Assembly: GCF_001457455.1 (NCBI RefSeq)
Contig: NZ_LN831026.1
Span: 1-64,000, forward strand
Direction of reading: 5' to 3'
Length of the DNA stretch: 64,000 bases
Origin: Corynebacterium diphtheriae
Lineage (GTDB): Bacteria; Actinomycetota; Actinomycetes; Mycobacteriales; Mycobacteriaceae
The stretch's first letter is position 1. Each line of letters opens with the position of its first letter. The position numbers were made by a program, and so were the translations under genes. Shown piece after piece: positions 1-64,000 of this stretch. The notes under the pieces were generated by a model, which had not been told where the DNA came from, did not search any database, and saw only the letters and a program-made list of their open reading frames with translations.

Positions 1-1659
1 GTGTGGAACGAGACGTGGAATGAGATCACCAATGAACTCATTCAGCTATCTCGCGAACCCGAAAGCGAGATTCCACGAATCACTGCTGAACAACGCGCTT
101 ATCTCAAACTCGTCCGACCTGCGGCTTTTGTCGAAGGCATCGCCGTTTTGCGGGTTCCGCACTCCCGTGCCAAGGAGACGATTGAAACCCATTTGGGGCA
201 AGCGATTACCTCCGTGCTCTCCCGTCGTATGGGACGTCCCTTTACTGTGGCAGTCACCGTCGACCCCACGTTGGACGTCATCCAAGATTTGCCACATGAC
301 GTGCCAGAACAGCACATTGTTCAGCACCACGTGCCCGAGCACCCCCACTACTCGCCGATATCCCAAGGGTATCCACCGCACTATGCGCCGGAACAGCCGG
401 AATACAACACCGAGTATTCCGACGAGTACCCCTCTGGTTGGGCTACTCACCACGTGCAGACCCCACAACCATCGCAATCTTCGCAGTCAGCACAGCAACA
501 ACCAGCTCACCGCATGCCGGATCGTCGTCGTTATGCTGAGCAGCAGCAGGTTCCACAGCGTTCCGAAGAACCAGTTATGGGGCAACGCCGCGCGAGAGAA
601 AAACCAGCTCACGACCCAGATCGCAATGGTTCATTGAATCCGCGCTATACCTTTGACACCTACGTTGTCTCGGATTCCAACAAACTGCCATGGTCGGCGG
701 CGTGGGCTGTTGCAGAAAAACCTGCGCGCGCATATAACCCACTGTTTATCTGGGGCGATTCCGGTTTGGGCAAAACCCACCTCATGCACGCGATTGGTAA
801 CTACGCCCAAGAGCTCGATCCAAAGCTCAAGGTCAAGTACGTTTCTTCCGAAGAGTTCACCAACGATTACATCAATTCAGTGCGTGATGACCGCCAGGAA
901 GCATTTAAGCGTCGCTACCGTGACCTCGACATTTTGATGGTCGACGATATCCAGTTCTTGCAGGGTAAAGAGGGCACCCAGGAAGAGTTCTTCCACACGT
1001 TCAATGCTTTGCAGCAGGCTGATAAACAAATCGTTTTGTCTTCAGACCGCCCACCAAAACAGCTCACTACCTTGGAAGATCGCCTGCGCACGCGCTTCCA
1101 ATCTGGCTTGATCGCGGATATTTACCCACCAGATTTGGAAACTCGCATTGCTATTTTGCTGAATAAGGCATCGGCGGAAGGCATTACTGCAGATCGTGAC
1201 GTATTGGAGCTTATTGCGAGCCGTTTCAACGCGTCGATTCGTGAGCTCGAAGGCGCGTTCATTCGAGTATCTGCCTATGCGTCGCTCAACGAGGCCCCCA
1301 TCAACATGGCCACGGCGCAGGAAGCACTGCGCGATATGATGCCTGAGCAGGCAGATATCGAAATTACGGCGGGCATGATTATGTCGGTGACTGCTGAGTA
1401 CTTCCACATTGACGTCGATACGCTTAAAGGCAGTGGTAAGTCGCGTTCGGTGGCTCATCCGCGACAGCTTGCGATGTATCTGTGCCGTGAGTTGACGGAT
1501 TTGTCGTTGCCTAAGATTGGTGAGCATTTTGGTGGCAAGGACCATACGACGGTGATGTACGCGTACCGCAAGATCGGTAAAGAGATCACGGAAAAGCGTG
1601 ATACTTACGATGAGATTCAGCAGTTGACGCAGCAGATTAAGAGCTCTGATCGCGCCTAG
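1..1659 (+). CDS. dnaA: Chromosomal replication initiator DnaA
   Basis: Initiates replication by binding DnaA boxes and melting the origin. The 552-residue protein starts with GTG at the first base of the window. It shows an N-terminal oligomerisation domain, then a long Gln/Pro/His-rich linker (about residues 95-205) that is typical of actinobacterial DnaA. The AAA+ domain carries Walker [10 protein letters not shown] (about residue 252) and Walker [10 protein letters not shown]. The C-terminal DNA-binding domain carries the signature [16 protein letters not shown] strong terminator follows directly, so dnaA is transcribed separately from dnaN. Nothing unusual was seen; the start is the conventional genome zero point. 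Confidence 0.98.
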
Positions 1660-1687
1660 TTAGGCTATTTTCGCAGCTCAGAACGTT

Positions 1688-1738
1688 AAGAGGCTGTAGG
1701 TGGTCCCTGTGGGGATACAACACCTACAGCCTCTTTTT
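1688..1738 (+). terminator. Rho-independent terminator of dnaA
   Basis: A perfect 15-bp inverted repeat (1688-1702 with 1721-1735) has an 18-base loop and runs into a T tract (1734-1738), 28 bases after the dnaA stop. It insulates the origin region from dnaA transcription. Confidence 0.93.
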
Positions 1739-1740
1739 AT

Positions 1741-2297
1741 GAGCAACACGCTGGGATAAGAAAATATCCCACAAAACTATCCACAGGTGTGTAATTACGG
1801 GATTGTAATTCAATGATCTCTATCACTTTTTACGGAACATTTGCGCCCACAGACCCCTGTGTATAACCCCATCTAAGATGTGTAAAAATTAGCCCTGAAC
1901 TGGGGAAGGATTGTGAAAGGAATACGGCTTGGAAAAGTTATCCACAACCGCCTATAGTTATCCACAGAGATTCCACAACCGGACTCACAACTCGAAAAAT
2001 GGCCGCCACCACGAGCGATACCCTGTCTTCCACAGATTCCACAGGACTTACTGTAGTTACCAACTATTTAGTCCAAATAAACCTAGGGAGAAATAGGGGT
2101 TGGGGAATTACACGAATTGCTCGGCCTCGCGAGCGAAGCGAGCGATCTTGTAATTACAAAAATCTGGCGAATACGAGTTTTCGTTCTTGGCGTTCACAGG
2201 TACGGTTAGTTTTTGTAATTTCAAGAAGTATTCCGATCCGCAGGCTCCTCCTCATGGCAGCGCCTACGTGATCGATCACATCGAGGAGCCCTCAAGC
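1741..2297. other. dnaA-dnaN intergenic region, putative oriC
   Basis: This non-coding stretch of over 550 bases sits where actinobacterial oriC usually lies. Perfect DnaA boxes TTATCCACA are at 1938-1946 and 1958-1966. Near-matches are CTATCCACA at 1777-1785 and, on the other strand, TGTGTATAA at 1858-1866. Several shorter TCCACA motifs lie around 1971-2045. The stretch is AT-richer than the flanking genes and also carries the dnaN promoter. Only two perfect 9-mers are visible, fewer than in the cluster at about 28 kb. Confidence 0.8.
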
Positions 2298-3485
2298 ATG
2301 GACGCACACGCTGTCTCATTCCGGGTCGAAAAAGACGACCTTTCCGGTGCGGTGAGCTGGGTTGCACGTAATTTGCCCACCAAACCCACGCAGCCGGTCT
2401 TGCGCGCGGTTGTCATCACCGCCGATGACGAGGGACTCGAGTTCGCTGGTTTTGATTACGAAGTTTCTACAAAAGTCCATATCAACGCGGATGTTCGCCA
2501 GCCAGGTCGTATCGCCGTAGCCGGCAAGCTGATGTCGGACATCATCGGCACCCTGCCGAACAAGACCATTGAGGTTTTCGTTGAAGGCACTCAGGTGCAG
2601 GTCGTATGCGGTTCTTCCCGCTTCGAGCTTCCCCTGATTCCTCTCGACGAGTACCCACCGTTGCCACAGTTGCCAGCGGTAACCGGTGCCATCGACCCGA
2701 ATTTGTTCACGGATGCGGTGCTGCAGGTTGCTGCGGCCGCTGGTCGCGATGAGACGCTTCCGATGCTCACGGGTATCCACATGGAGATCGACGGCGAGAA
2801 CGTCACCTTGACCGCAACGGACCGGTTCCGTCTTGCGTTACGACGTTTCACCTGGTCACCAGCTAATCCAGAAGCCAAGGCAAAGCTGTTGATCCCTGCG
2901 AAGAACCTTTCGGATAATGCTCGCAGCCTCGATTCCGGTTCCACTGAACCCGTCGAGATCGCCGTGGGCACTGGCGAAAACATCGGTGCAGAGGGCCTGT
3001 TTGGTATTCACATCGACAACCGCCAGACCACCACGCGCATGCTCGACGCGGACTTCCCGAATGTCAGCCCGCTGCTGCCCAAGGTGCATAACGCAATGGC
3101 CAGCGTGGAAATTTCTGCGCTTTCCGACGCCATCCGCCGCGTAGCCCTGGTTGCTGAGCGCAACGCTCAGATCCGGATGCAGTTCACCCGTGACGAGGTT
3201 ATTCTCTCCGCTGGTGGTTCGGATGCAGGTCACGCCGAGGAATCCGTGCCTTGTGCTTTTACCGGTGACCAGGAATTTTTGATCGCTTTCAACTCGGCAT
3301 ATCTGCGTGATGGCTTGAGCGTGATCCGGACTAGCCGTGTAGTCTTCGGTTTCACGGAGCCATCTCGCCCCGCAATTATGATTCCGGAGCCCGAGACGCT
3401 GCCGGAAGCAAGCGCTGATGGAACGTACCCTACGCCAGATACCGAATTCACCTACCTGCTCATGCCAGTTCGACTGCCAGGATAA
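2298..3485 (+). CDS. dnaN: DNA polymerase III beta sliding clamp
   Basis: Processivity clamp that tethers the replicative polymerase and other clamp-binding partners to DNA. The 395-residue product begins MDAHAVSFRVEKDDL and ends in the usual clamp C-terminus (TYLLMPVRLPG). The frame is open further upstream to 2187, but the ATG at 2298 follows a GAGGAG-type ribosome site (about 2282-2287) and matches the normal N-terminus, so I chose it. It lies between the putative oriC and recF in the canonical order. Confidence 0.96.
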   Translation: MDAHAVSFRVEKDDLSGAVSWVARNLPTKPTQPVLRAVVITADDEGLEFAGFDYEVSTKVHINADVRQPGRIAVAGKLMSDIIGTLPNKTIEVFVEGTQVQVVCGSSRFELPLIPLDEYPPLPQLPAVTGAIDPNLFTDAVLQVAAAAGRDETLPMLTGIHMEIDGENVTLTATDRFRLALRRFTWSPANPEAKAKLLIPAKNLSDNARSLDSGSTEPVEIAVGTGENIGAEGLFGIHIDNRQTTTRMLDADFPNVSPLLPKVHNAMASVEISALSDAIRRVALVAERNAQIRMQFTRDEVILSAGGSDAGHAEESVPCAFTGDQEFLIAFNSAYLRDGLSVIRTSRVVFGFTEPSRPAIMIPEPETLPEASADGTYPTPDTEFTYLLMPVRLPG

Positions 3486-3523
3486 AAACACTCTCTGACT
3501 AGTGCAAAGGACGTCGCCCCACC

Positions 3524-4717
3524 GTGTACATTCGTGAGCTTTCGCTTCGAGATTTCCGCTCGTGGCCAGAGTGCACTGTCACTTTGGAACCTGGGGTGAC
3601 GCTTTTTGTTGGCCGTAATGGTTTTGGCAAAACGAACATTGTTGAGGCCATCGGCTATGTGGCTCATCTGGGTTCTCACCGTGTGTTTCACGATTCTGCG
3701 CTGGTGCGTCAAGGAAAAGAATCGGCTCGTGTGTCGGTAACAGCGGTTAACCACGGCCGCGAGCTCACCGCGCATCTGTTGATCAAAGCTAAGGGAGCTA
3801 ACCAAGCTCAGATCAATCGAACTCGGCTAAAAAGCCCTCGTGAGCTGCTTGGTGTTGTTAAAACGGTTCTGTTTTCTCCTGAAGATTTGAGCCTTGTTCG
3901 TGGCGATCCGGCAGAGCGTCGACGCTATCTTGACCATGTGATTGCTACACGCAAACCCCGCCTTGGCGGTGTGAAAGCAGACTATGACAAGGTGTTGCGG
4001 CAGCGTAACTCGTTGCTCAAAACAGCAGGTGCTGCTTTGCGTCGTGGCTATGGCGCTGATGATGGTGCGCTTTCTACCTTGGATGTGTGGGATTCCCAGT
4101 TGGCGCGTCTTGGTGGGCAGCTCATTCATGCACGTCATAGTGTGGTTCGGGAGTTGGATCCGCTGGTGCATGATGCCTATGCGCGTATTGCTCCGGAGTC
4201 GCGTCCTGCGCATATTCGCTATGTGTCGACGGTGCCGTTTGCGGATGCTGTTGAGTTGCCGAGCCCTGAAGAATTCGAGGCCGCTATGCTTGCTGAGCTG
4301 GGGCAACGTCGGGATAAGGAAATTGATCGTGGGGTGTCGTTGGTGGGGCCTCACCGTGATGATCTTGATGTTGTTTTGGGTGATTATCCTGCGAAGGGGT
4401 TTGCGAGCCACGGGGAAACATGGTCGATGTGTTTGTCGTTGCGCCTAGCTGAGTTTCATTTGCTGCGTAATGATGACACCGATCCTGTGCTTATTCTCGA
4501 TGATGTGTTTGCGGAGTTGGATACGCAGCGTCGTGAGAAGTTGGTGAGTGTGACTGCCGAGGCTGAGCAGGTGCTCATTACTGCCGCGGTGGGTGATGAT
4601 CTGCCCGATACTCTTACGCAGTCGGCGGTGCATCGTCACTTTGTCAGTGTTGCGGACACTCCTGAGGGACGTATTTCGCTTCTCGACGCCGCCACGGGGG
4701 TACCACATGACGGATAA
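3524..4717 (+). CDS. recF: DNA replication and repair protein RecF
   Basis: ATP-binding SMC-like protein that loads RecA at gapped DNA. The 397-residue protein starts with GTG and [14 protein letters not shown]. Walker A is GRNGFGKTN (about residue 29). A C-terminal ABC-type signature region and the Walker [12 protein letters not shown] are present. It begins 38 bases after dnaN, and its 3' end overlaps dciA by 11 bases, which indicates translational coupling. From about 4000 onward the codons become strongly G/T-ending compared with dnaN and gyrB. Confidence 0.97.
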
Positions 4718-5258
4718 TGATGCGGTTTCTGCTGCTTTTGCACATATGCGCCAGGAGGCGAAAAAACGGACCGGCACTGTTCCGAACCTGAACAGGCCGT
4801 TGCCGAAGGCGTCGAAAAGCCTCGCGGATAACGACGCCACCTCTGCGGTGCCGAAACAACGGGGCATGGCGACGGGCCCTGATGGTCGTCGGCGGCGGCG
4901 TAGCTACTCGGTGCAGCGGGCTGGAAGTATCCTCAGCGATGAGATTAAAAAGCGTGGCTGGCGCAAAGAAATCGCAGGTGGATGGGTAAATTCGCACTGG
5001 GATGATTTGGTGGGGTCGCAAATTGCTGCGCATACCAAAGTGGAAATGTTCAAAGATAAAGCTTTGTTTATCACATGTGATTCCACTGCGTGGGCGACCA
5101 ATTTACGCATGATGCAGCGTATTATTTTGCGGTCTATTAGCGAGCAAATCGGCCCAGATATCATCGTTGAACTGAAGATTTTTGGCCCCAAGGCACCGAG
5201 CTGGCGGCATGGTCCGTTGCACGTTAAAGGCAGGGGGCCACGCGACACATACGGATAA
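4707..5258 (+). CDS. dciA: DciA/DUF721 helicase-loading protein
   Basis: Homologue of the DUF721 protein that follows recF in actinobacteria (Rv0004 in M. tuberculosis). The family is now regarded as the ancestral loader of the replicative helicase DnaB. The product has 183 residues: a charged disordered N-terminus, then the conserved half containing [20 protein letters not shown], and a C-terminal [10 protein letters not shown] motif typical of the family. The ATG at 4707 overlaps the end of recF; a longer upstream reading (from 4593) would lie wholly inside recF and was not used. Confidence 0.92.
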
Positions 5259-5289
5259 CAGGCGCTGTGTAGCCTGTGGGCGTGTGCGA

Positions 5290-7417
<2,128 letters not shown>

Positions 7418-7433
7418 CATGACGCTAGCATAT

Positions 7434-7472
7434 CGAAGGCCCGCCGCAGAGTGTTTCTGTAGCGGGCCTTCG
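7434..7472. terminator. Terminator between gyrB and the convergent gene
   Basis: A perfect 11-bp inverted repeat (7434-7444 with 7462-7472) lies between the convergent gyrB and the minus-strand gene at 7484-7921. No clear T run follows on either strand, so it may act as a bidirectional hairpin terminator. Confidence 0.7.
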
Positions 7473-7483
7473 TAGTGGGGGAG

Positions 7484-7921
7484 TTACTTCATATAGTTCT
7501 GCATGATTTGTCCCAAACCTGGCAGGTTGGGCTCGATAAAACTTGCTGCCTTACCGCGCAAGGAACCGTATGCCTTTTTCAGCGCTGGCATGTCGACTTT
7601 CTCAGCGTTGCGATCCGCAACTTCGAGGATCTTGTCGCTGACCTCGGACTTGTGCTGCTCCAAGAACTCGCCAAAGTGGGTGCTGTCGGAGGCTTCGAAA
7701 GAAGCCCAGTAAGGATCCAATACTTCGACAACCTCAGGCAAGAGGCGCTCGGCACCCTTGGTGACGATGTCGGGGCGGACTTTCTTGGCGGCCGCCACGG
7801 CACCTTTGAGTGCTACGCCGGAAATGCCGCTGGACTGCGAAACTGAACGATCAATGAAGCCTGCGAGCTCAGCTGCTAGGGCGGTGCGCTTGGTGTCTAG
7901 GAGTTGTGCGAGTGTACTCAT
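7484..7921 (-). CDS. Conserved protein, DUF6918-like
   Basis: A 145-residue soluble, alpha-helical protein beginning MSTLAQLLDTKRTAL. It has no signal peptide or membrane segment and ends in PNLPGLGQIMQNYMK. I associate it with the DUF6918 family found next to gyrB in corynebacteria; its function is unknown. It is transcribed towards gyrB and separated from it by a hairpin. The start is ATG with a GGA-type ribosome site just upstream. No catalytic motif was seen, so I propose no function. Confidence 0.8.
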   Translation of the reverse strand: MSTLAQLLDTKRTALAAELAGFIDRSVSQSSGISGVALKGAVAAAKKVRPDIVTKGAERLLPEVVEVLDPYWASFEASDSTHFGEFLEQHKSEVSDKILEVADRNAEKVDMPALKKAYGSLRGKAASFIEPNLPGLGQIMQNYMK

Positions 7922-7972
7922 CCGCTAGTCCTTTCGTTTAAAAACATAAATTGTGGAGTGTTATTCGGCATT

Positions 7973-8089
7973 CTAGCCTGTTATGCGGTTGGTGCTAGTT
8001 GAAACATAAAAGCGACCTCCATTGCTGAGTCTCCACACCAACGGGGTGCGTGTTGGAAATCCAGCGACGGGGGTCGCCTGCGTTGTCAT
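7973..8089 (-). CDS. Possible 38-residue small protein
   Basis: A short open frame begins MTTQATPVAGFPTRTPLVWR and ends at 7973. A purine-rich stretch (GGCGGAAG) lies immediately upstream of the ATG, and a TACATT -10-like motif lies further up. Bases 8010-8077 also contain complementary GC-rich segments (GCGACC near 8011 and GGTCGC near 8072), so this could equally be a structured leader or non-coding element. No homologue is recognised. Confidence 0.25.
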   Translation of the reverse strand: MTTQATPVAGFPTRTPLVWRLSNGGRFYVSTSTNRITG

Positions 8090-8181
8090 TCTTCCGCCAC
8101 AGTAATGTACTGCAATCACAACAGTCACAAATGTTACAGGAGTGGTGCGGTGACATACAATAAAACCGTGGGATTTTTGGC

Positions 8182-8454
8182 TCAAAGGCCGTTGAGGTCG
8201 CGAAGGACTGCCACTAAAAAATCGGCAAAATCCGTGTTACGATCATCCAAAGGTGAAAGCTGAATAACCAAGCTGCGCACGTATTTCACCATGTGATGGG
8301 CGGTAGGGAAGACCACTACCGCGTGGATATGTGCGGTGGTTACGGCGGCGATTGCGTTAAGAGCTGCATAATCGCGCACGCTGAGATCTCCTGAAGTGTG
8401 CGCGCAGAAGGCGTCGGCAAGCATGAGCGTTTGTTCGGGAGTAAGTCCGCGCAT
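8182..8454 (-). CDS. Degenerate Doc/Fic-type toxin homologue
   Basis: A 90-residue product lies 4 bases downstream of an RHH antitoxin-like gene, the usual antitoxin-toxin order. It aligns by eye with the C-terminal part of actinobacterial death-on-curing proteins: VRDYAALNA corresponds to the VRDYGLLESA region, and the spacing FPT...SLVIQ...LNG is kept. Where the family has its catalytic H-P-x-x-D-G-N-K-R loop, this protein reads S-P-L-D-D-R-N-T-D. The catalytic His and the basic residues are therefore absent. I infer an inactive or repurposed remnant. Family assignment is from remembered consensus only. Confidence 0.55.
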   Translation of the reverse strand: MRGLTPEQTLMLADAFCAHTSGDLSVRDYAALNAIAAVTTAHIHAVVVFPTAHHMVKYVRSLVIQLSPLDDRNTDFADFLVAVLRDLNGL

Positions 8455-8458
8455 GGGG

Positions 8459-8659
8459 CTACCTGCCTAGCCGATGTTCGGTGGCTGCATAGTGGGGGAG
8501 GTGCTGGCGGGCGAGGGTGCGCACTTCTTCGTCGGCAAGCATGCGGGCTGCTGCGACGATTGCTCTGGTGGCTGCCTCTTGTTTGCTGCAGCCTTGGGCT
8601 TGGGCGAGGAGGGCGAGCGCGCGGTCGTGTTCTGCTGTGAGACGAAGTGTCATAGCCAT
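8459..8659 (-). CDS. RHH (CopG-like) antitoxin/repressor
   Basis: A 66-residue protein beginning MAMTLRLTAEHDRALALLAQ. The first 45 residues have the beta-alpha-alpha layout of ribbon-helix-helix DNA-binding proteins (GCSKQEAATRAIVAAARM). The tail VRTLARQHLPHY matches the toxin-neutralising end of antitoxins paired with Doc-type toxins. ATGs at 8659 and 8653 are both possible. A perfect 8+8 inverted repeat (8667-8685) just upstream is the likely autoregulatory operator, and the region is shared with the divergent gyrA. Confidence 0.7.
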   Translation of the reverse strand: MAMTLRLTAEHDRALALLAQAQGCSKQEAATRAIVAAARMLADEEVRTLARQHLPHYAATEHRLGR

Positions 8660-8666
8660 GCGGAAA

Positions 8667-8685
8667 TGGTATCAATCTGATACCA
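8667..8685. promoter_or_regulatory. Palindromic operator between RHH gene and gyrA
   Basis: TGGTATCA, 3 bases, then TGATACCA: a perfect 8-bp inverted repeat 8 bases before the antitoxin-like start and about 85 bases before gyrA. Site size and position fit an RHH dimer-of-dimers operator. A -10-like TAGAAT for gyrA lies at 8713-8718, so a bound repressor could also touch gyrA transcription. Confidence 0.6.
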
Positions 8686-8769
8686 AAAATGCTTTGCTGT
8701 GGCGTTAGAAGCTAGAATAGAGGGGTTATTGCCTACATACTCGATGAATCTTATAGAAAAAGGTGACAT

Positions 8770-11340
8770 ATGAGCGACGATCTTCTCGGTGGTGACGGCT
8801 ACGACCGCGTCCACCCGATCGACCTCAACGAGGAGATGGAGACCAGCTACATCGATTATGCGATGTCGGTCATCGTCGGCCGTGCTTTGCCTGAGGTCCG
8901 TGACGGACTCAAGCCAGTGCACCGCCGCATCCTCTACGCGATGTACGACTCCGGCTACCGCCCCGACCGCAGCTACGTAAAGTCTGCGCGCCCAGTCTCA
9001 GACACCATGGGCCAGTTCCACCCCCACGGCGACTCCGCAATTTACGACACCTTGGTGCGCCTCGCCCAAGACTGGAACATGCGGTACCCCATGGTCGACG
9101 GCCAGGGTAACTTCGGCTCCCGCGGCAACGACGGCCCCGCAGCTATGCGTTACACCGAGTGTCGCCTGACCCCATTGGCTATGGAGATGGTTCGCGACAT
9201 TCGCGAGAACACCGTGGACTTCTCCCCGAACTACGACGGCAAGACCCAAGAACCAGACGTATTGCCATCGCGCGTTCCTAACCTGCTGATGAACGGCTCC
9301 AACGGTATTGCCGTCGGTATGGCCACCAACATCCCGCCGCATAACCTGCGCGAACTTGGCGACGCCATCTTCTGGCTGCTAGACAACCCCGAAGCAGACG
9401 AAGCGTCGGCGCTGGAAGCCTGCATGAAGTATGTCAAGGGCCCCGATTTCCCCACCGCGGGCCAGATCGTCGGCTCCCAAGGCATTAACGACGCCTACAC
9501 CACCGGCCGCGGCTCCATCCGCATGCGCGGTGTCACTTCCATCGAGGAAGAAGGCAACCGTCAGATCATCGTGATCACCGAGCTGCCCTATCAGGTCAAC
9601 CCGGACAACATGATCTCCAACATTGCGGAGCAGGTTCGCGACGGCAAACTCGCGGGCATCTCCAAGATCGAGGACGAATCCTCCGACCGCGTGGGCATGC
9701 GCATCGTGGTCACCCTCAAGCGTGACGCTGTGCCGCGCGTGGTACTCAACAACCTGTACAAGCACTCCCAGCTGCAAACCAACTTCGGTGCGAACATGCT
9801 GTCCATCGTGGATGGTGTGCCACGCACCCTGCGTCTCGACCAGATGCTGCGCCACTATGTGACGCACCAGATCGAAGTGATCGTGCGCCGCACGCAGTAC
9901 CGCCTCGACGAGGCGGAAAAGCGCGCCCATATCTTGCGTGGTTTGGTCAAAGCCCTCGACATGCTCGACGAGGTCATCGCCTTAATCCGTCGTTCGCCAA
10001 CCGTCGACATCGCCCGCACCGGCCTGATGGAACTGCTCACTGTCGATGAAATCCAAGCAGACGCCATCTTAGCTATGCAGCTGCGTCGCCTAGCTGCCCT
10101 CGAGCGCCAAAAGATTGTCGACGAACTTGCCGAGATCGAACTGGAAATCGCCGACTACAAGGACATTCTGGCCCGCCCAGAGCGTCAGCGCACTATCGTG
10201 CGTGACGAGCTTGCGGAGATCGTCGATAAGTATGGCGACGACCGCCGCACCCAAATCATCGCCGCAACTGGCGATGTCACCGAAGAAGACCTCATCGCCC
10301 GCGAGAACGTGGTAGTCACCATCACCTCCACCGGCTACGCCAAGCGCACCAAAGTGGACGCCTACAAGTCCCAGCGACGCGGCGGCAAGGGCGTACGCGG
10401 CGCCGAGCTCAAACAAGACGACGTGGTCCGCCACTTCTTCGTCAGCTCCACCCACGACTGGATCCTGTTCTTCACCAACTTTGGTCGCGTCTACCGACTC
10501 AAAGCCTATGAACTACCAGAAGCATCGCGCACCGCCCGCGGCCAGCACGTGGCCAACCTGCTGGAATTCCAGCCGGAAGAGCGCATCGCCCAAGTCATCC
10601 AAATCCAGTCCTACGAGGATGCCCCATACCTCGTACTGGCAACCGCGCAGGGTCGTGTGAAGAAGTCCCGACTCTCCGACTACGAGTCCAACCGCTCCGG
10701 CGGACTTATCGCCATCAACCTCAACGAAGGCGACAAACTCATCGGCGCAGCACTATGCGACAACGACGACGACCTACTGCTCGTCTCCGAAGAAGGCCAG
10801 TCGATTCGCTTCAACGCCAACGACGACCAACTGCGCCCCATGGGCCGTGCTACCGCAGGTGTGAAGGGCATGCGCTTCAAGGGCGACGACCAACTGCTGG
10901 CAATGACAGTGGTTAAGCCGGATGCATTCTTGCTGGTAGCTACCTCCGGCGGCTACGGTAAGCGCACCTCCTTGGGTGAATACTCACCACAGGGACGCGG
11001 CGGCCAGGGCGTGCTTACCTTCAAGTACACGCCAAAGCGTGGCAAGCTCATCGCCGCAGTTGTTGTTGACGAAGACGACGAGATCCTAGCTATCACCTCC
11101 GCTGGCGGCGTTATCCGCACCGTAGTGAACCAGATCCGCCCGTCGTCACGCGCCACCATGGGCGTGCGCCTCGTCAACCTCGAAGATGGCGTCGAACTGC
11201 TCGCCATCGACCGCAACGTGGAAGGCGAAGGCGAAGAAGCCGCCGAAGCCGTAGCCACCGGAGCTGTCGACGGCCCCGCCGAACGCGGCAAGCAAACCGA
11301 AGTCAACCTCGGCATAGATAACGCCGACGAGGAGGCCTAA
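8770..11340 (+). CDS. gyrA: DNA gyrase subunit A
   Basis: DNA-cleaving subunit of gyrase, 856 residues. The quinolone-determining stretch reads [17 protein letters not shown], so Ser and Asp at the two main resistance positions are wild type. The catalytic Tyr lies in [10 protein letters not shown]. The C-terminal beta-pinwheel contains [12 protein letters not shown] (GyrA box) and repeated GYGKRT/RGGQGV blades, ending in an acidic tail. The ATG follows an AAAAGGTG ribosome site. The stop overlaps the next ATG by one base, which indicates coupling. Codons are strongly C-ending. Confidence 0.97.
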
Positions 11341-11684
11341 TGGCAACACGCGACGTGATCATTACCCGAGTAGCACCAGTCAGTGCGTTTAAAACCGCAC
11401 TCTCCCTGTCACTGATCGGACTTATCTCATGGCTGATCTGCGTTGTCATCCTGTACTTCGGCATGCAAGCCGTAGGCATCTGGGACAAAATCAACCAGGT
11501 CATCGGCGGCGTTGGTGGCGACCAAATCGTCTCCTTCGGGCTGATCATCAGCCTAGCGGCGCTGCTAGGAACCATCGTGGCCATCATCGCTACGGTGCTC
11601 GCCCCGCTCACAGCACTGGCATACAACGCATTCGTTGATCTCTTCGGCGGTGTCGAAGTAACCATGCGCGAAGAACTCGACTAA
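11340..11684 (+). CDS. DUF3566 membrane protein
   Basis: A 114-residue protein with two predicted membrane helices (about residues 20-45 and 65-95) and the start [20 protein letters not shown]. This matches DUF3566, found immediately after gyrA across actinobacteria (Rv0007 region). Start and stop overlap by one base with gyrA, so the two are co-translated. Function is unknown; the context suggests a link to envelope or division, but that is inference from neighbours in other genomes. Confidence 0.88.
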   Translation: MATRDVIITRVAPVSAFKTALSLSLIGLISWLICVVILYFGMQAVGIWDKINQVIGGVGGDQIVSFGLIISLAALLGTIVAIIATVLAPLTALAYNAFVDLFGGVEVTMREELD

Positions 11685-11795
11685 CGCGTATCTTTTAGCA
11701 AAACAGGCCGTGTAAGCTGTCATCATCGTGGCAGCACACGGCCTATTTTTGTATTATTGCCGGAACTTGATTAAAGTTGGCATACGTTCCTATGA

Positions 11796-11872
11796 GGGCC
11801 TATAGCTCAGTCGGTTAGAGCGCATCGCTGATAACGATGAGGTCGCAAGTTCGATTCTTGCTAGGCCCACCA
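11796..11872 (+). tRNA. tRNA-Ile (GAT)
   Basis: A 77-base cloverleaf with acceptor stem GGGCCTA/TAGGCCC, anticodon GAT in loop CTGATAA, T-loop GTTCGATTC and encoded CCA. It is followed after 9 bases by tRNA-Ala, the pair usual in rRNA operons, but no rRNA is present here. Confidence 0.95.
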
Positions 11873-11881
11873 GGAACGAAT

Positions 11882-11954
11882 GGGGCATTAGCTCAATTGG
11901 TAGAGCATCTGCTTTGCAAGCAGAAGGTCAGGAGTTCGATTCTCCTATGCTCCA
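11882..11954 (+). tRNA. tRNA-Ala (TGC)
   Basis: A 73-base cloverleaf without encoded CCA, with acceptor GGGGCAT/ATGCTCC, anticodon TGC in CTTTGCAAG and a GTTCGATTC T-loop. Identical copies occur at 19109 and 20163. Confidence 0.95.
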
Positions 11955-11961
11955 CAGTGTG

Positions 11962-11992
11962 GAACCCAGCCAGTGAGGCTGGGTTCTTTTTG
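11962..11992 (+). terminator. Terminator of the tRNA-Ile/Ala unit
   Basis: GAACCCAGCC (11962-11971) pairs with GGCTGGGTTC (11977-11986) around a 5-base loop and is followed by a T tract. Near-identical hairpins follow the other two tRNA-Ala genes. Confidence 0.88.
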
Positions 11993-12010
11993 TTTGTGTG
12001 TCCTTTTTTG

Positions 12011-12106
12011 CCTCCTCGAACTCGAGACTACGAAAACCGCAGGAAGGCTGTTATGCCGTGCGAGTGCTGTCCTTGGGTTTTCGCAGTCTTGAACTCGAGT
12101 TCGCGG
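12011..12106. repeat. tRNA-linked palindromic repeat, copy 1
   Basis: An approximately 96-base element. Its ends are near-complementary (TCGAACTCGAGACTACGAAAA against TTTTCGCAGTCTTGAACTCGA), so the whole element can fold into one long imperfect hairpin. Copy 2 (19238-19333) is in the same orientation. In copy 3 (20295-20386) the central part is inverted. No coding potential. Confidence 0.75.
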
Positions 12107-12151
12107 TTGGAGAAGAGCCGCAGTGGGAAACGTCGATAAGCGTGCTTGTGT

Positions 12152-12874
12152 TTAGTGCGAAGTCAGCTCGTAGAAATCCGCAATGTGGTCGTGAACGAGG
12201 GTGCGGGCTTTATCTGGGTTGCGTTCTTCGATGGCGCGCAGGATATTGCGGTGTTCGCGTTGTAGTTTTTCTGATACTTCTGCCCAGTCGGTGCGCATGG
12301 CGAGTCGTTCGATGACGAATGCGATGGCGGAGTAGCGCAGGGATTCCATGATGGTTTCTGTGACGAGGTTGCCTGCTAGTGAGGTAATCAGAATGTGAAA
12401 GTTGACGTCTTTGATGTGGTAGTCGTGGAACGGCAGAGTGGGGTCGTCCATGCTGTCGAGAAGTCGGTGGGCTTCGCTGAGGACGCGGCTGCGTTCGGGG
12501 GAGTCTGGGCTGATCTTAGGAGTGGCTGCGTCGGCGGCTGCGTTGGATTCGATGAGAATGCAGGTGTTGACGAGGTCTTTAAGCGGGAGTGATCGGGCGC
12601 TGAGGTGCATGCGAATGGCCCAGGAGAGTCCTGCGGATGGTTCGGAGATGACGATCGCTCCGGAGTGCGGGCCGGATCCGGTGCCGGTGCGTACGAGTCC
12701 CATGGAGGTAAGGATGCGGATGGCTTCGCGTACGGATGCCCTAGAGAGTTCGAATTGTTCTGCGAGTGCGCGTTCGCCGGGGAGTTTGTCGCCGATAGCA
12801 ATGGAGCCTTTGCGTAGCTCTTTTTCCAGCCAATCGAGGACTTCTTGATAGGCCCGTTGGGTGGATTGAGACAT
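12152..12874 (-). CDS. lldR: FadR/GntR-family regulator, LldR-like
   Basis: A 240-residue one-domain-plus-FCD repressor. The N-terminal winged helix (LPGERALAEQFELSRASVRE) is followed by an all-helical ligand domain with the His/Asp/Asn metal-type positions of FCD proteins (HDYHIKDVNFH). It lies 72 bases downstream of the lactate permease on the same strand. Two perfect matches to the corynebacterial LldR motif TNGTNNNACNA sit upstream of the permease, so I infer an L-lactate-responsive repressor. The ATG at 12874 has an AGGGAG site; a TTG at 12880 is the alternative. Confidence 0.8.
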   Translation of the reverse strand: MSQSTQRAYQEVLDWLEKELRKGSIAIGDKLPGERALAEQFELSRASVREAIRILTSMGLVRTGTGSGPHSGAIVISEPSAGLSWAIRMHLSARSLPLKDLVNTCILIESNAAADAATPKISPDSPERSRVLSEAHRLLDSMDDPTLPFHDYHIKDVNFHILITSLAGNLVTETIMESLRYSAIAFVIERLAMRTDWAEVSEKLQREHRNILRAIEERNPDKARTLVHDHIADFYELTSH

Positions 12875-12946
12875 GTGCAAAGGCTCCCTTGTTCAAGCGG
12901 ATGTGTTAGGTGTAATCCTAATCCACGTGCCTTGGAAGTCGTGCCG

Positions 12947-14617
12947 TTATGGTGTTGGTAGCATCCATGCCAATACATTGGATTGTAGGAACACCATGGT
13001 GCATAGGACTACGAGGAGTCCGATGGACCACCAGATGACGGAGCGGAAGATCTGGGATTCTTTGCCTTCCATTCCTACGGAGCTTGCGGCGATGGCGAGT
13101 GATTGTGGGGAGATCATCTTGCCGACGACGCCACCGGAGGTGTTGGCTGCGGTCATGAGGTGGGGATCTAGTCCGATGTTTTCAGCTGCGGTTTTTTGCA
13201 GGTTGGAGAAGAGTGCGTTGGCTGAGGTGTCGGAGCCTGTGACGGCGGTGCCGACCCAGCCGAGTACTGGGGAGAAGAATGCGAATGCTGCGCCGAGGCT
13301 TGCGACGGCGGTGCCGATGGCGAGTGTTTGGCCGGAGAAGTTCATAACGTAGGCCAAGGAGAGGACGCTGACGATGGTCAGTGCGGAGAAGCGCATCCTG
13401 TAGAAGCATAATCCCAGTTCCATGGCTGCGCGTCCGAGTGGGAGTTGGTAGCGGCCTTTGTCGTCGAAAATCGAGTAGACGATGGCGACGATGATGCCGG
13501 TGATCAGCAGGAGGGTGCCGGGTGAAGATAGCCACTGGAAGTTGTAAGTGGTGGATTTGATGGCTTCACCGGAGCTGTTCAGGATGTGTCCGTGCAGGCC
13601 TGGCCATGGGATTTTCACGTCGGTTGTGGCGAGTGCTTTGGGGATGTCGATGCCGAGCGTCCATAGTTTGGCAACACCGAAGATCGCGACGACCAAAACG
13701 TAGGGGAAGACGGCCATCCATGTGCGTGACAGGGTGAGACGGCCGGCGGCTTCGTGCTTTTCGACGCCCAGACGTTCGCGGACCGCGTCGAGCCCTTTGG
13801 GCTTCCACACCTGCAGCAACAGTACGGCGGCGATGAGGCCAACGAGGGATGCGACGACGTCGGTAAGCTCGTAGGAGAAGTAGGTGGCACTCCACCACTG
13901 GGAGATGGCGAAGCTTAGGCCGATGGTGAGCGCTGCTGGCCAGGTTTCGCGCAGGCCACGTACGCCGTCGATGATGAGCACGATGATAAACGGCACGAGT
14001 GCTGCAAAGAAGGGCGCTTGGTGGCCGACGACGGCACCGATGTGGGCCGAGTCGAGTCCGGTCAGGGTACCGGCGGTGGTAATTGGGATGGCGACCGCAC
14101 CGAATGCGACGGGTGCGGTGTTGGCGATTAGTACCACGGTGGCGGTCTTGAGGGGTTTAAGACCAAGCGCCATGATCATGGTTGCGGTGATCGCTACTGG
14201 GGCGCCGAAACCGGCGAGTGCTTCGAGGAGTCCTCCGAAACAGAACGCGATCAAGATTGTTTGGATGCGCAGGTCGCCACCGCCGACGGTGTCGAAGATG
14301 GCGCGCATGTCTTGAAAGCGTCCGCTAGCGACTGTGACTTGGTAGAACCACAGGGCTAGTACCACGATCCATACGATGGGGAACAGGCCGAATGCTGCAC
14401 CTTGGGTGGCAGATAGTAGGGCGAAATTCCAGGGCATGTGGAACGCTGCGATGGCCACGATGATGGCAACGGCGAGGGCTGTGAGGCCGGAAACATATGC
14501 TTTTGCTTTAACGGCCAAAAGCATGACAAAGAACGTGATGAGGGGCAGAAGTGCGACGATAGCCGAGGCAGTGGTGCTGCCTCCGACTGCGCTCACGTTT
14601 GCGGTAAAAGTGTCCAT
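12947..14617 (-). CDS. lldP: L-lactate permease (LctP family)
   Basis: A 556-residue, 12-to-14-helix carrier of the LctP/LldP family. Conserved stretches include GLLEALAGFGAPVAIT, PVAFGAVAIPI and the C-terminal TGSDTSANALFSNLQ. It imports L-lactate (and possibly glycolate) with protons. In C. glutamicum the permease is followed by the quinone-linked dehydrogenase lldD; here the downstream gene is the regulator and no lldD is present nearby. Tandem LldR-type operators lie 96-120 bases upstream. Confidence 0.93.
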   Translation of the reverse strand: MDTFTANVSAVGGSTTASAIVALLPLITFFVMLLAVKAKAYVSGLTALAVAIIVAIAAFHMPWNFALLSATQGAAFGLFPIVWIVVLALWFYQVTVASGRFQDMRAIFDTVGGGDLRIQTILIAFCFGGLLEALAGFGAPVAITATMIMALGLKPLKTATVVLIANTAPVAFGAVAIPITTAGTLTGLDSAHIGAVVGHQAPFFAALVPFIIVLIIDGVRGLRETWPAALTIGLSFAISQWWSATYFSYELTDVVASLVGLIAAVLLLQVWKPKGLDAVRERLGVEKHEAAGRLTLSRTWMAVFPYVLVVAIFGVAKLWTLGIDIPKALATTDVKIPWPGLHGHILNSSGEAIKSTTYNFQWLSSPGTLLLITGIIVAIVYSIFDDKGRYQLPLGRAAMELGLCFYRMRFSALTIVSVLSLAYVMNFSGQTLAIGTAVASLGAAFAFFSPVLGWVGTAVTGSDTSANALFSNLQKTAAENIGLDPHLMTAANTSGGVVGKMISPQSLAIAASSVGMEGKESQIFRSVIWWSIGLLVVLCTMVFLQSNVLAWMLPTP

Positions 14618-14712
14618 CTTGAGGAAACTCCTGGAGTCTTTAAGTTAGCTGCCCAATGGGAGCTAAGAACAGGCAGGGGCTCTACCACTATCGACTCGAT
14701 AACAATCCGAGT

Positions 14713-14737
14713 TGGTCTGACCACAGTGGTAAGACCA
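14713..14737 (-). promoter_or_regulatory. Tandem LldR-type operators
   Basis: TGGTCTGACCA (14713-14723) and TGGTAAGACCA (14727-14737) each match TNGTNNNACNA, the motif reported for C. glutamicum LldR. Their centres are 14 bases apart. They lie upstream of the permease and explain how the operon could be lactate-induced. Confidence 0.72.
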
Positions 14738-14926
14738 CAGACTTTATAGTTGATCTATGTCACATGTCAATGCTGTGGTGATGATGTGCGGTGTTGCAGA
14801 AGTGCCTCAAATGAAAATAATTCGAAAAATGACGCGGTCGAATAAAAAAAATTTTCTCGGATTCTTGCACCTAGGGTCGGCTGCACGCGTGCTGATCGCT
14901 CACAAATCTTTAAAACACTCTTGAAA

Positions 14927-14941
14927 TGAGAATGATTATCC
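14927..14941. promoter_or_regulatory. Fur-family (Fur/Zur-type) box
   Basis: TGAGAATGATTATCC matches 13 of 15 positions of the 7-1-7 Fur/Zur motif TGATAATnATTATCA. It lies about 107 bases before the secreted-protein gene at 15048, within the 430-base gap between divergent genes. It does not resemble the DtxR consensus. Which metal regulator binds is unknown; Zur is my preferred guess in a corynebacterium. Confidence 0.5.
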
Positions 14942-15047
14942 GTATGGTGTGTGGTGTCCGGCCGGACGAACCACAGAGCCTTAGATCAAAAGGCTGTGTT
15001 TTTCCATTCAATCGATACCGATCTTTCTATTTGAGAGGGGAATCTCT

Positions 15048-15587
15048 TTGTCTCGTAGCAAGAACGCACTAATTCGAAATCTTTCGATTGCCGCAGGAGC
15101 GGCAGCAATAAGCGTGGGTGCTGCGATGGGACCGGCTTTGGCAGTAGATGCTGCTCAGGAAGCGCCGACCGCAGATAATTCCCCAGCAGTAGAGGCACCG
15201 CAGACACCAGAAGGGGGCGATCAGTCCGCGCAGACTTCGCAGGACAACCCTCGTTATGAGTCGCAAATCGTGCGAGCAGGACACACCGCGGAAGCTGAGC
15301 AAGTAGGCGACGTTTCCGAGGACACCATCTTTGAATACTCCGAATTTGACATCCCAGAAGGCTGGTTTGTCAGCGTTGACGAAGACTCCGGCAAGGTGAC
15401 CGTCAGCACGCCCCCAGATGCCCAAGACGGTGACAACTACACCGTCAAGGTGAAGGCTGTTGACCTTGACGGCAACGTCACGTGGAGCGAAGTAACCTTC
15501 ACGGTCGGTGACCCAGAAACCGACAACCCAGAGATCGAGCCGCTTGACGCTGACGCTCCTGAGGTAGAGCTTCCAGCCGCAGAGTAA
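15048..15587 (+). CDS. Secreted acidic protein with a Rib/YPDG-like domain
   Basis: A 179-residue protein starting with TTG after an AGAGGGG ribosome site (15033-15039). Residues 1-32 form a Sec signal peptide (Arg/Lys start, hydrophobic core, cut near ALA-VDA). A Pro/Glu-rich linker follows. Residues of about 95-160 resemble the Rib/YPDG beta-sandwich of surface proteins (VTVSTPPDAQDGDNYTVKVK). The tail is acidic, without LPXTG or a membrane anchor, so it is probably released or loosely wall-bound. A Fur-type box upstream suggests metal-dependent expression. Confidence 0.75.
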   Translation: MSRSKNALIRNLSIAAGAAAISVGAAMGPALAVDAAQEAPTADNSPAVEAPQTPEGGDQSAQTSQDNPRYESQIVRAGHTAEAEQVGDVSEDTIFEYSEFDIPEGWFVSVDEDSGKVTVSTPPDAQDGDNYTVKVKAVDLDGNVTWSEVTFTVGDPETDNPEIEPLDADAPEVELPAAE

Positions 15588-15650
15588 TGTCTGTGCTCCT
15601 GTCCTAGGCGTGGCCTAGGGCGGGTGGAGGAAGAATAGGGAAAGACTTTT

Positions 15651-15701
15651 AAAACCCCAAGCTGGGCATGGTCGTGTGATTATGGTCCGGCTTGGGGTTT
15701 T
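15651..15701 (+). terminator. Terminator after the secreted-protein gene
   Basis: AAAACCCCAAGC (15651-15662) pairs perfectly with GCTTGGGGTTTT (15690-15701). It ends just before the ABC exporter genes and overlaps the longest reading of the first one, an argument against a start at 15676. Confidence 0.85.
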
Positions 15702-15732
15702 GTGCATGGCGAATGGGCTAACATCGACACAT

Positions 15733-17319
15733 GTGAAAGTTAGGCAATCCAAAGTTGGCAGGCAGGCTCGTTGGGCTCTGATTCTCAGCGTTGTTCTTAC
15801 ATGGTTCTCGGTTATTGGCATGTGTATGGCCATTATTGGTGCTGGTCGCATTATTGATGGCGGTGGGGTGTCGCGGTGGATCATTGTGGGACCGTTTGTG
15901 GTTATGGTGTCGTTTGCGTTGCGGGGGTGGGTGCTTGCCGGCGGTCAGGTTGCTGAGGAGCGGCGGGTGCGTCGTCAGCTTGTTGAGCGTGTGTTTCAGG
16001 CTGGTGAGATTCGTACGTCGAAGTTTCCGACAGGGGCTGTGGTGGGGTTGGCGACGGAGTCCGCGGAGAAGATGGTGGCTTTTCGTGTGGGGTTTATGTC
16101 GCAAATAGTGGCGTCGTTGACGTCGCCGCTGTTGGTTTTGGTGGCGATGGGGTGGTCGTCTCGGTGGTGGCTGGCGGCGGTTGTGGCTGCTATGTTGCCG
16201 ATTGTTCCGCTTGTGGTGGGTGGGTTTCGTAAAATGGTAGCGCGGGTGTCGCATGGTTCGCAGGATGCGCGTAAGGCGTTGGCTGCTGATTACATGGATG
16301 CCCTTCGTGCGTTGGGAACGCTGCAGTTGTTGGGGGCGTCGTCACGCGTGGCCCAGCGCTTGGCTGCGCGCGGTGAGGATAATCGTGTGGCGGTGATGCA
16401 GCTGCTGCGTGGGAATCAGCTGATCCTTTTTGTTATCGACGCCGTCTTTAGCCTCGCAATTGTGGCCGTTTCCGCAGGTCTGGCTCTTTTTCAAGTTCGC
16501 CAAGGGGTGCTAACTCCAGGGCAGGGGATCACCGTCATAGCGCTTAGTATTTTGCTGCTTGAACCAATGGACCATGTCGGTGCGTTTTTCTATGTAGGCA
16601 TGGCCGGCTGGGGTGCACAGCGCGGAATCCACGGATTTATCTCCTCATTGCCAACTGGGCGCGCGCACGTACCCAGCACCCAACCGGGGTGCATCACCAT
16701 GCAAGATGTCAGCTTTTCTCACGGGGATTGCGTGGTGCTATCCCATGCACAACTGGAGATTCAACGCGGGCAGCGCGTTGCCATCGTGGGCCGTTCCGGT
16801 GCTGGCAAATCCACTCTCTTGTCGTTGATCGCAGGGATGAAAACTCCCCAAGCTGGGGCGATAACGCGTGGAGGGGATTGTGCGGTGGTTGCTCAGCACA
16901 CGTGGCTTTTCCAAGGAACAATTGCAGACAACCTGCGGTTAGCTCGCCCCGAGGCGACTGAAGAGGAGATGTGGCAGGCGCTGAGTAGCGCCCAGCTTGC
17001 CGACGAAATCCGCACCATGCCCGCAGGTCTTAGCACCCTCATCGGCGAGTTCGGTGTGGGGCTTTCCGGTGGTCAGGCCCAGCGTTTGTCGCTGGCGCGC
17101 GCTTTGATCTCGGGACGGCGCATCGTGCTTTTCGACGAACCCACTGCCCACGTTGATCTTGCCTCCGAGGCAAAGATCTTAGATGCGATCAACAACCTTG
17201 GTCGCGACTACACCGTGGTCATGGTGACGCACCGTGACACATCACTTGCCCACATGGACCGCATTGTCCGCGTGACCAATGGTCGTATCGAGGAAGAAGA
17301 ACACCAGCATGCGCACTGA
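15733..17319 (+). CDS. ABC exporter half-transporter 1 (CydD-like)
   Basis: From the GTG at 15733 this is a 528-residue fusion of a six-helix exporter domain and an ATPase. Walker A is GRSGAGKST, the signature is LSGGQAQRLSLARAL and Walker B is IVLFDEPTAHVD. It resembles CydD of the cysteine/glutathione exporter, but the substrate cannot be read from sequence. A -10-like TAACAT (15718-15723) 9 bases before the GTG suggests a leaderless transcript. An ATG at 15706 is the alternative start. It overlaps its partner gene by 11 bases. Confidence 0.85.
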   Translation: MKVRQSKVGRQARWALILSVVLTWFSVIGMCMAIIGAGRIIDGGGVSRWIIVGPFVVMVSFALRGWVLAGGQVAEERRVRRQLVERVFQAGEIRTSKFPTGAVVGLATESAEKMVAFRVGFMSQIVASLTSPLLVLVAMGWSSRWWLAAVVAAMLPIVPLVVGGFRKMVARVSHGSQDARKALAADYMDALRALGTLQLLGASSRVAQRLAARGEDNRVAVMQLLRGNQLILFVIDAVFSLAIVAVSAGLALFQVRQGVLTPGQGITVIALSILLLEPMDHVGAFFYVGMAGWGAQRGIHGFISSLPTGRAHVPSTQPGCITMQDVSFSHGDCVVLSHAQLEIQRGQRVAIVGRSGAGKSTLLSLIAGMKTPQAGAITRGGDCAVVAQHTWLFQGTIADNLRLARPEATEEEMWQALSSAQLADEIRTMPAGLSTLIGEFGVGLSGGQAQRLSLARALISGRRIVLFDEPTAHVDLASEAKILDAINNLGRDYTVVMVTHRDTSLAHMDRIVRVTNGRIEEEEHQHAH

Positions 17320-18955
17320 ACCCACCCCCTGGCACCTGATCCGCTGGCTACTGGGCATTACCCGCCCAGTGCTACGCCCCTTGGGGGCTTCTACGTTGTG
17401 CCGAATCATGAACCAAGTATTGGGCATCTTTTTGTATGTGATCCCCGCATATGCCCTGGTTGCTGGCGTAGGAAGTGTCTCATCTGTGGTGGCCATCATG
17501 GTGGTCATCGCATTGCTAAAAGCATTATTGCGCTATGCGGAGCACTACCTTGGCCATCTTGTTGCCTTCAAAGCACTAGAACTGATCCGTATTCGTGTTT
17601 TTCGTGACATCTACCCGCAAGCCCCAGCGATCATGCGTCGTACTGGGCCAGAGGCGGTTGGTAGCGGCGACATGCTGACACGGCTGACTCGCGACATCGG
17701 ACAAATCGAGGTGTTTTTCGCCCACACCACCGCGCCGGTGATCTCTGCTGCTGTGGTGCCGCTGGGGGTAGTTATCACCATTTCCATGCTCTCTCCAGTA
17801 CGTGGCCTGATCGCCGCTGCCATTTTTGGTGTTGCAGTGGTGGTGTCTTTAAACAACAGTGCTTATCGCTTTACGATCCGCGTCAGCGAACACCGCGGCA
17901 ACATCACCCAGCACATTACAGACTCAGTCGGCGGTGTAGCAGAAATAGTGGGATACGACGCGCAACAGCGCAGGCAGCGCGAATTACGCGACAGGGAAGA
18001 ACCTTTGCAGACGGCGGTTCGGCGTCGCGGGGGAATCGTCGGCACGCGATTAGGTGTTGTAGCCGCCGCTCGCATCTGTGTGCTCACCATGCTCTTGCCA
18101 GCCACCGACAACATGGCACTAGCTGTGGCCTGCATGTTTGCAGTACTGCGTTGCTGGGACATGATCAACGAGGTCGCCGACCTAGGCAACCATTTCTCTA
18201 ACTCTCTAGCCGCAGCGCGCCGAGTATGGTCACTCGCCCACGCAGGGCTCGCGCTTAACGACGGCCCCCAACAGCTGCCAACCTCCACCACCGGTGCAAC
18301 AGTCGAATGGGACAACGTGACCTTCACATACCCAGCAGAAACCACACCAGCACTTCGCAACGTATGCCTCACTGTTCCCGCGGGAAGCTGGGGTGCCATC
18401 CTAGGGGCCACCGGATCCGGAAAATCTACCCTCGCGGCACTACTGCTTCGCTATTGGGATCCCACAACCGGCGCCATACGCGTCGATGGCCACGACATTC
18501 GCACCTGTCCGCTGGAGCAACTCCGTAGCACTGTATCTATAGTCACCCAAGACATCACCTTGCTGAACACCACGGTTGCCGACAATCTGCGGCTGGCACA
18601 ACCAAACGCCACCGACGCAGAGCTTATCGACGCCTTAACTGTGGCATGCCTCGACCGCGAACTCACCCTCGATACCGCGGTAGGAGAACAAGGTGCGAAC
18701 CTTTCTGGTGGACAACGTCAGCGACTCTCTTTAGCCCAAGCATTGCTGCGCCACGGTCGCGTGCTGATTCTTGACGAATTCACCGCTCACCTTAACCCAG
18801 CTCTGGCAGCCAACATCCGCAGCCGCCTGCGTGAAGCGTGCCCGCACACCACGATTATCGAAATCACCCATGACCTCACCTACCTAGACAGCTATCAATG
18901 GGTGGCTGCTATTGATTCCGGCTCCCTAATCGACGCAGCACAGTACTCGAGGTAA
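17309..18955 (+). CDS. ABC exporter half-transporter 2 (CydC-like)
   Basis: A 548-residue membrane/ATPase fusion forming a heterodimer with the preceding gene. Walker A is GATGSGKST and the signature is LSGGQRQRLSLAQAL. Walker B is VLILDEFTAHLN, with Phe in place of the usual Pro after the catalytic Glu. The ATG at 17309 follows purine-rich GAGGAAGAAG and overlaps the upstream stop; a longer reading to 17279 lies inside the neighbour. No cydAB oxidase genes lie nearby, so a role in cytochrome bd assembly is not supported by context. Confidence 0.85.
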   Translation: MRTEPTPWHLIRWLLGITRPVLRPLGASTLCRIMNQVLGIFLYVIPAYALVAGVGSVSSVVAIMVVIALLKALLRYAEHYLGHLVAFKALELIRIRVFRDIYPQAPAIMRRTGPEAVGSGDMLTRLTRDIGQIEVFFAHTTAPVISAAVVPLGVVITISMLSPVRGLIAAAIFGVAVVVSLNNSAYRFTIRVSEHRGNITQHITDSVGGVAEIVGYDAQQRRQRELRDREEPLQTAVRRRGGIVGTRLGVVAAARICVLTMLLPATDNMALAVACMFAVLRCWDMINEVADLGNHFSNSLAAARRVWSLAHAGLALNDGPQQLPTSTTGATVEWDNVTFTYPAETTPALRNVCLTVPAGSWGAILGATGSGKSTLAALLLRYWDPTTGAIRVDGHDIRTCPLEQLRSTVSIVTQDITLLNTTVADNLRLAQPNATDAELIDALTVACLDRELTLDTAVGEQGANLSGGQRQRLSLAQALLRHGRVLILDEFTAHLNPALAANIRSRLREACPHTTIIEITHDLTYLDSYQWVAAIDSGSLIDAAQYSR

Positions 18956-19022
18956 ACATGTGCTGACATGCCGTTTTGGAATTACGTGGCGTATGCTGTA
19001 AAGTTCCTTTTCGTTCCTATGA

Positions 19023-19099
19023 GGGCCTATAGCTCAGTCGGTTAGAGCGCATCGCTGATAACGATGAGGTCGCAAGTTCGATTCTTGCTAGGCCCACCA
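19023..19099 (+). tRNA. tRNA-Ile (GAT), copy 2
   Basis: Identical in sequence to the tRNA at 11796-11872, with encoded CCA and anticodon GAT. Confidence 0.95.
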
Positions 19100-19108
19100 G
19101 GAACGAAT

Positions 19109-19181
19109 GGGGCATTAGCTCAATTGGTAGAGCATCTGCTTTGCAAGCAGAAGGTCAGGAGTTCGATTCTCCTATGCTCCA
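19109..19181 (+). tRNA. tRNA-Ala (TGC), copy 2
   Basis: Identical to the tRNA at 11882-11954, with no encoded CCA. It is followed by the hairpin GACCCAGCC/GGCTGGGTT with a T tract (about 19189-19219). Confidence 0.95.
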
Positions 19182-19389
19182 CAGTGTGGGACCCAGCCGG
19201 TGAGGCTGGGTTCTTTTTGTTTGTGTGTCCTTTTTTGCCTCCTCGAACTTGAGACTACGAAAACCGCAGGAAGGCTGTTATGTCGTGCGAGTGCTGTCCT
19301 TGGGTTTTCGTAGTCTTGAACTCGAGTTCGCGGAGGAACGGGTAGTGTACCAACAATTTTTGGCGTGTTCTTTTGGGAGTGAATTTGTG

Positions 19390-19654
19390 ATGTGACGTAG
19401 AGAAACCATCGGTGGGCTAACAGTCGCGTTGGCGCTGATTCCAGAAACGATCGCTTTTCGGTGGTCGCAGGAGTTGATCCCGCGGTGGGACTGTTTACCT
19501 CGGTGATCATGTCTTTGGTCATTGCCCTCACAGGCGGCCGCCCTGCGATGATTACTGCTACTGCGGGTTCCGTCGCCTTGGTGTTGAGGTGCGGATCGAG
19601 GGGCTCGATGGTCCGAGCCTTGATCGTCTCGACCACCTCAGCGGTCGGGTTTAA
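19390..19654 (+). pseudogene. SulP-family anion transporter remnant
   Basis: The N-terminal SulP pattern is readable across frames: RRETIGGLTVALALIPETIAF, then SVVAGVDPAVGLFTSV and ALTGGRPAMITATAG. An in-frame TGA follows the first ATG (19390-19395). One T appears lost in the run at 19455-19458. From 19589 a short frame, VRIEGLDGPSLDRLDHLSG ending at 19654, looks like the end of a SulP STAS domain. The gene has therefore lost its whole middle by internal deletion. A working SulP gene has more than 500 codons. Confidence 0.7.
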
Positions 19655-20049
19655 CCTAGTGGGGTTGGGCGTTGCCAGACTAGGGCAGCACCTTCGTGAC
19701 CTGCCATGATGATACGCAGTGTGAGAGTGTTGGCGAATCGTAGCGATCCGACTGCTGTGAGGAAGAGAATCCCGCAGGCGATGACGCTGGCGTCGGCAAG
19801 CTCGGTGTGCGTGGACACCGGACCCGGCTGCGCTTCGCTGAGCCCGAGGGGTGCCATGAGGCTTTCGCCGGTCACCTTGGCAAGAACAATAGCTGCCGAC
19901 GCCACCGTGACCACGCCTACCGTGAGCTTGCCGATTTTGGGGTAAAGCGTCGGGTGAATGCTCAAGGCTAATGAGAGGAGTACTGCGACCGGAACCGCTA
20001 CCACCGCCAAGTGGACGATGAGCGGGTGAAATGGCAAAGAAGCAATCAT
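19651..20049 (-). CDS. DUF2231-type membrane protein
   Basis: A 132-residue protein with four predicted membrane helices, starting MIASLPFHPLIVHLAVV. It ends in the GHEGAALVW motif that closes DUF2231 proteins. The family is often next to redox or transport genes; its function is unknown. It converges on and touches the SulP remnant. Start is ATG. Complete length for the family. Confidence 0.75.
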   Translation of the reverse strand: MIASLPFHPLIVHLAVVAVPVAVLLSLALSIHPTLYPKIGKLTVGVVTVASAAIVLAKVTGESLMAPLGLSEAQPGPVSTHTELADASVIACGILFLTAVGSLRFANTLTLRIIMAGHEGAALVWQRPTPLG

Positions 20050-20162
20050 GGCGTCATGCTAGTGCGTGTGGGCTATGCCACGATAGCAAACTAAAGCTAC
20101 GCTGTGGCGGGGATGGGGATTAGGGGTTTTAGGGTCGGGGTTGTTATAGTGTTGTTGCACAA

Positions 20163-20235
20163 GGGGCATTAGCTCAATTGGTAGAGCATCTGCTTTGCAA
20201 GCAGAAGGTCAGGAGTTCGATTCTCCTATGCTCCA
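20163..20235 (+). tRNA. tRNA-Ala (TGC), copy 3
   Basis: Identical to the other two tRNA-Ala genes but without a preceding tRNA-Ile. A TATAGT -10-like motif lies upstream. It is followed by the same CCCAGCC/GGCTGGG terminator hairpin with a long T run. Confidence 0.95.
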
Positions 20236-20294
20236 CAGTGTGGAACCCAGCCGGTGAGGCTGGGTTCTTTTTTTTGTTTGTGTGCCATTTTTCG

Positions 20295-20386
20295 CCTCCT
20301 CGAACTCGCGAACACAAAAACCCGAGGACGGCACGCACAGGTCACAACAGCCTTCTTGCGGTTTTCGATGTCTTGAGTTCGAGGAG
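20295..20386. repeat. tRNA-linked palindromic repeat, copy 3 (centre inverted)
   Basis: Same outer ends as the copies at 12011 and 19238. The interior matches their reverse complement (ACAACAGCCTTCTTGCGGTT here against AACCGCAGGAAGGCTGTTAT there). The palindromic ends allow inversion in place. Non-coding. Confidence 0.65.
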
Positions 20387-20452
20387 ACGGTCTACGGGAT
20401 CTAAAACGCCTGAAAAATTTGTCACAAACCGCTCGGGGACACCTTTCCACCG

Positions 20453-21176
20453 CTAGAATGCTGGCATTTGCCACTCGGAGACGTCGATAAGCGCGACGTC
20501 GGTGTTGCAAGGCGTGCAATTATGGTTGGCGTTGCCGGATTCGGTGCGCCTGAGCGTTTCGACGTCCCCAATGGTCAGCTTTTGGTGTTCCTTGGTGAGC
20601 TTGAGGGCAGTGCTAGTCCGGTGGAGACGTTGTGGCGCTTGATGCACTAGTCTAATTCGAAGAAGTTTTCGTCTTTGAGGGAAGAGTAGATGGCTTTCCA
20701 GAGCTCGTATTGTGTTACGGAATCCATGCCGGTATCGGCTACGATCTGGGCGTAGTCGCCGTGGATTACTTCGCCAAAATGAAGGCGTGGGGGTGGGAGG
20801 TGCGGACTTGGTGGAGCACCTCGCGCCAGAATTCCGAGTTGACAGAATAGGCTGCGTCGAGACGCCACCCCCGTAGCACCTTGGTCTAACCAATACCGCA
20901 TAACGTCCGCCACGTGGCTGAACACGCCATCGAGTATCACTGCAATCCCGCGCTCATCACATGCGGCGACCAGCGACTGCCAATTCTCGGCCGTTCCCAA
21001 CCGTGGATCAATCTCATAATGATCAATCGTGTCGTACCCATGCGATACCGAACGGAAAATGGGTCCTAGCAGCTATCCCGTGCACCCCAACTCCACGAGA
21101 TAGTCCAGCTGCTGATTCACTGCCGACAATCGCGTACCGACACACCAGCGAATCCCAGCGGATATACCTGCCACAT
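20453..21176 (-). pseudogene. GH13 alpha-glucosidase/amylase-type pseudogene
   Basis: Reading minus-strand frames gives MWQVYPLGFAG (start at 21176), SAVNQQLDYLVELGCTG, a TAG stop, then LLGPIFRSVSHGYDTIDHY. DPRLGTAENWQSLVAACDER, YWLDQGATG and GEVIHGDYAQIVADTGMDSV follow, and a C-terminal tail ends at 20453. These are conserved regions of family GH13. At least one in-frame stop and several frameshifts or deletions are present, and the catalytic Asp region is lost. Confidence 0.75.
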
Positions 21177-21422
21177 GATTGTGGTGGGATCCCACGCTCT
21201 CGTATCACTATGAGGCATGCGGTCCATGCTAGGTGGAATAGCAGTGCCAGCAGCGCCATTGGGTCAACTTGATCAAGCAATTTCTCTTCCTTGCTATGGT
21301 GAGCCACCGCTACATTGCACCCCCAGATAGGGGAAGAACCCGCCCCAGCTCAACCCCACTGAATCGGTAAAGATGCAGGTCAGCGGTTTGACCTCAAGCC
21401 GTTGATGCGACACCATGCTTGA

Positions 21423-22421
21423 GTGAAAAGTATAAAGAAGACCCTCAAAGCCGCCGCAGCTGCTGTGGCAGCCCTTGTTACTGTCACCGCATGTTCCGCT
21501 ACTGGCGGTGCCCCGAGGGCTTCTGACAATCCCAACGGCCAAGCAGGAGGCGTGGATACTCCTCGTTACACCGTTGCGATGATTACTCATGGCGCACCGG
21601 GTGATACATTCTGGGATTTGGTGCGTAAGGGCGCTGAGGATGCGGCTCGTAAAAATAACATTGAGCTGCGATATTCTTCGGATCCCGAGGCTCCTAATCA
21701 GGCGAATCTTGTGCAAAATGCAATTGATTCCCGTGTGGATGGCATTGCGGTGACGTTGCCTAATGCTGATGCGATTGGTCCGGTGGCGCGTAAGGCTGCC
21801 GATAAGAAGATCCCGATTGTGGCTCTGAACGCTGGTATGGATGCGTATCAGAAGTACAACATCAGCGCGTTTTTTGGCCAGGAGGAAAAGGTCGCTGGCA
21901 CGTTGGCTGGTGAGCGCCTGGCTAAGGATGGTGCTCGTCATGCGTTGTGCGTGATCCATGAGCAGGGCAATTCTTCGCAGGAGGCGCGTTGTGCTGGTGT
22001 GAAACAGGGCATGGGCGGCAATGTGGAGACGTTGTATGTCAATGGCAAGGATCTCACGAGTGTGCAGTCGACTGTGCAGGCGAAGTTGTCGCAGGATAAG
22101 AGTATTGATTGGGTGATGGGCTTGCAGGCTCCGGTTGCGATGACCAGCGCGGAGGCTGTGAAGAACGCGGGCAGTGCGGCGAAGGTGGCTACGTTTGATA
22201 CCAACGCCCAGCTTGTCGACGCCATCTCTTCGGGTGCGATTGCGTGGGCTGTGGATCAGCAGCCGTATATGCAGGGTTATTTGGCTGTGGATTCGATTTG
22301 GTTGGCGCATCGTAATGGTTCGACGATGGGTGGTGGTCGTCCGGTGTATACGGGTCCAAGTTTTGTGGATAGTTCCAATGTGGATGCGATTTCTGAGGCT
22401 GCGAAGGCGGGTCTGCGATGA
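21423..22421 (+). CDS. Sugar-type ABC transporter substrate-binding lipoprotein
   Basis: A 332-residue protein starting with GTG. The signal peptide ends in the lipobox VTAC (lipidated Cys at residue 24). The mature part is a type-I periplasmic-binding fold of the ribose/galactose class (YTVAMITHGAPGDTFWDLV, DGIAVTLPNA, VATFDTNAQLVDAI). It binds the solute outside the membrane and delivers it to the permease and ATPase encoded immediately downstream (4-base overlap). The same three-gene order followed by ppiA is known in C. glutamicum; the substrate is not established. Confidence 0.88.
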   Translation: MKSIKKTLKAAAAAVAALVTVTACSATGGAPRASDNPNGQAGGVDTPRYTVAMITHGAPGDTFWDLVRKGAEDAARKNNIELRYSSDPEAPNQANLVQNAIDSRVDGIAVTLPNADAIGPVARKAADKKIPIVALNAGMDAYQKYNISAFFGQEEKVAGTLAGERLAKDGARHALCVIHEQGNSSQEARCAGVKQGMGGNVETLYVNGKDLTSVQSTVQAKLSQDKSIDWVMGLQAPVAMTSAEAVKNAGSAAKVATFDTNAQLVDAISSGAIAWAVDQQPYMQGYLAVDSIWLAHRNGSTMGGGRPVYTGPSFVDSSNVDAISEAAKAGLR

Positions 22422-23449
22422 GTTCTGTTTCTGCTGATGATCGACTTCGTCGTCGTACTGGTTTTTCTGCGCTGATTCGTCGCCCTGAGTTGGCGAGTTT
22501 GCTGGGCGCTATTGCTATTTTCGTGTTGTTTATGGTGTTGGCACCGTCGTTTCGTTCGTTGGAATCGTTTTCCACGGTGTTGTACGCGAGTTCCACTATC
22601 GGCATTGTTGCGGTAGCGGTGGGCATGCTGATGATCGGCGCGGAGTTTGATTTGTCTTCGGGTGTGGCGGTGACGAGCACTGCGTTGGCGGCCACGATGC
22701 TGAACTACAATTTTCACCTGAATAGTTGGGTGGGCGCTGGTATTTCGCTGGTGTTTGCGCTGGGTATTGGTGCGTGGAATGGTTTTCTGGTCACGCGTAC
22801 TGGCATTGATAGTTTCTTGATTACTCTGGCAGGTTTTTTGGGGTTGCAGGGTTTGAATTTGGCGATCACTAAGTGGGTGACGGGCCAGGTTGCTACTCCG
22901 ATTATTTCTGACATGGAGGGTTTTGGTTCTGCGCGCGTGGTGTTTGCTGGCACGATTCATGTGGGATCGGTGTCGATTCGTGCCACGGTGTTGTGGTGGA
23001 TTTTCTTCGTCGTGATCGGTTCGTGGTTGTTGTTTAAAACTCGGTTTGGCAACTGGATTTTTGCGGTGGGTGGCGATGCCGATGCTGCTCGTGCTTCGGG
23101 CGTTCCGGTTGATCGCGTAAAAATTATTCTGTTTATGTTTGTTGGTTTTGCGGCGTGGTTTGTGGGCATGCACAATCTTTTCGCTTTTGATTCGATTCAG
23201 GCTGGCCAGGGCGTGGGTAATGAGTTTTTGTACATCATTGCTGCGGTTATTGGTGGCTGTGCGATGACGGGTGGCCGTGGAACGATCATTGGTACGGCGA
23301 TTGGTGCTGTGATTTTCGGTATGACTAATCAGGGAATTGTGTACGCGGGGTGGAATCCGGATTGGTTTAAGTTCTTCCTTGGTGCCATGTTGTTGTTTGC
23401 GGTGTTGACTAATACGTCGTTTGCTAGTTTGACCAAGGGGAGGCGCTAA
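22418..23449 (+). CDS. Sugar-type ABC transporter permease
   Basis: A 343-residue RbsC-like membrane protein with about ten helices and the family stretches IGIVAVAVGMLMIGAEFDLS and GGCAMTGGRGTIIG. The start overlaps the binding-protein stop (ATGA). The stop abuts the ATPase start with no gap, so all three genes are translated together. Confidence 0.9.
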   Translation: MSSVSADDRLRRRTGFSALIRRPELASLLGAIAIFVLFMVLAPSFRSLESFSTVLYASSTIGIVAVAVGMLMIGAEFDLSSGVAVTSTALAATMLNYNFHLNSWVGAGISLVFALGIGAWNGFLVTRTGIDSFLITLAGFLGLQGLNLAITKWVTGQVATPIISDMEGFGSARVVFAGTIHVGSVSIRATVLWWIFFVVIGSWLLFKTRFGNWIFAVGGDADAARASGVPVDRVKIILFMFVGFAAWFVGMHNLFAFDSIQAGQGVGNEFLYIIAAVIGGCAMTGGRGTIIGTAIGAVIFGMTNQGIVYAGWNPDWFKFFLGAMLLFAVLTNTSFASLTKGRR

Positions 23450-24211
23450 ATGTCTGAGATTATTGCGTTGCGGGATGTGACCAAATCTTATGGTAGTTTT
23501 GATGCGCTGCGCGGGGTGTCGCTTTCAATTTCCGCAGGTGAGGTCCTGTGTGTGTTGGGTGATAATGGTGCCGGAAAATCTACGCTGATTAAGATTTTGT
23601 CGGGTATTCATAAGCCCACGAGTGGAGAGATGCTTATCGACGCCACCCCGACGGTGTTCAATGGTCCGAGGGATGCTTTGAATCATGGCATTGCTACGGT
23701 GCACCAGAATCTGGCGGTGGTGGGGCACATGTCGGTGTGGCGCAATTTCTTTTTGGGCCAGGAGCTGACGGGGTTTTTAGGCCGGCTGCGTGAAGACGAG
23801 ATGCGGCGTATTACCCAAGAGCAGTTGGCTGCTATGGGTATTGATCTTCCTGATGTGGATGTGGAAGTGGAGTCGTTGTCTGGTGGTCAGCGCCAGGTGG
23901 TGGCGATTGCCCGTGCGGTTTATTTTGGTGCCCGTGTGATTATTCTTGACGAGCCCACGGCTGCCCTTGGCGTGAAGCAATCCGGTATGGTGTTGCGTTT
24001 TGTGGCGGCTGCTCGTGAAAAGGGTATTGGTGTTGTTCTTATTACGCACAACCCCCATCATGCGTATCTTGTGGGCGATCACTTTACGATCTTGAATCTG
24101 GGTAATCAGATTCTGGATGCTGATCGCAGCAACGTGACTCTTGAGGAGCTCACTCAGCACATGGCTGGCGGTGGCGAGCTAGAAGCGCTGAGCCACGAGC
24201 TGCGTCGATAA
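23450..24211 (+). CDS. Sugar-type ABC transporter ATPase
   Basis: A 253-residue single-domain ATPase. Walker A is GDNGAGKST, the signature is LSGGQRQVVAIARAV and Walker B is VIILDEPTAALG. It has one nucleotide-binding domain, whereas RbsA-type proteins have two (about 500 residues), so it should act as a homodimer. Last gene of the operon; the next gene is convergent. Confidence 0.9.
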   Translation: MSEIIALRDVTKSYGSFDALRGVSLSISAGEVLCVLGDNGAGKSTLIKILSGIHKPTSGEMLIDATPTVFNGPRDALNHGIATVHQNLAVVGHMSVWRNFFLGQELTGFLGRLREDEMRRITQEQLAAMGIDLPDVDVEVESLSGGQRQVVAIARAVYFGARVIILDEPTAALGVKQSGMVLRFVAAAREKGIGVVLITHNPHHAYLVGDHFTILNLGNQILDADRSNVTLEELTQHMAGGGELEALSHELRR

Positions 24212-24258
24212 CGTAGCCTGCCGCACGTAAACGCGTGGCAGGCTACGAATCTAATGGG

Positions 24259-24867
24259 TTAGTCGTCGTTCTTTTCGCTGTTTTTGAGCTGCTCTTCGAG
24301 GGAGCTGAGTAGTTCCTCGTCGCGCTCAGGGATTCCCTCTTCTGGGGTTTGTGTGGAGTACACCAAGCGGGATTCTTCGGTGTTAACGGTATCGGCACCG
24401 AAGTCCTCAACGCGTGGTGGTTCATCGGATACTCCGGAGCCGGAGAACTTATCCCAGAGGAAGTAGACTGCGGCGCCGAGTGCTGCGAGTACTACGGTGT
24501 AGAGGGAGCAGCGCACAGCTTGGGCGCCGGCGCTGCGCTTCTTCTTGGTGAGGCCAGCTTTTTGAGCTTGTTTGCGTGCTTGCTTGCGGGCTTTCTTGGA
24601 GAGTTTCTTTGAGGTCTTAGCGACGTCTTTTTTGGTGCTCTCGGCGGTGTTTTGTGCATCCGCGAGGGCTGCGTCGAGACGCTTGCGGGCTTGGCCTGCT
24701 AGCGAGGTTACGTTTTCTACGGCGCTGTCGCGGACATCTTCGGCGGTATCTGCTGCGGACAGGAGAGCGTCGTACGCCTCACTGGCCTTGCGGTCGCGGT
24801 AGTCCGCGTACTTGTTGTATGCCGCCTTTGTTAGTACAACTGCGCCACGGATGGTGGTTGGGTTCAT
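24259..24867 (-). CDS. Membrane protein with Lys-rich coiled coil
   Basis: A 202-residue protein. Residues 1-80 are helical and charged, and 80-112 are very Lys/Ala-rich ([19 protein letters not shown]). One membrane helix lies at about 118-137, followed by an acidic extracytoplasmic tail. The basic cytoplasmic face could bind nucleic acid or membrane. It corresponds in position to the gene before ppiA in C. glutamicum. Function unknown. Confidence 0.78.
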
Positions 24868-24947
24868 CCTTTATCGTCCTTCCCAGTTGTGGTTACTTAT
24901 CCATCAAGCGTAGCGAGGTTGCGGGTTTCATGCTTATGATGAATGGC

Positions 24948-25472
24948 ATGACTTTGAAGACCGCTACTGCGATTTTGCACACCAACCGTGGTGACGTTTC
25001 CATCGAGTTGTTTGGCAACCATGCGCCAAAGACCATCGAAAACTTTGTCACCTTGGCAAACGGTACCGCTGAGTACAAGACCGAAAACGCTTCCGGCACC
25101 AACGAGGGCCCCTTCTACGATGGCGCAGTGTTCCACCGCGTTATCGACGGCTTCATGATCCAGGGTGGCGACCCAACCGGCACCGGTCGTGGCGGCCCAG
25201 GCTACATGTTTGCTGATGAGTTCCACCCTGAGCTCCAGTTCGATCGCCCATTCCTTCTGGCTATGGCGAATGCCGGCCCAGGAACCAATGGCTCCCAGTT
25301 CTTTATCACCGTGGTACCAACCCCACACTTGAACAACCACCACACCATCTTCGGTGAGGTCACCGATGCAGCTTCTCAGAAGGTTGTTCTTGACATCGCT
25401 CAGACTGCAACCGATCGTATGGATCGCCCAGTTGAGCCAGTGGTTATCGAGTCCGTCGAAATCACCGAATAA
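24948..25472 (+). CDS. ppiA: Peptidyl-prolyl cis-trans isomerase, cyclophilin type
   Basis: A 174-residue cytoplasmic cyclophilin that catalyses prolyl isomerisation. Active-site stretches are [35 protein letters not shown] and HTIFGEV. I chose the ATG at 24948 because TATGAT at 24935-24940 makes a -10 box seven bases upstream, typical of leaderless corynebacterial genes. ATGs at 24930, 24936 and 24939 are alternatives, and a much longer reading upstream is spurious. Confidence 0.93.
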
Positions 25473-25561
25473 AAAGCTTACGCTGAGCGCTTTAACGCTT
25501 AACGACGCCCCTGCTAGCACTTTTTACTGAACTAGCCCCCGAAAGTTGGACTGGTTTCATT

Positions 25562-25745
25562 CTAGGTGGTTAGGGCCTTAAGGGTCTGATCCCGATACTG
25601 CATCGGAGTCAGGCCCTTGAACCGTTGTTGAAGCCGGTCGTTGTTGTACCAGAAGATGTAATCATCTACGGCCCTATAAAACTCATCAACACTGGCGAAG
25701 TGCTCGCCGTAGTACATTTCGGTCTTGAGGGTGTCGTCCTTTCGA
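25562..25745 (-). pseudogene. IS3-family transposase fragment (C-terminus)
   Basis: The minus frame reads KTEMYYGEHFASV, then VDDYIFWYNNDRLQQRFKG and LTPMQYRDQTLKAL, ending at 25562. This is the end of an IS3-type OrfB including the last catalytic-domain region. The 5' part is missing. No terminal repeats were recognised. Confidence 0.75.
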
Positions 25746-26025
25746 GGATAGGTAGAAGTTGATTCGAAAGGTACCCATGATGGTCGCCCTATTTGTCCTC
25801 GGGGCCCATCACAGGAACTAACTCGTACACCACGCTAACGGACGCAACCACTTACCCTTGTTCCTAAGCCTAGGGGCACTCCAAAGCACGCTGGTTGAAG
25901 TCATGGTTTTACCCTCGCACACGACTGTGCAAGAACCAATGACCCCTCCCCCAAGCATGGGGTGGAGCGGCGATACTGAACTACAGTCCCGTTGCAGCAG
26001 CGGTTCCCAGCATGTTTAAAATCAG
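25746..26025. other. Non-coding stretch between IS3 remnant and AT-rich gene
   Basis: No convincing frame, RNA or repeat was seen. It is probably junction DNA left by insertion and decay. Confidence 0.3.
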
Positions 26026-26179
26026 CTAGGCTCCATGCCTCGAGAGGCTGTGCCACTTTTTAACACGCGTTGCATGAGCCAAAACAGTGCCGTGCTCTAG
26101 AAGCTCGAAAGAGACATTTATGGCACCGCCGTTGGTGAACTTCTTTTCTCCTGTGAGAATGGCTCTGACATGCTCTTCT
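26026..26179 (-). pseudogene. Possible frameshifted extension of the 26180-26530 gene
   Basis: An open minus frame without a start codon reads EEHVRAILTGEKKFTNGG, then NVSFELLEHGTVLAHATR. It overlaps the end of the upstream membrane-protein gene in another frame. It looks protein-like and could be the original C-terminal domain cut off by a one-base shift. Confidence 0.3.
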
Positions 26180-26530
26180 TTAGCGTTTTTGATTCGGATA
26201 TCTCTTTAAGTCTTTTGTTTTTTTGAAGATCGAATTCTCCCCGAACAGCAAATCGTGGATTCCTCCCGAGACCAGCAAGAGCCCTATCCAATTTCCGGTT
26301 GCATAGATAAAAATAACTCCACTGACGATGCTTAGATAGCTAATGATTTTTGCCTTTTTACTATCTTTTGCATCTTTAAATTCATTAGGATGGTACATCA
26401 CTGCAACCAGAAGATCTATAGTTGCCATAGCTAGGAAAACATAAGAAATTTTCATGTAACCCAGCAATGCAAATATTCCAGCAATAACTATTGTGACGAT
26501 ACCTACGCGACCAATTAAGCGACTTATCAA
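26180..26530 (-). CDS. AT-rich small membrane protein
   Basis: A 116-residue product with four hydrophobic segments (residues 8-28, 30-45, 60-78, 82-95), starting MISRLIGRVGIVTIVIAG and ending in a Lys/Arg-rich tail. Codons are much AT-richer than the rest of the window and IS3 fragments lie on both sides, so it was probably acquired by transfer. No family is recognised. Confidence 0.5.
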   Translation of the reverse strand: MISRLIGRVGIVTIVIAGIFALLGYMKISYVFLAMATIDLLVAVMYHPNEFKDAKDSKKAKIISYLSIVSGVIFIYATGNWIGLLLVSGGIHDLLFGENSIFKKTKDLKRYPNQKR

Positions 26531-26579
26531 GTAAATCTCTCCACATCATGGTTGATAATGGTTATGGGGATGCGGACAT

Positions 26580-26930
26580 TTTTTAGGAATGTTCAGAGTA
26601 GCAGTTCACGCCTGCGTTGATTGATGCTTAATCCATCGAACTCAAGCTTGATTCTATCTTCGTTGTAAAAGCCAACATGTTCATGAATTGCTTGCTCTCA
26701 TTCATCACAATGGGGCCACTTACGTCCATAGAACATCTCATTTTTCATTCTGCCGAACAATCCCTCGCACGCTGAATTGTCGGGTGACATCCCTTCTTCG
26801 ACATCGAACGCGTAAAACCGATGTCCTATAAGTCTTGAATCCAACTGTTGCCCCGATAATGGCAACCACGATCGGAATGAATTACCAATTGTGCGGGGTC
26901 AGGCGGTGCATTATTGTCAAACGCCTGCTT
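26580..26930 (-). pseudogene. Second IS3-family transposase remnant
   Basis: Across two frames the minus strand reads LVIHSDRGCHYRG, HRFYAFDVEEGMSPDNSA, CEGLFGRMKNEMFYGRKW and HVGFYNEDRIKLEFDGLS. These are the second Asp and the Glu regions of an IS3/IS150-type DDE transposase. Stops and shifts make it inactive. It differs in sequence from the fragment at 25562. Confidence 0.75.
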
Positions 26931-27131
26931 CCGACACCCTCTGTTGAGGTGAAAACTAATTTTTGGAAGTAGAACCCGCCATAGGGAATTGATAGAAATC
27001 AAGGCAAATGCCTAGGAACAAAACCTGGGGCATTTCAGATCCCTTGGTCAGTGTGCACCATCAACCCTTCACCAGGTTTATGCCACGTGATCGCATTCTT
27101 TAACGAGGTGGGGGTGGTGCATACTGAAGTG

Positions 27132-27731
27132 ATGAACGCACTCAAACGCGCATATGGTCAAGCACCTGCGACCGCGGTTCTTTGCGCGCTGACGATACTT
27201 ATCTATCTGCTTACTGTTGTGGAGTCCCGCTCGATTGAACACAACCTTAGTGATTCGTGGATTGCAGATCACTGGACTCTTTATGGTCCGTATTCTCATG
27301 GCCTAGGGTGGCTGCGCATGGTGGGGACGGTGTTTCTCCACAGCGGGCCCACACATCTGGCGTTGAACATGTTTATGCTGTTCTTCTTTGGTCGCGAGAT
27401 TGAGCATTATTTAGGCAGTGGTCGTTTTACTTTGGCTTATATTGTGAGCGGGATTGGGGCCTCGGCAACTGTTCTGCTGATGGATCCGCTTGCGCCTACG
27501 GTGGGTGCTTCTGGTGCTGTGTATGGGCTTATGGCGATTTTTGTGGCGATGTCGTACCGGTTGCGTAGGGATCTCACAGCACCGTTGATTCTTATCGCAG
27601 TGAATGTGGGCTATTCCTTGCTTATGGATGGTGTTTCCCTTTGGGGACATTTGGGTGGCTTGCTGACGGGTTGTGTGCTGGGGATTGTTTTGGTGATTGC
27701 GCAGACTACTCGAGGTGGTAAGCGGGGGTGA
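27132..27731 (+). CDS. Rhomboid-family intramembrane serine protease
   Basis: A 199-residue protein with six membrane helices. The catalytic Ser lies in VGASGAVYGL (helix 4), the His in WGHLGGLLTG (helix 6) and the supporting Asn in HLALNMFMLFFFG (helix 2). It cleaves membrane-spanning substrates within the bilayer. The ATG at 27132 (MNALKRAYGQAPATAV) was chosen; the frame is open to 27051. A terminator follows. Rhomboid after ppiA is the corynebacterial order, here interrupted by IS remnants. Confidence 0.9.
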   Translation: MNALKRAYGQAPATAVLCALTILIYLLTVVESRSIEHNLSDSWIADHWTLYGPYSHGLGWLRMVGTVFLHSGPTHLALNMFMLFFFGREIEHYLGSGRFTLAYIVSGIGASATVLLMDPLAPTVGASGAVYGLMAIFVAMSYRLRRDLTAPLILIAVNVGYSLLMDGVSLWGHLGGLLTGCVLGIVLVIAQTTRGGKRG

Positions 27732-27751
27732 GATAAGGGGTTTATCTAGGG

Positions 27752-27785
27752 GGCGTCTCGTGTTTGCATGAGGCGCCTATTTTTT
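27752..27785 (+). terminator. Terminator after the rhomboid gene
   Basis: GGCGTCTC (27752-27759) pairs with GAGGCGCC (27770-27777) with one G-U pair, followed by TATTTTTTT. Confidence 0.85.
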
Positions 27786-27969
27786 TGAGAAAATCCTTAT
27801 CACACAAACCACATAAATAACATGAAACCCAACAGTTAGCTGCAGTTTCGTGGGGTGACTGCTGGTGGGGAGCAATGTGGTTATCGGCTGTCACAAGAGG
27901 CAACACGAGGCTACTGGGATGGCCCAACGCCCCAGTTTTTGGTGGGGAATAGTGCACAGCTGTTCTGAG

Positions 27970-28311
27970 TTATCCCCAGATTTTTGTAATTATCCACCAA
28001 AATTTCACAACTTTTGGAGTGCGAACACAGCGCTGATCGTGTGAAAAAGATTCCACAGCAGTTATCCACAATGTGGATAATTACATGTGTGTTGTTCACA
28101 GGGTGATGATCGAATAGCTATGTGTTCGAAGTACGCGACCTGCTATTTTCCCACAAGATTTCGAACAAATCCGCAGGTGGGGAAGAAGTGCACAACTTTA
28201 TCCACAGGGTGTGGATAAAGTCTGGGGATAACTTCCACCCGTGTAATTCCACAATTTCTTCCACAGCCTGTGGATAACTTTTGGTGATAGATGTTCACAA
28301 GTGGTGGATAA
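27970..28311. other. Dense DnaA-box cluster (second, away from dnaA)
   Basis: Five perfect 9-mers TTATCCACA or its complement lie at 28062-28070, 28072-28080, 28198-28206, 28210-28218 and 28269-28277. Single-mismatch boxes lie at 27970-27978, 27990-27998, 28223-28231 and 28303-28311. Two pairs face each other with 1- and 3-base gaps. The segment lies in a 1.07-kb non-coding gap between the rhomboid terminator and the thiC riboswitch. It holds more perfect boxes than the dnaA-dnaN gap. It could be a DnaA-titration site (datA-like), a DnaA-regulated locus or part of a bipartite origin. Confidence 0.8.
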
Positions 28312-28696
28312 CTTGTGAGTAAACCTCATATCTGGTGGTTCTGACCTAAAAGAGGAGCGCTGTGTCGTGCACGCTAGGCATAAGAGTGCGGGTCAATGCC
28401 GGGGACTTGTTTGGCTTGAGGTGACCATTTGTGCAGATAGATAGCTACTTTTGTGCAAGAAGTGGCTACGGGGTGATAAAACCCATCCACCATGCCGGTA
28501 ACTGAGAAAAATTAAGTTTTTTGTGTGGTGGTGGGGAGCGTTTTAGGTACCGCGTGATTGAGGGGCTAGGTGGTGGCGTAATACCCCCTAGGCGCTTTAC
28601 TAAAACCGCATGTCGCCTCGCGCTTTAAAAGTGTTGCTACCCCCATTGGAGTGGGGTGTGGCGGCACAATGTTGGGTGCGTGTTCTAGGTTAGTGA

Positions 28697-31254
<2,558 letters not shown>

Positions 31255-31258
<4 letters not shown>

Positions 31259-32326
31259 AAATAGCTGTTGTAGGTGGTGGAATCGTAGGGCTAAGCACCG
31301 CCTTTGAGCTTAGTACCCGCGGGTATAACGTTCACGTATTTGACCCCAACCCGGCAAGCGGTGCCTCACACTTTGCCGGCGGAATGCTTGCCCCCGCCGC
31401 CGAAGTGCAGTTCCAACAAGACCCATTGTTTCCGTTGATGAAGCGCGCCGGTAAGCTGTGGCCAGACATGGTGCGTTGGGTAGCGCAGCACACCAACCTG
31501 CCTACCGGTTATCGCACCGAAGGCACCCTCGTTGTGGCAGCCGATCGTGCCGACGCGGAACACCTTAAACAATTGCGCGCAACCCAAGAGGCGGCCGGAA
31601 TGGATGTTCGCCCCATTACCACACGACAGGCCCGTGGCCTCGAACCGGCACTAGGACCTCGGCTATCGGCGGCCGTACACATCCCCAACGACACCCAAGT
31701 CGCACCACGCGTATTCCTCACCGCACTACTCGACGCACTCGATGACTGTGGAGTAGAGGTAACAAAAGAGAAAATCACCGACCTCGAACCCCTCTACCAA
31801 CAATTCGATGTTGTTGTCCTCGCAGCAGGCCTCGGCGCACAACACCTAAGCCCCATACCTCTAGCACTACGACCCGTGCGCGGCGACATCCTACGAGTAC
31901 AAACAGAACCAGGGGCAGTCAACATGGTTGTGCGCGGCTGGGTTAACGACCGCCCCATCTACATCATCCCGCGCGCAAACGGCGAAATCGCCATCGGTGC
32001 CACCAGCCGCGAAGACGAACGCGATTTGCCCAGTGTAGAAGGAATATACGACCTGCTCCGCGATGCCATACGCGTAGTACCGGGTATCGTCGATAGTTCC
32101 CTTATAGAAGCCAACGTTGGTGTACGCCCCGGCACACCCGACGACCTCCCATACCTCGGATGGGCATCAGACCGACTCATTATCTCCACCGGATACTTCC
32201 GCCACGGCATCTTGCTCTCATCACTCGGCGCCCATGTCACCGCATGCCTCATCGACGGCACCGACCCCGGCATCGACCTCACAGCATGCGCACCAGACCG
32301 ACACCACAACGAAAGGGGCACAACCC

Positions 32327-32343
<17 letters not shown>
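31255..32343 (+). CDS. thiO: Glycine oxidase ThiO
   Basis: An FAD enzyme that oxidises glycine to dehydroglycine, the thiazole precursor. 362 residues with the N-terminal dinucleotide motif VGGGIVGLSTAFEL. The C-terminal DAAO signature region reads GVRPGTPDDLPYLGW and TGYFRHGILLS. From about 31640 base usage switches to strongly C-rich codons, continuing through thiS, thiG and thiF. It overlaps thiE by 4 and thiS by 17 bases. Confidence 0.92.
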
Positions 32344-33313
<970 letters not shown>

Positions 33314-33314
<1 letters not shown>

Positions 33315-34324
33315 TGCTCGACGAGCTGGAACGCCAACGCGTAGCCCGCCAACTGCGGCTACCTGGTTTTGGGATTGAGCAGCAAGAACGGCTCAACAAA
33401 GGGCGAGTGCTGGTGATCGGTGCTGGGGGACTGGGCAGTCCTGCCTTGCAGTCCCTTGTGGCGGCTGGGGTGGGGTCGATCCGACTCGTGGATAACGACA
33501 CCGTGGATGTGTCCAACATTCAACGCCAGATCCTGTTTGGTGTTGGGGATGTAGGGCGCTCCAAAGTTCACGTCGCCGCCGAAAGATTGCGCGCAATTCA
33601 ACCCGGGATTCGTATCGACGCCCACACCGAACGCCTCACCGCACACAACGCACACGAACTCGCCGAAGGCTGCGACGTGATCCTCGACGGCTCCGACACC
33701 TTTGCTACCAAATTTCTCTGCGGCGACCTCGCCGAAATAACAGGCATACCGCTCGTCTGGGGCAGCGTACTGCAATTCGAAGGACACATGGGCGTATTCA
33801 CCCGCGAGGTAGGGCTACGGGACCTGTTCCCCGAAGCCCCCACCCAAGGACTCAACTGTGCCGACGCAGGTGTACTCGGCGCTACCACCGCAGTGATCGC
33901 CAACCTCATGGCCACCGAAACCATCAAAATCCTCGCCGGAATCGGAACAGTCCAACCAGGGTCCATCACCACCTACAATGCGTTGACCAGCACATTTCGC
34001 ACATACACTGTGGGGCGTGACCCCCTTCGACCTGCAGCCCGCACACTTCACACGTGGACGCTACCCAACGAATACGAACTTATCGACGTCCGCGAACCCC
34101 ACGAAATAGAACACACCCCCAGCGGCGCGCACATCACCCTGCCGCAATCCATGTGGGATGACACCACGGCGATCCAACATGCGCTCGACAACATCACCAC
34201 AGACAATGTGGTCGTCGTCTGTGCCTCTGGCATAAGAAGTGCCGCATTTATCGAACAATTCGCACATCTTAACCCACACCTCACCTTCCACAACGTCCCC
34301 AGCGGAATCAACGAACTCCCATGA
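33314..34324 (+). CDS. thiF: ThiF/MoeB-type adenylyltransferase with rhodanese domain
   Basis: Activates the ThiS C-terminus. 336 residues: an E1-like domain (VIGAGGLGSPALQSL, DNDTVDVSNIQRQ, catalytic Cys in GLNCADAGVLG), then a rhodanese domain from about residue 255 with sulfur-accepting Cys in VVVCASGIRSA. The usual zinc motif (CxxC before LFPE and CPxC after RDP) is absent: the sequence reads GLRDLFPEAP and GRDPLRPAAR. A GTG at 33311 is an alternative start. It overlaps thiD by 4 bases. Confidence 0.9.
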
Positions 34325-35175
34325 CCCCACACATACTCACCATCGCAGGATCCGACCCCTCCGGCGGGGCCGGAATCCAAGCAGACCTCAAATCCATCAT
34401 GGCAGCCGGCGGCTACGGCATGGCAGCAATCACCGCCCTGACCGCGCAAAACACCTGCGGAGTTACCGCAATACACACCCCACCCACGGAGTTCCTCAGC
34501 GAACAACTCCGCGCAATATCCGACGACATCACCATCCATGCCATCAAAATCGGCATGATCGGATCCTCTGATGCAGCCACCGCCACCGCCACATGGCTTG
34601 ACCAACTACCACACACACCCATCGTGGTTCTCGACCCCGTCATGGTAGCCACCTCCGGATCGGTACTTGGCCAACGTCATTATTTTGAACCCCTGCTCCA
34701 CCACGCCACCGTGATCACCCCCAACCTGCCAGAACTCGCAGTCCTAACAAACAACCACGACCCTGAACAAGCCGAACATGCCGCACGCAGCCTCGCAGAA
34801 CAATACGACTGTGCAGTGCTGCTCAAAGGTGGGCACCGACACGGAACCGACGACCTTGGCAACACCTGGATTACTGCCAGTGGCCCCCAATTCCACGCAC
34901 CCAGCCCCCGCATCCACACCACCAACACCCACGGCACCGGCTGCTCGCTCTCCTCAGCACTCGCCACCCGGCTTGCCATCGAACCCCCAGAACCCGCCCT
35001 CCACTGGGCTACCACCTGGCTCAACGGGGCAATCGCCCACGGCAGTGACCTCAACGTAGGCCACGGCAACGGGCCTGTCGACCACAGCTACCGGCTAGAG
35101 GAATACTCAGCTAACTGCAACACACACCCCAAGAATTCCCGCAGGGCCACTTTCAACATGGCACCCCAACTCTAA
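34321..35175 (+). CDS. thiD: HMP/HMP-phosphate kinase ThiD
   Basis: Phosphorylates HMP and HMP-P to HMP-PP. A ribokinase-fold protein of 284 residues with AGSDPSGGAGIQADLK, VVLDPVMVATSG and the anion-hole motif HGTGCSLSSALA. Family members usually end near HGPVHHFW; here GNGPVDHSY is followed by about 27 extra residues that run to within 30 bases of an ISL3-type element. The tail may therefore be read-through sequence rather than native. Last gene of the operon. Confidence 0.93.
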   Translation: MTPHILTIAGSDPSGGAGIQADLKSIMAAGGYGMAAITALTAQNTCGVTAIHTPPTEFLSEQLRAISDDITIHAIKIGMIGSSDAATATATWLDQLPHTPIVVLDPVMVATSGSVLGQRHYFEPLLHHATVITPNLPELAVLTNNHDPEQAEHAARSLAEQYDCAVLLKGGHRHGTDDLGNTWITASGPQFHAPSPRIHTTNTHGTGCSLSSALATRLAIEPPEPALHWATTWLNGAIAHGSDLNVGHGNGPVDHSYRLEEYSANCNTHPKNSRRATFNMAPQL

Positions 35176-35329
35176 AAATGGATCAACCACGTTCGGACAA
35201 TGGGGCTCTTCCGGTTTTAGAGTGCATTGATTAGTTCGCCGGGGGTTCGGGCGTGGCACAAGATATTGGGGGTTCTTGGCTTTGTAGGAATAAGGATGTC
35301 TAATCCATCCGTACAACCAAGGACCTACT

Positions 35330-35690
35330 GTGCAACCTAACGGAAATGTCATCGTCATCGAAGCCGAGCCCATCAATGAATACCTCACATGCGGGCAGCC
35401 TAAAGTATTGCGCGACCACGTCATCCACAGCCTGGTCGACCTACCCATCATCGACCACCCAACACGCATTTATGTGCGCCTTCCACGCTACCGGTGCACC
35501 AACAAGCGCTGCTTACAGAAGACCTTCCACACGGGCCTTGCCTGCGCACTCGACAATTCAAAAACCACTAACAGGGTGACCCACTGGATCCTGCAACGAC
35601 TTAGTCTTAGCCGCTGTTCGCGACGTGATCTGCAACGACAAGCACTACATCTTGTGGTGCCTGATCCACGTCGCCAACATCCGACACACA
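35330..35690 (+). pseudogene. ISL3 transposase N-terminal fragment
   Basis: The frame begins MQPNGNVIVIEAEPINEYL and contains VRLPRYRCTNKRC, which resembles the N-terminal zinc-finger region of ISL3 transposases. The DDE catalytic domain is missing, and the frame runs into the internal inverted-repeat copy at 35691. Confidence 0.7.
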
Positions 35691-35750
35691 ATCAATGCAC
35701 TCTAAAACCGGAAGAGCCGCTAAACGGGGGTATTTCGAAGGATTTTTCTT

Positions 35751-35799
35751 GGCACTTCACACCAAACCGGCCGTTTGGGCAGATTTGGTGTGAAGTGCC
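35751..35799. repeat. Perfect 16-bp hairpin inside the ISL3 remnant
   Basis: GGCACTTCACACCAAA (35751-35766) and TTTGGTGTGAAGTGCC (35784-35799) are separated by 17 bases and flanked by GGATTTTTCTT and GTCTTTTCGG. It resembles in design, not sequence, the 88-bp palindromic repeats at 53.9, 55.7 and 59.8 kb. Confidence 0.7.
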
Positions 35800-36152
35800 G
35801 TCTTTTCGGGGGTGAGCGGGGGTGCCGCGCCCACCAATCCCAGCCAAGTCATGGTTGTGAAAACGTCCCACTCCACACAGGGCCACGCCCGAACCCCCGG
35901 CGAACTAATCAATGCACTCTAAAACCGGAAGAGCCGACATTGGCCGCTAGTTAATATCCGCAACGTGCGACCAATACCGAGATCCCTCGCATGCAACTGC
36001 TCGGAATCAACACCAGGTAGGGGAGAAATAGTCGAGATAATGGAGTTCATATGAGGTGCAATTGTGCGCGTAGAAATACTCTTGGCGGAGCTACTGGGAT
36101 AACAGCGTTGTAATTAATAGGGTGAGTTAAGGGGGTGAAAATAGAAAATCTG

Positions 36153-36181
36153 TTGCCTAACTTTTGATAAGTCACTAACTT
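36153..36181 (+). promoter_or_regulatory. Candidate tracrRNA promoter
   Basis: TTGCCT (36153-36158) and TAACTT (36176-36181) are 17 bases apart and would start transcription near 36188, exactly before the anti-repeat. Confidence 0.5.
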
Positions 36182-36187
36182 AATTAA

Positions 36188-36276
36188 GTAGAACTGAACC
36201 TCAGTAAGCATTGGCTCGTTTCCAATGTTGATTGCTCCGCCGGTGCTCCTTATTTTTAAGGGCGCCGGCTTTTTGT
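36188..36276 (+). ncRNA. tracrRNA
   Basis: Bases 36190-36205 (AGAACTGAACCTCAGT) pair with the first 16 bases of the CRISPR repeat read on the minus strand; two differences form G-U pairs. Downstream are a small hairpin (ATTGGC..../CCAATG, about 36210-36228) and a GC-rich terminator hairpin (GCCGG..../CCGGC, about 36239-36269) ending in TTTTT. It lies directly before cas9 on the same strand. It guides crRNA maturation and Cas9 loading. The sequence matches my memory of the C. diphtheriae tracrRNA. Confidence 0.9.
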
Positions 36277-36291
36277 TAGAAAGGCGTAAGG

Positions 36292-39200
36292 GTGAAATAC
36301 CACGTAGGTATAGACGTCGGTACATTTTCCGTGGGACTAGCTGCCATCGAAGTAGATGACGCTGGAATGCCCATTAAGACGTTAAGCTTGGTATCGCATA
36401 TTCACGATTCGGGATTAGATCCTGACAAGATTAAATCTGCGGTGACGCGATTAGCATCATCAGGTATTGCGCGTAGAACACGGCGCCTCTACCGACGTAA
36501 GCGTCGTCGTTTGCAGCAGCTGGATAAGTTTATTCAGCGTCAAGGTTGGCCAGTAATTGAATTGGAAGATTATTCTGATCCGCTTTATCCATGGAAGGTT
36601 CGTGCAGAACTCGCGGCTAGCTATATAGCTGATGAGAAAGAGCGGGGAGAAAAACTGTCGGTAGCGTTGCGGCATATTGCGCGTCACCGAGGTTGGCGGA
36701 ATCCCTATGCAAAAGTTTCTTCGTTATATCTTCCCGATGAGCCTAGTGATGCTTTTAAAGCAATCCGAGAAGAAATAAAAAGAGCATCCGGCCAACCGGT
36801 GCCAGAAACCGCAACAGTAGGCCAGATGGTTACTCTATGCGAACTGGGTACTTTAAAACTTCGTGGTGAAGGTGGCGTGCTATCAGCACGACTGCAGCAG
36901 TCTGATCACGCTCGAGAGATCCAAGAAATCTGCCGGATGCAAGAAATTGGACAGGAACTATATCGCAAGATTATCGACGTAGTTTTTGCTGCTGAGTCCC
37001 CTAAAGGTTCTGCTTCTAGCCGAGTAGGAAAAGATCCTCTGCAACCTGGTAAAAATCGCGCACTTAAAGCTTCTGATGCCTTTCAGCGATACCGAATTGC
37101 AGCATTGATCGGCAATCTAAGGGTGCGGGTTGACGGTGAAAAACGAATCTTATCGGTGGAAGAGAAAAACCTTGTGTTCGATCACTTGGTCAATCTGGCA
37201 CCAAAGAAGGAACCAGAATGGGTGACGATTGCTGAGATTCTGGGAATTGATCGTGGGCAATTAATTGGTACCGCAACGATGACCGATGACGGAGAACGCG
37301 CAGGGGCACGTCCGCCTACACACGACACGAATCGCAGCATTGTGAACAGCAGAATCGCACCACTTGTAGATTGGTGGAAAACTGCGTCTGCCCTAGAACA
37401 ACATGCAATGGTAAAAGCACTCAGCAATGCTGAGGTAGATGACTTTGATTCCCCAGAAGGAGCAAAGGTCCAAGCCTTTTTCGCAGACCTTGACGATGAT
37501 GTTCACGCCAAACTAGATTCGCTTCATTTGCCTGTCGGTAGAGCTGCTTACAGCGAGGATACGCTTGTGCGGCTTACTCGACGTATGTTGGCTGACGGTG
37601 TGGATCTCTATACTGCAAGACTGCAAGAATTTGGTATTGAACCATCTTGGACGCCTCCGGCGCCTCGGATTGGGGAACCTGTAGGAAATCCTGCTGTCGA
37701 CCGTGTACTCAAAACTGTTTCTCGTTGGCTAGAATCCGCAACAAAGACATGGGGTGCTCCAGAGCGTGTGATTATTGAGCATGTCCGAGAAGGCTTTGTT
37801 ACTGAGAAACGGGCCCGCGAAATGGACGGTGACATGCGGCGACGTGCTGCACGAAACGCAAAGCTTTTTCAAGAAATGCAGGAAAAACTTAACGTTCAGG
37901 GAAAACCTAGTAGGGCTGACTTGTGGCGTTATCAGTCTGTTCAGCGCCAGAATTGTCAATGCGCTTATTGTGGTTCGCCTATTACCTTCTCAAACTCGGA
38001 AATGGATCATATCGTTCCACGAGCAGGGCAAGGATCAACAAACACGCGTGAGAATCTAGTGGCCGTTTGCCATAGATGTAATCAATCCAAAGGAAATACT
38101 CCTTTTGCAATATGGGCAAAAAACACTTCTATTGAGGGTGTAAGCGTTAAGGAAGCTGTAGAACGCACACGGCATTGGGTCACCGATACGGGGATGCGCA
38201 GCACTGACTTTAAGAAATTTACCAAGGCAGTGGTGGAACGCTTCCAGCGTGCCACTATGGATGAAGAAATCGATGCTCGGTCCATGGAATCTGTCGCATG
38301 GATGGCCAACGAGCTACGTTCTCGAGTTGCGCAACATTTTGCTTCTCACGGAACCACAGTCAGAGTTTATCGAGGATCTTTGACCGCAGAAGCGCGAAGA
38401 GCTTCAGGTATTTCAGGAAAACTTGAATTCCTTGACGGAGTCGGAAAATCACGTTTGGATCGCCGACATCATGCAATCGATGCTGCGGTGATTGCATTTA
38501 CCAGTGATTATGTGGCGGAAACTCTTGCTGTGCGATCAAATCTCAAACAGTCTCAAGCACATAGACAGGAGGCACCACAATGGCGTGAATTTACTGGGAA
38601 AGACGCTGAACATAGAGCTGCATGGCGAGTGTGGTGCCAGAAAATGGAGAAGCTATCAGCTCTGCTAACAGAAGATCTACGCGATGATCGCGTCGTTGTG
38701 ATGTCTAATGTGAGGCTTCGGCTAGGAAATGGCTCTGCACATGAAGAAACAATCGGAAAGCTCTCTAAAGTAAAGCTAGGTAGCCAATTATCTGTGTCCG
38801 ATATTGATAAGGCATCCAGTGAAGCCCTTTGGTGTGCTTTGACACGTGAACCAGATTTTGATCCCAAAGATGGGCTTCCAGCAAACCCAGAGCGCCATAT
38901 ACGGGTAAACGGAACACATGTGTATGCAGGAGATAACATTGGATTATTCCCTGTTTCGGCAGGCTCTATAGCTCTGCGAGGAGGCTATGCAGAATTGGGA
39001 AGTAGCTTCCACCATGCCAGGGTATATAAAATCACTTCAGGTAAAAAGCCAGCATTTGCAATGCTTAGGGTCTATACCATTGATTTATTGCCATATCGCA
39101 ATCAAGACCTGTTCTCGGTTGAACTAAAACCTCAGACCATGTCGATGCGACAGGCAGAAAAGAAACTTCGAGATGCACTTGCTACCGGTAACGCCGAATA

Positions 39201-39546
39201 TCTCGGTTGGCTAGTCGTAGACGATGAACTTGTTGTTGATACCTCGAAGATCGCAACAGACCAAGTAAAAGCTGTAGAAGCTGAGCTCGGAACTATTCGT
39301 AGATGGCGGGTAGATGGGTTCTTTGGGGATACGAGGCTTAGACTACGACCACTTCAAATGAGTAAAGAAGGGATCAAAAAAGAGTCGGCTCCTGAGCTAT
39401 CAAAGATTATTGATAGACCTGGATGGCTTCCGGCTGTGAATAAGCTGTTCTCTGAAGGAAATGTCACTGTAGTGCGGCGTGATTCGTTAGGGCGTGTTCG
39501 TCTTGAAAGCACTGCGCACCTCCCCGTGACTTGGAAGGTGCAGTAG
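36292..39546 (+). CDS. cas9: CRISPR-associated endonuclease Cas9, type II-C
   Basis: RNA-guided DNA endonuclease of 1084 residues, the compact II-C size. RuvC-I is HVGIDVGTFSVGLA (Asp8). The Arg-rich bridge helix reads RRTRRLYRRKRRRLQ. RuvC-II is RVIIEHVRE (Glu496). The HNH has CAYCG, Asp572-His573 in EMDHIVPRAG and CHRCNQSKGN, with two CxxC zinc pairs. RuvC-III is DRRHHAIDAAV (His727, Asp730). All catalytic residues are present, so it should be active. GTG start with an AGAAAGG site, 16 bases after the tracrRNA terminator. Confidence 0.97.
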   Translation: MKYHVGIDVGTFSVGLAAIEVDDAGMPIKTLSLVSHIHDSGLDPDKIKSAVTRLASSGIARRTRRLYRRKRRRLQQLDKFIQRQGWPVIELEDYSDPLYPWKVRAELAASYIADEKERGEKLSVALRHIARHRGWRNPYAKVSSLYLPDEPSDAFKAIREEIKRASGQPVPETATVGQMVTLCELGTLKLRGEGGVLSARLQQSDHAREIQEICRMQEIGQELYRKIIDVVFAAESPKGSASSRVGKDPLQPGKNRALKASDAFQRYRIAALIGNLRVRVDGEKRILSVEEKNLVFDHLVNLAPKKEPEWVTIAEILGIDRGQLIGTATMTDDGERAGARPPTHDTNRSIVNSRIAPLVDWWKTASALEQHAMVKALSNAEVDDFDSPEGAKVQAFFADLDDDVHAKLDSLHLPVGRAAYSEDTLVRLTRRMLADGVDLYTARLQEFGIEPSWTPPAPRIGEPVGNPAVDRVLKTVSRWLESATKTWGAPERVIIEHVREGFVTEKRAREMDGDMRRRAARNAKLFQEMQEKLNVQGKPSRADLWRYQSVQRQNCQCAYCGSPITFSNSEMDHIVPRAGQGSTNTRENLVAVCHRCNQSKGNTPFAIWAKNTSIEGVSVKEAVERTRHWVTDTGMRSTDFKKFTKAVVERFQRATMDEEIDARSMESVAWMANELRSRVAQHFASHGTTVRVYRGSLTAEARRASGISGKLEFLDGVGKSRLDRRHHAIDAAVIAFTSDYVAETLAVRSNLKQSQAHRQEAPQWREFTGKDAEHRAAWRVWCQKMEKLSALLTEDLRDDRVVVMSNVRLRLGNGSAHEETIGKLSKVKLGSQLSVSDIDKASSEALWCALTREPDFDPKDGLPANPERHIRVNGTHVYAGDNIGLFPVSAGSIALRGGYAELGSSFHHARVYKITSGKKPAFAMLRVYTIDLLPYRNQDLFSVELKPQTMSMRQAEKKLRDALATGNAEYLGWLVVDDELVVDTSKIATDQVKAVEAELGTIRRWRVDGFFGDTRLRLRPLQMSKEGIKKESAPELSKIIDRPGWLPAVNKLFSEGNVTVVRRDSLGRVRLESTAHLPVTWKVQ

Positions 39547-39549
39547 ACA

Positions 39550-40464
39550 ATGAATCCTGGATGGCGAGTTGTGGATCTGATCGATTTTGATGGCAAAGTC
39601 TCATATCAGCGTGGACAGCTCGCCATCACATCAGATTCTGGTGAATTACGTGCAACGTTGCCGTTGGCGCAGATCGCTGTTGTGCTTATCGGCAATAAGA
39701 TAATTATTAGCGGTGCAGTTTTGGTCAAACTTTCTGAGTATGACATTGCTGTATTGGTATGCGATTGGCGCAGGGTTCCTGTCGCAGGGTCTTTTTCATG
39801 GAACGAACATACGCGTATTGCGGCACGGCAACGTGCTCAAGCGAGTTTATCGCTTCCGCGACAAAAATCCGCTTGGGCTCAAATTATTAAGGCGAAAATA
39901 TTAGGCCAAGCACGGACTGCTGCCCAGTTAGGTTTTGATGCTACCGATTTAAAGAACTTGGCTAGGGCGGTTCGTTCTGGGGACGTGGATAACCGTGAAG
40001 CTATGGCTGCTAAGAGATACTGGGAAATTATCTCAACTGAAGATGATTTCCGAAGATTACCTGGGCTTGCTGCTACGGGGTGGAACGGGGCTTTGGATTA
40101 TGCGTATACAGTCTTGCGTGGACATGGTATGCGTGCGATTTGTTCTGCTGGTCTAGTGGGGACGTTGGGCGTTTTTCATCATGGCCGAGGTAATCAGTTT
40201 GCTCTGGTGGATGATCTAATTGAGCCTTTCCGTCCGGCTATTGATTACGCGGTTTTTTCAATTGTGTCTAATGCACAAGAGCTGGATAAGGAAACTAAAC
40301 GCCAGCTTGTGGCTGCTGTGGAAGAGCCTTTCAATTCTGCGGGGCAGTCAATTCCGACGGTTTTTACCGCGTTCGCTCAACAGTATGGGCGGTATGTGGA
40401 AGGTGATGTTGAGAAATTAGTACCGCCTATTTGGGAAGGTCCCTTCGATGCCGAAGAAAGGTAG
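39550..40464 (+). CDS. cas1: Cas1 integrase, type II
   Basis: Integrase that inserts new spacers with Cas2. 304 residues starting MNPGWRVVDLIDFDGKVSYQ. Metal ligands lie in the C-terminal helical domain (HHGRGNQFALVDDLIEPFRP with His and Asp; the Glu lies upstream). It starts 3 bases after cas9 and overlaps cas2 by 17 bases. Confidence 0.94.
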   Translation: MNPGWRVVDLIDFDGKVSYQRGQLAITSDSGELRATLPLAQIAVVLIGNKIIISGAVLVKLSEYDIAVLVCDWRRVPVAGSFSWNEHTRIAARQRAQASLSLPRQKSAWAQIIKAKILGQARTAAQLGFDATDLKNLARAVRSGDVDNREAMAAKRYWEIISTEDDFRRLPGLAATGWNGALDYAYTVLRGHGMRAICSAGLVGTLGVFHHGRGNQFALVDDLIEPFRPAIDYAVFSIVSNAQELDKETKRQLVAAVEEPFNSAGQSIPTVFTAFAQQYGRYVEGDVEKLVPPIWEGPFDAEER

Positions 40465-40777
40465 CGATCCGGTGTGGTGTGTGGTGATGTTTGATCTTCC
40501 GGTGAAGACAAAGACTCAGCGAAAGCAAGCAACGGCGTTTCGTCAGAATCTTTTAGATCTTGGATTCTGTATGGCACAGCTGAGTGTATATGTGCAGTAC
40601 CTGCCTCTGGCCGCAAAGTTATCTAATTTGGTGAAATTAATTAAAGAAAAATTACCCCCAGGTGGGGATGTTCGAATCCTTTCGGTATCGGACATCCAAT
40701 GGTCGAAGATGATCCGTTTTTCTTCTTCTGCAGAGGTTTCTGGCGAAGAAAAGCCTGATCAACTCGCGATTTTTTAG
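40448..40777 (+). CDS. cas2: Cas2, type II
   Basis: A 109-residue ferredoxin-fold partner of Cas1 starting MPKKGSDPVWCVVMFDLPV, with the conserved Asp in VMFDLPV. There is no cas4 or csn2, which together with the small Cas9 defines subtype II-C. Its stop overlaps the hairpin preceding the array. Confidence 0.93.
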   Translation: MPKKGSDPVWCVVMFDLPVKTKTQRKQATAFRQNLLDLGFCMAQLSVYVQYLPLAAKLSNLVKLIKEKLPPGGDVRILSVSDIQWSKMIRFSSSAEVSGEEKPDQLAIF

Positions 40778-40834
40778 ACTTCAGGTAGCCCAAAAAACCA
40801 TGTTAAACAGGATTTTTTGGGCTACCTGAAGTCT
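40776..40834. repeat. Perfect 22-bp inverted repeat joining cas2 end to the first CRISPR repeat
   Basis: 40776-40797 is exactly complementary to 40813-40834 around a 15-base loop. The right arm includes the first 7 bases of the first repeat (GAAGTCT). The left arm overlaps the cas2 stop. It could end both cas2 and minus-strand array transcripts, although no T run follows the stem. Confidence 0.85.
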
Positions 40835-41310
40835 ATCAGGGTTTTTGAGAACTGAACCCCAGCATGATACGCGGGCTGATGCGCGGCATGCGAAGTCTAT
40901 CAGGGTTTTTGAGAACTGAACCCCAGCCTGCCTGGTATAGGTCAGCGGCGAATCGGAAGTCTATCAGGGTTTTTGAGAACTGAACCCCAGCTTATTAGCT
41001 CATGGAACGCATCGAACTCGAAGTCTATCAGGGTTTTTGAGAACTGAACCCCAGCCCCCGCACCGTGGGGCGCTGGGGAGGTCGAAGTCTATCAGGGTTT
41101 TTGAGAACTGAACCCCAGCGGTGGCGTTAACTGGGGTGACTGCTCCGGAAGTCTATCAGGGTTTTTGAGAACTGAACCCCAGCTGCGCTATATCAGCCCA
41201 CCACGGCTGAGGAAGTCTATCAGGGTTTTTGAGAACTGAACCCCAGCCCGCACCAGCGGGGATGAACCGTAGGAGAAGTTTATCAGGGTTTTTGGGAATG
41301 AGGGTGCCTG
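40828..41310 (-). CRISPR. Type II-C CRISPR array, 8 repeats and 7 spacers
   Basis: 36-base repeats (plus strand GAAGTCTATCAGGG.... to ....CCCCAGC) start at 40828, 40892, 40956, 41020, 41084, 41148, 41212 and 41275. Spacers are 28 bases, the last 27. The tracrRNA anti-repeat shows that functional crRNA is read on the minus strand. The eighth repeat (41275-41310) is degenerate in its second half (GGGAATGAGGGTGCC). The repeats carry the II-C style sequence. Spacer targets cannot be told without a search. Confidence 0.97.
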
Positions 41311-41356
41311 ATGGTTTGTGTTTGGGATTCTATTCCGCATAAGGAGATAAGTCAGA

Positions 41357-42569
41357 ATGACTACTGTGGTAAGACGAGACTCGGCTGATAAGGCCAAGAT
41401 TGACGCGACCTGAGGAAAAGCTGCTTGCTCATGCTGAAATCGCGAAGCTAAAGCTGCTGCTGGGATCTACAATTATCGCAACGGCACCTACCTAAAGACT
41501 GTTGATCCCAACGACGGGCCAGTTACCGTAGACGTCCCCAAGGATAGAGCTGGGACGTATATTCCCACCATGGTCCCGAAAGGCTCGAGGCGTTTAACGG
41601 ATGTCGATGACATGATCGTGAGCTTGTATGCCAGTGGGATGACCGTGCGCGATATCAGGCACCACATGGCCACTGTTATGCGGGTGGACATCTCCCATGA
41701 GACGATTTCCGCGGTCACTGACGCAGTACTTGATGAAGTAATGGTGTGGTAAAAACCGTCAGTTAGAAGAGTTCTACCCCGTGATCTTCCTCGACACGCT
41801 GTGTATCAAAGTCCGTGATGGCGGCCGCGTAGTCAACAAGAGTGCCTATATGGCCATCGGCGTGGACATCGAAGGAATCAAGCACATCCTAGGACTATGG
41901 ATCGCCAAAGAAAAAGGCGCGTCCTTTTGGGTGCAGGTATGCTCCAACCTGTCCAACCGTGGGGTCAAAGACGTCTTCATTGTCTGCTGTGACGGGCTCA
42001 AGGGCCTTCCTGAAGCAGGAGAGGTAACCTGGCCAGGTCCGATGGTGCAAACCTGTGTGGTGCACCTTATTCGTGCTGCTAACCGGTGGGGAGCTTACGG
42101 GGATCGCAAAGGCGTATCCGCAGCGTTGGAGAAGGTTTATACTACCCTTGATGAGGCCGGTGCGGTGGCGGCACTGGCAGAATTCGCGGATTCTGAGTTT
42201 GGAGAGAAATACCCCAGGTCTGCCAAGGTCTGGTGTGACGCGTGGGAACGGTTTGTGCCGTTTTGTAGTTTCCGCCGGCAGCCCGCAATGTTATCTACAT
42301 CACGAATTCGATTGAGTCGTTTAACAATGAGCTGCGTAAATCTACCTGCAACCGCGTCCAATTTTACTAACGATGAGTCGGCGTTGAAGGCGTTGTGGTT
42401 GATGATCTGCAATATCGAAGATAAACGTTTAGCTAAGCGCGCCAAGGAAGGCTGGCGAGTTGCCGCCTCAGCCGGCCGCTTTGTCGAAGGCGGGAAAGTC
42501 TCCGGATGGAAACAAGCCATCAACCAAATGGCTGTCGCTTACTCGGACCGCTTCGACCAATACCTCTAG
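41357..42569 (+). pseudogene. IS256-family transposase pseudogene
   Basis: Begins MTTVVRRDSADKAK after AAGGAG, then an in-frame TGA near 41411. It continues VPKGSRRLTDVDDMIVSLYA, VIFLDTLCIKVRDGG (first Asp), CCDGLKGLPEA (second Asp), and, in another frame, TNSIESFNNELRKSTCNR (Glu). Stop and frameshift points lie near 41411, 41751, 42270 and 42365. The order of motifs is that of IS256/Mutator transposases. It abuts the degenerate end of the CRISPR array. Confidence 0.82.
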
Positions 42570-42698
42570 AAATCAAGCCCCACACACAAACAACTTGACA
42601 CCCTCTCTCGGAATCGTTGTAAATACAAACTTGCTAAGTATCAATGGTGACATCTCGGTATTTGAGTATGGTTGTTCATAATGTTCCTACAAAATAAA

Positions 42699-42882
42699 TG
42701 GCACCGAGTCGAAAAAAATAAGCGCATAGCAGGGGGTCTGCGCTAGAGTAGCTGAAACATACGAAATATCCGCTGATACTGTCAGGATCATTTACGTAAT
42801 CGTTGGAATCTGTGGACTGTCTATGATTGCTGTCTACTTAATACAGATGGTTCATCTACCCAAAGTAATAAACAACAGCTAA
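42699..42882 (+). pseudogene. PspC-domain protein remnant
   Basis: Two frames together give EKNKRIAGGLR and RVAETYEISADTVRIIYVIV, then GLSMIAVYLIQMVHLPKV. This is the pattern of a PspC stress-response membrane domain (KRIAGG, then AEYFGI-type helix, then a membrane span ending in LP). A frameshift near 42750 and the lack of a proper start indicate decay. Confidence 0.5.
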
Positions 42883-43144
42883 AGATGCGTCAAACTATTT
42901 TCCCAACTTAGCGTTTGCACTTACTACGCTGCCCGTCTCCAAACAACCCATGCTCAACACTGTGTTGACGCGTGGGGTTCACCATGTCCTCCAAGGTGAA
43001 AACATCCTCAAAGAACGGACTTTTACTCGCCGTCGCCGTGCTTGAGGTCAATGGCGATTATGCATAGGGCTTGTTTGTTCCGCTGTGATGTTATGGACAA
43101 TCTACGCGCGGAAGACAAGAGGTGTGTTTACGTAGTGCATAAGA
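42883..43144. other. Non-coding stretch before crgA terminator
   Basis: Contains only a short open frame ending in Arg-rich codons (about 42960-43045) with no recognisable family. No RNA or repeat seen. Confidence 0.3.
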
Positions 43145-43190
43145 AAAACGACTGACGATGTCTCTAACTAAGGGTGATGTCAGTCGTTTT
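43145..43190. terminator. Terminator downstream of crgA
   Basis: AAAACGACTGAC (43145-43156) pairs with GTCAGTCGTTTT (43179-43190). The A and T ends make it usable from both sides; crgA (minus) ends at 43212. Confidence 0.85.
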
Positions 43191-43211
43191 GTTATTGAGA
43201 CTAAGAAGCGC

Positions 43212-43481
43212 CTAACGCCATCCCATGGTCATAAGCAGGCCGATGATGAAGAGTCCGAAGCCGATGCCATAGTTCCATGGTCCGAGTTCGGTCATGAAGG
43301 AGATGTCTTGGCCTGCTAGGTAGTTAACGATCAGCCAGAGTAGTCCGGCGAGGATGAGGCCGAACATGATGATTTTGTACCACAGCGGGGTGCCCGTGGA
43401 GTTGATTTTCACTGGGGTGCGGTTTGCGGTGGAACCAGCGGTGTAAGCGGTGGAGCTGTGGTTGATCTTTGACTTTGGCAT
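43212..43481 (-). CDS. crgA: Cell division protein CrgA
   Basis: An 89-residue protein with a Ser/Thr-rich cytoplasmic N-terminus, two membrane helices (about 35-55 and 70-87) and the family end [16 protein letters not shown]. It bridges FtsZ and wall-synthesis proteins at the septum of actinobacteria. It lies beside the pknB block as in M. tuberculosis. Confidence 0.92.
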
Positions 43482-43597
43482 CGTGGGGTGTCCTTGTTGG
43501 TTTGTAAGTTTCTAAGAGTTTATCAATCTATCAGGTTAGCGCCAGCCGCCGCACGAGCAGCACTGGTGCCACTGGCAGCACCAGCAGCGGTTAACTG

Positions 43598-45607
43598 CTA
43601 GTGCTGTGCTGGTGGCACGAGTGCCGCAAGGTTGAATTCGTAGAGGCGAATTTCAATGGGTGCATCTTTGCGTAGTGCTGTGCCTGGGGTTGGTAGTTGT
43701 GAGGCGATCAGGTTCTGGTCAGTCACAGCTACCGTGGGCACCTTCGCTGCTTGGATGAGCCGGGAGGCGTTGCCGTTCCAGCCTGCGTCGTGCAGGATGC
43801 GCACTGCGTCGCCAATTGTTTGGCGGGTGATCTCTGGGACGGTGAACATTGCCCCGTTGGAGATCTGCACGGTGACGCTAGAACCCTTGGGTACTTCGGC
43901 GCCTTCGTCTGGTACGGCGACCACGGTTCCGGCTGGTTCGACGGAATCAACGCGGACGACTTCGGGTTTGAAACCTAGGGAGGTCAGGTTGCCTTCGGCT
44001 TGGTCCCATTTCATGCCGGTGATCACGGGAACGCGGACTGTTTCTACACCGGTGGAGACAGTAATGGATACCTTGGACCCACGGGATACTTGGGATCCGG
44101 CTGCGGGGGAGACTTCGATGATTTCGCCCTTGGGCACGGTGTCGGAGGAGTCTTCACGCACGGTGGGGTCGAGAAGCAGACCTGCGGCTTCGAGGATCTT
44201 AACCGCGTCGGCGGTGTTCTTACCGCTGAGGTCGGGAACCTCAGTGATCTCTTTACCGGAGGAGATAGTAAGGCGCACAGTGGAGTTGCGTTGCACGTTG
44301 GAACCATCGGTGGGGTTGGTGCGAATAACCTTACCGCGAGGAATATCAGGGTTGGGTTCTTCGATCACATTGACCTGTAACCCTAGCTTTTCCAGCTGGC
44401 TCACAGCATCTTGCTGCGTGGAGTTTTGCAGCTTAGGGATGGTCACGGTGGATCGCTGAGAAAACGGTCCGCCACCAAAATAGTCAATGGCAAAGCCGGC
44501 ACCCACAGCCAAAACGAGTACCGCCAAAATAGCGGCGAGAATCCGCAGACCACGGTTGGATGATCGTGGTGCAGCATGCGCACCACCGGAACCGGCCACC
44601 GCAGCCGAACCAGCTACGGCACCGGCAGGAACCACACCAGCACCAGCCTCGGCATGGTCCAACTCAGTCACCTGGGTTACTGGAACCACGGTGGTAGACG
44701 CTGGGTCTTGGGTAGCAAAGCTGGTCGGGGTGACATAGTGGCGTGCCGCGTCAGTGACCGCATTGCGCTCAAGGCGTTCAAGATCCGCACACATTTCTTG
44801 TGCGGTCTGGTAACGATCACCAGGGTGCTTAGACATAGCAGTAAGCACAACAGCATCGACGTTTATCGCCGCGGTAGGAGAGAGATCAGCGATGTATTCG
44901 CTGGGCTTTACAGGGTCTTCTTGTACGTGTTGGTACGCAACAGCGAAGGGGGTTTCACCCTCGAAAGGTGGTTTACCAGTGAGGGTTTCATAAAGCACAC
45001 AGCCTAGGGCGTAGACATCGGAGCGGGCGTCGGCAAGCTTTCCGCGTGCCTGCTCTGGTGAGAGGTACTGGGCGGTGCCGATCACTGCGGAGGTCTGCGT
45101 CATGGCGCTGGTGGCGTCGTCAAGCGCGCGTGCGATACCAAAGTCCATGATTTTGACCGCGCCGGTGTTGGTGATCATCACGTTAGCGGGTTTGATGTCG
45201 CGGTGGATAATGCCAGCATCGTGGCTGACCTGCAGCGCATGGCACACAGGGATCAAAGTATGTGCCGCCTGGCTAGGTGTTAGCGGACCATCCTCACGAA
45301 CAATGTCACGCAGGGTACGGCCGTTGACCAGCTCCATCACAATGTAAGGAGTGTTCAACCCAGCCCGTGGAGTTTCACCGGTGTCGTACACTGCGACGAT
45401 CGCAGGGTGGTTGAGCTTGCCGGAGTTTTGGGCCTCCCTGCGGAAGCGCTCGCGGAAGTTCACATCCCGTGCCAAGTCGGCACGCAGCATTTTTACCGCG
45501 ACCTTGCGGCCGAGAAGAACATCGGTGGCCTCATACACCTCAGACATGCCACCAGTACCGATGACGTCGCCAAGGCGATAGCGGTCGGCGAGAACGATAT
45601 CGGTCAC
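43598..45607 (-). CDS. pknB: Serine/threonine protein kinase PknB
   Basis: A 669-residue receptor-type kinase that senses muropeptides and controls growth and division. The kinase domain (1-270) has the Lys in VAVKMLRADL, HRDIKPANVMI and MDFGIARAL. A membrane helix lies at about 355-377. Four extracellular PASTA repeats follow (starting near TIPKLQ, EVPDLSG, RVPVITG and TVPEITR). The start overlaps pknA by 4 bases. Last gene of the operon. Confidence 0.96.
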   Translation of the reverse strand: MTDIVLADRYRLGDVIGTGGMSEVYEATDVLLGRKVAVKMLRADLARDVNFRERFRREAQNSGKLNHPAIVAVYDTGETPRAGLNTPYIVMELVNGRTLRDIVREDGPLTPSQAAHTLIPVCHALQVSHDAGIIHRDIKPANVMITNTGAVKIMDFGIARALDDATSAMTQTSAVIGTAQYLSPEQARGKLADARSDVYALGCVLYETLTGKPPFEGETPFAVAYQHVQEDPVKPSEYIADLSPTAAINVDAVVLTAMSKHPGDRYQTAQEMCADLERLERNAVTDAARHYVTPTSFATQDPASTTVVPVTQVTELDHAEAGAGVVPAGAVAGSAAVAGSGGAHAAPRSSNRGLRILAAILAVLVLAVGAGFAIDYFGGGPFSQRSTVTIPKLQNSTQQDAVSQLEKLGLQVNVIEEPNPDIPRGKVIRTNPTDGSNVQRNSTVRLTISSGKEITEVPDLSGKNTADAVKILEAAGLLLDPTVREDSSDTVPKGEIIEVSPAAGSQVSRGSKVSITVSTGVETVRVPVITGMKWDQAEGNLTSLGFKPEVVRVDSVEPAGTVVAVPDEGAEVPKGSSVTVQISNGAMFTVPEITRQTIGDAVRILHDAGWNGNASRLIQAAKVPTVAVTDQNLIASQLPTPGTALRKDAPIEIRLYEFNLAALVPPAQH

Positions 45608-47130
45608 TGGGCACCTCCTTGGTTGAGCTTGTTCAGATTCTCGATCAAAGAATCGAGAGTATCGGGAGCAGGTGATTCGGCAGGCTGATCAGCATCCTGC
45701 GTAGGCGCCTGTGGTGCATGTGGCGCTTGAGAGCTGGGGCGACCATTATGCGACGGGCGCACCGAAGGCAACTGGTGATCCGACGATGGGTGCGACTCGT
45801 CAGGCGTACGCTTCGTTTCACTCAGAGTTGGCTCCGGGCTCGACGTAGGCAACGGCTCTGGGACCACAGTAGTGATCTGCGGTGTGGGAGTCTCCGTCAC
45901 GGTAGCCGTCACAGGTGGCGGCGGAACCGAGGACTCCGAGCTTTGCGGCGTCTTATCAAAAAGATCATCAAACATGCCCTGACTTGCAGCCCACGCAGCA
46001 GTACCCAACAACAATGCGGCCAACGCGCCGACCACAATGCCGGCACCCCAACCACTAGATTGCTTCTCCGGCTCCTGGCGTGGCGTGCCAGCAGGAATCA
46101 CCGTCGATGCCGGATACGCAGCAGCAGCGGGAGCAGCAGTGGGAGCGGCAAGTACCTGGCCGGTAGCCGGAATAACCGTCGTCGGTTGCGCAGTAGCACC
46201 CAACGCATAGGTGGATTCCGTGGGAGCCGGCTGCGGCGCAATATGCTGCAATGGTGCCGACTTTGGCTGTGGCGGGCGCTGCCCCATACGGGTAGCAGAA
46301 ACCGCCAATGCCAGCTCGTTGCCATCGGCATAACGGTGTGCCGGATCCTTGCGCAGCGCAATGCCGATCAGCTCACGCGCCGGGGCGGACACACTAGTGG
46401 GCATAGCCGGTGGGGCTTGGTTGATGTGGGCGATAGCCACGGAAACCGAGGAGTCGCCGGTGAAGGGGCGCTGACCCACCAGCATCTCGTATCCCACAAC
46501 GCCGAGGGAGTAGACGTCGGTAGCTGCGGTAACATCGCGGCCCTGTGCCTGCTCTGGGGAGACATACTGGGCGGTGCCCACCACCATGCCCGTTCGCGTC
46601 AGTGGTACTGCTGCGGCTGCTTTGGCGATACCGAAGTCAGTAATTTTTACCTGGCCGTTTTGTGTGATCAAAAGGTTGCCAGGTTTGATGTCGCGGTGGA
46701 CCATGCCCATGCGATGGATGATGGATAGCCCGTGGGCTGCCTGCTCGAGAACGTCGAGAGCAAGGTCTTCTTCGAGGCGACCTTTGCGTGCCAGCATGTC
46801 GGCGAGGGATTCGCCGCGGACGTATTCCATCACGATGAAGCACAGGGTGCGGCCCATGTCGTCGGTGACTTCGCGGTAGTCGTAAGTGCGCACCACGTTG
46901 TCGGAGTCGATGTGCTCGCTGGCGAGTGCCTCGTTGCGGAAGCGTGAGAGGAATTCTTCGTTGTCGGAGAATTCTGGGCGCAACACCTTGATGGCCACTT
47001 CGCGCTGGTTGCGGAGGTCGTCGGCAAGCCAAACCGTGGACATTCCACCGTTACCCACCACCCATTGCAGTGCGTAGTCGGAACCGACGAGCGCCTGCAG
47101 TGCCGGATCAGGTGACTGTGATTGTGTCAT
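45604..47130 (-). CDS. pknA: Serine/threonine protein kinase PknA
   Basis: A 508-residue kinase acting with PknB on division and wall enzymes. Catalytic motifs are VAIKVLRPEF, HRDIKPGNLLI and ITDFGIAKA, with an activation loop TRTGMVVGTAQYVSPEQ. A Pro/Ala-rich juxtamembrane region precedes a membrane helix at about 360-383 and a Pro/Ser/Thr-rich outer tail without PASTA repeats. It starts 12 bases after pbpA. Confidence 0.95.
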   Translation of the reverse strand: MTQSQSPDPALQALVGSDYALQWVVGNGGMSTVWLADDLRNQREVAIKVLRPEFSDNEEFLSRFRNEALASEHIDSDNVVRTYDYREVTDDMGRTLCFIVMEYVRGESLADMLARKGRLEEDLALDVLEQAAHGLSIIHRMGMVHRDIKPGNLLITQNGQVKITDFGIAKAAAAVPLTRTGMVVGTAQYVSPEQAQGRDVTAATDVYSLGVVGYEMLVGQRPFTGDSSVSVAIAHINQAPPAMPTSVSAPARELIGIALRKDPAHRYADGNELALAVSATRMGQRPPQPKSAPLQHIAPQPAPTESTYALGATAQPTTVIPATGQVLAAPTAAPAAAAYPASTVIPAGTPRQEPEKQSSGWGAGIVVGALAALLLGTAAWAASQGMFDDLFDKTPQSSESSVPPPPVTATVTETPTPQITTVVPEPLPTSSPEPTLSETKRTPDESHPSSDHQLPSVRPSHNGRPSSQAPHAPQAPTQDADQPAESPAPDTLDSLIENLNKLNQGGAQ

Positions 47131-47142
47131 GATGTCTCCCCT

Positions 47143-48603
47143 CTATCCTCGTGCTGCTAGGGCTGCTTGTGCTGCTGCGATGACGGCGCGGCCAATGGGT
47201 GCGGCCACGGAACCACCGGTGGCTGCTTGGCCGGCATCGCCACCGTTTTTCACCACCACGGCCACGGCAACGTCGGCATTGGCGGAAGGACCGAACGCGA
47301 TGTACCAGGCGTGCGGGTTGGAATTACGGGAATCCTCACCGTGCTCGGCGGTACCGGTCTTGGAGGCAATGTCGGCACCGGTGTAGCCAGCCGTGTGACG
47401 TTCCGATAGTCGCATTAGGTCCGTCAACGTGGCGGCTACCTCGGGGGTGACGGCTTCATTGATCTGGTGCGGCTTAGTCTCCTTAATCACCTTGAGGTCT
47501 TGACCGACGATCCGGCTCACAAGGTGTGGCTCCATGCGCTTGCCACCATTGGCCACGGTGGCGGCCACGACAGCGTTGTGGAGCACAGACATGGCAACGT
47601 CGCGCTGGCCGATCGACGACTGCCCGCGTGCCGACGGATCCGACACGTCACCGATGGTGCCAGGGGCCATGTCGACGCCAAGATCGTAGCGATCATTCAC
47701 GCCGAAAGCATGGGCGGCCTCATCGAACTTTTCTTGGCCAACATCAATACCCATCTGCACGAATGCGGTGTTGCACGAGTACTGGAATGCGGTAGCCAAG
47801 GTGACATTTTGGGAACCGGCACAGGTTTGTCCCGCATAGTTTTCCAAGGTGGTGATGCCGTCGGGAAGCGTAATGCGGTCTTGTCCCGTGAGCATCGAGC
47901 CCGGACCGTAACCAGCGTTAAGGCCAGCCGCTGTGGTAATCACCTTGAAGGTAGAACCTGGTGGCAGCGTCTCTTGGGTGGCGTGGTTGAGCAGCGGGTT
48001 GCCGGGGTTGGCGTTCAACGCAGCCCATGTTTGCTCAGCGGTATCGGGGTTAACGATCGCCGAGGGGTCGTAGCTAGGGGTTGATGCCATAGCAAGGATT
48101 TCGCCTGTCGACGGCTTGATCGCCACAACTGCGCCCTCATAGCCAGCATTGGCCATCTGGTTGTATGCCACCTCTTGCACCTGTGGCAGCAATGTGAGCT
48201 CAACGTTGACTCCGCTGTGTTTGCGGCCCAAAAGCTCATCTGTCCAGCGGCGCACCGAAACGGAAGAATCCGTGCCGCTGAGCACACCGTTGAGGTTGGA
48301 CTCCATGCCCGAAGCCCCATAAATGTCAGAAAGGTAGCCTTCGATCGGACCGTAGATCGCAGGGTTGGTCACGTAACGACGCTGGTAGAAACCCTCCTCA
48401 TCCTGGTAGGACTCGGCTAGTACCTGCCCGCCAGTGGAGATCTGGCCGCGGGCCTGCGACTTCAACTCAATAAAGCCGCGTCGATTAAGCGCATTATGCG
48501 CGTATTTTTCCTGACTAAAACCCTGAATGATCGTCAAGTTGACCAACAAAATCAGGATCAGCAGCAGCGCGAACACGCTGGTGAATCGGATAGATCGGTT
48601 CAT
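47143..48603 (-). CDS. pbpA: Penicillin-binding protein PbpA (class B transpeptidase)
   Basis: A 486-residue transpeptidase that cross-links peptidoglycan. It has an N-terminal membrane anchor, then a dimerisation domain and the penicillin-binding domain: Ser in PPGSTFKVI (SxxK), SCN in QYSCNTAF and KTG in ASKTGTAEH. It forms a synthase pair with the RodA protein whose gene overlaps it by 4 bases upstream. Confidence 0.95.
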   Translation of the reverse strand: MNRSIRFTSVFALLLILILLVNLTIIQGFSQEKYAHNALNRRGFIELKSQARGQISTGGQVLAESYQDEEGFYQRRYVTNPAIYGPIEGYLSDIYGASGMESNLNGVLSGTDSSVSVRRWTDELLGRKHSGVNVELTLLPQVQEVAYNQMANAGYEGAVVAIKPSTGEILAMASTPSYDPSAIVNPDTAEQTWAALNANPGNPLLNHATQETLPPGSTFKVITTAAGLNAGYGPGSMLTGQDRITLPDGITTLENYAGQTCAGSQNVTLATAFQYSCNTAFVQMGIDVGQEKFDEAAHAFGVNDRYDLGVDMAPGTIGDVSDPSARGQSSIGQRDVAMSVLHNAVVAATVANGGKRMEPHLVSRIVGQDLKVIKETKPHQINEAVTPEVAATLTDLMRLSERHTAGYTGADIASKTGTAEHGEDSRNSNPHAWYIAFGPSANADVAVAVVVKNGGDAGQAATGGSVAAPIGRAVIAAAQAALAARG

Positions 48604-49949
48604 CGGTGGGCCTCCTGACCTCGTGCCGCCTGCTCGTCCATAGACACCACGTCGTTGGCGGCAGCTTGTGTGGAGTGGGAGATCCTAAGGATCAGTCCGA
48701 GAAGAATGTAGTTAGCCATCAAACTAGACCCGCCTTGAGACATAAACGGCGTGGTCAGACCCGTCATCGGCATGAGGGCGGTAATTCCAGCGGTGACCAC
48801 AAAGACCTGGATGGCCAAGGTCAGCGAGAGGCCAGCAGCCATGAGCTTGCCGTAGGAATCACGTGCCCGCAGCGCAGTGCGCAGACCGCGGGTGATAAAG
48901 ATGGCAAAGAGAACCAGCACGGCAGCAAGTCCAATAAAGCCGAGTTCCTCGCCAACGGCGGCGAGGATGAAATCGGACTCAGCAACTGGGATCAGCTCTG
49001 GGTGGCCTAAACCAAGCCCAGCGCCGGCCACTCCACCAGAAGACAGCCCGAAGAGTGACTGCGAGAGCTGGTAGCCCGTGCCGTTGAAGTTATCCAGTGG
49101 GTTAATAAAGTTGGTTACGCGCGACTGGATCTTGCTGGAGATCTGGTACAGCGCGGTACCACCAACGGCCACAAGTGCTGCACCAATGATCAGCCACGAT
49201 ACGCGGTTGGTGGCTAGGTACAGCATACCGAGCACGGTGCTAAACAGCAGCAGTGCGGGGCCGAAGTCGTTCTCGCCGGCCATGACCAAAATGGCGAAGG
49301 CCCACACACCGAGGATGGGGCCTAGGTCGCGGAGGCGCGGGAACTCGAGCCCGAGGAATCGGTAGCCGGCCACGTTAAATAGGGCGCGTTTGTTGACCAA
49401 AAGCTGCGCGAAGAAAATCAGCAGCAAGATCTTGGAAAACTCACCTGGCTGTACGGAGAACGGTCCGATGGAGATCCAAATGTTGGCGTCGGCATTCATC
49501 TTGGTAGGCCACACCATGGGCAGTGCGAGCAAGATCAGACCAAGCAAGCCCAGCACATAGGAGTAGCGCGACAACATCCGGTGGTCGCGAATAAACACCA
49601 AGACGGCGATCATGAGGAGGATACCCACAAGGGTCCAGATCACCTGGCGGCTAGCAAGGGCGGTGTCACGTGCGAGGTCGATGCGGTACACCATGACCAG
49701 CCCTAGCCCGTTGAGCACGCTGGCTACCGGCAGCATGACTTGGTCGGCATGCGGGGCGGTAAAACATAGCGCGAGGTGGGCGATGGTGAACACGCCGATG
49801 AAGCCGCCGATCACCCAGAGTGTTTCGGAGGTGACCGACAGCCCTTGGGCCATGTTGAGGTTAATTAGGGTGACTGCGATGAGCAGGGTTGCCATCACGA
49901 GTAGCCCGAATTCCACGGGGCGTGCGGTAATGCGTCGTAGGAAGGTCAT
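48600..49949 (-). CDS. rodA: RodA/FtsW SEDS glycosyltransferase
   Basis: A 449-residue, ten-helix SEDS polymerase that extends glycan strands from lipid II. Signature stretches are IWISIGPFSVQPGEFSKI and a C-terminal GLTTPFMSQGGSSLMANY. It partners PbpA; gene order and overlaps support one operon. The start directly abuts the pstP stop. Confidence 0.95.
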   Translation of the reverse strand: MTFLRRITARPVEFGLLVMATLLIAVTLINLNMAQGLSVTSETLWVIGGFIGVFTIAHLALCFTAPHADQVMLPVASVLNGLGLVMVYRIDLARDTALASRQVIWTLVGILLMIAVLVFIRDHRMLSRYSYVLGLLGLILLALPMVWPTKMNADANIWISIGPFSVQPGEFSKILLLIFFAQLLVNKRALFNVAGYRFLGLEFPRLRDLGPILGVWAFAILVMAGENDFGPALLLFSTVLGMLYLATNRVSWLIIGAALVAVGGTALYQISSKIQSRVTNFINPLDNFNGTGYQLSQSLFGLSSGGVAGAGLGLGHPELIPVAESDFILAAVGEELGFIGLAAVLVLFAIFITRGLRTALRARDSYGKLMAAGLSLTLAIQVFVVTAGITALMPMTGLTTPFMSQGGSSLMANYILLGLILRISHSTQAAANDVVSMDEQAARGQEAHR

Positions 49950-51407
49950 TTATTTGACCTCCCTGCAGGTTTCGCCAGGTGTGGAGAGATCATCGGGGGA
50001 GCCGGTACTGCTTGGCGACGCCGCCTTTGTAGTCGTAGCGGCTGCACTCGACGGCGCCGCTGGCTTCTTTTTATCCTTATCCTTTGGCTGCGCAGCCTGA
50101 CGAGTAATACATGCTGGCAGGGTTTGTTCTGCCAAGCGCTGCAGCTGCTGCTGCACTTCGTCGTAGCTGCCGTCGGGAAGCGTGGACACCTGTCCGCGTG
50201 CCGACTCCTTCAGATCGCTCAACCGGAACCGATGGCAAGATTTTTCTGCGTCGGCAGAATCCACAAACGTGAGATCCCCCTCGGGGCTCAAACAAGCGAA
50301 CTGGTACGTGCTGTGCAAGGATTTGCCCAGCAAGGAGACGTCGATACCGTTTTCGATGACCAACGTGCCCTGCGCAGAATCCGAATCCGCGGTGGTGACA
50401 TAGTAGTTGTTCTTCACCATCGAAGAACCCCACCAACCAGCACTGATCAGCACAGCCAATACCACCAGCGCACTAATCACGCCCACCATGCGATGTCGTG
50501 GGCTCGGCGTAGCCTCCTTGACAGGCTCCGGATCCGGAAGGATCACCTGGGGCTGACGCTGTGCAATCGCCATCGCCGCCCGTCCCGCCGCCGTATCTGG
50601 GCGGGGATCCTCCGGCATACCCGAATTAAGAGCACCCACCGTCAGCGGTGTAACCGGCAACGATGCGGCAGCAGCGGACTTATCCGAGCCATCTGCCTCT
50701 ACAACATCTGCCACCACAACCGTGACGTTATCGGGGCCACCCGAACGAAGTGCCAAATCAACCAACCGGCGAGCAGCCTCTTGGGGCGTGCCCTGCTGCA
50801 GAGTCGTCTCAATCGTCGAATGCGTGACCGGATCAGACAATCCATCCGAGCACAACAAGAAACGATCGCCAGGGCGAATATCAATCATCTTCAACGTGGG
50901 CTCAACTGGGCGACCAGTATAAGCCTTCAAAATCATTGAGCGCTGCGGGTGCGTGGACACATCCTCAGGGGCCAGCTGCCCCTTATCCACGAGGGACTGC
51001 ACATAGGTGTCATCCACCGTGATCTGTTCCAACGCGCCATCGCGGAGACGATAACCACGGGAATCACCCACATGGCACATCGCCAAATCGGCACCGTTAA
51101 ACATCAGCGCCGTTAGCGTGGTGCCCATGCCGTCGGTTTCCGGAACATCGCGGACACCTTGAGCGATGGCACGGTTGGCGTCGTCAGCTACCGATGCCAA
51201 CAACGCCAACATGTCGTTGTCGTCGACGTCGGCGTCGAGACGCATCAAATGATTAATCATCAACTGCGAAGCAACCTCGCCAGCCGCATGACCACCCATG
51301 CCGTCGGCAAGCGCAATGAGGTGAGGACCCGCATACGCCGAGTCCTCATTATTGCCTCGCACCAGCCCCCGATCGGAAGCCGCTGCATAATTCAACCTCA
51401 GCATCAA
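49950..51407 (-). CDS. pstP: PP2C-type Ser/Thr phosphatase PstP
   Basis: A 485-residue phosphatase that reverses PknA/PknB phosphorylation. PP2C metal motifs are RGNNEDSAYAG, LADGMGGHAAGEVAS and SDGLSD, and GGPDNVTVVV closes the domain (about 232). A membrane helix lies at about 307-327, and the outer part ends in a Lys/Pro/Ala/Ser/Thr-rich tail. It overlaps fhaB by 4 bases. Confidence 0.95.
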   Translation of the reverse strand: MMLRLNYAAASDRGLVRGNNEDSAYAGPHLIALADGMGGHAAGEVASQLMINHLMRLDADVDDNDMLALLASVADDANRAIAQGVRDVPETDGMGTTLTALMFNGADLAMCHVGDSRGYRLRDGALEQITVDDTYVQSLVDKGQLAPEDVSTHPQRSMILKAYTGRPVEPTLKMIDIRPGDRFLLCSDGLSDPVTHSTIETTLQQGTPQEAARRLVDLALRSGGPDNVTVVVADVVEADGSDKSAAAASLPVTPLTVGALNSGMPEDPRPDTAAGRAAMAIAQRQPQVILPDPEPVKEATPSPRHRMVGVISALVVLAVLISAGWWGSSMVKNNYYVTTADSDSAQGTLVIENGIDVSLLGKSLHSTYQFACLSPEGDLTFVDSADAEKSCHRFRLSDLKESARGQVSTLPDGSYDEVQQQLQRLAEQTLPACITRQAAQPKDKDKKKPAAPSSAAATTTKAASPSSTGSPDDLSTPGETCREVK

Positions 51408-51892
51408 GCAACCAACCTCACCGTTGTACGACCAATCTTAATGTCACTACCAGCAGAAACCTTCTCCGGCTGATCAATGCGATAACCGCCCACATACGTG
51501 CCATTGCGAGAATCCAAATCCTCCGCAAACCACTCGCTACCACGCTTAATCAAACGAGCGTGACGAGCCGACGCATAATCATCGCCCACCACAAAATCGC
51601 AATCCTTCGAACGGCCCAACGTAATCTCCGTCAAAGAATCCAACTGCATAGACGAACCCGTCAACGGGCCCTCAACCACAACAATCTGCTGAGGTGCGCC
51701 ACCACGACGAGACACCTTCTTCAACGGACTCGACGCCGACGACACCCCAAGTCCCGTCACAGCCTGCGGCGCGACCGTCGTTTGAGCAGCCGACTTAGCA
51801 TCCTTGCGCTGAATATAAAGAGCAAGAAGAATCAAGAGCCACAACAAAACCAACAAGGCAATGCGCAGCAAAAAAACAATGACGGATTCCAC
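51404..51892 (-). CDS. fhaB: FHA-domain membrane protein FhaB (FipA)
   Basis: A 162-residue protein starting with GTG. It has one N-terminal membrane helix (about 5-27) and a C-terminal FHA domain (LGRSKDCDFVVGDDYASARH, DSRNGTYVGG) that binds phosphothreonine. In mycobacteria it links PknB signalling to septal proteins. It lies 13 bases after fhaA. Confidence 0.93.
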   Translation of the reverse strand: MESVIVFLLRIALLVLLWLLILLALYIQRKDAKSAAQTTVAPQAVTGLGVSSASSPLKKVSRRGGAPQQIVVVEGPLTGSSMQLDSLTEITLGRSKDCDFVVGDDYASARHARLIKRGSEWFAEDLDSRNGTYVGGYRIDQPEKVSAGSDIKIGRTTVRLVA

Positions 51893-51905
51893 GAGGTGGG
51901 GCTCC

Positions 51906-52772
51906 TTAATTCGGCTCTACGATACGAACTTCAATATGAGAATGACCAACAGTAATCACGTCGCCATCCTCCAACAACCAGTTCTCCACAGGAGTGTCAT
52001 TCACCGTCGTGCCATTCGTTGACTTCAAATCAGTCAAAATGGCATCGCGGCCATTCCACGTAATCTCCGCATGCTGACGCGACACACCCGTATCCGGCAG
52101 CCGGAAATGGGCCTCATTAGAACGCCCGATAATATTCGAGCCCTCTTCCACCAGATACGTCCGCGACGAACCATCCTGCAACAACAAGCTCACCGTCGGA
52201 GTTGCCTTCGGCTCCGGAACCGGAACCTCCGTATAAATAGCATCCGGCGCCTGCGCCGTCATGTACTCCGTCCGAGGATCAGCATCATAAGAATTCATGC
52301 CGGACTCGCTTTCATAGTTGCTTTCATCATTGGTAGGCGCTGCAGTCACCACATCATCTTCAACCCCAATAAAGTGGCTGTACTCCTGCGGGGCAGGATC
52401 AAAAGCTGACGACGCATGCAGCTGGCCAGTGCGAAGACCCGAATCCGCGGCGATCGTGACCACCACCGGACCCTCAGTAGACCAGCCCTGATTACGCGTA
52501 TAACGCGACAAACGATCCGCAAAATCATCAGCCAACGACGGATACCGCTGGGCCAAATTCTGCGCATCCTTTCGGCTCACACGCACACGGAACACATTCG
52601 GAGACTCCACACCGCCCTCATAAGCGCGCACGATATTATCCTGCACCTCTTGCTTAAGCAGTTCCTCAATCTCCGCCGGAACGAGCTTGCCACCGAAAAC
52701 GAAAGCGAAACTATTATCCAAGCCACGCTGCATAGCACTATCGAGCTTGGCTACCTTGCCCATGATCGACAA
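51906..52772 (-). CDS. fhaA: FhaA, DUF3662 and FHA domain protein
   Basis: A cytoplasmic adaptor of about 288 residues. The N-terminal DUF3662 domain (FGGKLVPAEIEELLKQ, VFRVRVSRKDA) is joined by a linker to an FHA domain (IIGRSNEAHFRLPDTGVSRQ, KSTNGTTVND). In mycobacteria it binds the pseudokinase MviN. I chose the TTG at 52772 because AAGGAGG is 9 bases upstream; the ATG at 52763 is the alternative. First gene of the fhaA-pknB operon. Confidence 0.92.
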   Translation of the reverse strand: MSIMGKVAKLDSAMQRGLDNSFAFVFGGKLVPAEIEELLKQEVQDNIVRAYEGGVESPNVFRVRVSRKDAQNLAQRYPSLADDFADRLSRYTRNQGWSTEGPVVVTIAADSGLRTGQLHASSAFDPAPQEYSHFIGVEDDVVTAAPTNDESNYESESGMNSYDADPRTEYMTAQAPDAIYTEVPVPEPKATPTVSLLLQDGSSRTYLVEEGSNIIGRSNEAHFRLPDTGVSRQHAEITWNGRDAILTDLKSTNGTTVNDTPVENWLLEDGDVITVGHSHIEVRIVEPN

Positions 52773-52992
52773 AGAACTTCGCCTCCTTAAACTTTCTCGG
52801 TTAAACATAGTGACAACACGATGGCACTAAGTATAGGTGTCCAACGGCCATGTCCCTAGCTGTGCGCATTGACGCACCGGCATGAAGTAGGGTCCTGGCC
52901 CATGTAGAAACAGTGCTTGACGTTGACATTTGCACGGAAAACTTAATGGTGTGATATAGTAGCGCAGTCGCAAAAAATTTGCTTCACCACCT

Positions 52993-53076
52993 GCCCAGGT
53001 GGCGGAATTGGCAGACGCGCTGGCTTCAGGTGCCAGTGTTCGCAAGGACGTGGGGGTTCAAGTCCCCCCCTGGGCA
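52993..53076 (+). tRNA. tRNA-Leu (CAG)
   Basis: An 84-base class-II tRNA with acceptor GCCCAGG/CCTGGGC, anticodon CAG in loop TTCAGGT, long variable arm and T-loop GTTCAAGTC. No encoded CCA. Confidence 0.94.
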
Positions 53077-53103
53077 CAAAGAGCAGTTCACGAACTGCAA
53101 TGG

Positions 53104-53150
53104 CCGGAGGTCACAAACTCGAAAGAGGGAGTGTCCTCCGGTTTCTTTTG
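53104..53150 (+). terminator. Terminator of tRNA-Leu
   Basis: CCGGAGG (53104-53110) pairs with CCTCCGG (53135-53141) and is followed by TTTCTTTT. Confidence 0.75.
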
Positions 53151-53281
53151 TGGGTTAAGGGCGGATTCTAGGCGTCGTTGCACCACTGGTTTTGGTTTCT
53201 AGGTAATGCTACCTGCTTGCCGAAGGGTTTCGGCCATGGCTTTGGCATCTCTAGAGAAGTCCATCTTCCGTGCAATGTGAA

Positions 53282-53581
53282 CTAGTTAGTGCGCATGAGC
53301 CAGGCTTTTAGTTCTTTTTCTGCGCGCTCACAACCACCTGGGTAGTTTTTGTTTAGCTCTTCAGCTACAGAATCGAAAACTTTTTTAGCGAGAGCTTCGG
53401 CGTGGTCAGGCTGAAGCTGCCCTTTTAACTCGTTTAAGGGGACGGAGAGGGAGGCATAAGGGCTAGGTCGAAAAGAATAAGACCGCATGTCATCAGCGTA
53501 TATTCGGATGGTTGTCCCCAAAATCTGAGATTCAAGAATAACGTTTCCGAATACTAAGGACGATAGTTTTTTCTCTTTCAT
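53282..53581 (-). CDS. Hypothetical protein, 99 residues
   Basis: A soluble product starting MKEKKLSSLVFGNVILESQ and ending in a Lys/Glu-rich helix (ERAEKELKAWLMRTN). No signal peptide, membrane segment or known motif. It lies between tRNA-Leu and small accessory genes. The proportion of charged residues and an ATG start support it as real, but no family is recognised. Confidence 0.55.
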   Translation of the reverse strand: MKEKKLSSLVFGNVILESQILGTTIRIYADDMRSYSFRPSPYASLSVPLNELKGQLQPDHAEALAKKVFDSVAEELNKNYPGGCERAEKELKAWLMRTN

Positions 53582-53630
53582 ATTGGGCAGTCTACGGAAA
53601 TAAAGCAGTACTAGCTGCTGGCCCTAGACG

Positions 53631-53843
53631 ATGGACTGGATAGATCGTTCTGTGGCGTTGAACAACGCAAATGCGAGTCATGTACCCGAAGTACGTACAT
53701 GCCCCGTAGGGTGTGTGGTGACATTAGCCGCGGTGGTGCCAGTGACTGTCTTTGTTCTTCGCTTTCTGATGAAAGCTATGAAAGCAATGGATATTATGAT
53801 CGAGAACAACAAGTGGGACGATGCATCGTCTGATGGAAAGTGA
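53631..53843 (+). CDS. Hypothetical small membrane protein, 70 residues
   Basis: Starts MDWIDRSVALNNANASHV, with one hydrophobic segment (about residues 28-47, CVVTLAAVVPVTVFVLRF) and a Lys/Asp-rich end. No clear ribosome site. An 88-bp palindromic repeat lies 33 bases downstream. Confidence 0.35.
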   Translation: MDWIDRSVALNNANASHVPEVRTCPVGCVVTLAAVVPVTVFVLRFLMKAMKAMDIMIENNKWDDASSDGK

Positions 53844-53876
53844 TGTGTTATTAAATCCGTGTTGACGCGTCACCGT

Positions 53877-53964
53877 GAGTAGTTCGTGCCAAATTAAACC
53901 ATTTCTTATGTCTCCGACCTGCGGAAATGCTGCGCGGCCCAAAAAGTTTTGGCACGAACTACTC
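53877..53964. repeat. 88-bp palindromic repeat, copy A
   Basis: Perfect 17-bp ends GAGTAGTTCGTGCCAAA (53877-53893) and the complement (53948-53964). The interior carries GACCTGCGGAAATG and CGGCCCAAAAAG. Copy B (55666-55753) is in the same orientation and shares upstream GACGCGTCACCGT. Copy C (59775-59862) has the interior inverted. All three are 88 bp. Confidence 0.9.
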
Positions 53965-53987
53965 GCTGAAACTACTTTCCGAGGTAT

Positions 53988-54503
53988 TTATTCTTCGGGA
54001 TTGCGGTTAAATGTTAGTGCATAGCCCACTGCTGGTAGGGATGACGCGAATATGTATGTGTAAATCATGTATAAACCAGCGAATATAGCGAGAAGGTTTG
54101 GGCTAAGAGGGGAATCGGTGGCTATAAAGCTAGCGCTGGCAATGATGGCCGCGAGACCTCCGATAAAAAGTAGGCTAAGTGCGGTGCTGAGGGAGCGCTG
54201 ACGCCATTGATTAATCACAGCTTTTTCGTAGTCGTCAAGGCGGTCTTCGGGTGCCATATCTTTGAGATCGATGGTCGATCGCAGGACCGTCCAGCATGTC
54301 ATTGCGATAAACATGCATGCGATAAAAATCCAGATGAAGTGAATCCATGCAAACATGAGGAGCTCAAAGATTAAGGCTAGGGTCAAGCTAGTGAAATACC
54401 CTGTGATTAAAAGGCGGGTAGATCGGGGGTTGCGCCATCGGGAGTGGGGATTGCCGTTGCTGATGGCGAAATCGTAGAAGCGTTCTTTGATTTGAGAAGT
54501 CAT
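53988..54503 (-). CDS. Hypothetical membrane protein paired with XRE regulator
   Basis: A 171-residue protein with four membrane helices in two pairs (about 30-70 and 110-160) around a charged cytoplasmic segment (MAPEDRLDDYEKAVINQWRQ). The ATG at 54503 follows AAGGAGC; the open frame extends a little further up. It lies 4 bases after the HTH gene in an order common for small XRE regulator/membrane-protein pairs. Confidence 0.7.
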   Translation of the reverse strand: MTSQIKERFYDFAISNGNPHSRWRNPRSTRLLITGYFTSLTLALIFELLMFAWIHFIWIFIACMFIAMTCWTVLRSTIDLKDMAPEDRLDDYEKAVINQWRQRSLSTALSLLFIGGLAAIIASASFIATDSPLSPNLLAIFAGLYMIYTYIFASSLPAVGYALTFNRNPEE

Positions 54504-54507
54504 CGGG

Positions 54508-54771
54508 TCATGCTCCTTGAGTGAGATTTGCAGCGGTGAGAGGGGCGAAAGGTGTGCGTGAGAATATCGCCTCAATAGGTAAGTTGAATATGTCGCAAAT
54601 GCGAAGGGAAAGATCGAGACTGGGGGAGTGATCTCCTCGTTCTAGTGCACCAATGGTTTGTGGGTTGACGTCTACAAGCTCCGCGAGTTGTGCGCGAGAC
54701 ATATCTCGTTCGGTGCGCAGTACGCGGATGCGGTTGTAGATAGTCCGTTCAAGCTTTTTCTTTGGGGACAT
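54508..54771 (-). CDS. XRE-family HTH regulator
   Basis: An 87-residue single-domain regulator starting MSPKKKLERTIYNRIRVLR, with the HTH pattern MSRAQLAELVDVNPQTIGAL and ERGDHSPSLDLSLRICDIF. This is the YgzD/Cro-like type often autoregulating a downstream membrane-protein gene, here at 53988-54503. TATATT 4 bases before the ATG may be a -10 box or part of an operator. Confidence 0.8.
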   Translation of the reverse strand: MSPKKKLERTIYNRIRVLRTERDMSRAQLAELVDVNPQTIGALERGDHSPSLDLSLRICDIFNLPIEAIFSRTPFAPLTAANLTQGA

Positions 54772-54820
54772 GCAATATAGTGTTGTATAAACATAATAAA
54801 TTGTCAACGGTTACAACGAT

Positions 54821-55641
54821 TTATATGTCTATGCTCCCGTTTATCTGGACCTGTGTTTCGCCACCTACCCAGATGCCTGAGGCATCATCAAGGATGGTGA
54901 TTTTTCCAGCTGCGCCCACAAACTTTCCTTGGGATGCTTCGTATTCGTTGTCCACCTTGTTTTGTTTGCGTAGCCATTGAGCGATGGCGGCATTCAATGA
55001 ACCTGTGACTGGATCCTCTCCAGTACCTACAAATGCGCGTACATGGACGTGAGTGCGGTCGGCTATCGCAATGACCCCAAGACGCTTTCCTATGGAAAGT
55101 GCCGTCGGGGTAAGGGTGGGAAGAAGGTCTATATCGGCTAGTTGAATAAGTTGCCAACGTGGACCGTTTACTCCCCAGACGGCAGTGGCGATGTTATGAA
55201 CAGAAATTCCTAGAGATTCGGCGACTTCTTGGATCTCGCTGGTAGTCAGAGGGGCGTTGAATGTGAGGGGTGGTGCTGAAAAAGAAAAGGTCGAGTTATC
55301 ATTTCGGATTGTTATGAGGCCAGCGGCGCATTCTTGTACGAGAACATCATGTCTTTGTGGTTTCCACCAAATTCAAGTCAAGCACGTGCAGAACCTAATG
55401 TTGGGTGGCCGGCGAGCGGCAGTTCTTCGGTACGAGTGAAGATACGTACACGGTAATCTGCATCGGTTGTTGTCGGAGCTGATAAGAAAGTAGTTTCGGA
55501 GAGATTTAGCCACCGTGCAATATTCTGCATCTGGGTAGTGGACAGATTATCTGCGTTACCGACGACGACAAGTGGATTACCTGTGAAAGAACCAGTGGAA
55601 AATACGTCTACTTGGATAAAAGGGAGTTTTATGTGTCCCAT
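54821..55641 (-). pseudogene. PhzF-family isomerase pseudogene
   Basis: The 5' half (start at 55641) reads MGHIKLPFIQVDVFSTGSF, FTGNPLVVVGNADNL and LPLAGHPTLGSARA. A TGA stands where Trp is expected, and after LEFGGNHKD one base is missing. The 3' half continues VLVQECAAGLITIRN, IADRTHVHVRAFVGTGEDPV and GSLNAAIAQWL, ending at 54821. Length and both conserved halves are otherwise intact, so inactivation is recent. Confidence 0.85.
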
Positions 55642-55665
55642 TTTGCCTAAATGACGCGTCACCGT

Positions 55666-55753
55666 GAGTAGTTCGTGCCAAATTAAACCATTTCTTATGT
55701 TTCCGACCTGCGGAAATGTAAAACGGCCCAAAAAGTTTTGGCACGAACTACTC
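55666..55753. repeat. 88-bp palindromic repeat, copy B
   Basis: Ends 55666-55682 and 55737-55753 are perfect 17-bp complements. The interior is nearly identical to copy A. It lies 24 bases upstream of the phzF pseudogene start and 39 bases downstream of the ABC permease stop, between tail and head of two minus-strand genes. Confidence 0.9.
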
Positions 55754-55792
55754 ATTTCGACGCTAAACACCCCTCACCACGGCACCCCAGCG

Positions 55793-57232
55793 CTACTCGC
55801 TGCGATGGGTGCGCAGCGTGCGGGCGCATAACGGATAAAGTGTCGTGCATGCTATTGCTGCGATGCTGAAGGCCACGAACCAGCGAGGGCCGTGTGCGAT
55901 TTCTGGCCAGGCTGCTGCCGCGAGTAGCCATAGTGGGGTGTCGGCAAGAACATCGCCGCCGAGTGTGGCGGAGATGATTGTCCAGATGACTGCCCAGATG
56001 ATGGTGGTTGCTGTGCCGAATCTGGTTACTATCAGCAGTGCGATCATGGTGAGCATGCTTCCTACTGGGATGGCTAGTGTGAGTCGTGTCAGTTCGGTGC
56101 TTAAGGGGCTGCCGGAGATGAGTCCTGCAAGTGCTGCGATGGCGCTCATGGCACTTACGCATAGTGCGTGGATGCTGAGGAGTGTTGGTGTGCAGTGTGG
56201 GTTTTCTATGCGCATGATGTTCCATGCGGGGGCGGTGGTGGACCAGATGAGTGCTGGTAGTATGCCGGCCCCGATGGGGAGTATAGCGAATGTGAATAGG
56301 CCGTGGACGTAGCTGGGTGGGTAGATCATGGCAACACACAGTATTAATATTGTGCACAATATGATGCAGCTGCGCACGGCGGGGGTGAGGGCTACGGGTA
56401 GGAGTGCGGGGAGTACGTTGCGTGGACGGTCAGCGGGCCTGCGTGTCGACGCCTCCCGCAGGACTGCAGTACTTACGTGTTGATGGGCGCGTCGAAAAGC
56501 GATGCAGTATCGAGGCGTGACCACCGCGATGATCGCTCCTGCAACAGCAAGAACTAAGCACAATAGCAGTGCTAGCCATGGTGACTCGTGGCGCAGGACA
56601 GCATCGGGTTCGAGGGGGACAGCGTTTTGGTGCACCTGCAACACCGGTAAAACGAGGCGCACCGGCCAGGCGAAGGGAAACGCCCACCACACAGGCCCTT
56701 CGACGATAGGGCGGGTAGTCCCAGCCAACTGCCAAACCAAGAACACCACCAGTGTTATCACGATGTTGGTGTTCCTTGCGCAGGCCATAGCAAGCCCGGC
56801 CACTCCTATGGCACCGACCCAGCTCAGCACCCCGAGGAGAAGGATCCGGTTGGCGCCCGTGCGGCCGTCGAGAACCGCAAGCAGCCAAGTGCCGCCAAAG
56901 TTGAGCACGTGGAACACCGCCACGCAGGCGATCACTGCAACAAAGCGTGCCAGCCGCAGGGACCGCATGCTCAGGCCGCGCCAATGCCGTCCACCCATGC
57001 GGGCATGGCGTTCGCGTAGCTCTGCGGATGCCGCAAACATTGCTGTCAGTGGTGCTGCAATACCTGTGGCGTACATGCTTTGCCACATCAGGATTCCGGT
57101 AGCGTCGGGATCTTCAGTGGCAACGCGGGCGAGTGTAAAGGTGAGGAAGAGTAAGGGGAGTGCAGTGAGGGTGAGCCAGGCTGTTGACGAGGATCGCGAG
57201 GCGATGAACTCGGAGGCGAAGTATCTATTCAT
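55793..57232 (-). CDS. ABC transporter permease, unknown substrate
   Basis: A 479-residue protein with about twelve membrane helices in two halves, starting MNRYFASEFIASRSSSTAW. It pairs with the ATPase immediately upstream (overlap). The two-component system before it suggests a signal-induced exporter, perhaps of the antibiotic or lantibiotic resistance class; the substrate is not readable. A GTG at 57241 is the alternative start. Confidence 0.8.
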   Translation of the reverse strand: MNRYFASEFIASRSSSTAWLTLTALPLLFLTFTLARVATEDPDATGILMWQSMYATGIAAPLTAMFAASAELRERHARMGGRHWRGLSMRSLRLARFVAVIACVAVFHVLNFGGTWLLAVLDGRTGANRILLLGVLSWVGAIGVAGLAMACARNTNIVITLVVFLVWQLAGTTRPIVEGPVWWAFPFAWPVRLVLPVLQVHQNAVPLEPDAVLRHESPWLALLLCLVLAVAGAIIAVVTPRYCIAFRRAHQHVSTAVLREASTRRPADRPRNVLPALLPVALTPAVRSCIILCTILILCVAMIYPPSYVHGLFTFAILPIGAGILPALIWSTTAPAWNIMRIENPHCTPTLLSIHALCVSAMSAIAALAGLISGSPLSTELTRLTLAIPVGSMLTMIALLIVTRFGTATTIIWAVIWTIISATLGGDVLADTPLWLLAAAAWPEIAHGPRWFVAFSIAAIACTTLYPLCARTLRTHRSE

Positions 57233-57926
57233 GGTGGTCACCAGTTTCTAGCACACCTGGTTGGGTGAGGCGGAAGAATTCCTGCTCGAGCTGGCCTTGG
57301 GGTGCGAGTTGATTGAGGGGGCCGCTGTAGCGGATTGTGCCTTCGGCGAGGATGGTGACGGTGTCGGCAAGCTGGGTGACTTCTCCTAGCTGGTGGGAGC
57401 TCACGAGCACAGTTTTGCCACTGGCTGCCCACGCCCGCAGTAGTGTGCGCAGGTCGCGGATACCTTGCGGGTCAAGACCATTTTGTGGCTCATCCAAGAT
57501 GAGGATGTCGGGGTCGCCAAGGATCGCCTGCGCTAGTGCTAATCGAGCCTTCATGCCGGTAGAAAAAGTCCGAGCCTTTTTCGACCCAACATCGGAAAGT
57601 CCCACCACGTCGAGCACACGATCAGCCTCGGAATCTGGCAGCCCCAACAACGTGCTGTGCACCCGCACATTGGAACGCGCTGACAAATGCCCATAGAAGG
57701 CTGGCCCATTAATAGAGGCACCTACTTGGGAAATGTCGATAGTCACCTCACCGGAATCGGCGGGGATCAAACCAAGCAAAATGGAAAACAACGTGGATTT
57801 TCCTGCACCGTTGCGCCCCAACAGGGCGTGGACTTCCCCAGGGCGAATATCGCAGGAAACATTGTTCAAAACATGCTGGCCGTGGAAGCTTTTAGAGACT
57901 TCATTGACTCGAATAGTTGTACTCAT
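57225..57926 (-). CDS. ABC transporter ATPase
   Basis: A 233-residue ATPase with Walker A GRNGAGKST, Walker B ILILDEPQNGLD and switch His in LVSSHQLGEV. The signature stretch is replaced by the ABC-2 subfamily form FSTGMKARLALAQAIL. It powers the permease encoded downstream. It lies 38 bases after the response regulator. Confidence 0.9.
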   Translation of the reverse strand: MSTTIRVNEVSKSFHGQHVLNNVSCDIRPGEVHALLGRNGAGKSTLFSILLGLIPADSGEVTIDISQVGASINGPAFYGHLSARSNVRVHSTLLGLPDSEADRVLDVVGLSDVGSKKARTFSTGMKARLALAQAILGDPDILILDEPQNGLDPQGIRDLRTLLRAWAASGKTVLVSSHQLGEVTQLADTVTILAEGTIRYSGPLNQLAPQGQLEQEFFRLTQPGVLETGDHHE

Positions 57927-57964
57927 GGTTGTTGATTGTTATCCAGCAACCACAAGCGCAGATC

Positions 57965-58624
57965 CTACCGTGGTAGGAGAAGCCCAGCTTTATGTACAAA
58001 CAACACCAAAGCGACGCGGTCACGGGCATGCACCTTTGCTAGTAGTGCGGTGATATGCGTTTTTACGGTCGTTTCTGCAATCCCAAGGTCAGCACTGATC
58101 TCCGCGTTGGTGAGCCCTTGTGCAACGCGCAGTAGTACATCCATTTCGCGCCGGGTGATCAGGCTGAGTCCTTGGCGCTGCTCAGGGCTGAGGTTGCTGC
58201 CATAGGCGTGGCGGAATGTGTCAATAACCTGCTTGGTTACTCCGCTGGCTAGAACGGATTCCCCTGAGTGGATCGCCTCGATTGCGGTGAGGAAGATTTC
58301 GGGGTCGGCGTCTTTAAGAAGAAATCCGTGCACTCCGGCGGTGAGCGCTTCGCGGACGAGCGTGGGGTCGTCGAAAGTGGTGAGCATGACGATGCGGATG
58401 CGAGGGTGCCGGGCGAGGATGGCGCGTGCTGCGGTGATGCCATCCATGACGGGCATGCGGATATCCATGACCACAACATCAACGTTGTGGCTCATGCACG
58501 CATTGATGGCTTCGGCGCCGTTGGCGGCTGTGGCCACTACGCGCATGGTGTCGCGGGAGTGGATGATTGTGGAGAACGCTTTGAGGATGGGCGGTTGGTC
58601 GTCGGCAAGCACAATGCGAATCAT
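57965..58624 (-). CDS. NarL/LuxR-type response regulator
   Basis: A 219-residue regulator. The receiver has acidic ADDQ, the phosphorylated Asp in VVVMDIRMP, Thr in MLTTFDD and Lys in LLKDADP. The C-terminal HTH is LTRREMDVLLRVAQGLTNAE-type (SLITRREMDVL, ADLGIAETTVKTHI). Its ATG (58624) overlaps the kinase stop. It probably activates the adjacent ABC genes. Confidence 0.92.
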   Translation of the reverse strand: MIRIVLADDQPPILKAFSTIIHSRDTMRVVATAANGAEAINACMSHNVDVVVMDIRMPVMDGITAARAILARHPRIRIVMLTTFDDPTLVREALTAGVHGFLLKDADPEIFLTAIEAIHSGESVLASGVTKQVIDTFRHAYGSNLSPEQRQGLSLITRREMDVLLRVAQGLTNAEISADLGIAETTVKTHITALLAKVHARDRVALVLFVHKAGLLLPR

Positions 58625-59751
58625 TAATGGTCCTCTTGGTGTATGGGAATGGTGGCACAAACATGAAAATCGGATGCGGTTCCTTGGGCGCTAAAACGAC
58701 CGCCGAGTGCGGTTGCGCGTTCGTTAAGCCCCAGCAGCCCTGAGCCGGGGCTTGTCGACGCCCCAGTCGGTGCCATTGTCTGGGAATCGACGGTGATCTG
58801 CAGCTGTTCGTCTACCTGCACACTGAGCTGCACAGTGCTACCAACACCTTGGTGTTTCACCACATTGGTAAGCGCCTCCGACACAATGCGGACACCAGCA
58901 AGCTGTACCAAGGTGGGCACTGGTGGACAATGCTGGGGAAGGCGAGCCGAGATATTCAACCCGGCACGTTCAAAGCTGGCAATGATCTCCGCTAGATCGG
59001 CGAGCTGACACAATGGCTGCATTGCACCTGATTGTGCGGGATCGCGAAGTGCCTGCACAATCCCGCGCACCTCTTCAAGGGAAGTGGCGGCTGCGTTACG
59101 GATCTCCTCTAGTGCTTCGCGTTGGTCGCCACCATATAGTCCCGCCTGCGCCTGCACCTTGATCAGGGTTAAGGAGTGCGCTAGAACATCATGAAGTTCC
59201 CGTGCGATCAGCAGTTTTTCTTCTTCGCGAGCGGTTTGGTATGCAGTCTCACGCGCTTGATCGGCGAGGAAATAGCGCGCACCAACAGCGTAAACGCACC
59301 CTAGCAATGCCCAGTGGAACCCGATGGCTAGCACTAACTCCATGCCTTCGCGGTAGTGGAGTAGAAGATGCGAGTCCAGTCGCCACATTGCTGGGGAGAC
59401 AAATGAACCTGCCAAGGTGAGCAACAGGATTATGCGACCCCAATTTCTCTGGGGAAGATAACGCGCGGGTGCATATACCGCCATGGGTGCTAAGACTGCC
59501 CACGGGGTGATTCCCATGTTTTCTGGTAGTGCATGGCACCAGACTGCTGCCCAGGCGCCGAGGAGCGTGACAAATCCGGCGGAGCTGAGTTTGGGGCGGG
59601 ATCGCCAGTGCCAGATAAAAGGCAGAAATAGGATGGAGATGGCTGCGTGTGCCGTGTTGTGGGCGGAGGGGGTCTGAGTAGCGAAAAATAGATAGCCTGC
59701 GGTGACGATAGTCGCGGTTGCTGTCAGGATCTTGTCGCCTAGGCGTGCCAT
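58624..59751 (-). CDS. HisKA_3-type sensor histidine kinase
   Basis: A 375-residue kinase with four to six N-terminal membrane helices and no large sensor domain. The phospho-His lies in LLIARELHDVLAHSL. The ATPase has the N box VRIVSEALTNVVKHQ and G box SGLLGLNERATALGG. The ATG at 59751 was chosen; the frame stays open upstream only because it runs through an 88-bp palindromic repeat. It is the partner of the downstream regulator. Confidence 0.9.
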   Translation of the reverse strand: MARLGDKILTATATIVTAGYLFFATQTPSAHNTAHAAISILFLPFIWHWRSRPKLSSAGFVTLLGAWAAVWCHALPENMGITPWAVLAPMAVYAPARYLPQRNWGRIILLLTLAGSFVSPAMWRLDSHLLLHYREGMELVLAIGFHWALLGCVYAVGARYFLADQARETAYQTAREEEKLLIARELHDVLAHSLTLIKVQAQAGLYGGDQREALEEIRNAAATSLEEVRGIVQALRDPAQSGAMQPLCQLADLAEIIASFERAGLNISARLPQHCPPVPTLVQLAGVRIVSEALTNVVKHQGVGSTVQLSVQVDEQLQITVDSQTMAPTGASTSPGSGLLGLNERATALGGRFSAQGTASDFHVCATIPIHQEDH

Positions 59752-59774
59752 GGTGGCAATGGTAGTGGTGTGGT

Positions 59775-59862
59775 GAGTAGTTCGTGCCAAATCTTTTTGG
59801 GGTGCGCGGCGTTTCCGCAGGTGGGATATATAAGAAAAAATTAAATTTGGCACGAACTACTC
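59775..59862. repeat. 88-bp palindromic repeat, copy C (interior inverted)
   Basis: Ends 59775-59791 and 59846-59862 are the same 17-bp pair as copies A and B. The interior (CTTTTTGGGGTGCGCGGC, TTTCCGCAGG) matches their reverse complement. It lies in the promoter region of the histidine kinase, 23 bases upstream of its start. Confidence 0.9.
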
Positions 59863-59959
59863 ACTTTCCGTGATTGCGCTGTTAAAGCACATAATTTCCA
59901 TTAATGAAAACGTATTGAAAATATTGGTGCAGCGGTGTATTTTCATTTTTAGAGCTTGT

Positions 59960-59976
59960 TGAAAAACAAATTTTCA
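59960..59976. promoter_or_regulatory. Inverted repeat upstream of the His-rich gene
   Basis: TGAAAA, ACAAA, TTTTCA, 27 bases before the start. It resembles the arms of mycobacterial Zur boxes (TGAAAATnATTTTCA), but the spacing is 5 rather than 3, so assignment is weak. Confidence 0.25.
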
Positions 59977-60002
59977 CATCTAGATAAGGGAGTCTCTACA
60001 TC

Positions 60003-60293
60003 ATGACCCACGTAGTTCACGAGAACCACACCCACCAGCACGGCCCGAACTGTGGCCATGTGGCAGTTCCTCACGACGACCACGTTGACTATGTTCACGA
60101 CGGCCACCTGCACCGCGAGCATGACGGCCACTGGGATGAGTGTGAAACCTCCGAGCATCACACCCACGCCGACCATGAGCATCAGCATGGCCCAGGTTGC
60201 GGTCACGTGGCAGTTCCTCACGACGACCACGTTGATTACATTCACGATGGCCACCGCCACGCACTGCATGACGGCCACTGGGATGATCACTAA
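60003..60293 (+). CDS. His-rich protein with two 49-residue repeats
   Basis: A 96-residue protein of which about a third is His, plus two Cys in HGPNCGHVAVPHDDHVDY and HGPGCGHVAVPHDDHVDY. The unit repeats after exactly 147 bases. Single-unit relatives of about 45-50 residues are common in actinobacteria, sometimes annotated near zinc transport; this one is a tandem duplication. No signal peptide. A cytoplasmic zinc, nickel or copper buffer is my inference. Confidence 0.85.
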   Translation: MTHVVHENHTHQHGPNCGHVAVPHDDHVDYVHDGHLHREHDGHWDECETSEHHTHADHEHQHGPGCGHVAVPHDDHVDYIHDGHRHALHDGHWDDH

Positions 60294-60518
60294 AAATAAT
60301 TAATTTTTCTACGGATTGCGCTTCCAACAATGGATGGCGTAATCCGTTTTTTATTGCGTCACTTAGACTCTAGAAACCTCAAAATTGGAAAATAACCACC
60401 CGGTTGAGGGGCCAGTGCTGGGTCGGCGATTGTTTGAGGTCTATGCACGCGCGGCAGGGCATAAATTGGGGAGGCGAATTAGGAAACGCCTTGTCGTCAT
60501 AATGAAATCAAAAGCCTG
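60294..60518. other. Gap with weak open frames
   Basis: One plus frame (about 60371-60515) reads VLGRRLFEVYARAAGHKLG and ends in RKRLVVIMKSKA, without a start codon. It may be the tail of a decayed gene. A hairpin (GGATTGCGC.../GCGTAATCC, 60312-60343, then TTTTTTA) is a likely terminator for the His-rich gene. Confidence 0.35.
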
Positions 60519-60647
60519 ATGGTGCAATTATTGGATGACGATTCTGACGTCACCCGTGGGGTTTTATACAAGCGCGTGCTGCGCTTTTATGATCGCGGTG
60601 GCAAGATTACCAACAAGGTAGACCCTCGTCTACGATTTGCTTCTTAA
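60519..60647 (+). CDS. Possible 42-residue ORF or gene tail
   Basis: Reads MVQLLDDDSDVTRGVLYKRV and ends RLRFAS at 60647, overlapping the end of the convergent permease gene by 4 bases. It is charged and protein-like but of unknown family and without a clear ribosome site. It may be the remnant of a longer gene. Confidence 0.25.
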   Translation: MVQLLDDDSDVTRGVLYKRVLRFYDRGGKITNKVDPRLRFAS

Positions 60648-61318
60648 GGAGCAGGCGTAGCGGTGCGGGTGCGTTGAGAGATCAGTTTTTGAGCGCCCCC
60701 GAGTAGGGCGTCGAAAAGCAACGCGAGTGCGATCACCAGCACGGAGGCCGCCAACATCTCGATGTAATCCCTCGTTTTGAGACCGTGGAAAATAAATCGG
60801 CCCAACCCCACATCTGCGGTATATGCAGCAAGTGTGGCCGTAGCGGTCACCTGCAACACTGCGGTGCGAATGCCACCCACCAGCACGGCTGCAGATAGTG
60901 GCAGCTCAATGGAACTGATTACTTGGCGGTGGGTAAAACCCATGGCGTAGGCGGCGTCGATGGTCGCGCGATCTACGGCGGCCACGCCGGAATAAGCACC
61001 AGCCAGCAGTGATGGGATCGCCAAAATAATCAGCGCCAGCATCGGTGCCGTAAGTCCAATGCCAAAAGCCAGCCCAAAGATCGTGAGCAAGCCCAAGGTT
61101 GGCAGCGCGCGGGCAGCACCGCTGACACCACCAACAAGGCCGGCGCCGCGGCCAGTATGGCCGATCAGAACACCGGCCGGAAGGGCGAGCAGTGCGGCAA
61201 TGGCGACCGCAGCTAGGCTGATTCCAACGTGTTCTAGAAGGCGGGCAAGAAAGCCTTGCGAGCCCCACCAGTGCGCGGCAGTGGTGAGATAGGAGAGGAG
61301 ATCACCAAACCAAGTCAT
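60644..61318 (-). CDS. Osmoprotectant-type ABC permease 2 (ProW/OpuCD-like)
   Basis: A 224-residue permease with five to six helices and the binding-protein-dependent EAA-type loop (IDAAYAMGFTHRQVISSIEL). ARALPTLGLLTIFGLAFGIG is typical of glycine betaine/choline importers. It lies 6 bases after permease 1. The usual fourth gene, a substrate-binding protein, is absent on both sides. Confidence 0.85.
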   Translation of the reverse strand: MTWFGDLLSYLTTAAHWWGSQGFLARLLEHVGISLAAVAIAALLALPAGVLIGHTGRGAGLVGGVSGAARALPTLGLLTIFGLAFGIGLTAPMLALIILAIPSLLAGAYSGVAAVDRATIDAAYAMGFTHRQVISSIELPLSAAVLVGGIRTAVLQVTATATLAAYTADVGLGRFIFHGLKTRDYIEMLAASVLVIALALLFDALLGGAQKLISQRTRTATPAP

Positions 61319-61324
61319 GTGGGG

Positions 61325-61966
61325 TTACCGTGCCTTTCCTAGGCGAGTCCATGGGGTGCAAAGGCGTTGCAGAATGAGGCAAGCGACGTCGAAAAGCACA
61401 GCGAGGAGCACAACGGCAACGATGCCCACCACTACCTCGGCGGTGATGTTGCGTTGAAAACCGTCGGTAAACAGGCTGCCTAAGCTGGATACACCAATCA
61501 GCGCGCCGATGGTGACAAGCCCGACGGTGGAAACGCACAGCACGCGCAGGCCAGAGATCAACACGGGGATTGCCAGCGGCATGTCTACCTTCCATGCGAT
61601 TTGGCTCGGGCTCATACCTTGGGCCACCGCGGCGGTGCGGACTTCCTCCGGTACCGAGCGAAACGCGTCGGTGGCGGTGCGCACGATCAAAGCAATGCCG
61701 TACACGCACAGCGCAATGATCACATTGATTTGCGAGCGCAGCGGCACAGCCACGATAAAAGGCACGATGACCAGCATGGGAAGCGCTGGGATCGTATAGG
61801 CTAACGACGTCACCTGCACCACCGTGTTGCCCACCCGCGGATGGCGTGCGGCAAACAGACCCACAGGAACTGCCACCAGCACGCTGATCACGATGGCGGG
61901 AACGCTGAGCAACACGTGTGCTCGCAGTAGATCCAGCACTTCTGGCCAGGCATGCATTAGCCACAT
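61325..61966 (-). CDS. Osmoprotectant-type ABC permease 1 (ProW/OpuCB-like)
   Basis: A 213-residue permease with the EAA loop VRTAAVAQGMSPSQIAWKV and about five helices (ISVLVAVPVGLFAA, TIPALPMLVIVPFIV). It overlaps the ATPase gene by 10 bases and forms a heteromeric channel with permease 2. Confidence 0.85.
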   Translation of the reverse strand: MWLMHAWPEVLDLLRAHVLLSVPAIVISVLVAVPVGLFAARHPRVGNTVVQVTSLAYTIPALPMLVIVPFIVAVPLRSQINVIIALCVYGIALIVRTATDAFRSVPEEVRTAAVAQGMSPSQIAWKVDMPLAIPVLISGLRVLCVSTVGLVTIGALIGVSSLGSLFTDGFQRNITAEVVVGIVAVVLLAVLFDVACLILQRLCTPWTRLGKAR

Positions 61967-62787
61967 GTGGCACCATCGCCTAGGGTTCCAAGCGGCCTGC
62001 CGAAGGTGTCAACGACTACGGTGTGGCCGTCGATAAGCTCGGTGTGGAGGCTGCGATTTTCTTGGTCAGAGCCCAAGAAGGATGCGACGAAGTCATTGGC
62101 GGGGTGGGCGAAAATATGGGCGGGGGAGCCCTGCTGGGCAATCTTGCCACCCTTTTCTAGCACCACGATGTGGTCGCCTACGCAGAAGGCCTCGTCGATG
62201 TCGTGGGTGACCATGACCACCGTTTTATGCAGGCGGGATTGCAAGTCGATGAGTTGTTTTTGCAATGAGCGTCGCACGATGGGATCCACTGCGCCGAAGG
62301 GCTCGTCCATGAGCAAGATGTCGGGGTCGGAGGCCAGCGCCCGCGCCACACCGACGCGTTGTTGTTGGCCGCCGGAGAGCTCGCCAGGGTAGCGGTTGGC
62401 TAACGACGGCTCCAGGTCGACGTCGGCAAGCGCTTGTTTGGCACGCCGCTCAATTTCAGCTTTGGGCTCCTTGTTGAGCGTGGGAACCAAAGCAATGTTT
62501 TGAATCACGGTGCGGTGTGGCAACAGCCCAGCGCTTTGAATCACATAGCCGATGGAACGTCGTAACTGCACCGGATCCGTCTCAGCGACATCCTTACCGC
62601 GCACAATCACACGGCCCTCGGTGGGCTCGACCATGCGATTAATCATGCGCAACAGCGTGGTCTTACCGCTTCCCGACGACCCCACCAACACCGTCGTCTT
62701 GCCCTTGGGGATAAACAGGCTGAAATCGGCCACGGCTTTTTCACCACGCTTGCCATAGCGCTTACTCACCGACTCAAACTCGATCAT
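61957..62787 (-). CDS. Osmoprotectant-type ABC ATPase (ProV/OpuCA-like)
   Basis: A 276-residue ATPase with Walker A GSSGSGKTT, Q loop YVIQSAGLLPH, signature LSGGQQQRVGVARAL and Walker B ILLMDEPFGAVD. The short C-terminal region lacks the full paired CBS domains of ProV. First gene of a three-gene transporter operon, 9 bases downstream of the rskA stop on the same strand. Confidence 0.88.
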   Translation of the reverse strand: MIEFESVSKRYGKRGEKAVADFSLFIPKGKTTVLVGSSGSGKTTLLRMINRMVEPTEGRVIVRGKDVAETDPVQLRRSIGYVIQSAGLLPHRTVIQNIALVPTLNKEPKAEIERRAKQALADVDLEPSLANRYPGELSGGQQQRVGVARALASDPDILLMDEPFGAVDPIVRRSLQKQLIDLQSRLHKTVVMVTHDIDEAFCVGDHIVVLEKGGKIAQQGSPAHIFAHPANDFVASFLGSDQENRSLHTELIDGHTVVVDTFGRPLGTLGDGATCG

Positions 62788-62796
62788 GACGCCACG

Positions 62797-63405
62797 CTAC
62801 ACTACGACCTCGGCAAGTACCTTTCCTCGCGGAGAAGTACTACCAGCCATAGGCTCCTCAGTAATCATCACCTTGTGGGTATCCCCCGGCAACGGCATCC
62901 ACACATCAGTGTGTTCCTCCGGGCCAATAACACCAGCCGATTCCATCGAACCATCCGTCTTAACCGCCCACACTTGGGCGCCCATGCCGTGCCCAACCGC
63001 AGGAGCACCATCAACCATGGCACCACCAGAATTCATCGACTGCGACACCACAATGTCCAATGTGGCACCCATCGCCGACGCATCCGCCTGGCGTACATCA
63101 GAGGCAGCCAAAATGCTATCCATCTGAGCATGTGGATCCACAGCCTGCCACGGCTGATACACCGCTGTTACCACACCAGCAAGCAGCACTACCGACGCAG
63201 CCATCGACGCAAATACCAGTCCTGGGCGGCGGCGTCGCAACGGCGTAACCGTAGCCAACTGCTTCGGTTCTGGCTGTGATGGCTGCTCCTGTGGGGTAGC
63301 TGCGATGGCATCCATAACGCTGAGCTTCAACGCCGGTGGTGGTGTCAGCGGAGCAGGGGAAACATTGAGAGCATCTTCTATATCTCGGGGGAAGTTGTTA
63401 CTCAT
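62797..63405 (-). CDS. rskA: RskA-family anti-sigma factor
   Basis: A 202-residue protein. The short cytoplasmic N-terminus binds the sigma factor. One membrane helix lies at about 64-84 (LVFASMAASVVLLAGVVTAV). The outer RskA domain contains MGAQVWAVKTDGSMESAGV and ends GKVLAEVVV. It lacks the zinc-binding HxxxCxxC motif, as RskA proteins usually do. It overlaps the sigma gene by 4 bases. Release by regulated intramembrane proteolysis is the family mechanism. Confidence 0.9.
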   Translation of the reverse strand: MSNNFPRDIEDALNVSPAPLTPPPALKLSVMDAIAATPQEQPSQPEPKQLATVTPLRRRRPGLVFASMAASVVLLAGVVTAVYQPWQAVDPHAQMDSILAASDVRQADASAMGATLDIVVSQSMNSGGAMVDGAPAVGHGMGAQVWAVKTDGSMESAGVIGPEEHTDVWMPLPGDTHKVMITEEPMAGSTSPRGKVLAEVVV

Positions 63406-63962
63406 CGTGCTGCTCCCGTCGCAGATAAATGGGGGTGAACAATCTGGCGTAGTTTTTTCAAGCCGTCGCGTAGCCGTGTTTTCGCTGTTCCCAACGGAAC
63501 GCCCGTGGCCTCTGCAATCTCGCTATGAGTAAGACCTTGGAAATACGACAACATAATGGCCGTCCGGTGTGGCTCGCCAATGGAATCGACAAGCGCACGA
63601 ACCTGCTGCGACTCCAAAGACTCCACCGCCTCCTCCTCAGCGGCACACCATGTGGTGGCGCTATGGAGAAAATCAGTGGTATCGCGCTTTTTCGAAGCAA
63701 TATCAGAACGAACGCGATCAATAGCCCGCGACCGAGCTAACCGCAAAATCCACGACCGTGCCGAACCACGGGAGGCGTCGAAACTCGGCGCAGTGCGCCA
63801 CACCTCGACAAAAACCTCCTGGGTTACTTCCTCTGCCTGCGCACGATCATGAATCACCTGAGTGCTCAGGCCTAAAACATAGGGCGCGAGCTGGTCATAA
63901 AGCTGCGCGAAAGCCGCTTGGTCACCAGAAGCAACCGCGACGAGTAAATCATCGGGATCCAT
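63402..63962 (-). CDS. sigK: ECF sigma factor SigK
   Basis: A 186-residue ECF sigma factor from the ATG at 63962 (MDPDDLLVAVASGDQAAF). Region 2 has AEEVTQEVFVEVWRTAPSFD and RSWILRLARSRAIDRVR. Region 4 has MLSYFQGLTHSEIAEATGV and PLGTAKTRLRDGLKKL. Pairing with rskA identifies it as SigK-like, which in mycobacteria responds to redox at paired Cys; only one Cys (TTWCAAEE) is visible here. A GTG at 63986 is an alternative start. Confidence 0.9.
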   Translation of the reverse strand: MDPDDLLVAVASGDQAAFAQLYDQLAPYVLGLSTQVIHDRAQAEEVTQEVFVEVWRTAPSFDASRGSARSWILRLARSRAIDRVRSDIASKKRDTTDFLHSATTWCAAEEEAVESLESQQVRALVDSIGEPHRTAIMLSYFQGLTHSEIAEATGVPLGTAKTRLRDGLKKLRQIVHPHLSATGAAR

Positions 63963-64000
63963 GACCAATAACTCTACAGCGGTCACACCGCATACAGCGA

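Follow-up and report, generated by a model that had tools for sequence, protein, structure and literature searches.

A conserved, origin-linked DnaA-box cluster in Corynebacterium diphtheriae as a putative DnaA control site

The window analyzed here is the stretch of 64,000 nucleotides that begins the Corynebacterium diphtheriae contig NZ_LN831026.1. About 1,000 intergenic bases in it separate a rhomboid-family membrane protease gene (27135..27731, plus strand; Pfam PF01694, E 2.8e-30), the conserved left neighbor, from thiC (Pfam match, E 3.1e-191). DnaA boxes are clustered at 27970–28311, at a distance of about 28,000 bases from the dnaA start, and the remainder of the interval consists of the 3′ side of the rhomboid gene, with a terminator-like hairpin recognized by eye, and a TPP riboswitch before thiC (28696..28806, plus strand; Rfam RF00059, 58.5 bits). 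A preceding sequence-only reading had the cluster fill a 1-kb gene-free gap; it does lie inside that gap but covers only 342 of the bases. Farther to the right, the stretch 28744–43214 with thiC and a cas9 gene (Pfam) separates the cluster from crgA (43214..43481, minus strand; Pfam PF06781, E 6.7e-34), and an open reading frame near the cas9 region (41781–42569) is transposase-like by eye.

Rescanning 27970–28311 recovered all nine DnaA boxes that had been reported, five of them perfect and four with one mismatch. The perfect boxes, TTATCCACA, start at 28062 and 28198 on the plus strand and at 28072, 28210 and 28269 on the minus strand, whereas the one-mismatch boxes lie at 27970..27978 (plus, TTATCCCCA), 27990..27998 (plus, TTATCCACC), 28223 (minus) and 28303..28311 (minus, TTATCCACC). 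The two head-to-head pairs were likewise found as described, with a gap of 1 base between 28062 and 28072 and of 3 bases between 28198 and 28210. In total, the window holds 36 boxes with at most one mismatch, compared with a mean of 11.0 in 100 shuffled versions (sd 3.0, maximum 20). The genome is a single contig of 2,463,666 bases that starts with dnaA (base 1). It contains 48 perfect boxes, and the genome-wide count proposed in the sequence-only reading revealed no second group as dense as the five in the cluster. The runners-up hold three each, one upstream of dnaA (2463263–2463381) and one upstream of dnaB (2360142–2360317), and when 48 boxes were placed at random in 20,000 draws, the maximum within 342 bp was three, reached 15 times.

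That the cluster is denser than the replication origin, as had been claimed, holds for perfect boxes and for the comparison with the dnaA-dnaN gap (1660..2267), the usual position of oriC, which indeed contains only two perfect boxes (1777 and 1858) together with two one-mismatch boxes (1938 and 1958). It does not hold once imperfect boxes and both flanks of dnaA are included in the count, as the total in the cluster is similar to that of the region upstream of dnaA. The latter carries eight boxes in 277 bp (2463247–2463523; three perfect and five one-mismatch), an array that perhaps serves dnaA autoregulation or represents the other half of the origin.

Alignment of related loci resolved the cluster into an ordered core of about 50 bp followed by further modules. 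The core comprises two direct boxes 12–13 bp apart, an inverted box 1–3 nt further on and an 18-bp palindrome, and its consensus from 41 aligned cores reads GTTATCCACAgg-n-GTTATCCACA-n-TG(t/g)GGAT-AATnACA-N4-TGTAATT. In the window, the first direct box (28049..28057, plus strand) has three mismatches, although most aligned relatives have a better one; the head-to-head pair TTATCCACA-A-TGTGGATAA, identified by both scan and alignment, forms a 19-bp palindrome at 28062..28080, and the adjoining palindrome AATTACA-N4-TGTAATT (28079..28096) has two mismatches in this genome. The 41 sequences, 23 from Corynebacterium and 18 from elsewhere, were built into a core model, R1, which also matches the second module on the minus strand (28198..28231, 20.7 bits). 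This module repeats the three-box order of the core in inverted orientation (28198 plus, 28210 minus, 28223 minus) and is followed by a second, weaker copy of the palindrome (28231..28248, two mismatches). The third module, retained in the genus alignment, consists of a half box TTCCACA and the perfect minus-strand box 28269–28277 (28259..28277 in all).

The succession of core, second module and third module is common to the Corynebacterium clusters in the genus alignment. The spacing between the core and the next box on the plus strand was measurable in 44 of the 66 loci and fell into three tight classes about 11.4 bp apart, namely 124–127 (7 loci), 135–139 (27 loci) and 147–149 (7 loci), with 100, 100 and 114 in the remaining three. 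A period of 10.5 gave a phase agreement of 0.69, which rose to 0.84 at 12, the upper limit of the periods tested; the genomes were taken regardless of their relatedness, and helical phasing of the modules is at most a suggestion.

Conservation of the gap across Corynebacterium, which the sequence-only reading had named as a check on its proposal, is strongly borne out. A rhomboid homolog is present in 182 of the 201 genomes of the genus. Among 66 unique loci (the best 30 rhomboid matches plus 36 hand-picked ones, mostly from complete genomes, after four repeats were dropped) a cluster lies downstream of the rhomboid gene in 63. In 62 of the 66, four to 11 boxes with at most one mismatch fall within 342 bp and within 1,300 bases of the rhomboid gene, and in locus L094 six boxes lie beyond that distance. 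The stretch upstream of the rhomboid gene, used as a control in 30 of the 66 loci, never had more than two boxes per 342 bp. No cluster was found downstream of the rhomboid gene in three of the 66 loci (L048, L087 and L096); the genome of the first of these (G173) has a core 27 kb from its rhomboid gene. The head-to-head core, allowing two mismatches in all, was present in 54 of the 66 loci and not found in the other 12. At E<=1e-6, R1 detected the core in 147 of the 201 genomes of the genus and gave no match in the other 54. An element was also located at 213–270 on the minus strand of a Candidatus Corynebacterium faecipullorum record (L232).

The core extends well beyond the genus. In other genera of the family, 21 of the best 26 loci had a core better than any in their own upstream control. 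A scan of named genomes with the core pattern returned at least 119 stretches, and the 80 titled loci among the matches listed all belong to what we take to be actinobacteria. The rhomboid gene accompanies the core in 69 of these 80 listed loci; of the other 11, the upstream sequence is shorter than 700 bases in eight and at least that long in three (L239, L251 and L267). In an alignment of 102 rows from 100 sources, the first direct box is 84–100% conserved per position among lettered rows; 80 of the sources came from the pattern scan, in which the pattern fixed the core parts and excluded this box. At E<=1e-5, R1 found the core in 59 of the 121 genomes sampled from the order, which represent 23 of 50 genera, and in 78 of the 197 sampled from the class, which represent 32 of 91 genera. 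At the same threshold, a second model, R2, reached 39 of the 296 genomes sampled from the phylum, in 31 of 199 genera; 23 of the 39 lie outside the class, and the other 257 genomes had no match at this strict cut-off. The genus, order, class and phylum samples overlap and include genomes from which the models were made, the model E-values are rough, and with the strict cut-offs and the stricter filters of the many-genome searches the misses include weak copies.

Outside the genus, the core mostly adjoins the rhomboid gene or crgA. In loci read from other genera, crgA abuts the element and the gap is short, whereas in C. diphtheriae it lies 15 kb farther, past thiC and cas9. In Nostocoides, the element lies in an 83-bp gap on which the rhomboid gene and crgA (the latter assigned by eye) converge. 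The most compact arrangement was found in three genomes of 1.2–1.5 Mb of one family (f40), in which the rhomboid-crgA gaps of 63, 46 and 63 bp contain essentially the element alone; four loci of this family were read, of which the fourth (L369) has no resolved crgA, and the gene identities are from Pfam for L362 and L363. Gaps of 46–63 bp are too short to accommodate either a promoter or a typical origin, and no promoter geometry was seen in the tight gaps read. An element of about 50 bp stands beside the same genes in genomes ranging from 1.2 Mb to many Mb. Seven of ten loci fetched from outside the class lie by crgA, trpG or pknB, and for crgA two of these matches are weak ones (E near 1e-3). 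Of the remaining loci, one is upstream of a dnaA-like gene (by eye), and two have no assigned neighbor.

In addition to its neighbors, the element is linked to dnaA. Excluding C. diphtheriae itself, the element and dnaA are on one contig in 45 of the 59 order genomes with an R1 match, and in 34 of these 45 the element lies downstream of dnaA within 60 kb, at 12 to 49 kb with a median of 24 kb, and on the same strand as dnaA in 29 of the 34. The 11 genomes outside this range comprise two with an upstream element and nine with the element farther away. This nearness may be carried along, at least partly, by conserved gene order.

A further connection to the origin is provided by the palindrome, which occurs with at most one mismatch in 14 of 21 genomes searched. 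The dnaA-dnaN gap of C. diphtheriae contains a copy with one mismatch at 1793..1810, which together with its adjacent box gives a weak R1 match (12.7 bits). Of 25 Corynebacterium genomes, 23 (all but G150 and G200) have the palindrome in this gap, with 12 or 13 of 14 letters matching as compared with shuffle means of 8.1–9.5, and by eye it adjoins a CCACA box sequence. R1 also recovered the composite from the gap in several genomes, among them G012, G010 and G006 (E 6e-6 to 1.2e-5) and G163 (E 2.6e-9). In four of 13 Corynebacterium genomes (G004, G005, G011 and G012), the only two copies of the palindrome are that of the cluster and that of the presumed oriC, the position of dnaA having been checked in G012 and deduced from R1 matches in the other three; extra copies occur elsewhere in the genome in, for example, G001, G006, G008 and G009. 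The presumed oriC of Corynebacterium is like the cluster in having DnaA boxes and the same palindrome, but differs in its box arrangement and its larger extent. Outside Corynebacterium, none of 20 order genomes had a palindrome after dnaA that beat the best of 50 shuffles.

Among known non-origin sites, the closest in layout are the DnaA-reactivating sequences (DARS) of Escherichia coli, which promote the release of ADP from DnaA, as opposed to datA, a DnaA-inactivating site that promotes DnaA-ATP hydrolysis with IHF. Boxes at 0 (plus), 14 (minus) and 26 (minus) are found in the bioD-uvrB gap, which from its map position we take to be DARS1, and in the rppH-ygdT gap, taken as DARS2 because its box spacing is identical. 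Read in reverse, both give direct, 12, direct, 14, inverted, the same order as in the actinobacterial core, with a direct spacing of 12 as against 12–13 in the core, although three boxes have only four orientation classes and the likeness is thus possibly due to chance. DARS1, DARS2 and the cluster are all intergenic and non-origin, and the three-box arrangement of DARS is present in the core consensus, with the first direct box of C. diphtheriae carrying its three mismatches. The core differs in its head-to-head gap (1–3 nt, as compared with 5 nt in DARS1 and DARS2), in its added palindrome and in its closeness to dnaA. The region presumed from its map position to contain datA (L372) is like the cluster in being a non-origin site with several boxes, at 2178, 2245 and 2407 (plus) and 2419 (minus) with at most one mismatch, but it has no compact three-box core, and its box arrangement is not that of the actinobacterial core. 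Kinship at the sequence level was considered and rejected, since R2 had no match at E<=10 in the DARS1, DARS2 or datA regions (L370, L371 and L372). Streptomyces also has a DnaA-box cluster outside oriC, a likeness to our cluster within the actinobacteria; R2 found no match in eight listed large genomes (7.1–9.9 Mb; family f33, genus g93) that are perhaps Streptomyces.

Taken together, these results point, at a probability of roughly 55%, to a dedicated DnaA control site that is linked to the origin without being one, and on which an ordered complex would alter the supply of active DnaA. Such a site probably helps to control when copying of the chromosome starts. DnaA would fill the two direct boxes of the core, 12–13 bp apart, and then the inverted box, while the palindrome would probably bind a second protein, one also used at oriC in Corynebacterium. 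The complex could then change the supply of active DnaA through exchange or hydrolysis of the bound nucleotide, in a DARS-like or a datA-like manner. As the site usually lies 12–49 kb from dnaA, each initiation would soon be followed by its replication. The ancestral core seems to have grown in Corynebacterium to about 300 bp, with the further modules at set distances. The activating, DARS-like direction is slightly favored over inactivation by the box order, and on this match of layout the element may work like a control site of the DARS/datA class, though we do not file it as a DARS. The datA-like titration site suggested in the sequence-only reading fits best in the wide sense of a non-origin DnaA control site, but not in the box arrangement of E. 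coli datA.

The main rival explanation, which we regard as unlikely yet serious, is passive titration, in which the boxes simply soak up DnaA, their early replication buffers initiation, and box order and palindrome are incidental. Titration by box clusters has been proposed for other bacteria, and the box numbers, with seven or more per 342 bp in most Corynebacterium loci read, fit such a role as well as the closeness to dnaA does; however, the core found across the phylum has only about three boxes, in a fixed order and spacing and with an added palindrome, none of which pure titration needs. A mark for chromosome organization, by which DnaA or the palindrome-binding protein might anchor, segregate or count the origin region in a manner tied to crgA, appears quite improbable to us. 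The linkage to crgA, trpG or pknB outside the class would suit it, as would the free orientation relative to the rhomboid gene (at least 12 listed genus genomes have the core on the opposite strand), but the linkage is possibly no more than inherited gene order.

An auxiliary or split origin, in which the cluster either loops to oriC and helps to open it or acts as an origin in its own right, is improbable, and the bipartite origin offered in the sequence-only reading is accordingly not favored. Of the features of a replication origin, the cluster has its group of DnaA boxes and, in Corynebacterium, the box-palindrome composite shared with the dnaA-dnaN gap; across 45 Corynebacterium loci the mean GC content is moreover 0.39 at the core and 0.42–0.51 up to about +240, compared with about 0.58 around, that is, 7–19 points below the locus. 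With this GC drop, it is conceivable that the enlarged cluster of Corynebacterium takes part in unwinding. Yet the core can be confined to 46–63 bp in the three small genomes, with no space beside it for an AT-rich unwinding region, which argues against an origin, and each flank of dnaA, the dnaA-dnaN gap as well as the upstream region, has boxes of its own; GC skew, computed for three genomes, is too noisy at this resolution to place the origin. The transcriptional control of thiC or another neighbor, also raised in that reading, is highly improbable. The cluster does lie upstream of thiC in C. diphtheriae, but thiC has its own TPP riboswitch, the largest open reading frame after the cluster is on the minus strand in 23 and on the plus strand in 22 of 45 Corynebacterium loci (by a mechanical call), and convergent gene ends flank the core in four loci of other genera, so that a fixed position upstream of one gene was not found across the loci read. 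The idea of a thiC control region was rejected on these observations.

The preferred reading, a non-origin DnaA control site, can be taken further, to an ancient origin-linked site of the Actinomycetota at which DnaA switches its nucleotide, with a DARS-like layout and a dedicated partner that binds AATnACA-N4-TGTAATT both here and at the Corynebacterium oriC; this extension we hold as tentative and rather doubtful. If it were true, a nucleotide-switch site would be a main regulator of initiation in the Actinomycetota. To our knowledge, members of this phylum are without Hda, SeqA and Dam, and how actinobacteria limit the activity of DnaA is an open question. The element is a small and precise target, and work on it might uncover a new DnaA control site together with its protein partner.

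Several other features were observed in the C. diphtheriae genome. The interval between rplI and dnaB (2360142–2360317; L399) carries three perfect and three one-mismatch boxes, which include a direct-11-direct-14-inverted triad with almost the spacing of the E. coli DARS. Six pairs of perfect boxes, 36–51 bp apart, lie at 228948/228999, 869358/869399, 1428426/1428474, 1532264/1532300, 1794114/1794155 and 1830975/1831013; several of them sit within the longer word AGTTATCCACAGA, one is upstream of an ssb-like gene, and the six possibly represent a DnaA regulon. In addition, a tRNA gene pair occurs twice with equal scores, at 11796–11954 and, about 7 kb away, at 19023–19181, and a third copy of one member is found at 20163–20235.
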